The notes beneath the pieces were generated by a model. It searched no databases. It saw nothing but the letters and a program-made list of their open reading frames with translations, and was not told where the DNA came from. Positions 1-33,213 of a stretch of 33,213 bases of DNA are shown here, piece by piece (position 1 is the first letter of the stretch; each line of letters opens with the position of its first letter). Origin of the DNA: Pirellulales bacterium (GTDB lineage: Bacteria; Planctomycetota; Planctomycetia; Pirellulales; UBA1268); assembly GCA_029246985.1 (NCBI GenBank), contig JAQWMC010000067.1, positions 1 to 33,213 of the forward strand, read 5' to 3'. The translations under genes were made by a program, and so were the position numbers.

Positions 1-563
1 GTCACCCGAAGGTAAAGGTGGTTCCACTCTCCTGCAGGCCGTGTCGCATCAACCAATTCCTTCACTGGTAATCCAGCAGCTTTTTCAATCCGCATAACCC
101 ATTTTTTTTCATGAGGCTCATACAGTTGGTACAGCCACCCTGCTTTCTGGCCATCTTTCCCAGCATCGTTATCGATGATCTGAACTTCCGGGCCGCTATA
201 CCACGGTCGTTTGCCATCTTCAGATACATGAAACATAAGCCCACTATTCCCAGCCTCACTTATTCGATATTCAAGTTGAATTTCGAAACTGTCGTACATT
301 TCTTGTGTGAGAAGATCACCAGCGGCTTCTGCACGCACGATTGTCCCATCAATAACCCGCCAGCCGGCACCTGGAGTATCTTGCTGATATCCCTTGAAGC
401 CGTGAAGTGATGTGCCGTCAAAAAGCAGCTCCCAGCCACTTCGTTTCTCAGACTCCGTGAGGCGGTTTATAGAGTCATCTGCAAACACGCCACTGATGCC
501 TACAAGAAGGAGCAACCATGCTGTGAGAATGTGCTTTGTATTCGGGAATGCTGTGGCGTTCAT
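1..563 (-). CDS. DUF1080 / 3-keto-disaccharide hydrolase domain protein, C-terminus cut by window edge
   Basis: Manual translation of the minus strand from ATG at 563: MNATAFPNTKHILTAWLLLLVGISGVFADDSINRLTESEKRSGWELLFDGTSLHGFKGYQQDTPGAGWRVIDGTIVRAEAAGDLLTQEMYDSFEIQLEYRISEAGNSGLMFHVSEDG..., open to position 1. The W-x-LFDG-x-SLxGF motif and the NSG(L/I) motif are typical of DUF1080. Signal peptide present. Confidence 0.88.
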   Translation of the reverse strand, partial: MNATAFPNTKHILTAWLLLLVGISGVFADDSINRLTESEKRSGWELLFDGTSLHGFKGYQQDTPGAGWRVIDGTIVRAEAAGDLLTQEMYDSFEIQLEYRISEAGNSGLMFHVSEDGKRPWYSGPEVQIIDNDAGKDGQKAGWLYQLYEPHEKKWVMRIEKAAGLPVKELVDATRPAGEWNHLYLRV

Positions 564-810
564 CGAGTGGCTCCTTGTCGCATGGATTCAATGGTGTGTT
601 TTGCCTTATAAGGCGTGCTGGGACTGGCTTTTCAAAAAAATATATCGAAGACTTCGTCTTAACAAGGTTACAAGAATACTCATATTACGAAACATCTGTT
701 GGACTTCTGGTCTGCTGGAATGGTAGTCTGAATTCTTGTGCTCGCTCTCGCCAGACGCTATTCCTTTCAGACGTGGCACGGAGATATTTTCTCAGCGGAA
801 GAAAGGTCCT

Positions 811-1890
811 ATGCGAACAATTGCTCATAGACATTGGTATCGCTCCCGAGACGGCTTTACGCTCATTGAACTTCTTGTTGTGATTGCGATTATTGGTGTT
901 CTTATTGGGTTATTCCTACCAGCAGTCCAACAGACTCGTGAGGCAGCGAGGCGTTTAGCCTGTGGCAACAACATGAAACAGTTAGTGTTGGCTGTTCATA
1001 ATTACGCCTCAAGCAAGGGAGGGTTTCCTCCAAGTATGCTGCATACACCGGGTACTGTATTCGCCACTAACAATGGTTCATGGGGCATTCATGGCCGAAT
1101 CTTGCCCTACATTGAACAGGTTGCTGCTGCAGAAAGAATCAACCTCGAACAGCCTTGGGATAATGGCTATCCAAGCGGCATAGTTGGTACAAATTGGGCC
1201 ACCGTCGGCTCGACCAGAGTCGAAACCTTTGTCTGTCCCAGTGAAATCAATAACTTTTTTCGGACAAAGAATGGTGTTAACTATGTTTACCCAACAAACT
1301 ACGGTTTCAACTTTGGAACCTGGTTCGTCTACAACCCAGCGACTGGAGACGGTGGTGATGGGGCTTTTCATCCTAACTCACACTACAGAGCAAAATATTT
1401 TCGAGATGGCTTATCAAAGACTTTGATGGTAAGTGAAGTAAAAGCTTTTACACCCTACGTGCGAAATACTTCTGATCCAGGCAGTGCCTATCCCGCTGGT
1501 TCTCCACCCACAGATGATTCTCAAATAGCATCACTGGCTACTGGCGGCCAAAACAAAATGGGGCCGGCAACCAATAGTAATACTGGCCATACAGAATGGC
1601 CCGATGGTCGTGTTCACCATACCGGTTTCACCGCAACATTTACTCCTAATACAGTAGTTGAATTTGCTGTTGGTGGGGTCTCTTACGATATTGACTACAA
1701 CTCACAGCAGGAAGGGAAAAGTGCCACGCTGAAAACATTTGCTGCTGTAACATCTCGTAGCTACCACAATGGGGTTGTGAATACCGGAATGATTGATGGT
1801 TCAATCCGAAAAATTACTGATGCCATCGACTTACGAATTTGGCAGGGACTTGCAACGCGTGATGGTGGTGAAGTTGCAAATCCACCTTGA
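811..1890 (+). CDS. DUF1559 domain-containing protein with type IV prepilin-like N-terminal cleavage/methylation motif
   Basis: ORF 736..1890; likely start ATG 811 (MRTIAHRHWYRSRDGFTLIELLVVIAIIGVLIGLFLPAVQQTREAARR). GFTLIELLVVIAIIG motif and C-terminal YHNGVVNTGMIDGSIRKI typical of planctomycete DUF1559 proteins. Confidence 0.93.
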   Translation: MRTIAHRHWYRSRDGFTLIELLVVIAIIGVLIGLFLPAVQQTREAARRLACGNNMKQLVLAVHNYASSKGGFPPSMLHTPGTVFATNNGSWGIHGRILPYIEQVAAAERINLEQPWDNGYPSGIVGTNWATVGSTRVETFVCPSEINNFFRTKNGVNYVYPTNYGFNFGTWFVYNPATGDGGDGAFHPNSHYRAKYFRDGLSKTLMVSEVKAFTPYVRNTSDPGSAYPAGSPPTDDSQIASLATGGQNKMGPATNSNTGHTEWPDGRVHHTGFTATFTPNTVVEFAVGGVSYDIDYNSQQEGKSATLKTFAAVTSRSYHNGVVNTGMIDGSIRKITDAIDLRIWQGLATRDGGEVANPP

Positions 1891-1986
1891 ATTAAGGTAT
1901 CTAGAGTGAGAGACATCTTGAAATACATCGAACAGGCGCATCTGCCCAAGTCCTCTGGTACGATACAAGGTGGAAAATGAATTGTC

Positions 1987-3222
1987 ATGAAGTTGATAGT
2001 CGCCTTGAATAAACTCCACTTTGAATTGGTGTCAATGTTTCAGACAAGCCACCACGCAGTGAAGATATTGTGTTCATTACACACAATGTGTCTGATGCTG
2101 CTCTCACCTTCTCTGGCCTACACAATGGATGGAGCTGGGATCGGGGATGGAGCTGGGATCGGGGAAGGAGCTGGGATCGGAAAGCATGCAGTCCGATTCC
2201 ATCGAGAAGACCCTCGTCCTTCCGGTGATGTCCCAGTAGGCGTTCGCCCTGAATCAGGTTCTTACTCAACACAATATCCACGACGGCGACTTTCCAAACG
2301 TGCCCAAAGAAGGCTCAATCGTCGTAGCACATGGACAGTTGTTCCAGAGGATATACCACCACATAGTGGATTACCCATTGAACATCGAAACCTTTCGTAT
2401 GGATCAGGAGAACAACATCAACAGTTCGATCTGTATCTTCCGGGCGGGTGCCGTGAAGGAAGACTACCCCTCGTAATCTGGCTACCCGGTGACGACTGGT
2501 CGAGTAGCCCTCGCATCGATTGTCCTCTTACATGGCTCACACAGCATGGATTTGCTGTCGCAAGTATCAGCTATCGTCCAAGTCAAACACATATTTTTCC
2601 TACGCAACGAGATGATTGTTTAGCAGCAATCAATCGTCTCTGTGAAGATGCCGCAATTTGGGGTATTGACCCAACACGGATATGCCTAGTAGGGCAGGCT
2701 GCAGGTGCACATCTTTCGATGCTGATTGGGTTGGATCCTGATCAAAAACATAACGATTCCTTTGAAGAGGATGATTTTCCTACGCATAGAATTGCGGCAA
2801 TCTGTGGTGTTTCAACTATCACGCACCTGCCCACTCTTGGAACTGATTCTGACCGTGCTTCCTCTGCAGCGAGTCGGCTCATTGGCGGACCACTTCCCGA
2901 GTTTCGCGAAGCGGCGTTACGAGCCAGCCCGATTAGTTACGCCTCACGGAATGACCCACCCACATTACTCATTCATTGCAAAAACGATGAGACTATCCCT
3001 GTGAGCCAAAGTGAGCGATTACATGCTGCACTTCTTTCCGCAGATGTTGATAGCACACTTATCCTTCCTGAGGGTCAACAAGAATCTCTCGTAGAAGACG
3101 GAAACGTTAGCCAGATAGTGCTTAATTTTTTAATCCGAACACTTGATACCGACATCGATTCGATCATTGTGACCGGAAAAACTACCCAAATCGATCTGGA
3201 AAATAAGCCAAATCAGTCTTGA
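1987..3222 (+). CDS. Alpha/beta hydrolase (BD-FAE/esterase-like)
   Basis: LPLVIWLPGDDW..., GFAVASISYRPSQTHIFPTQRDDCLAAINRLCEDAAIWGIDPTRICLVGQAAGAHLSMLIG, then PTLLIHCKNDETIPVSQSERL; typical BD-FAE/prolyl oligopeptidase-like layout. The nucleophile elbow reads GQAAG rather than GxSxG. Confidence 0.8.
   Translation: MKLIVALNKLHFELVSMFQTSHHAVKILCSLHTMCLMLLSPSLAYTMDGAGIGDGAGIGEGAGIGKHAVRFHREDPRPSGDVPVGVRPESGSYSTQYPRRRLSKRAQRRLNRRSTWTVVPEDIPPHSGLPIEHRNLSYGSGEQHQQFDLYLPGGCREGRLPLVIWLPGDDWSSSPRIDCPLTWLTQHGFAVASISYRPSQTHIFPTQRDDCLAAINRLCEDAAIWGIDPTRICLVGQAAGAHLSMLIGLDPDQKHNDSFEEDDFPTHRIAAICGVSTITHLPTLGTDSDRASSAASRLIGGPLPEFREAALRASPISYASRNDPPTLLIHCKNDETIPVSQSERLHAALLSADVDSTLILPEGQQESLVEDGNVSQIVLNFLIRTLDTDIDSIIVTGKTTQIDLENKPNQS
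2128..2181 (+). repeat. Three tandem 18-bp units encoding (D/E)GAGIG
   Basis: gatggagctgggatcggg / gatggagctgggatcggg / gaaggagctgggatcgga, in frame in the N-terminal part of the 1987-3222 ORF. Confidence 0.95.
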
Positions 3223-3270
3223 GATTTTTCTCGAAAATCACGACGCTCTTCTTTTTCAACAGCGGAGTGT

Positions 3271-4134
3271 TTGAGTATGGTGTTGCCCCATCTTCAATTG
3301 AGTCGCCGACAATGGATCCAAACGGCTGCCGCTACTACATGCGGTGTTGCCGGTGGACTCTTGGCAGAATCTTTTGTGGTAGCACCACAATCACTATCTC
3401 AGACGCATCTCCACATTGGAACACCCTCATTATCGGGTCATCGAGCACTGCGAATTGTTCAACTCAGTGATCTGCATCTCCATGATATTGGTCAGTTGGA
3501 AATACAACTTCTTGAGGCTGTCACAGCTTCCGAGCCTGATGTAATTCTGCTAACGGGCGATACGATAAGTCATAAAAACGGCATGCAGCCATTGTCTGAA
3601 TTTTTAGAGAGGCTTCCACCAGCATCTCACCAACTCGCGATCATGGGGAACTGGGAATACAACGCCGGATTCACACCATCATCATTCAAGGATTTCCTGA
3701 CTCCGTTCGGGTTTCAAGTCTTGACGAATGAGTCGTACCATTTGGAACACGATAGCAGTATCTTGAAGATTACCGGGTTTGATGATCTCCTTGCAGGTCA
3801 ACCAAAGCCTCTTCGAACAGAAAAGAATGACGATGCAGATCAGCACCTTGTGCTGGCACATTGTCCAGGGACTCGTGATCTTTCTCAGAAACTTCTTGCA
3901 ACTCCTCCAAGTCTCATTCTCAGCGGCCACACTCATGGAGGTCAGATTGCTCCAGGTGGTTTCCCACTCATTACTCCTCCAGGCAGTGGGAGCTATGTAT
4001 CTGGATGGTACTGTGACAATGGACCACCAATGTATGTTTCACGCGGCATCGGCACCTCACTTCTTCCTCTGCGACTTGGTTCACCGCCTGAGCTTGTTGT
4101 TCTTGACTGGCAACTAAGACAACTCGATTCATGA
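3271..4134 (+). CDS. Metallophosphoesterase with Tat-like N-terminus
   Basis: SRRQWIQTAAATTCGVAGG twin-Arg region; LRIVQLSDLHLHDIG, DVILLTGDTI, MGNWEYN, LSGHTHGGQI motifs of calcineurin-like phosphoesterases. Start may be 3271 or the inner ATG at 3277. Confidence 0.92.
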   Translation: MSMVLPHLQLSRRQWIQTAAATTCGVAGGLLAESFVVAPQSLSQTHLHIGTPSLSGHRALRIVQLSDLHLHDIGQLEIQLLEAVTASEPDVILLTGDTISHKNGMQPLSEFLERLPPASHQLAIMGNWEYNAGFTPSSFKDFLTPFGFQVLTNESYHLEHDSSILKITGFDDLLAGQPKPLRTEKNDDADQHLVLAHCPGTRDLSQKLLATPPSLILSGHTHGGQIAPGGFPLITPPGSGSYVSGWYCDNGPPMYVSRGIGTSLLPLRLGSPPELVVLDWQLRQLDS

Positions 4135-4183
4135 GTGGGTCTAAAAACGAGTTCCTTGTTTGTGGGCCGTGCAGTCGATACAG

Positions 4184-4353
4184 TCCGCACAGGGAGCCTC
4201 TTTTTCCCTCTTTGTGCAGTCGTCCTCTCTGAACAGTCGATAGTTCTTTCCGCGGGGAACGCTTCCTGTTCACGTTCCCCTGAAGCTATGTCCTGTGCCT
4301 GGCAGGAGATGCGATGGAATGGCTCCACCATATCGTGTCACTCCGGGTGCGGA
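4184..4353. ncRNA. Candidate structured RNA: long imperfect hairpin in the 296-bp gap upstream of the sigma factor (strand not determined)
   Basis: Hand-found complementarity: TCCGCAC 4184-4190 with GTGCGGA 4347-4353; GGAG 4193-4196 with CTCC 4341-4344 (2x2 internal loop); ACAG/CTGT and ATAG/CTAT inner stems; perfect GGGGAACG 4254-4261 / CGTTCCCC 4273-4280 apical stem. No coding ORF with recognisable family here. Confidence 0.35.
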
Positions 4354-4430
4354 ACGAATGTCTAGAAGTTCCTTCTTTCGTACTCACAACCTAATCATCG
4401 TTCATCAGCAAAGAGATCAAGTAAAAACCT

Positions 4431-5273
4431 ATGGAAACTTATCTACGCGACATCAATGAGACTGCTCTCCTCAGCGCGGCCCAGGAAAAACAACTGGCTG
4501 TTCGGGTTCAAAAAGGTGACCCTGCCGCACGCGACCATATGGTCAGGGCGAATCTCCGCCTTGTCGTTAATATTGCTCGTGGCTATTCAAACCGTGGGCT
4601 CCAGCTTTGTGATCTCATCGAAGAGGGAAATCTTGGTCTCATGCGAGCCGTCGAAGGATTTGATCCAACTGTTGGAACGCGGTTTAGTACATACGCCAGT
4701 TACTGGATCAAACAATCAATCAAGCGATCACTCATTAATAATGGAAAGACCATTCGAATTCCTGCGTATATGGTTGAGATCCTGTCGAAGTGGCGGCGAG
4801 CTTCGATTCGTCTCCTCGATTCACTTGGTCGAACACCCACACCTGAAGAAGTAGCTCGAATGCTCGGCTTGGCTCGCAAAAAGCTACCGATCATCAAAAA
4901 AGCAATGCAGGTTCATCAGGCTGCGCCACAAACTGATCAGACGGAAGGTGGGTGGTCGCTTGGGGATATCATTCAAGATCAAAACGCACGATGTCCAGCC
5001 GACGTCATGCTTGATGAAGACACGCTCCAGCATGTATTGAAACGTATTGATGAGCTTGAGGATCGAGCTGCGTCTATTGTTCGAATGCGGTTTGGCCTTG
5101 AGGGTAAAGAGCCAATGACATTGAAGGAGATTGGCAGTATCTTAGGGCTTACTCGAGAGCGAGTTCGACAGATTGAATCTGAGACCTTAGCATCACTCGC
5201 TGCTGAAATTGAGGGTGTTCCACGGGCAACCATTTCAATTCGTCCTACGAGACAGTTGCGGCGAGGCGCATAA
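4431..5273 (+). CDS. RNA polymerase sigma-70 family factor (RpoD/group 2-like)
   Basis: METYLRDINETALLSAAQEKQLAVRVQKGDPAARDHMVRANLRLVVNIARGYSNRGLQLCDLIEEGNLGLMRAVEGFDPTVGTRFSTYASYWIKQSIKRSL... region 1.2/2; region 4 MRFGLEGKEPMTLKEIGSILGLTRERVRQIE. Confidence 0.96.
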   Translation: METYLRDINETALLSAAQEKQLAVRVQKGDPAARDHMVRANLRLVVNIARGYSNRGLQLCDLIEEGNLGLMRAVEGFDPTVGTRFSTYASYWIKQSIKRSLINNGKTIRIPAYMVEILSKWRRASIRLLDSLGRTPTPEEVARMLGLARKKLPIIKKAMQVHQAAPQTDQTEGGWSLGDIIQDQNARCPADVMLDEDTLQHVLKRIDELEDRAASIVRMRFGLEGKEPMTLKEIGSILGLTRERVRQIESETLASLAAEIEGVPRATISIRPTRQLRRGA

Positions 5274-5291
5274 ACCAGATACCCTCTGTCT

Positions 5292-5804
5292 ATGAATTTA
5301 AAACAACATATCCGCGACGTACCTGATTTCCCGAAGCCAGGCATACTCTTTCGCGACATTACACCGCTGCTTGCGAGTCACGAAGCATTTGATGAGTCGA
5401 TACGGAATTTAGCCGCACCGTGGCAGAATACCGCTATTGATGCCGTTGCAGCTGTTGAAGCCAGAGGGTTTCTCTTTGCCGGACCTCTTGCACTGAAACT
5501 TGGTGTTGGGTTGATTCCCGTTCGTAAGCCAGGAAAACTACCGGCTGATACGATCAGTTACCAGTATGAATTAGAGTACGGTACAGACACTCTCGAAATG
5601 CACAGCGGAATTCTGAAGCCACACTCACGTGTGCTGATTATCGATGACGTACTGGCTACGGGTGGCACGGCTGAAGCCTGTATCAGTCTGATAGAATCTG
5701 TGCACGCAACGGTGGTAGGATGCTCGTTCCTCGTTGAACTTGAGGGTTTAAGAGGACGTGAGCGACTGGGTGACCACCGAATTGAAACTGTTCTGAAATA
5801 CTAA
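5292..5804 (+). CDS. apt: Adenine phosphoribosyltransferase
   Basis: IRDVPDFPKPGILFRDITPLL, AVEARGFLFAGPLALKLGVGLIPVRKPGKLP, VLIIDDVLATGGTAEACISLIE: canonical Apt motifs including the PRPP-binding loop. Confidence 0.96.
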   Translation: MNLKQHIRDVPDFPKPGILFRDITPLLASHEAFDESIRNLAAPWQNTAIDAVAAVEARGFLFAGPLALKLGVGLIPVRKPGKLPADTISYQYELEYGTDTLEMHSGILKPHSRVLIIDDVLATGGTAEACISLIESVHATVVGCSFLVELEGLRGRERLGDHRIETVLKY

Positions 5805-5868
5805 CTTCTTTCAGTACATTCAAAGCTATTGGAAGAAACATTCCGCACTCTTTGCCAGACTGATTTCC

Positions 5869-7008
5869 ATGTCCCGCATCGTCATTGCTATGTCGGGAGG
5901 CGTTGACTCAAGTGTTACCGCCTCGTTACTCGTTGAAGCCGGACACGATTGTATCGGTGTCTTTATGCGACATGGGCAACCGGCTTTGCCAAAACCATCA
6001 GGTGCGCTTCCTATAGTTGAAGCATCAAATCCCAAGCCCGGTCACCAAGGCTGCTGCTCTGTTACAGATGCTCTCGATGCCCGTCGTGTTGCAGAACATC
6101 TCGGTATTCCGCTGTATCCACTCGACCTCACAGAAGATTTTGAAAAAATAATAGATACATTCGTCACCGAATATGGTGCTGGCAGAACACCAAATCCGTG
6201 TGTCCGGTGTAATCAATGGATCAAATTCGGGCGTCTCTTTGACTATGCCGATGCAGTTGGTGCGACACATGTTGCCACAGGGCACTATGCACGACTCGTT
6301 CACAGCCAGACCTCAGGCTCTGTTCCAGCCATCCCTGAAATTCACCGAGGGCATGATGTCTCACGTGATCAGTCATATGTCCTATTCGGAATCACCCCAG
6401 ATCGTTTAGCCCGAATGATGCTCCCAATTGGTGAACTGACAAAATCTGAAGTTCGATCACATGCCGATCGTTTAGGTCTGGTAACAGCAACCAAGCCTGA
6501 TAGTCAAGAAATATGCTTTGTTCCACCAGGCGAGCACCCACGTTTGGTAGCCCACAGACTCGGTGGTTCCCGAGCAGGAGATATTATTGACACAAGTGGG
6601 AGCGTCCTTGGACACCATTCTGGAATTGAGCATTTTACAATCGGTCAACGACAAGGTCTTGGTATTGCGATTGGCTCCCCATTGTACGTCATTCGGATTG
6701 AACCAGAGACTTACAGAGTTGTTGTAGGACCAAAATCCGAGTTGCCTCTTCAAGGTCTGATTGCCGATGAAGTGAGCTGGGTTGCTGATGTACCAACAAC
6801 TCCTTTTGAATGTCTTGTTCAGTGCCGAGCCCAACGACCACCTGCAAAAGCCATTGTCACACGGAAAGGTGATCAACAGTTTGAAGCACACTTTCTCGAG
6901 CCAACAGTGCATGCTCCTGGTCCGATTACCCCTGGCCAGCCAGCGGTCTGCTATGACAATACGCATCTCCTCGGTGGAGGCTGGATTGTTACGCATGAAA
7001 CGACCTGA
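5869..7008 (+). CDS. mnmA: tRNA-specific 2-thiouridylase
   Basis: MSRIVIAMSGGVDSSVTASLLVEAGHDCIGVFMR (PP-loop), GRTPNPCVRCNQWIKFGRLFDYA, DVSRDQSYVLFGI, SQEICFVP, FTIGQRQGLGIA: canonical MnmA. Confidence 0.97.
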   Translation: MSRIVIAMSGGVDSSVTASLLVEAGHDCIGVFMRHGQPALPKPSGALPIVEASNPKPGHQGCCSVTDALDARRVAEHLGIPLYPLDLTEDFEKIIDTFVTEYGAGRTPNPCVRCNQWIKFGRLFDYADAVGATHVATGHYARLVHSQTSGSVPAIPEIHRGHDVSRDQSYVLFGITPDRLARMMLPIGELTKSEVRSHADRLGLVTATKPDSQEICFVPPGEHPRLVAHRLGGSRAGDIIDTSGSVLGHHSGIEHFTIGQRQGLGIAIGSPLYVIRIEPETYRVVVGPKSELPLQGLIADEVSWVADVPTTPFECLVQCRAQRPPAKAIVTRKGDQQFEAHFLEPTVHAPGPITPGQPAVCYDNTHLLGGGWIVTHETT

Positions 7009-7153
7009 CAACGTTTCCAAGAATACCTCCTAACACTGCAAGAAGGGCTCCAACCCCCGAGGTCTATAAGGTTTTTGCATTTCTGAATCTTCCAAGTACT
7101 ATCGATGATGAAGTCTTAGAGTTACACACGGTATTTTAACCAGGAGATCAGCT

Positions 7154-8098
7154 TTGCCTCCTTCCGCATTTGCAGTCTTTGGCATTTTGCTCGGAATCAT
7201 TGCATTCGCAATGTTGATTCTGATATTTAACTATGGCCAAATTTGGTTTCAGGCATACTGGTCGAAAGCAGCTGTTACATTTCTCGAGCTTTTTGGAATG
7301 AGCCTGCGGAAGGTCAATGCTCGTACGATTATTCAAGCGCGGATCATGGCAACCCAAGCCGGTCTTGGAAAGCAGCTTTCTCCGTGTGTTCTCGAGGCTC
7401 ACTATCTCGCTGGTGGTGATGTACCTCGTGTCATTCGTGCTCTTATCGCAGCCCATCGAGCTGGCATTGATCTTGATTACGATAAAGCATGCGGCATAGA
7501 TCTTGCGGGAAGAGATGTGCTCGATGCAGTGCAGACAAGTGTGAACCCCAAAGTGATTGACTGCCCAGATGTTGCAAGTGGAAAATCAACTCTTTCAGCT
7601 GTTGCACGAAATGGTGTTGAATTAAAAATTCGAGCACGGGTTACCGTCAGAACAAATCTTCATCAACTCATCGGTGGAGCAACTGAAGAAACAATTATCG
7701 CTCGAGTGGGTGAAGGAATTATTACATCAATTGGATCAGCTGCTACACACTTTGAAGTTATGGAGCACCCAGATACAATTTCAAAAGCTGTACTCGAACG
7801 CGGACTCGATGCACAAACAGCGTTCCAAATTGTGTCTATCGATATCGCCGATATCGAGGTTGGTGAGAATATTGGAGCCCGGCTTCAGGCCGATCAGGCA
7901 GAGGCCGACACACGTGTGGCACGTGCCAAAGCCGAGGAAAGACGGGCAGTGGCCATCGCTCATGAACAGGAAATGAAAGCCGCGACTGCCGAAAACCGTG
8001 CAGGTGTCCTCAAAGCCGAGGCACTTGTTCCCAAGAGTATCGGCGAGGCACTGCGAGCAGGTCGTATGCAGAGTCAATCAGGAAACAGCCGGCTTTAG
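7154..8098 (+). CDS. floA: Flotillin-like protein FloA
   Basis: N-terminal TM segment then [117 protein letters not shown]. Start is an alternative TTG at 7154. Confidence 0.93.
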
Positions 8099-8106
8099 CC
8101 AAAGCC

Positions 8107-8128
8107 CCCAAAAACTTGAGTTTTTGGG
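8107..8128 (+). terminator. Hairpin immediately downstream of floA; possible terminator
   Basis: CCCAAAAAC TTGA GTTTTTGGG: perfect 9-bp stem, 4-nt loop, 9 nt after the floA stop. No classical U-tract follows, so termination is not certain. Confidence 0.45.
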
Positions 8129-8142
8129 TATCGACAACAAAA

Positions 8143-8320
8143 ATCGGCATAAATGGAGAATTCGGTCAAACTTTATGGCCTCCATGTGCCGATGTAAATT
8201 CTTAGGCAGGATTCATGTCGCCCATGATCTGCTAGTCGCATGATGCAGCTAGCAATAAACCTGTCTGACAGGCAACGGTCCGACGGACTTCCGAAGGACC
8301 ACACGGCAAAAGGGAGTGTG
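8143..8320 (+). ncRNA. Candidate structured leader/ncRNA with successive local hairpins upstream of the 82-aa ORF
   Basis: ATCGGCA 8143-8149/TGCCGAT 8187-8193 plus ATGGAG 8153-8158/CTCCAT 8180-8185; GCTAG-tc-GCA-tga-TGC-ag-CTAGC 8231-8253; CCTGT-ctg-ACAGG 8260-8272; GGTCC-ga-CGG-actt-CCG-aa-GGACC 8277-8300; CACAC 8300-8304/GTGTG 8316-8320 enclosing the AGGGA RBS-like sequence. Confidence 0.4.
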
Positions 8321-8322
8321 CC

Positions 8323-8571
8323 ATGGGTCTGCGAAAACTACGTGTTTATAATGGTCCAGATAATGACGCTGCTGGCGTTTCGTTGCTTGAACAGCAACTT
8401 GATCCGCATAGTGTCAAAGTACCACTTGGTGAAATCCTACCGATCTTGGCTGATGCTGTCTCAAGTGACAGAACTTGGCTCAGTGATTTTGCTGAAGATG
8501 AAGTCACGATTTCTTCTGATCTTCACGATGTCCTGCAGGCTTACCGTCACTTCCGTCGTCCGGGTGCGTAA
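8323..8571 (+). CDS. Small protein of unknown function (82 aa)
   Basis: ATG 8323 preceded by AGGGAG; MGLRKLRVYNGPDNDAAGVSLLEQQLDPHSVKVPLGEILPILADAVSSDRTWLSDFAEDEVTISSDLHDVLQAYRHFRRPGA. Acidic, soluble, protein-like composition; family not recognised. Confidence 0.7.
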   Translation: MGLRKLRVYNGPDNDAAGVSLLEQQLDPHSVKVPLGEILPILADAVSSDRTWLSDFAEDEVTISSDLHDVLQAYRHFRRPGA

Positions 8572-8614
8572 GCATCCTCGCGGAGAGTGAAAGTAGTCTC
8601 GCTGGGAAGTGTGC

Positions 8615-8650
8615 AGAAACAACATCCGGTGGAAACACTCTTGTTGTTCT
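8615..8650. terminator. Stem-loop between convergent genes, possible bidirectional terminator
   Basis: AGAA(a)CAACA 8615-8624 pairs with TGTTGTTCT 8642-8650; inner GTG-GAAA-CAC tetraloop hairpin. Lies between the ends of the 8323 (+) ORF and the GNAT (-) gene. Confidence 0.45.
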
Positions 8651-8683
8651 CCCTGAGTTTGTTGTACCTATAGAATTTGGTGA

Positions 8684-9196
8684 TCAATTTAGTAGACGTT
8701 GCCAAAATTCAAGATCGAGCCATCTCTTGAACTTGTAGCCAGCTTCATGGATTGTTCCGGCGTGAGTGAATCCTACATGGCGATGAAGTGCAATGCTGGC
8801 TTCATTCGCCGAGTCGATACCAGCGACAAGAAGATGAAGTTCGTGCGCTGTAGCCTCCCGAATAATAGTCTCCAGTAAGAGCCGCCCAAGTCCTCGACGC
8901 TGATACTCCATCGCAATGTAAACAGAATGTTCAGCTGTCTTGGAATATGCTGGATAGGGTCGAAAGGGACCCCATGTCGCAAAACCGACCACTCTCCCCT
9001 GCTGCTCGACTCCAAAAACGGGGATACCAGCCTGTTTTTTTTCTTCAAACCATGCAGCAATCGTTGCCTCAGATCGGGGTGACTCTTCATACAGTGCTGT
9101 TGTCTGAAGAATTGCCTCGTTAAAAATATCTCGAATGTTCTTCAGATGCTTTTCATCACATCGCAGCACATGGGAACCAATTGGCTTATTGGTCAT
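8684..9196 (-). CDS. GNAT family N-acetyltransferase (phosphinothricin acetyltransferase-like)
   Basis: FNEAILQTTALYEESPRSEATIAAWFEEKKQAGIPVFGVEQQGRVVGFATWGPFRPYPAYSKTAEHSVYIAMEYQRRGLGRLLLETIIREA...HRHVGFTHAGTIHEAGYKFKRWLDLEFWQ: classic GNAT motif A (Q/RRxG). Confidence 0.93.
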   Translation of the reverse strand: MTNKPIGSHVLRCDEKHLKNIRDIFNEAILQTTALYEESPRSEATIAAWFEEKKQAGIPVFGVEQQGRVVGFATWGPFRPYPAYSKTAEHSVYIAMEYQRRGLGRLLLETIIREATAHELHLLVAGIDSANEASIALHRHVGFTHAGTIHEAGYKFKRWLDLEFWQRLLN

Positions 9197-10947
9197 GCAT
9201 CCACCACCTGCCGCGGTTCCTGTGGTGGTGTGAGCAGTGAGACAAGAATGAGAACCAAAAAACCAAGCGGAATTGTCACTAAACCTGGCTGACTAAATGG
9301 AATCGGTGAGTCGCCGCGTGGAAGGCCGTAGACTTTTTCAAACGTATCTGCCGAGAGGAGAATCCAGCTCAGCGAGGAAACCATTCCGACAGTAACGGCT
9401 GCCGTTATTCCCTGTTTTGTCGTTCGTGGCCAAAATAGCAACATGACCAGCGCTGGAAGATTTGCTGATGCAGCTATATGAAACGCCCATCCAACAAGGA
9501 AACTTACATTGAAATTCTTAAAAAGAATTCCAAGAGCCATAGCAACGACTCCAAGAAAAACAGCTGAGATTTTACCGGCTCGAACTTTTTCATGATCATT
9601 CATCGTGACGCCAAAACAATTTTCAATCAGATCATGAGCCACAGCGCCACTTCCAGCCATAATGAGCCCACTTACCGTACCAAGCACGGTGGTAAACGCA
9701 ATTGCTGATATCACTGCAAATAAGGTTTCACTAAACGACTTCGCAAGAAGTGGAGCTGCCATGTTGGAACTTGTCGGATCAAGGTATCCACTCGTCATGG
9801 CACCAAGGCCAAGATACAGCGTTAAGACATAAAATCCACCAATCGCTGCGATTCCAACTACAGTACTTTTGCGGGCTGCGGCTGCATCCTTGACGGTGTA
9901 ATACCGGATAAGGATATGCGGTAGAGAAGCTGTCCCACAAAAGAGGGCAAGCATAAGGCTGGCAAAGTTTAAACGATCCGTCAGTGTTCCAGATGAAAGC
10001 CCTTTGAAATATCCACCGGGTTTCAGTAGGTCTTTACCGTCACGGATAGTTGGTGTGAAGGTTGTATGCGTTCCTTTATCATCAGTGTGTTTTTTTGCTG
10101 ACCAGGTCACAACCTGTGAGTCTTCAAGGGTGGAAAGATATTCCAGTGGTCGTAACGGCCCCGTCTCACGTGCATCACCGTATCGTTCAGGAAGCTTGTG
10201 AATCGTCCCAACAGGACGGAGGTCATTCTCAGTTGTCTGTGGTTCACCATTCACAAGTACACGGCCATCTGGAGTACGTGTCTGCACCTGAGGCCGAAGA
10301 TCTTCTTCACCTTGCCGACCGGCGTTCAGTAAGAGTCCACGATTCAGAATCATGATCGTCAGGATGCCACAGAAGAATACCAGCAGCGAGCCCTTAATAA
10401 ACTGAACCCATGTCGTGGACACCATGCCCGCCGTCACAACAATTAAAGTTACCGCAACGCCAACCAGAATAACGCCAACGGCGTGCGGCAGTCCAAGGAG
10501 TGGGACAATGAGATGTCCTGCACCAACCATCTGTGGAATCAGATAAAAAATGCTGACAATTAATGTTGAGATAGCGACTGCAAACTTGATCCCTCGGCTA
10601 TTAAAACGGGCATCAAGTGCATCGGCAAATGTGAACTTACCAAGTGCTTTGATCGGTTCAGCAATAACAAACAGCGCCACGATCCAACCAGCAAGAAAAC
10701 CTATTGAGTAAAGAAAGCCGTCATAGCCATAGAATGCAATCATTCCACAGATACCGAGAAATGATGCTGCCGAAAGATAGTCTCCAGCAAATGCGATTCC
10801 ATTCACAAACCAATGGATTTCACCATGTGCTGCATAGTATCCCTTGGCGGACTGTCCTTTGCGGCCAAGCCAGAATGAAAGACCAATAACCCCAAGGACA
10901 AAGCTGGCAAAAATAGCAATGGCTACTGGTGATGAATCGTAGAGCAT
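9193..10947 (-). CDS. Sodium:solute symporter family protein (ActP-like)
   Basis: Likely start ATG at 10947 (MLYDSSPVAIAIFASFVLGVIGLSFWLGRKGQSAKGYYAAHGEIHWFVNGIAFAGDYLSAASFLGICGMIAFYGYDGFLYSIGFLAGWIVALFVIAEPIKALGKFTFADALDARF); multi-TM SSS family. The ORF-track start (11091) overlaps the DUF485 gene. 4-bp overlap with the GNAT gene. Confidence 0.92.
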   Translation of the reverse strand: MLYDSSPVAIAIFASFVLGVIGLSFWLGRKGQSAKGYYAAHGEIHWFVNGIAFAGDYLSAASFLGICGMIAFYGYDGFLYSIGFLAGWIVALFVIAEPIKALGKFTFADALDARFNSRGIKFAVAISTLIVSIFYLIPQMVGAGHLIVPLLGLPHAVGVILVGVAVTLIVVTAGMVSTTWVQFIKGSLLVFFCGILTIMILNRGLLLNAGRQGEEDLRPQVQTRTPDGRVLVNGEPQTTENDLRPVGTIHKLPERYGDARETGPLRPLEYLSTLEDSQVVTWSAKKHTDDKGTHTTFTPTIRDGKDLLKPGGYFKGLSSGTLTDRLNFASLMLALFCGTASLPHILIRYYTVKDAAAARKSTVVGIAAIGGFYVLTLYLGLGAMTSGYLDPTSSNMAAPLLAKSFSETLFAVISAIAFTTVLGTVSGLIMAGSGAVAHDLIENCFGVTMNDHEKVRAGKISAVFLGVVAMALGILFKNFNVSFLVGWAFHIAASANLPALVMLLFWPRTTKQGITAAVTVGMVSSLSWILLSADTFEKVYGLPRGDSPIPFSQPGLVTIPLGFLVLILVSLLTPPQEPRQVVDA

Positions 10948-10970
10948 CGAAGGGCCTCTCAATAAGAAAA

Positions 10971-11225
10971 TCAGGCGTCTGGAGATCTGCCCCTGCAGGC
11001 AACCATATAGATCAAGGCCAGCACAAAGGCTGAAGCAATTAATCCCATTCCGTAGGCAATCGCAAGATTGACTCCTCCGAGTGGTCGCCATGAAAGTACA
11101 TCTGGCCGAAACAAGACGATGCCCATGAATCCTAAGTAGAGTAGGACATAGATCAGAAACAGTCGCATACCGATTGTACGACTACGAACTGCTCTCTGAT
11201 CCTTCAATTGATGGTTATTCCCCAT
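10971..11225 (-). CDS. DUF485-like small membrane protein (two-TM partner of the symporter)
   Basis: Likely start ATG 11225: MGNNHQLKDQRAVRSRTIGMRLFLIYVLLYLGFMGIVLFRPDVLSWRPLGGVNLAIAYGMGLIASAFVLALIYMVACRGRSPDA; typical YjcH/DUF485 layout directly upstream of an ActP-type symporter. Confidence 0.82.
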   Translation of the reverse strand: MGNNHQLKDQRAVRSRTIGMRLFLIYVLLYLGFMGIVLFRPDVLSWRPLGGVNLAIAYGMGLIASAFVLALIYMVACRGRSPDA

Positions 11226-11314
11226 GATGTGATTCCTATGAATTCCCCAACAAGCGTCTATTACTTTCGTACCACGCAAAGTCTAGCGTAGTTTTCATCC
11301 AACCACAGCAAAGA

Positions 11315-14300
11315 TTACTCGACTGAAGGGAATTCATGATGCCCGGAAAGTCCAGCCGGGAGATTGTCACCAGCTTCAAGGAAGGATATGAGATCGAGAA
11401 TCTCTTGTCGCGTCAGGACATTGATCAATCCGGCAGGCATCGGTGAAACCTGGGAGGAAAATCGTTCTTCAACGTCTTTTTTCTGTATTCGTTTGATTTT
11501 CTCCGGCATCAGAAGATTTGGCCTGATGGTATAGGTTGCTGGCGTTTCGCTCGCAACAACTCCCGATACCACACGACCATCCGTAAGCAGAAATTGCACC
11601 ATGCGATAGTCGTCATCAATTTTCGACGACGGGTCAAGAATTTGCATAAGCAGGTCTTTCCCACGGAGTTTCTTCACGCTTTTCACGAGGTCTGGACCTA
11701 GGTTCACACCATGACCTGCTGCTACATGGCACTGCGTACACTGTGCTTTGGCAAAGGCATGCATACCCCGCGAGAGTGTTTCTTCATCCTGACTGACAGG
11801 AACTGTAGGAAAATCTTCTGCTTTCCACACTTTTACAAGGGTCGGCCGACACGCATCGAGTAAACGCTCGGCCTCCGCCTGATTACGAGCCACAACCATC
11901 TTCCCGTTCATCACAATCCAATGGCCAGGAAACGTGCACACGTACGGGTACACTCCCGGCTCCTGTGGTGCTTCGAAACGCAGAACGTGCACCAACGACT
12001 GACGTGTTGGGCCAATCATGGGAGTCGCTTCAAGAATCAAATTTTGTTTTTCTTTCGGAATAAAATCACTGGTTGCATTTTTTGGATCACGGGCCATTGC
12101 ATTGGCTGCAACACCAACCTCCTCCATCGCACCAGGCTGCACCAGAACAAGATTGTGGTCAGTCGCATCTGGATTCAGAAAAATAAGTTTGACGGGCTGA
12201 CCCGGACGGACGCTGAATTGCTTGGTTGTAAAAAGCATTCGCTCCGGTTCACATGAAATCCGTACCTCAACGGTCTCTGGACGCCTGTCGAATTCTCTGT
12301 CTTTCCCCTTCGCCTTGGGCTCCTGAATTTCAAGAGACCGCCGAGCTCGGTTCAGAAGAGCCGGAACGATACTATCTTGATCATTCTGCCAATGGTGTTG
12401 GAGCGGTTGTGACTCAAGTGCACTGACTGCCGCATAGGCAAGATGTCCGCCGATCGGCTGACGAAAAATACTCAGTACAGTCTCTAGTGCTTCTCGTGTA
12501 CCGATCCAACTTGCCGCAATGGCCGCCTCCATCCGCACAAGACCAGAGGAATCAGTAGCAGCTTTCAAAAGAATCTCATGCCGATCTGGTAGGGAGTTAT
12601 GCCAATATCGCAGCTGCCGGATTGCAGCGGCTCGTGCATGATGATTGGTATCTGAAGCCAACTCAACGAGTAGTTCTGGCCTGACAACACCAAGCGTTGA
12701 AAGACACGCCATCCCCTCAGCAAGAGAGCGGGCTCTCTCAGGATCATCCTCCTTGAGGGTCTCAATCCAGTCGTTCACTGCTTGAGTAGCCGGTGCGTGA
12801 TCACGATGGGCAAGTTCTCGTGTGGCGAGATACCGCACTCGGAACTCTCGGTGGCTTAGAAGTTCTGCAAGTTTTTTCTCTGATAGTTTCGAGAGTTGTG
12901 GAGCTTCTGACACCTTACCTTGCTTTGCTGTCACTCGCCAGATACGGCCTGACTCACGGTCGCGACGGGAATCCCTCAACGAGTATTGCGCATGTCCCTT
13001 CACGGGGTTATACCAATCAACAACAAAGAGATCTCCACGTGGACCAAAATGAAGATCGACCGGAATGAAGCTGAGGTTTGTTGAAAAAATCAGATCACTT
13101 ACGTATTGCTCGTTGAAGCCAAAGTCATTTTCAATCCAACGATGAATTTCAATGCGGTTCGTGGGCTTGTACCGTGCTTTGATAAACCCGCCTTGTAGTT
13201 CCACTGGAAATCCCGGGCTATCAACAAATGCCTGACCACAGGTACCTGAATAGGCCTGCAAGCCCTGAGGCCGTGCATGTTGCTGCGGATATGGTGGATC
13301 CAACGAATGAAATGCCTCGGCAAAAATTGGGTGACTGGCAACATGATTTCCCCACGGATCAAACGTGACGCCCCACGGATTGGTACTTGGATAGGTGCCC
13401 ATTGCTGTGAGCCTGTGGATCTTTGGCTCATAGCGAAACCAGCCACTGTTCTGCTGTCTGACTGGCCCGTGAGGAGTTTCTATCTGTGAGTGGTGAAAGA
13501 TTGATTCCCGAAACAGGAGTGCCCCGTCAGGTGTCCAGATAAAATCATGTAATGCATGATGTGAGTCTTCGGTACCAAACCCAGAAAGAACGACCTCGTG
13601 AACATCGGCACGGTCATCTCCAGTCGTATCCTTCAAAAATGTCAAATTTGGTTGCTCTGAGACGTATACTCCCCCGTCACCAAATTCAAAAGACAGTGGC
13701 ACGTGAAGATCATCAGCAAACACTTTTGATGTATCTGCTTTTCCATCACCGTCAGTGTCTTCAAGAATCACAAGCCGATCATGTGGCTCGAAACCTGGAT
13801 AGATATGTGGGTATGCCTGTGATGTGCACACCCAAAGCCGACCTTGTGTATCCCACCGCACCTGAATTGGATTGGCGATCTCAGGAAATTCTTCTTCTCC
13901 TGCAAACAGATTGACCTCAAAGCGTGGATCGACTTTGAATGCCTTCTGTTCCTCGGATGCCGGGAGCCAGTTATTTGCTCCACGTGTCTCAAGAGCGGCT
14001 GGGAGTTGAGGCACATTTGAATCATCAACCTGTTCAGGAACGGGTCGACCATGGGCCATATTCCAGATCCTACGATCTCGATTCGTGCACATGATCTCAA
14101 AATTCCGCATGGCTGGGAGAAAATCAAGATACCCGTACCGTTCGTTGCGACCACCCGTGTAGTAGAAGGTATTCAGTGGTCTGTATCGTCTGAAAAATTG
14201 CCGCTCCAGATCAACAACGGCCAGACGCAGCGATTCCTGTACGCTGGCGGCGGGACCGCCAAAACAGCTCTCAAAAAATGTGCGTGCAAATTCAGCATAG

Positions 14301-16435
14301 CCTTCTTTTGTAAGATGACATCCATTGATAGTCAAATCATCAGTGCGACTTAGTGCAGAACGCATTGGTGTATCTACATCAACGAAACCAACCTGTTGCT
14401 CAGCCGCAACCTTCCTCATCACTGATGAATAGCGGGCAATATTTTTATTGTTCTGATCGGCGGCAGCCACACCACTCACATTTTCATTTGGAATGGGTGA
14501 AACAAGCACGATTCGTGGAGCTGTTTTCCCATTAAAGGCTTTTGTCTTTGTACGCTGCAGAAATGCTTCGAGTCGTTTTCGGAATTCTGGAATACCGGCT
14601 TCACCTGCAAACGACTCGTTGAAGCCAAAAGCTGCAAAGATGACATCCGCTTTCTCATGAAACAGGTGCTGTTCAAGGTCAGCAAAATTCTCTGGCCGTG
14701 GCATGAGACCAACTTCATCACCAGACCAGGCGAGGGTTCGAATAACTAGTTCATGGTCCGGAAATCCAGCATGAAGTGTTGCTGGTACAAAACCAAATAA
14801 CTGCGCTCGCTCAAAAAGTGTGTTTCCAATTAGACAAATATGATCACCCTGCTTCAGCTTGAGTGGCAGGGTTGTCGCTGTAGCATCACATGCCGGTGGT
14901 CGAGCCGCGGTGTCCAGAAAGAGTGCGTACTGAGAAAAATCTTCGTCTTGTTTTTCAGGCTCTGAAGACTTCTGCTTTGCCCGGGGCGCTGCGGTAAGAA
15001 CGACAGGAGTCTTCTTACGATCGATAGCTGGTTGAACGAAGGCTGTTTTTTTTGATTTCTTTGCTGATGGCGTAGCCTTTGTCACTTTTTTCTTTTTTTT
15101 ACGCCATGAATGATTCTTCCACCAGTCGGGGGCCTCGGCTTCGACTTCGTGGGTGTGCTGCCGCAGCCGCTGCATCATGTTGGCAAGACGTTCGGGCTCA
15201 TCCGTCGATCGGTTCGTCGTTTCAGAAACATCACTGTCGAGATTATAAAGTTCAGGATTTTCGAATGATTCATCAACGACAATTTTCCAGGGTCCTTCAC
15301 GGTAGGCAACCGAACCACCCCATCGCCAATAGAGGGGATTTGGTCGGTTGATTGGAGATCCCTCGATGGCCGGTACGAGGTTCACACCGTCATATGTATT
15401 CTCTGGAAGCTTGATACCAGCTGCTGCCAAAGCGGTCGGGAAAAAGTCACTTCCGATAATAGGCAGATCCGTTTCACTCCCTGGCTCAATGCGACCTGGC
15501 CAACGCACAATCCCAGGAACTCGGTGGCCTCCTTCGTACATAGATCGCTTGCGACCACGAAGTCTGCCGGCAAGACCACGACCTGGTCCCTTGTCACCAG
15601 CTCCTTCCGGGCCGTTGTCACTTGTGAAAAACACAAGCGTCGAATTACTCACACCAAGATTATCAAGTGAATCCATGACAGTACCAAACGCATAATCAAG
15701 TTGTGTGATATTCGCTCGATAGGTTCGCTCTTCAAGATCAGCAATTCCTGCATGCTGTTGTTGATACCGCTCTGCAGATGCTATCGGATAGTGTGGTTCG
15801 TGCGTCCAGACAGCAAGAAAGAAGGGCTTTGTTGGATCACGCTTGGTCTCAAGCCATGACGCAGCTTCTTGTGCAATAAAAGGAGCTGAATAGGCGTCGA
15901 CTTTTCCAACGACTTTCCCATTCCTCACAAAATTATTGGGGAATGCGTGGCTAGGTGCTGCGTTGTTTTGTGTCGCAAGCCACCAGGCGTACCCATGATC
16001 TGATGGCTGCGGTTGATCTGGTGAATTAAACATTCCATTGAGATGCCACTTACCGACATGACAGGTGTCATATCCCGCTTGCTGAAGAAGCTTTGGAAGT
16101 GCATGTTCACTCGTGCGAAGATGGATTGGGCTCCTGTTTGGAATCCAGGTAAAGACTCCATTCCGAAACGGTGTCCGTCCCGTCAGCAGACTCGACCGAG
16201 CTGGTGAACAGACACTGGATGCCGCATGGCAGTCTGTCAGTCGGAGGCCCTGGCTCGCAAAATGATCGAGATTTGGTGTGATTGCATCAGGATTGCCATA
16301 GCAACCAAGTTCGCCGTAGCCCATGTCATCGGCAAGAAAAAGTATGATATTCGGCCGGTCATCGGCCGTTGCAGATGCCATGGAAAAAACCGTGGCAGTG
16401 ACGAATGAAGCGAGAATGATGTGCAGGTTCTTCAT
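11315..16435 (-). CDS. Multidomain fusion: sulfatase + SGNH hydrolase + PVC-type dehydrogenase beta-propeller + HEAT-like repeats + cupredoxin + cytochrome c
   Basis: Single ORF (ATG at 16435, MKNLHIILASFVTATVFSMASATADDRPNIILFLADDMGYGELGCYG). Sulfatase FGly motif CSPARSSLLTGR at 16196-16210; Lys-rich linker about 14940-15110; SGNH-like LKQGDHICLIGNTLFERAQLFGF...ADVIFAAFGFNESF; propeller IQVRWDTQGRLWVCTSQAYPHIYPG...DTDGDGKAD; HEAT-like segment; DHNLVLV...VCTFPGHWIVMNGKM type-1 Cu signature (11897-11938 for the C...H...M loop); CTQCH heme motif 11726-11740. Confidence 0.92.
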   Translation of the reverse strand: MKNLHIILASFVTATVFSMASATADDRPNIILFLADDMGYGELGCYGNPDAITPNLDHFASQGLRLTDCHAASSVCSPARSSLLTGRTPFRNGVFTWIPNRSPIHLRTSEHALPKLLQQAGYDTCHVGKWHLNGMFNSPDQPQPSDHGYAWWLATQNNAAPSHAFPNNFVRNGKVVGKVDAYSAPFIAQEAASWLETKRDPTKPFFLAVWTHEPHYPIASAERYQQQHAGIADLEERTYRANITQLDYAFGTVMDSLDNLGVSNSTLVFFTSDNGPEGAGDKGPGRGLAGRLRGRKRSMYEGGHRVPGIVRWPGRIEPGSETDLPIIGSDFFPTALAAAGIKLPENTYDGVNLVPAIEGSPINRPNPLYWRWGGSVAYREGPWKIVVDESFENPELYNLDSDVSETTNRSTDEPERLANMMQRLRQHTHEVEAEAPDWWKNHSWRKKKKKVTKATPSAKKSKKTAFVQPAIDRKKTPVVLTAAPRAKQKSSEPEKQDEDFSQYALFLDTAARPPACDATATTLPLKLKQGDHICLIGNTLFERAQLFGFVPATLHAGFPDHELVIRTLAWSGDEVGLMPRPENFADLEQHLFHEKADVIFAAFGFNESFAGEAGIPEFRKRLEAFLQRTKTKAFNGKTAPRIVLVSPIPNENVSGVAAADQNNKNIARYSSVMRKVAAEQQVGFVDVDTPMRSALSRTDDLTINGCHLTKEGYAEFARTFFESCFGGPAASVQESLRLAVVDLERQFFRRYRPLNTFYYTGGRNERYGYLDFLPAMRNFEIMCTNRDRRIWNMAHGRPVPEQVDDSNVPQLPAALETRGANNWLPASEEQKAFKVDPRFEVNLFAGEEEFPEIANPIQVRWDTQGRLWVCTSQAYPHIYPGFEPHDRLVILEDTDGDGKADTSKVFADDLHVPLSFEFGDGGVYVSEQPNLTFLKDTTGDDRADVHEVVLSGFGTEDSHHALHDFIWTPDGALLFRESIFHHSQIETPHGPVRQQNSGWFRYEPKIHRLTAMGTYPSTNPWGVTFDPWGNHVASHPIFAEAFHSLDPPYPQQHARPQGLQAYSGTCGQAFVDSPGFPVELQGGFIKARYKPTNRIEIHRWIENDFGFNEQYVSDLIFSTNLSFIPVDLHFGPRGDLFVVDWYNPVKGHAQYSLRDSRRDRESGRIWRVTAKQGKVSEAPQLSKLSEKKLAELLSHREFRVRYLATRELAHRDHAPATQAVNDWIETLKEDDPERARSLAEGMACLSTLGVVRPELLVELASDTNHHARAAAIRQLRYWHNSLPDRHEILLKAATDSSGLVRMEAAIAASWIGTREALETVLSIFRQPIGGHLAYAAVSALESQPLQHHWQNDQDSIVPALLNRARRSLEIQEPKAKGKDREFDRRPETVEVRISCEPERMLFTTKQFSVRPGQPVKLIFLNPDATDHNLVLVQPGAMEEVGVAANAMARDPKNATSDFIPKEKQNLILEATPMIGPTRQSLVHVLRFEAPQEPGVYPYVCTFPGHWIVMNGKMVVARNQAEAERLLDACRPTLVKVWKAEDFPTVPVSQDEETLSRGMHAFAKAQCTQCHVAAGHGVNLGPDLVKSVKKLRGKDLLMQILDPSSKIDDDYRMVQFLLTDGRVVSGVVASETPATYTIRPNLLMPEKIKRIQKKDVEERFSSQVSPMPAGLINVLTRQEILDLISFLEAGDNLPAGLSGHHEFPSVE

Positions 16436-16437
16436 GC

Positions 16438-17979
16438 TCAATTATCTTTCATTGGTTGATCAGAAAAGCGATATGGATCGTCATGTTGAATCATTTGTTC
16501 CAGCAACAGTGATTCCATTGCTGAGCGAGTTGTAGTGAACTCAGGATCATCGGCCAGATTTTTCTGTTTTGCAGTTGGCTGCTCTGGAAGACTTTTGACC
16601 ACAGTTGGAACATGGTGCTCAGCAAGGAACTCATGTGGGTTCTCTTGAATATTGAAAAGTTGCGTGTGTAATCCGCCAGATGGAGATTCGTACTTGATGA
16701 TTTTCCAGTCACCTTTGCGAACACTTCGCATACCCGGCTTCTGCCCACCGCAGTACACACCGTACAGAACATCTCGAACTGTTTGCTTCTTTTCTTCGAT
16801 GACAGGCAGAAAGCTTTTTCCTTCATCTGTTGGTGGTGGAGTCACACCAGTGATAGCGCACAACGTTGCCAACGTATCACCAAGATACGTATTGCCTGGC
16901 ATGCGACTACCGGGACGGACTCCTGGGCCTTTGACAACAAGTGGGACCCGCCAGGTGTGCTCATAGAGATTTTGTTTGCCTTGGAGCCCATGACGGCCAA
17001 TCGCAATACCATGATCAGATGTATAAAAAATCCATGTGTTCTCTAATTCCCCCATGGCAGTGAGCTTCTGAAGCACGCGTTCCACCTGTGTGTCAACGTT
17101 TTCATTACATGCATATTCACGACCAATTTCATTACGAATAGTCTGGGTGTCTCGATTACCCCAGACACCGCTGACTGATACTTCATCACGAACATCCATA
17201 TGCGTGTTATCAAAAGGATGGTGCGGCAGCCAGTTTGATGGGACTGGTGGCTGTTGAGTATGACTCGCTGGAAGTTCTTTTTTATCTGTGTGATTTGTTG
17301 CCCCGTAATGAGCTAGGTATTCGGGTGTTCCATCACGTGTATCGTGAGGATGAGACAATCCAAAATAGATAAGAAACGGATCTTCATCACCAGACTTTTC
17401 ACGGTCTGTCAAAAAATTGATGACTTGATCACCATGCCACTGACTCCCCGTCTCTGCCGTACCGCCCCGCTTGGTTGCATCATTTCGTACTGTGAACTGC
17501 TGATTCGCTTTTTCATAACTATTGCCACGCTTACACGTCCGCATCGTGTCATAACCTGCTCCGTTGAACACGGCAGCCAACGTGTTTGATTCAAGGCCTG
17601 GTGGACAATGTAATGCAGCGTTCGGCTGACGCGGCTTCCCCCCTTCACGGCGTGCCTTCTTCGGACCAATCGGCAGATGCCATACCGTTCGACCACACAT
17701 CACCATGTGCCGACTGGGTGTACAGACCGCGCCAGAAAACGAGCCCATATGGTACGCCGCATCAAATACCATTCCCTCACGAGCCAGCTTCTCAATGCAT
17801 GGTGCGTTGAGCGTTGAAGATGGATTATAGAATTTGAAATCAAATGGCGATTGGTCATCAACAATGATGAAAAGAATATTCGGTCGCTTCTCTGAATGAG
17901 TCTCTTCTGAAAATGCAAACCCCGAAAGAATAACTGCAACTATTACCGATCCAAAGCAACAAACGATACGCTTCATCAT
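16438..17979 (-). CDS. Sulfatase (S1 family)
   Basis: Likely start ATG 17979 (MMKRIVCCFGSVIVAVILSGFAFSEETHSEKRPNILFIIVDDQSPFDF); FGly motif CTPSRHMVMCGRT at 17710-17724 region; GxxGKQNLYEHTWRVPLVVKGPG C-terminal sulfatase motif. Confidence 0.93.
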   Translation of the reverse strand: MMKRIVCCFGSVIVAVILSGFAFSEETHSEKRPNILFIIVDDQSPFDFKFYNPSSTLNAPCIEKLAREGMVFDAAYHMGSFSGAVCTPSRHMVMCGRTVWHLPIGPKKARREGGKPRQPNAALHCPPGLESNTLAAVFNGAGYDTMRTCKRGNSYEKANQQFTVRNDATKRGGTAETGSQWHGDQVINFLTDREKSGDEDPFLIYFGLSHPHDTRDGTPEYLAHYGATNHTDKKELPASHTQQPPVPSNWLPHHPFDNTHMDVRDEVSVSGVWGNRDTQTIRNEIGREYACNENVDTQVERVLQKLTAMGELENTWIFYTSDHGIAIGRHGLQGKQNLYEHTWRVPLVVKGPGVRPGSRMPGNTYLGDTLATLCAITGVTPPPTDEGKSFLPVIEEKKQTVRDVLYGVYCGGQKPGMRSVRKGDWKIIKYESPSGGLHTQLFNIQENPHEFLAEHHVPTVVKSLPEQPTAKQKNLADDPEFTTTRSAMESLLLEQMIQHDDPYRFSDQPMKDN

Positions 17980-18007
17980 GGAATCCTCTTTGACTAAACT
18001 AGAACTA

Positions 18008-21000
18008 TTACGGCACGAGAAAATCAATCACAGCCTCTGGCATCGTTGCATGATGCACCTGAGGTGCATCTGGATAGACTAATTCACAGGGTACATGCGC
18101 CGCATCAAGTCGTTCTTTTAATTTGACCCCGAAGTTCGCTGTATGAGTCGGGTCTTTTGCATCGTGCCCAAGTGCTGGCTTATTGTTGTAAAGCATGTAC
18201 ACAGGAGGATCATCTGCCGTCACAAGTGCATACGGAGAGTATTCCTGAATCCACGGTAGAAGAGTTTCACGTTTTTCAAGGAATCGAGTGAAGCGTCCAC
18301 TGCGTCGATCACCCTCTGATGCAATGGCTGGAATACCAAAAGCATGCCCGCCGTAGTGACTATTTGGAGTCCACTCTTTCATCTGTTTTGGATCGAGTGT
18401 TGTTTGTGCACCACTGACTGCAACAGCAGTCAGCCGGGTTGATTCACGAGCAATGGGATCATCACTTGTGGGGTCTGCCATCTCATCATGAAACGCGAGC
18501 CACAGACTTGTACACGCTCCAGCCGATCCACCAGCTGCGACAATCCGATTGGTATCAAGATGCCATGCTGCCGCTTTACTACGAACAAATTGGAGCGCCC
18601 GTGCAGCATCCGTGAGAGGTGCTTTGACAGGAGGCTTCATTCCTTCGGCCTCATCAACAAAGCGATAGTCAATTGATGCAACCGATATTCCTGCTTCGAG
18701 TGCGGGTTGAAGATTTTGAGATAAACCACTCAGACGGTTTCCACCAGTCCATCCTCCACCATGGATGAAAAAGAGAAGTGGTGCAGGATTCTCTGCAGAG
18801 GCTGAAGATGCCTTCCAAAAATGAAGCCTTTGTTTAGGATGTTTACCATAGCTCACATCAAGTGTTGGCCGTGGCCCAAACTGCTTCCAATAGGCTGTTT
18901 TAAACGGGTTCTCTGAGGGTCCATTAACATCTTCATTGACGAGGTCTGGCTGGACACTTTCCCACCATTTCTCATAGGTAGTCGCAAGGCGGTGAACAAC
19001 ATCGTAATGCTCTGAAGCCAGATCATGCTCTTCACTTGGATCAGAATCGATGTCGTAGAGCTCCCAGGCATCTGGTTTATTTTTTGTATTAACCAAACTC
19101 CATCTGCCTTCTCGAATACGACAGTTTTTAAAGGCATTATCAGCAGCCTCACCACGTTTCCACCGCCCCTGATGAGTAACCAACGGGCGGTCTGGCCACT
19201 CAGCGTTTTGGTTCATAAGTAATGGAACAAGGCTGCGGCCCTCTATTTTCTTATCAACATTTTCGGGCACCTTCACCCCAGCAAGTTCACAAAGTGTCGG
19301 TAGCACATCGATATGTGCTGTGACCTGTGAAACATCGACGCCTTCTGGCAGGACTCCCTTCCATTTCCAGAATGCTGGGACACGTGTTCCTCCCCGGTAT
19401 GGAGAGTTTTTCGCTCCTCGCATTTCCGCATTGAAAAAGATACTTCCCGCCGCTGAACCATTATCTGTTGAGAAAACAATCAGTGTATTTTCTGCAATCC
19501 CAAGTGATTCAATCATACGGAGCAATCGCCCCATGTTCGTATCGATATTTTCTACCATCGCATAGAACGGTGCCACACGATCAACCTGTTTTAATTTTTC
19601 TATTCCAGCTTCCTGCAGCGCTGTGCGATACTGTTCGTCACCAGATGCTGGAGGAACAAGTGGGCCGTGTGGTGCATTCGTCGATAGATAGCAGAAGAAA
19701 GGCGTATCTTTTTCCTTGCACTTTGTAATCCATGTTTCGGCTTCACGAAAAAAGATATCGGTGCAGTACCCACGCGTCTGGACGAATCTGCCATTGCTTC
19801 GAATCATTGGATTAAAATATTTGTTCCCCGTTGCAACACCACAACTGCCTTGAAAACTCTGCCCAATACCTCCACCACCGTGAATGAACACTCGGTCAAA
19901 CCCACGACTCCCTGGCTGATAGGCATCTTCATCACCAAGATGCCACTTGCCAAAAATTCCGGTTGTGTATCCAGCCGTTTTCAATAGTTCTGGAAGTGTT
20001 GTTTGTGAAAGTGCCATCCGTTCTCGTTCAAGGATGGTGTGCGTAACACCTGAATGGAATTCATGGCGACCGGTCATGAGTGCTGCTCGAGTTGGAGCAC
20101 ACGTCGGACTGACATGATATTCCGTCAAACACACACTCTGTTTTCGCATCCGATCAAGAGACGGTGTCTTCAACACCGGATTACCATGGCTGGCAATATC
20201 ACCGTACCCCTGATCATCTGTCATGACATAGACAATATTTGGGCGACGTCCTGAGAGCGTTGGTATGTGCGACACCAGTCGAGCGGGTATTGTTTTGTGT
20301 TTCCCTGCAGATTTTGATGGGTTGACCTTTGAATCATTTTGCTTTGAGAGCTGCCCTGGTGGCCTTGCCCCATTTCCCTTTCGCTTCGTCAGACTGTCAC
20401 CAAGATCGGCTCTCACTTTTTCGGCAATGGCCTGTAGTTGTTCGACAACCTTGGGATACTGCTTGGCAACATCCTTGGTCTCATGTGGGTCAGTTGAAAG
20501 ATTAAAGAGTTCCTCACCAATTTTGTGCTGCGTATATTTGCCTGGCTTTCCATCCCGACCCAAATCCTGTCCCTGCATTGTTCGATAGCCATGTGGAAAG
20601 AAGAGCTTCCAGTCTCCCTTTCGAACTGCTTGAAGTTCATTTTTGCGGTAATAGTAATGATACGTGTCGGGCGCATCAGCAGCTCGTGTTCCACCACAAA
20701 AAAGATCAAGGTGATCATGCCCATCAATCTTTTTTCCACGCAGGATGCAATGACCTTCAGTATCTGTTTTCAAGGGTTGGCCGGTGAGCTGAGCAAGTGA
20801 TGGCAAAAGATCAATTGTCATGAGTGATTCATCACTGACTGTCCCTGCTGGAATTACCCCAGGCAGCCGAGCAACGCACGGCACACGAACCCCACCTTCA
20901 AATGTTGTCCCCTTTCCTTCGCGGAAAGAGCCGGCAGAACCAGCATGGTTCCCATAGGAAAGCCAGGGACCGTTATCACTCGTAAAAAGCACAAGGGTGT

Positions 21001-23455
21001 CATCAAGGTGTCCGGTCTCCTCAAGTGCAGTGAGAATTGATCCGACAGATGCATCAATCTCTGCCACGACGTCACCATACAGACCACCAGCCGCCTTCCC
21101 TTGAAAACTATTGCTTGCGAAAAGTGGTACGTGTGGCATCGAATGAGCCAGATAGAGAAAGAAGGGGCGCCCATCTTTGTCTGTACCGGCACGTTTAAGA
21201 AAATCGACAGCCCGTTGAGCATATCGCTTGGTCAGCGTTGTCTGATCTTCCGGAGTTACTTCCTTATCAATGATTTCTTCATTTTGAAAAAGTGGTAAAG
21301 GTGGATATGTGCCCGGTTTTGCACTTGGATGATACGGCCACATATCGTTGGAATATGGCAGTCCAAAATATTCGTCAAAGCCATGCCGTGTTGGAAGAAA
21401 CTGACGATGATGGCCAAGGTGCCACTTGCCAACCATGCTTGTCTGATATCCTCGTGATCGCAACAACTCGGCCAGCGTCGTCTCTTCACCTGAAAGACCA
21501 TGTGTCACTTTTGGACTCAACGCGCCATGAATTCCTATACGATTGGGATAGCAACCGGTGAGAAGCGCTGCTCGTGATGCTGAGCAGACTGGTTGGGCAA
21601 CATGAAAGTCTGTCAGCTTGATTCCTTCCCGCGCTAACCTGTCGATATGCGGTGTCGCTGCAAATGTTCCCCCATAACAGGCCGGGTCGGCGTAGCCCAT
21701 ATCATCTGTGAAGATGATCACAACGTTAGGTGGTGACTGGCGAGGGCGACCTTCCTGAGCATTGTGCTTGTGATCAGCTTTACTTGCTGCCTGTTTTTTT
21801 GGAGTCAGTTTTTTTGCAGCTAGCTTTTTCTTTTTTGGCTTTCCTTGAGGTTTATTCTTTCCGTCCAGATCTGCAAGCCGTTGGTTTTCGGTTGCAATCT
21901 CATTCCAATCTTTTTCAAGCTGTTTGACCTGCTCAGGGTGGGATAATGCCAGGTTGTTTTGCTCTGTTCGATCTGACGACAGATCATAGAGTTCCCACGG
22001 GCCATCTCGTGCAGCAACCAGTTTCCAGTCGTTATGCCGAACTGCCCGATGTCCATCGTGGCACCACCACAATGTTTCGTGCGGCGGTTGTGCGACAGGG
22101 TTTGTGAGGCATTCCACAAAACTTCGACCCTGGAGAGGTGGCTTGGCCTCACCTGAATGCTCTTCTGATTGTTCAACACCCGCCAGCTCGAGAACCGTTG
22201 GAACGATATCAATGACATGGACTGGCTGTTCGCGCAAAGCGCTCTTTGATGGAATTCCGGCTGGCCAATGCACGATCCAGCTGGTCGAAATACCTCCTTC
22301 ATGCACCCAGGTCTTATGGCGTCGAAAAGGTGTATTGGCACAACTGGACCAGCCTGGTCCAAGGCAGAGATACGTGCCGGCAGAACCAGCCGGACGTGCA
22401 GGGTCATGCCCTTTCCCACGAACCATAATCTCAGCTGATCCACCATTATCACTCAGGCAAAGAATGAGCGTGTCTTCCATGGCATTCATGGCTTCGAGCT
22501 GTTGGATAACCTCGCCAACGGCCTGGTCCATCGCATCAATCATGGCAGCATGAATCGCCATCTTTGTGGCTTGAAACGTTTGCTGCTCTGGCGTGAGGCT
22601 CTGCCACGGGAGTGGGCGATTGACTTCGCCTGAGCCAAGTTTTTCCATCGCATCTGGAAAGTCATATGGAGGACCGAGGTCTTCTTCCATCACCGCGAGT
22701 GGTGCGTTGATTATTCCACTCTGAACAAGCCGCTTATACCGAGCCTGCTGCATGACATTCCACCCTGCCTGATAGCGATGTTTATATTTTTCAATAATGT
22801 CTTGCGGTGCATGCAATGGAAAATGTGGTGACGTGAAGGCAACGTAGCTAAAAAATGGTTTGTCTCCATGATGTTCTGCATGTTCACGGAGACACGCTGC
22901 AGCATGTTCACCGACTGCTGTGGTCACATAGAAATGATCTTTTTCTTCAGCAGGCTTCCCATCAACAGTGATACCGGCAGGATCGAAGAAATCATTTTGC
23001 CCACCTTGAATGTCTAGCGAATGGGCAAACCCCTGCTCCAGTGGGTTACCATCCACGTGCCATTTTCCGGAGTGGTATGAACGATACCCAGCTGCTGCAA
23101 GTCGTTCGGGGAGAAGCTGTGCCCAGGCTGGTCGCCCACCGCGGTTTCCACCCTGCACGCCAGGCATTTTGTCGCGGCGAATTGATTGCGCGTAATAACC
23201 TGTGAGCAGTGCACCGCGGGTCGGCCAACACCGAGCGGTGTTGTAGCCTTGCGTGAATCGCAAACCACCATGAGCAAGTCGATCAAAGTTCGGCGTTTCT
23301 ATTTCACTGCCGTAACAACCAAGATCAGAAAACCCCATATCATCGGCCAGTATCACCACCACATTTGGTGGAGCCGCCCATATCCGTTGCGACATGCCCA
23401 TCACGATCAGACACGTTCCGAGTATCAAGGTAATCCATTGAGGATGTCGCTTCAT
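18008..23455 (-). CDS. Triple sulfatase + C-terminal alpha/beta hydrolase (BD-FAE/HSL-like) fusion
   Basis: Likely start ATG 23455 (MKRHPQWITLILGTCLIVMGMSQRIWAAPPNVVVILADDMGFSDLGCYG). Three FGly motifs: CWPTRGALLTG (23216-23230), CSASRAALLTG (21572-21586), CAPTRAALMTG (20087-20101). C-terminal hydrolase LHFWKASS..PLLFFIHGGGWTGG and VAAGGSAGACTSLW. Confidence 0.93.
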   Translation of the reverse strand: MKRHPQWITLILGTCLIVMGMSQRIWAAPPNVVVILADDMGFSDLGCYGSEIETPNFDRLAHGGLRFTQGYNTARCWPTRGALLTGYYAQSIRRDKMPGVQGGNRGGRPAWAQLLPERLAAAGYRSYHSGKWHVDGNPLEQGFAHSLDIQGGQNDFFDPAGITVDGKPAEEKDHFYVTTAVGEHAAACLREHAEHHGDKPFFSYVAFTSPHFPLHAPQDIIEKYKHRYQAGWNVMQQARYKRLVQSGIINAPLAVMEEDLGPPYDFPDAMEKLGSGEVNRPLPWQSLTPEQQTFQATKMAIHAAMIDAMDQAVGEVIQQLEAMNAMEDTLILCLSDNGGSAEIMVRGKGHDPARPAGSAGTYLCLGPGWSSCANTPFRRHKTWVHEGGISTSWIVHWPAGIPSKSALREQPVHVIDIVPTVLELAGVEQSEEHSGEAKPPLQGRSFVECLTNPVAQPPHETLWWCHDGHRAVRHNDWKLVAARDGPWELYDLSSDRTEQNNLALSHPEQVKQLEKDWNEIATENQRLADLDGKNKPQGKPKKKKLAAKKLTPKKQAASKADHKHNAQEGRPRQSPPNVVIIFTDDMGYADPACYGGTFAATPHIDRLAREGIKLTDFHVAQPVCSASRAALLTGCYPNRIGIHGALSPKVTHGLSGEETTLAELLRSRGYQTSMVGKWHLGHHRQFLPTRHGFDEYFGLPYSNDMWPYHPSAKPGTYPPLPLFQNEEIIDKEVTPEDQTTLTKRYAQRAVDFLKRAGTDKDGRPFFLYLAHSMPHVPLFASNSFQGKAAGGLYGDVVAEIDASVGSILTALEETGHLDDTLVLFTSDNGPWLSYGNHAGSAGSFREGKGTTFEGGVRVPCVARLPGVIPAGTVSDESLMTIDLLPSLAQLTGQPLKTDTEGHCILRGKKIDGHDHLDLFCGGTRAADAPDTYHYYYRKNELQAVRKGDWKLFFPHGYRTMQGQDLGRDGKPGKYTQHKIGEELFNLSTDPHETKDVAKQYPKVVEQLQAIAEKVRADLGDSLTKRKGNGARPPGQLSKQNDSKVNPSKSAGKHKTIPARLVSHIPTLSGRRPNIVYVMTDDQGYGDIASHGNPVLKTPSLDRMRKQSVCLTEYHVSPTCAPTRAALMTGRHEFHSGVTHTILERERMALSQTTLPELLKTAGYTTGIFGKWHLGDEDAYQPGSRGFDRVFIHGGGGIGQSFQGSCGVATGNKYFNPMIRSNGRFVQTRGYCTDIFFREAETWITKCKEKDTPFFCYLSTNAPHGPLVPPASGDEQYRTALQEAGIEKLKQVDRVAPFYAMVENIDTNMGRLLRMIESLGIAENTLIVFSTDNGSAAGSIFFNAEMRGAKNSPYRGGTRVPAFWKWKGVLPEGVDVSQVTAHIDVLPTLCELAGVKVPENVDKKIEGRSLVPLLMNQNAEWPDRPLVTHQGRWKRGEAADNAFKNCRIREGRWSLVNTKNKPDAWELYDIDSDPSEEHDLASEHYDVVHRLATTYEKWWESVQPDLVNEDVNGPSENPFKTAYWKQFGPRPTLDVSYGKHPKQRLHFWKASSASAENPAPLLFFIHGGGWTGGNRLSGLSQNLQPALEAGISVASIDYRFVDEAEGMKPPVKAPLTDAARALQFVRSKAAAWHLDTNRIVAAGGSAGACTSLWLAFHDEMADPTSDDPIARESTRLTAVAVSGAQTTLDPKQMKEWTPNSHYGGHAFGIPAIASEGDRRSGRFTRFLEKRETLLPWIQEYSPYALVTADDPPVYMLYNNKPALGHDAKDPTHTANFGVKLKERLDAAHVPCELVYPDAPQVHHATMPEAVIDFLVP

Positions 23456-23530
23456 GGTTTCTCCATAATCGATGAAAAGCGGGATAAAAGTCTGGGAACG
23501 ACCACACAACATATTGTTGAGAACAGCAGG

Positions 23531-24676
23531 TTATTTCTGTTGAATGTCCTCTGCTAATTTTTTTAGAGATGTCGTGAGTTCTGACCCTTTGAGGGTTCGT
23601 AAGCCGATGAGTTGTGGTCTCATCTGAGCAGCCCATGATGGATCGGCTGCTATCTTCGCATCCACCTGTGCCCGAAGTGCATCGTGTTCCATGCCCTCTA
23701 ATTCCCCAGCCGCAGCGACAGCACTCCGAAGATATTCAGCTGCTTGAACAGATGGATTGGATTTACTTGGTACATCAACCGTACCGAGTGCCCACGCAGT
23801 TCCCTCAATAAAGTGCTCCTGAAAAGCAGAATCACTCCACGTCTCATTGTTATGGCCAAGGTTTGTATAAAACACTCGACCTCGACCATAGTCACGAATC
23901 CACGAGACTGGAACATGCCAAGGGTGTTTGGGAGTACTGGCCGCCATATCTATTGAAAGCAGTACACGAACATTGTCAGGCTGATATCGAGGTCCATATT
24001 GATAGATTTCATCCTTCCACCGAAATCGTTCTGGAAACATCTTGACGATGCGGTGCTGAGGTTCATGATTCACAAATCCGTGCTCACCTTTGGCCGTCCA
24101 CGGATGTCCAGCAAAATGACCGCCTATCATCTCAACGTACGCGTCTGAGCTTTTCAGTGTGTCGCTTGCTGCATGAATACCGATAAAAGCATGACCTTCT
24201 CGAATCCATTTAAGAAATGCCCCGAGATCAGGAATCGGCAACTCACCCGTTGTACTGACAAAGACAACCCCATCGAACTGGGCAAGTGATTCCGGTGAAA
24301 AAGCAACCGCAAACTTCTGCTGTAAAACTTGCTGCCATGGTTGATCCGCTTTTTGAAAAGCTTTCTGTTTCTCTTTGAACTGCGACTCAACCTGAGACCA
24401 CTTCTCATCTGTCACATTTTTTCCTCGTCGAGGTCGCTTCGGTTGTGATGGTCTATTTGGAGGCATTCGGAGGAAATCAACATGAAACATGCCCGTCTCA
24501 CGGCCAAGTTTTTCCAAGATCGGTTCAGCTGTTTCAATTGAACCGTGGCGAAAGCCCTTTGTGACTGTCACGACAAGAAGTCGTGCTGGTTCGCCCTGCT
24601 CAGCTGCCTGTACATCACACACACCAAAGAAGAACAGACCGACAAGAAAATACCATCTCAGGATTCGAGTATTCAT
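23531..24676 (-). CDS. ThuA domain-containing protein (exported)
   Basis: Signal peptide then ARLLVVTVTKGFRHGSIETAEPILEKLG..., FDGVVFVSTTGELPIPDLGAFLKWIREGHAFIGIHAASDTLKSSDAYVEMIGGHFAGHPW...HEPQHRIVKMFPERFRWKDEIYQYG: ThuA-like family. Confidence 0.93.
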   Translation of the reverse strand: MNTRILRWYFLVGLFFFGVCDVQAAEQGEPARLLVVTVTKGFRHGSIETAEPILEKLGRETGMFHVDFLRMPPNRPSQPKRPRRGKNVTDEKWSQVESQFKEKQKAFQKADQPWQQVLQQKFAVAFSPESLAQFDGVVFVSTTGELPIPDLGAFLKWIREGHAFIGIHAASDTLKSSDAYVEMIGGHFAGHPWTAKGEHGFVNHEPQHRIVKMFPERFRWKDEIYQYGPRYQPDNVRVLLSIDMAASTPKHPWHVPVSWIRDYGRGRVFYTNLGHNNETWSDSAFQEHFIEGTAWALGTVDVPSKSNPSVQAAEYLRSAVAAAGELEGMEHDALRAQVDAKIAADPSWAAQMRPQLIGLRTLKGSELTTSLKKLAEDIQQK

Positions 24677-24710
24677 ATTTATTACCTCAATTTATTGGAA
24701 ACACAGAGAC

Positions 24711-27431
24711 TTATTGAGACTGAATGCACCACAGTGAATCATGTGTTCGGAGAAATATTTCACCATCAACACAGACCGGAGTAGCAACTGTCATTTCTTC
24801 AAGCATGCCTTCGCCAAGAATTTTGGGCTTTTCGCCCTTTTCTCCTGGCCATGCAAGACACCATGAATGACCATCTTCACGAGTCAGCAGGACATGATCA
24901 TCAACAATAATTGGTGATGAACTGAATTTATTCCGATTCTTTGGAAGACTATCCTCCCAAAGTGTTTGACCTGTTTTTAAATCCAGGCAAGACATCAGTC
25001 CTTTATCACCACAGACCATCACTCGACCATCACGAATAGCTGGCGTCGGTACATCAGCGCCCAATGGCTCGCGTTCCCAGGCAATATGGCTTGCCGTGAC
25101 GTCTCCTGATCCACCGCGCCGTATTGCAGTTATGGTCTTCCCTCGTGCATACGGTGCAATCACAAATTCACCGGCGACAACAGGAGATGAAATGGATCGA
25201 AAGAATGCATTATCTTCCGGATTGAGACCCCCGACTCGCCAGATTTCTCGGCCGTCCGCAGCGTCATGGGCAGTCACATGATCGGCACCGAGCACAATGA
25301 GCATCTCAGTTGGCTCATTCCATTCGGCGTTACCAGCAACAACAACAGGTGTTGAATAGCTTTGTGCCGCCTCCTCTGGAGCATCCAGTATGCGATCATG
25401 TTTCCAGAGAACATCGCCTGTTTGCCGATCAAATGCGACCAGATAACTTGGGCCTGTCTGCATGACTGCGACAACAACCGCTTTTTGTGTCAGCACTGGG
25501 GACGTTCCAAGATCCCACCACAAAGTGTCTTCACCAAACTGTTCTTGAAGATTTGTCTTCCATACGATGGCACCGTCAGTGAGTGACAGGCACGCCAGTT
25601 CCCCGCTCTTGAAGTACACCCAGACATGGTCACCATCTGTGACTGGCGAGGAATTACACCCCGTCGCTTTTTTATGTTTACCCGGGCGAAGATCACCCAG
25701 TTGCTGTCGCCAACATTCTTTCCCGCCTCGATCGACACATAAAATTCCATCATGACCTTCGATATCACTGGTCAGCACGAGTCTGTCTCCCCACACTACC
25801 GGCGTACTCGCACCAAGACCAGGAAGCGGGACTCGCCACCTGATATTGTCATCAGGACTCCACGACACAGCGTATCCATCACCAGTTGCAACGCCATTAC
25901 GCGTGGGTCCTCGCCAATTTGGCCAGACCGAAAGGTCAGATAATTTTCGCCGTGCTTTCACCGGCAGTACCGGAATTTTTCTGGTTGCTGATGCCATTGG
26001 TTCAACTACGGCTGATGGTGACTCTGGCTGCCACCAATCATTCAGGTTTTGCTGAAGTTGTTTGACAACCTTGGGGTTGGCAGTTGCAACATTGTTTTGT
26101 TCATCGGGGTCAACGGCTACATCAAAGAGTTGAACTTGACCTTTTTCAAAAGACTCCTTGGACACAGCATCTATGTTGGTTTCACCTTTTGGTAAGGAGT
26201 GGCTACCAGGCACACGATGGGTCACTGGTTCGATAAGTTTCCAGACTTCTCCGTTTGGTGCATCTTTGACTGTCCACCTCCACAGAAGGTTTCTTCCCGG
26301 CTTTTCAATGTCAGCGAGCGTATGGACATAGCAGGCACCGAAGAGCTGTTTTCTCGCTGTAACAGCTTTTTCATCAAGGAGATTGATTCCTGGCAGATCC
26401 TTTGGCGCTGGAATCTGACAACGTGCCAATACGGTTGGTACGAGATCGAGTGAACTGGCAAGTGAGTCGTTTGTTCCTGGTGCTATCGTGCCAGGCTGTC
26501 GAAGCATGATTGGTGTTCGAAGTCCGCCGTCGTACGGAGATCGCTTCGACTTCCCTGCATACCTTCCATTTTCAGGGTTCGTAATCCAACCGTTGTCACA
26601 CACATAAAGAACAAGTGTATTTTCTGACAAACCTTTGGCATCCAAGTGATCGATCAGATTACCTACGGTCGTGTCAAACCTCTCAACATTTCCCCAGTAC
26701 TTTGCAACATGAATACTGTCTGTTTTCGATTCATAGTGTTGAACAAATGACTTTTCTGGATCGTGCGGAGTATGCGGCAGCATTGGTGCATACCAGACAA
26801 AAAATGGTTGCTCTGTATCACTGCACCGATCAATAAAGTCAAAGATCGGCTGCATGGTTTTTCGTCCAATGGCAAGACCATCATCACCGTGACGGGACCC
26901 CTTGGTCATTCCTTCATCAAAACCACCACGGGAAAAATGACCCTGCCACCATTTTCCTGTTTGGAGACTTCGGAAGCCATGCTCCCCAAGAAGTTTCGGA
27001 AGTGTTGGCCACTTGGAAAACCTTTTTGTCATCTCCTCCCGTCCTGCTTCAAAAAGTTTTTGACCTTCAGGCGAACGACGGGAGATACCGTGGGTTTCCG
27101 GAGGATCATTTCCCACGATCAGATGCTCGTGCGGATAGCGGCCCGTGATGAGTGATGCGAGACTTGGGCAGCATAGACTGAATGGCACGTACCCTTGCCG
27201 GAACACAAGGCTTTCAGAAGCCAGTCGATCGAGGGCTGGTGTCTGAAGATGTTCATGACCCATAAATCCATAATCACTCCAATGCTGATCATCAGAGAGA
27301 ATCAGCACGACATTTGGTGGGGCAGACTCTGCTCTCACCGCAAAAGCAGCAGAGAGAAGAATAATTCCTAGAAAAAAGAAGGACCTGGATAGCAGGATAC
27401 GCTTCAAACAAGATGTTGATTCTTTGCGCAT
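24711..27431 (-). CDS. Sulfatase + PQQ-like beta-propeller fusion
   Basis: Likely start ATG 27431 (MRKESTSCLKRILLSRSFFFLGIILLSAAFAVRAESAPPNVVLILSDDQHWSDYGFMGH; an upstream in-frame ATG is possible). Active-site segment FSLCCPSLASLITGRYPHE (27159-27173). C-terminal WPNWRGPTRNGVATGDGYAVSWSPDDNIRWRVPLPGLGASTPVVWGDRLVLTSD ... GDVLWKHD ... TGQTLWEDSLPKN repeats of PQQ-like propellers. Confidence 0.92.
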   Translation of the reverse strand: MRKESTSCLKRILLSRSFFFLGIILLSAAFAVRAESAPPNVVLILSDDQHWSDYGFMGHEHLQTPALDRLASESLVFRQGYVPFSLCCPSLASLITGRYPHEHLIVGNDPPETHGISRRSPEGQKLFEAGREEMTKRFSKWPTLPKLLGEHGFRSLQTGKWWQGHFSRGGFDEGMTKGSRHGDDGLAIGRKTMQPIFDFIDRCSDTEQPFFVWYAPMLPHTPHDPEKSFVQHYESKTDSIHVAKYWGNVERFDTTVGNLIDHLDAKGLSENTLVLYVCDNGWITNPENGRYAGKSKRSPYDGGLRTPIMLRQPGTIAPGTNDSLASSLDLVPTVLARCQIPAPKDLPGINLLDEKAVTARKQLFGACYVHTLADIEKPGRNLLWRWTVKDAPNGEVWKLIEPVTHRVPGSHSLPKGETNIDAVSKESFEKGQVQLFDVAVDPDEQNNVATANPKVVKQLQQNLNDWWQPESPSAVVEPMASATRKIPVLPVKARRKLSDLSVWPNWRGPTRNGVATGDGYAVSWSPDDNIRWRVPLPGLGASTPVVWGDRLVLTSDIEGHDGILCVDRGGKECWRQQLGDLRPGKHKKATGCNSSPVTDGDHVWVYFKSGELACLSLTDGAIVWKTNLQEQFGEDTLWWDLGTSPVLTQKAVVVAVMQTGPSYLVAFDRQTGDVLWKHDRILDAPEEAAQSYSTPVVVAGNAEWNEPTEMLIVLGADHVTAHDAADGREIWRVGGLNPEDNAFFRSISSPVVAGEFVIAPYARGKTITAIRRGGSGDVTASHIAWEREPLGADVPTPAIRDGRVMVCGDKGLMSCLDLKTGQTLWEDSLPKNRNKFSSSPIIVDDHVLLTREDGHSWCLAWPGEKGEKPKILGEGMLEEMTVATPVCVDGEIFLRTHDSLWCIQSQ

Positions 27432-27620
27432 GTGACTCATCATGTTCGGAAACACCCCATAAAAATGATTACGAATAAATTTCTGTAAGCACCCTCTTAG
27501 ATCATCCTTTATAACGTAAAGAAATGTCATTGCATCCAGTGCCACTCAGAAGCACCTTGTGCTTGCTTTGATGTTCCCCGGTTCATTTTATTACATCTCT
27601 AAAAAAGAAGGCTGCTGCCC

Positions 27621-29381
27621 ATGTTGCCCCGTACGAGAATCTTTCTTGTATTCCTTCTTGGAATAAGTTGTTCCCTTTCGTTGTGCCGTGGAGACAACAC
27701 TGTTGTTCCACAGCATCTTGATCCCACACCATTCGGTGACGAATTCCCATCACTCGATGGGTGGGCAACTGGCCAGTGGTGGACAAAACCTTCCGCTCAA
27801 GGTGATGAGGCAGCACAGCCAGCTGGTGGAAAAAAAAAGAAACGTCGACGTCCGCCTGTACCATTTCAGATTAATGCGCCTCGTGATGAAGTCATTGCAT
27901 TTGCGATCTACACAGTCACTGTCCCTCCGGGCAAACCAACGGACTCGATACTCAAACTTTCAGCACAACTCTTTCCACTGAAGCCTGGTGAATCAAATCA
28001 GGTTCGACTAGAAGTCGATCGTGGAGCCGGCTGGACAAAAATCGGCACGGCAACAGTCAATTATCCTGGCTGGGATGCCTCGTTCCGTGTTCCCAAGTGG
28101 GACGCTACCACGTCGGTGCCCTATCGTGTTCGGCATGGAGAGCGAGCTGAGTTCGCTGGAGTTATTCGGCCGGACCCTGCTGAGAAAAATGAGATCAGTG
28201 TGGCTGTCATGTCCTGTAATTCATCGCGAACGCCAGGACAGCGTGAAGCGCTGATCAATGGTCTCAAGGAGGCCGATCCTGACCTTCTGTTCTTCGCCGG
28301 TGATCAAACTTATCGTCACACAGAACACACCATCGGCTGGCTTGAGTTTGGCTTACAGTTTCGGGACATCATTCGTGATCGTCCTGCAGTCACAATTCCC
28401 GACGATCATGACGTTGGCCAAGGCAACCTCTGGGGCGCCGGAGGTGGCAAGGCGAGTACATCTGCTGGAGATACTGGTGGGTACTTTTATCCCACGTCCT
28501 ACGTCAACATGGTACAGCGGCAGCAGACGTCTCACCTTCCGGATCCTGTCGATCCCGCACCTGTAAAAGGTGATATCGGCGTGTACTTCACGCGACTTAT
28601 TGTTGGTGGTGTCGACTTTGCCATTTTGGAAGATCGGAAGTTCAAGACAGGACCAAACGGGACCATTCCAAAAATGGGTCCTCGTGCTGATCATATTAAT
28701 GACCCCGCATATGATCGGTCTGCAATCGATGTTCCTGGACTGAAGCTTCTGGGTCAACGACAACTTGATTTCCTGAAGTCGTGGGCTCATGACTGGAAGG
28801 GTGTTCGCTCAAAAGCAGCTCTTTCTCAGACAGCGTTTTGCGGTGCCGTTCATCTTCATGGCAATCCGGACAACCGACTGCTTGCTGATCTGGACTGTAA
28901 TGGGTGGCCACAGACGGGTCGCAACAAGGCCTTGCGTCTTCTGAAAGAGGCCGGCGCCGTTCATCTCTGTGGAGATCAGCATCTCGCTGTTGTTGTCCAA
29001 CACGGAATTGATGAGTTTCGTGATGGTCCGTGGTCATTTACCTCACCTGCTCTCGTCAACACAATCTATGGACGCTGGTGGCATCCTGAAGACGAAAAAG
29101 CCGGCCCACATCCAATTCCAGAGAGTCCCCTCCCATGGACCGGAGACTATGAAGATGGTCTTGGGAATAAAATTACTATGGCCGCGTATGCTAATCCTGC
29201 AGACAGAACCGATGAAACGAAACGGGCTGACGGCTACGGCATCACACGTTTTGAATTTGATAAACAGAAGATTGTCTTTCAGTGTTTTCCTCGGTTCACA
29301 ACACAAGGAGCCGATGGTGCACCAAAACAGTTTCCAGGATGGCCTGTGACGGTGCCACTTGAAGGCCCACCAAAAGACTGA
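27621..29381 (+). CDS. Alkaline phosphatase D (PhoD)-like metallophosphatase
   Basis: Signal peptide; ISVAVMSCNSSRTPGQREALINGLKEADPDLLFFAGDQTYRHTEHTIGWLEFGLQFRDIIRDRPAVTIPDDHDVGQGNLWGAGG... and LCGDQHLAVVVQHGIDEF: PhoD-like active-site motifs. Confidence 0.9.
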   Translation: MLPRTRIFLVFLLGISCSLSLCRGDNTVVPQHLDPTPFGDEFPSLDGWATGQWWTKPSAQGDEAAQPAGGKKKKRRRPPVPFQINAPRDEVIAFAIYTVTVPPGKPTDSILKLSAQLFPLKPGESNQVRLEVDRGAGWTKIGTATVNYPGWDASFRVPKWDATTSVPYRVRHGERAEFAGVIRPDPAEKNEISVAVMSCNSSRTPGQREALINGLKEADPDLLFFAGDQTYRHTEHTIGWLEFGLQFRDIIRDRPAVTIPDDHDVGQGNLWGAGGGKASTSAGDTGGYFYPTSYVNMVQRQQTSHLPDPVDPAPVKGDIGVYFTRLIVGGVDFAILEDRKFKTGPNGTIPKMGPRADHINDPAYDRSAIDVPGLKLLGQRQLDFLKSWAHDWKGVRSKAALSQTAFCGAVHLHGNPDNRLLADLDCNGWPQTGRNKALRLLKEAGAVHLCGDQHLAVVVQHGIDEFRDGPWSFTSPALVNTIYGRWWHPEDEKAGPHPIPESPLPWTGDYEDGLGNKITMAAYANPADRTDETKRADGYGITRFEFDKQKIVFQCFPRFTTQGADGAPKQFPGWPVTVPLEGPPKD

Positions 29382-29392
29382 AAGGAAACACC

Positions 29393-30052
29393 ATGAGTCA
29401 ATCGAGTCGACGCCTGTGGGTTCTTTGTATTGCATTCAATTTAATCGGGCTTTCCATGCATGCTGCCGAAACAGAGTCTCCCTCGTCGCAAAGCAAACCA
29501 TGGTTTGTGTCTGAGGCAAATCTTCCGGAAGGTTTTCCAGCAGCCGGGCCAGTTGATGAAGTCGTTCTCAAAACGTATCCCCAGCATCGGCTGGCACGTG
29601 TGCAGTCAGACTCTGGTACGGACGGTATGTTCTGGAAACTCTTCAATCACATCAAACGAAATGACATCAAGATGACAGCACCCGTCGAAATGTCATGGAC
29701 ACCAAACGCTGCTGCCAATCCAGATGGAACACCTGACGGAAACCCAAACGCCATGGCATTTCTCTATGGATCAACTCAACTCGGCAGTGCTGGTGCTGAT
29801 TCAGAAGATGCCAGTGTCGTGGTGGAAGATATTCCAGCAGAAAAAGTTGTCTCAATTGGCCTTCGTGGCAGTTATGGCAAAAAGACATTTCTTCGTGGGT
29901 ATGAAAAAATCAACGCATGGCTTGCAAATCATCCTGAATGGAAAGTTGCCGGCAGCCCACGCACACTTGGCTACAACAGCCCAATGGTTCCAAGCTTCAT
30001 GAAATTTTCTGAGGTTCAGATACCGGTTGTTGCGGCTGATCAGGCACAGTAG
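29393..30052 (+). CDS. SOUL family heme-binding protein
   Basis: [30 protein letters not shown]...[89 protein letters not shown] family. Confidence 0.92.
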
Positions 30053-30059
30053 GAGAGTG

Positions 30060-31427
30060 ATGATGAAAAGCAGGTTGCGCGCGCAGCAGGTGTGCTGGCT
30101 TTGGTTCGTTGTAGTACTTCTTCTACAGATGACTGCGTGGGCACAGCAGCCACCGTTTGATGTCTATCCATCAGCCGAACCACCCTATTACCGTGTTCGG
30201 TATGAGGCATCGACCGAGCCAGGTGAGTTGATTTTTCCTGTTAACTACACCATCTGGATTCCACCCAAGGTGAAAACAGTACGAGGAATCATTGTGCATC
30301 AGCATGGATGTGGTGAAGGCTCATGCTCATCTGGTCTCTCTGGAGCCTATGATCTTCACTGGCAGGCATTGGCACGGGCACATGACTGTGCACTGTTTGC
30401 ACCGGCCTATGAGCAGCCACAAAAAGCTGACTGCCAGATGTGGTGTGATCCTCGAAACGGATCAGCAAAAGCGTTTCAACGAGGTCTTGAAGATCTCGGT
30501 GATCTTTCTGGCCATCCGGAACTCAGTCAATTGCCATGGGCACTTTGGGGACACAGTGGTGGTGGTCATTGGGCCGGTGGCATGACGCTGCTTTTTCCTG
30601 AACGAACCATTGCTTCGTGGTTGCGATCCGGGGTTCCACTTTTAGAGACAAATCTAAAACGTCCACAAATCAAACCACACGATCTGCCTGAAACGGCACT
30701 CGACGTTCCAATCATGTGTAATCCTGGAACACAAGAAGGCGTAACGGTGACCACAGGAAAATTCAAAGGTACGTGGCCGGCGAACCTTGCCTTTATTGAG
30801 GCCGTTCGGAAACGGGATGGGTTGCTGGGTGTTGCGGTTGATCCCCTCACAAGTCATGAGTGCGGCAATCAGCGCTACATGGCCATTCCATGGCTCGATG
30901 CTTGCCTTCGTGCACGGCTTCCGAAAGAAAATGAAAAGCCTCTTAAACCCATGCCTCGTTCAGACGCATGGCTCGCAGAAATTGCTGGTTTCAAAGCATG
31001 GCCGGCTCAAGAAGCAACAGCTCCAGCGGAAATGGCCTGGTTACCCAATGAAACAGTTGCCAAAAAGTGGATGCAGTATGTCAAGGACACAGCTGTTGCT
31101 GATACCACGCCACCACCATCTCCGACGAACGTACATCGAGAAGGCAATCGCATTGTCTGGAACTGTGAGGCTGACTTGGAAAGTGGCCTCTCACACTTCA
31201 TCATAAAACGTATTGGAAAAGGAATGGCAACGGTTCCAAAGAAATCAGAGAACAAATTTGGTCGACCACTCTTCCAAAATCTTTTGTATAGCGACACACC
31301 GACGCAGCCGCTTGCAAAAATGGAATTCATACTCCCAAAAGGTATGCCGCTATCTGGGTATCAGATTATTGCGGTGAATACTGTTGGCCTTGAATCACAA
31401 CCAGCGCGGATGACATCTCAGCGGTGA
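30060..31427 (+). CDS. Exported alpha/beta hydrolase-like protein
   Basis: Likely start ATG 30060 ([30 protein letters not shown] signal). Nucleophile elbow [36 protein letters not shown]-terminal region with FN3-like text [37 protein letters not shown]. Confidence 0.82.
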
Positions 31428-31463
31428 GACTGTTAAGAGCAAGCTTGTACTAAGAACAGGATT

Positions 31464-32639
31464 TTACCAGCGAGACTCGAGACCAAGGTTCGCACCATGA
31501 AGGAAGACCCCGCCACCACCAACAAGTGTTGTGCCACCTGTTGTTGGATTATTCGTGAAATCCCATTGGTCTGGCGCAAGTGCCACACCAGAAAGCCAAA
31601 TCATATTGTAGCCAAGGCGTAACCACCATGTATCGTTCAGCCGCCGTGTCACGGTGTAATTTAAATCACCAAGAAAGCCGACCCCGGTATCATTGAGTCG
31701 ACGCGCTGGCCGGATGATTGTTGCTGGTGCAAGTGATGAAAAAATTGGGTCGGCATTTGAACTCAGCAGTGTTCCAGCCAACATTGCCTTTGCCCAACCT
31801 TCAACTGCCCAATTCTTCCACTGTCGCCGTCCCCGAAAACCAACCTGAGGGCCGATCATCTGCGAACTTGTTCGCACTGAATAGGAAGTAAATTCATCAC
31901 TCGAACTACGGCAGCACAGCACGTTGAGATCCGCCTGCTCTTCCAGACCGGCCCATCGCAAACCAACTAACCAGTTACTACAGTGGCACACTGGTTTGTT
32001 GCCCAAGTGTGACCATAGGAGGGTATCGCTACTGCATTCACGGCAGCACCGATATGTGAAAATATTGGCCTCTACGGTATTCAAACTTGAGGCATAGGTT
32101 GGTCGGACTTCATCTGCAGTCAACCACCCTGGTACGTTAATTCCTGGAATGATCAATGAGTCTGTTAATGAAGAGCGATCAACCGCTCCAAACATTCCAT
32201 AGACACCGAGATATCCAACTTCCCATCCCATACAGTCGGGACCGAGTGCTCCATAAAACAGTCGCACACCAGGAGCCGTTGCAGCTTGCATCGAACGAGT
32301 CGTGAACAGTGGGACCACTTGGCCACCAACTCTCTCTTCGGTAATGACCGTACCACTGGTGGCGTTGTCACGCTGAAGAAACATGAAATCAAAGATGCCG
32401 TAGTGAGACCAATCAGGACAGCATGAATCACAGAGATTCTCAATCACCGGGTGCAGAGGAAGAGATTCATCCTGCCACGCACTAGGAGGCTCCCACTGGT
32501 TTCCGCTTGTTTGATCGATACTGATGCCAGGAGTAGTGACCGTGCCTTGGCCCCACACGTACGAACCAGTGATCGCCTCCCCACAAAACAATGCACACCC
32601 GAATCCAAGAATGAAACGTTGAAAAAATTGATAACGCAT
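31464..32639 (-). CDS. BBP7 family outer membrane beta-barrel protein
   Basis: Likely start ATG 32639 (MRYQFFQRFILGFGCALFCGEAITGSYVWGQG). CDSCCPDWSHYGIFDFMFLQRDNA..., GVRLFYGALGPDCMGWEVGYLGVYGMFGAV, NTVEANIFTYRCCRE..., NWLVGLRWAGLEEQADL: typical of planctomycete BBP7 proteins. Confidence 0.85.
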   Translation of the reverse strand: MRYQFFQRFILGFGCALFCGEAITGSYVWGQGTVTTPGISIDQTSGNQWEPPSAWQDESLPLHPVIENLCDSCCPDWSHYGIFDFMFLQRDNATSGTVITEERVGGQVVPLFTTRSMQAATAPGVRLFYGALGPDCMGWEVGYLGVYGMFGAVDRSSLTDSLIIPGINVPGWLTADEVRPTYASSLNTVEANIFTYRCCRECSSDTLLWSHLGNKPVCHCSNWLVGLRWAGLEEQADLNVLCCRSSSDEFTSYSVRTSSQMIGPQVGFRGRRQWKNWAVEGWAKAMLAGTLLSSNADPIFSSLAPATIIRPARRLNDTGVGFLGDLNYTVTRRLNDTWWLRLGYNMIWLSGVALAPDQWDFTNNPTTGGTTLVGGGGVFLHGANLGLESRW

Positions 32640-32996
32640 CGAGTGGCCTAAGAAGCTGAATTCGTTGTAACTCCTTCTTTCGTTTCGACCTTTACGACCG
32701 GAGCATCCAGTTCGACACACTACAATCACTAGAAATCTGCTAGAAAACCAAGTTTCTGCAGCTTGCCGCATTGAACACAGAGAGTCACCACAAAACAACC
32801 TCAGAAAATATTCAACCGGAACGAAGAAAAGTACGTTTTTTCAGCATTTTCCGTGCTTTGTGTGGACTTAAAGGGTAGTTTTAACAGGGTGGTGGTTTGT
32901 TCAGAGTGGGGAACCCGTAACGGCCGCTTTGATCATCCTCGCACCTCAAAATATTAAATTTTGATCTCCCGGAAGTCTGTTCCTGCACGACACATC

Positions 32997-33213
32997 ATGC
33001 ACACAACACTGAAAAATATTTTCTCTCGAGCCGCGCAGCAACCACTGAATTCAAGAACACCAGCACTTTCAAAAAGGCAGCGCCCGCTTTTTGCAGAACA
33101 ACTTGAAGCGAGGCGGCTCCTTGCTGCAGATGCAACAGTGAATCTCACCGGCGCATACCAAAGCCTTCTTGGTGAAGACGTCAATTTTGTCGTGACCTTC
33201 GATAATACATCTA
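32997..33213 (+). CDS. Start of a planctomycete extracellular-signal (Planc_extracel / LEPR-XLL type) protein, truncated by window end
   Basis: Manual translation from ATG 32997: MHTTLKNIFSRAAQQPLNSRTPALSKRQRPLFAEQLEARRLLAADATVNLTGAYQSLLGEDVNFVVTFDNTS..., open to the last base. EQLEARRLLAAD matches the LExRxLL sorting-signal pattern. Confidence 0.82.
   Translation, partial: MHTTLKNIFSRAAQQPLNSRTPALSKRQRPLFAEQLEARRLLAADATVNLTGAYQSLLGEDVNFVVTFDNTS

Follow-up and report, generated by a model that had tools for sequence, protein, structure and literature searches.

A 33,213-nt stretch of a Pirellulales genome (contig JAQWMC010000067.1, positions 1 to 33,213; hereafter the window) carries a long open reading frame in which a sulfatase precedes a module with predicted copper- and heme-binding domains. 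This arrangement raises two questions: is the joint between both parts genuine, and does it point to a function that they share?

Sulfatase and redox module in one predicted secreted chain

The frame spans positions 16441-11315 of the reverse strand, i.e. 1708 codons counted from a TTG, with no internal stop; the ATG at 16435 lies two codons downstream, and the frame overlaps the upstream gene for a 529-aa sulfatase by a few bases (Table 1). The initial annotation, made from the sequence alone, had claimed an in-frame union of a sulfatase with a redox module of the type found in the PVC group. One ORF, shared by seven species, and domain-by-domain profile searches bear it out: Pfam and NCBIfam return the claimed order of sulfatase, SGNH, DUF7133/TIGR02604 propeller, HEAT, cupredoxin and TIGR02603 cytochrome. 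Pfam matches over cut-off are Sulfatase (residues 30-343), SGSH_C (298-414), Lipase_GDSL_2 (551-716), DUF7133 (829-1173), HEAT_2 (1257-1342) and Copper-bind (1392-1517), with Cytochrom_C at 22.3 bits (cut-off 21.3). Both NCBIfam models pass their curated cut-offs, TIGR02604 with 201.8 bits (122.2) and TIGR02603 with 88.6 bits (68.15). A hydropathy scan of the whole protein revealed the N-terminus as its sole strongly hydrophobic stretch and no internal transmembrane segment, and the protein is predicted to be secreted through a single signal peptide serving both modules. Of the proposed "membrane-bound dehydrogenase" layout, the domain arrangement stands, but "membrane-bound" survives as a family name only.

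Table 1. Features of the fusion gene and of its operon (window positions; residues numbered along the fusion protein).
Feature	Position	Strand	Basis
Complete fusion gene	11315..16435	-	Likely ATG 16435, in-frame TTG upstream at 16441; fused ORF kept in 7 species
Putative signal peptide (aa 3-26)	16364..16435	-	Hydropathy scan
S1-type sulfatase domain (aa 30-440)	15122..16354	-	Pfam Sulfatase (PF00884) 189.6 bits and SGSH_C; PDB 3ed4, E 3.7e-78
FGly motif CSPAR (aa 78-82)	16196..16210	-	Sequence; two FGE-family genes in genome
Lys-rich linker (aa 441-510, 70 residues)	14912..15121	-	13 K/R in 30 residues; dN/dS 0.11-0.18 over 7 species
AAA AAA AAG run (contains A AAA AAG) in linker	15092..15100	-	Invariant in 7 species; possible, unproven slippage site
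SGNH-fold domain (aa 506-735), Thr-Asn-His replacing Ser-Asp-His	14237..14926	-	Pfam PF13472; motif columns; Foldseek Axe2
Six-bladed propeller, DUF7133/TIGR02604 "dehydrogenase" (aa 826-1180)	12902..13966	-	Pfam/NCBIfam; AF2 pLDDT 79.6, pTM 0.85; Foldseek
HEAT-repeat helical domain (aa 1185-1375)	12317..12889	-	PF13646; AF2 helices
Cupredoxin (aa 1385-1520), ligands H1429, C1502, H1507, M1511	11882..12289	-	PF00127; auracyanin/azurin matches; ligands invariant
Cytochrome c domain (aa 1545-1700), CTQCH, axial Met candidate M1668	11342..11809	-	TIGR02603 88.6 bits; Kustd1711 match
Upstream sulfatase, 529 aa (S529)	16438..18027	-	ORF and Pfam; overlaps fusion ORF
Three FGly sulfatases and BD-FAE esterase, single 1834-aa ORF	18008..23512	-	ORF, Pfam, sequence
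ThuA-family protein	23531..24676	-	PF06283; PDB ThuA-like
Sulfatase fused to PQQ/BamB-like propeller, 944 aa	24711..27545	-	Pfam
DUF485 small protein and Na+ symporter related to ActP/MctC	9193..11279	-	Below equivalog cut-offs; syntenic in family

The first domain has both the fold of an S1 FGly sulfatase (PF00884, 189.6 bits) and its C/S-x-P/A-x-R motif, found as C78-S-P-A-R82 just as initially read, and is apparently intact. Searches of the genome's contigs, on which all genome-wide statements below are based, returned two FGE-family genes and a cytochrome-c assembly gene. At the other end of the chain, the predicted copper ligands (H1429, C1502, H1507, M1511) and heme motif (C1568-x-x-C1571-H1572) were located and are kept in all orthologs whose sequence spans them, as are, more broadly, the patterns H..C..H..M, CxQCH and S[PA]MP. 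The redox part (1200 residues) was modelled with AF2 (pLDDT 78, pTM 0.73); in Foldseek the model hits auracyanin, SGNH esterases of the Axe2 type and the Kustd1711 cytochrome, and it shows the HEAT helices.

The SGNH domain lacks the Ser-Asp-His triad of catalytic SGNH esterases. Its motifs read GNT and NGxH instead of the expected GDS and DxxH throughout the family and in the majority of remoter homologs, i.e. Thr and Asn occupy the positions of the catalytic Ser and Asp. Because this Thr-Asn-His triad is kept across relatives, the deacylation first suggested for this domain is not supported, and the domain probably plays a structural or glycan-binding role without catalysis.

The "dehydrogenase" label of the propeller is likewise unproven, since its model resembles lactonase/DFPase folds and PQQ sugar dehydrogenases about equally. 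All Foldseek matches are weak (11-14% identity), and the two types reach similar scores. The best E-values belong to a luciferin-regenerating enzyme, DFPase and a lactonase, folds that are those of hydrolases, and a search of the propeller sequence against the PDB gave no useful match and no PQQ dehydrogenase. The propeller might then be a lactonase-like hydrolase or a binding scaffold, with the copper and heme domains serving another redox partner. Nevertheless, the highest TMq among the listed matches (0.61) is that of the PQQ sugar dehydrogenase 3a9g, and in nearly all relatives examined the propeller shares its chain with a cupredoxin and/or a cytochrome; we consider a hydrolase or scaffold unlikely. 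The fold also matches 7cgz and 6h7t, of the PQQ sugar dehydrogenase class sGDH/Asd/AA12, weakly and without a sequence match. Sugar oxidation by the propeller is plausible.

Conservation and origin of the joint

The fused frame is found in seven separately assembled species of one genus of related, water-dwelling planctomycetes (Pirellulales): the window genome, G001 (with a run of N within the sulfatase part), G005, G008, and G002, G003 and G007, which are cut by contig ends. Across the 70 linker residues, their codon alignment contains no stop codon, no frameshift and a single in-frame codon gap, in one species. Relative to the window, linker dN/dS is 0.11-0.18 at a synonymous divergence of ~0.2 to ~1; the linker is under purifying selection in the seven species. 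A stop codon or frameshift missed through an assembly error is therefore ruled out, and homologs are not always two adjacent genes, being fused in these seven species and standalone in others.

The linker lends itself to two further explanations. First, it could be a cut site: a polyprotein, with one signal peptide for the whole chain, would be exported and then cleaved in the lysine-rich segment, so that the mature enzymes act separately. The length of this K/R-rich and presumably flexible segment, a comparable basic segment separating domains in the adjacent triple sulfatase, and the absence of a signal peptide from the redox part of the fused species are all compatible with such processing. 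As no protease or processing site was identified, and as a mere cut site has less need of the constraint seen on the linker codons, we judge this scenario unlikely. Second, programmed -1 slippage at A AAA AAG could yield, besides the full fusion, a sulfatase-only product with 23-25 extra residues. In 7/7 species the A-run is invariant and a stop in the -1 frame follows after 23-25 codons; however, conserved lysines of the gene often keep an invariant codon (31/55 sites), which renders the invariance of the run not significant, and no convincing structure was seen downstream (z -1.5). Slippage is thus very improbable.

Three other species of the genus (G004, G006 and G009, ~77-79% identity), as well as other genera, encode the redox module in a standalone gene whose product bears a signal peptide of its own, which indicates that the fusion is derived. 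In G006, G009 and G014 this gene comes immediately after the one orthologous to the 529-aa sulfatase gene. As for the N-terminal sulfatase, its orthologs in other genera (~68-77% identity) occur alone or joined to other sulfatases, and in most of them the C-terminus is a short basic tail equivalent to the initial portion of the linker; the same tail, DWWRTHDWNPKRPAKRQQ, closes the fused sulfatase orthologs of G017. In G028, the standalone ortholog of the N-terminal sulfatase occupies the position that the fusion has in the window, flanked by the 529-aa sulfatase ortholog and the symporter. In a tree of 63 redox modules, the seven fused sequences are monophyletic (SH-aLRT 100), and the tree requires two switches between standalone and fused states, one for this clade and one for G089/L127. 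We infer that a sulfatase gene located beside the redox gene lost its stop codon, that the linker derives from the short basic C-terminal tail of the sulfatase together with the former junction, and that the signal peptide of the redox gene disappeared.

The second switch concerns another genus. G089/L127 (L096 4071-11327) contains a 2418-aa ORF that starts with the redox module and continues with three sulfatases, the middle one orthologous to that fused in the window; identities to the window are 76% for this sulfatase and 82% for the propeller. This fusion of the same two partners' orthologs in reverse order is an independent event and argues for functional coupling. The Candidatus Kuenenia label of L127 is probably an error in naming the MAG, whose sequence clusters with the window's family.

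Among 80 named relatives in GTDB r220, the N-terminal sulfatase fusion occurs in six loci (L114-L117, L162 and L169) and the reverse order in one (L127), with no sulfatase within the redox ORF of the remainder, some of which are cut by contig ends. Sulfatases were sought with a profile made from 16 diverse ones; there were none in 31 redox ORFs of 29 further loci, many of these ORFs ~1700 aa long, and none of the long TIGR02604 ORFs of 20 further loci is fused. The distant homologs of ~1700 aa had been candidates for additional sulfatase fusions and were rejected (0/31), length alone having misled; one of them, scanned with Pfam, carries F5/8-type domains. The suggested search for the same domain order in other planctomycetes recovered it in the other species of the fused clade, with one reverse-order case elsewhere, and not in the other redox ORFs examined. 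Outside the family, sulfatases adjoining redox orthologs are mildly, and marginally, enriched (8/60 versus 2/60, p = 0.047).

A fusion-rich operon and a possible coupled function

The operon extends from 27545 to 8684 and encodes the sulfatase-propeller fusion, ThuA, the triple-sulfatase-esterase ORF, the 529-aa sulfatase, the fusion, DUF485 with an ActP/MctC-like symporter, and a GNAT protein. The gene for the sulfatase with a PQQ/BamB-like propeller (24711-27545) is conserved within the genus. The DUF485, symporter and GNAT genes (8684-11279) lie directly behind the sulfatase genes, with synteny in several genera; together with the esterase of the operon, the symporter might allow the uptake of released acetate.

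Let FusN denote the N-terminal sulfatase of the window's fusion, Tri1-3 the sulfatases of the triple ORF and S529 the 529-aa sulfatase. Joins found across the family include subsets of the triple ORF, such as Tri1+Tri2 (in G004) and Tri1+Tri2+S529 (in G005), as well as Tri1+Tri3+esterase, Tri1+Tri3+FusN, S529+FusN, Tri2-like+FusN, redox+sulfatase+FusN+sulfatase and FusN+redox. The locus thus reads as a family-wide sulfatase operon with many different fusions. Given that the sulfatase has so many partners, the fusion may reflect a permissive locus and not a specific coupling: stop-codon loss in a rearrangement-prone operon would have joined neighbours that keep their old, separate jobs. Sulfatase gene fusion accompanied by a high degree of rearrangement has also been reported in planctomycetes (PMC4807772). 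Such neutrality sits poorly with the in-frame retention of the joint in 7/7 sampled species of the clade, despite synonymous divergence of up to ~1 and with linker dN/dS of 0.11-0.18, and with the fusion of the same two partners' orthologs twice, in opposite orders. We regard it as improbable.

We lean, with modest confidence, towards a two-module secreted enzyme that arose by gene fusion inside a sulfatase operon and couples desulfation with sugar oxidation and Cu/heme electron transfer. The sulfatase would strip sulfate esters off an extracellular or periplasmic sulfated glycan, and the six-bladed propeller, probably PQQ-sugar-dehydrogenase-like, would oxidise the exposed sugar; the type-1 copper centre would relay the electrons to heme c, from where they would enter the respiratory chain. 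The tether would hold both activities in equal amounts and in the same place, and its lysines may hold the polyanionic substrate. The reverse-order fusion and the conserved operon lend this coupling indirect support.

A more speculative extension, which we deem rather improbable, is an oxidative route for sulfated glycans, in which desulfation is followed by immediate oxidation to a keto-glycoside in the same protein and then by the action of 3-keto-sugar enzymes instead of classical glycoside hydrolases. Such a route is suggested by the ThuA gene of the operon and by another locus of the genome (L199 319-2697, G000:C77), at which a sulfatase shares its chain with a 3-keto-disaccharide hydrolase domain (PF06439); the 16 PF06439 matches of the genome and the absence of any glycoside hydrolase or lyase domain seen by Pfam in the operon are also consistent with it. 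Among PF06439 proteins are the 3-ketotrehalose hydrolase BT2157 and an enzyme proposed to hydrolyse 3'-ketolactose (PMC9007349). The genome also encodes a 1975-aa protein combining a GH3 glycoside hydrolase with a sulfatase, its frame still open where the sequence examined ends (L194 3-5927, G000:C5). One of the 16 PF06439 genes lies in the window itself (3-563) and is cut by the contig end.

Known counterparts of the two modules

Planctomycetes and verrucomicrobia are rich in PVC-type CxxCH redox proteins. In the literature covered, which leaves most subscription journals outside, this family receives two incidental mentions and no account of its function, and no report of a sulfatase joined to a cupredoxin, or more generally paired with a Cu/heme redox module, was found in planctomycetes. 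That redox modules became covalently joined to the same sulfatase ortholog twice, independently, provides a "Rosetta stone" clue that at least this redox subgroup may work on sulfated glycans, turning an open question on the family into a directly testable one. Moreover, a locus at which close relatives combine the same sulfatases in many ways offers a natural series for studying the origins of multi-enzyme proteins.

Each part of the fusion has known counterparts. With S1 sulfatases, of which the nearest solved are the arylsulfatase 3ed4, the GalNAc-6-sulfatase 7stt and the kappa-carrageenan sulfatase 9fo1 (S1_16), it shares a full-length Sulfatase domain and the CSPAR FGly motif, to which it adds ~1270 residues of linker and redox extension. 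The PVC-type heme-binding CxxCH proteins (TIGR02604 and TIGR02603, DUF7133; "putative membrane-bound dehydrogenase") display the same order of SGNH, propeller, HEAT, cupredoxin and cytochrome; in the window, the module follows a sulfatase and lacks its own signal peptide, whereas the other relatives examined are unfused except for the reverse-order case.

Sulfatase fusions as such are already published for planctomycetes. Kim et al. 2016 (PMC4807772) describes gene fusions joining sulfatases to each other, to glycoside hydrolases, or to esterase/lipase or HEAT_2 domains; the passages covered name no cupredoxin, cytochrome or DUF7133 partner, and the HEAT_2 case may or may not correspond to the architecture described here. 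The sulfatase-glycoside hydrolase fusions of Kiritimatiellales (PMC6388578) similarly pair a sulfatase covalently with another carbohydrate-active domain, but their partner is a hydrolase, whereas that of the window is a redox chain. Judged by its sequence, the fusion is real and conserved, an unusual combination of known parts and not a new kind of system.
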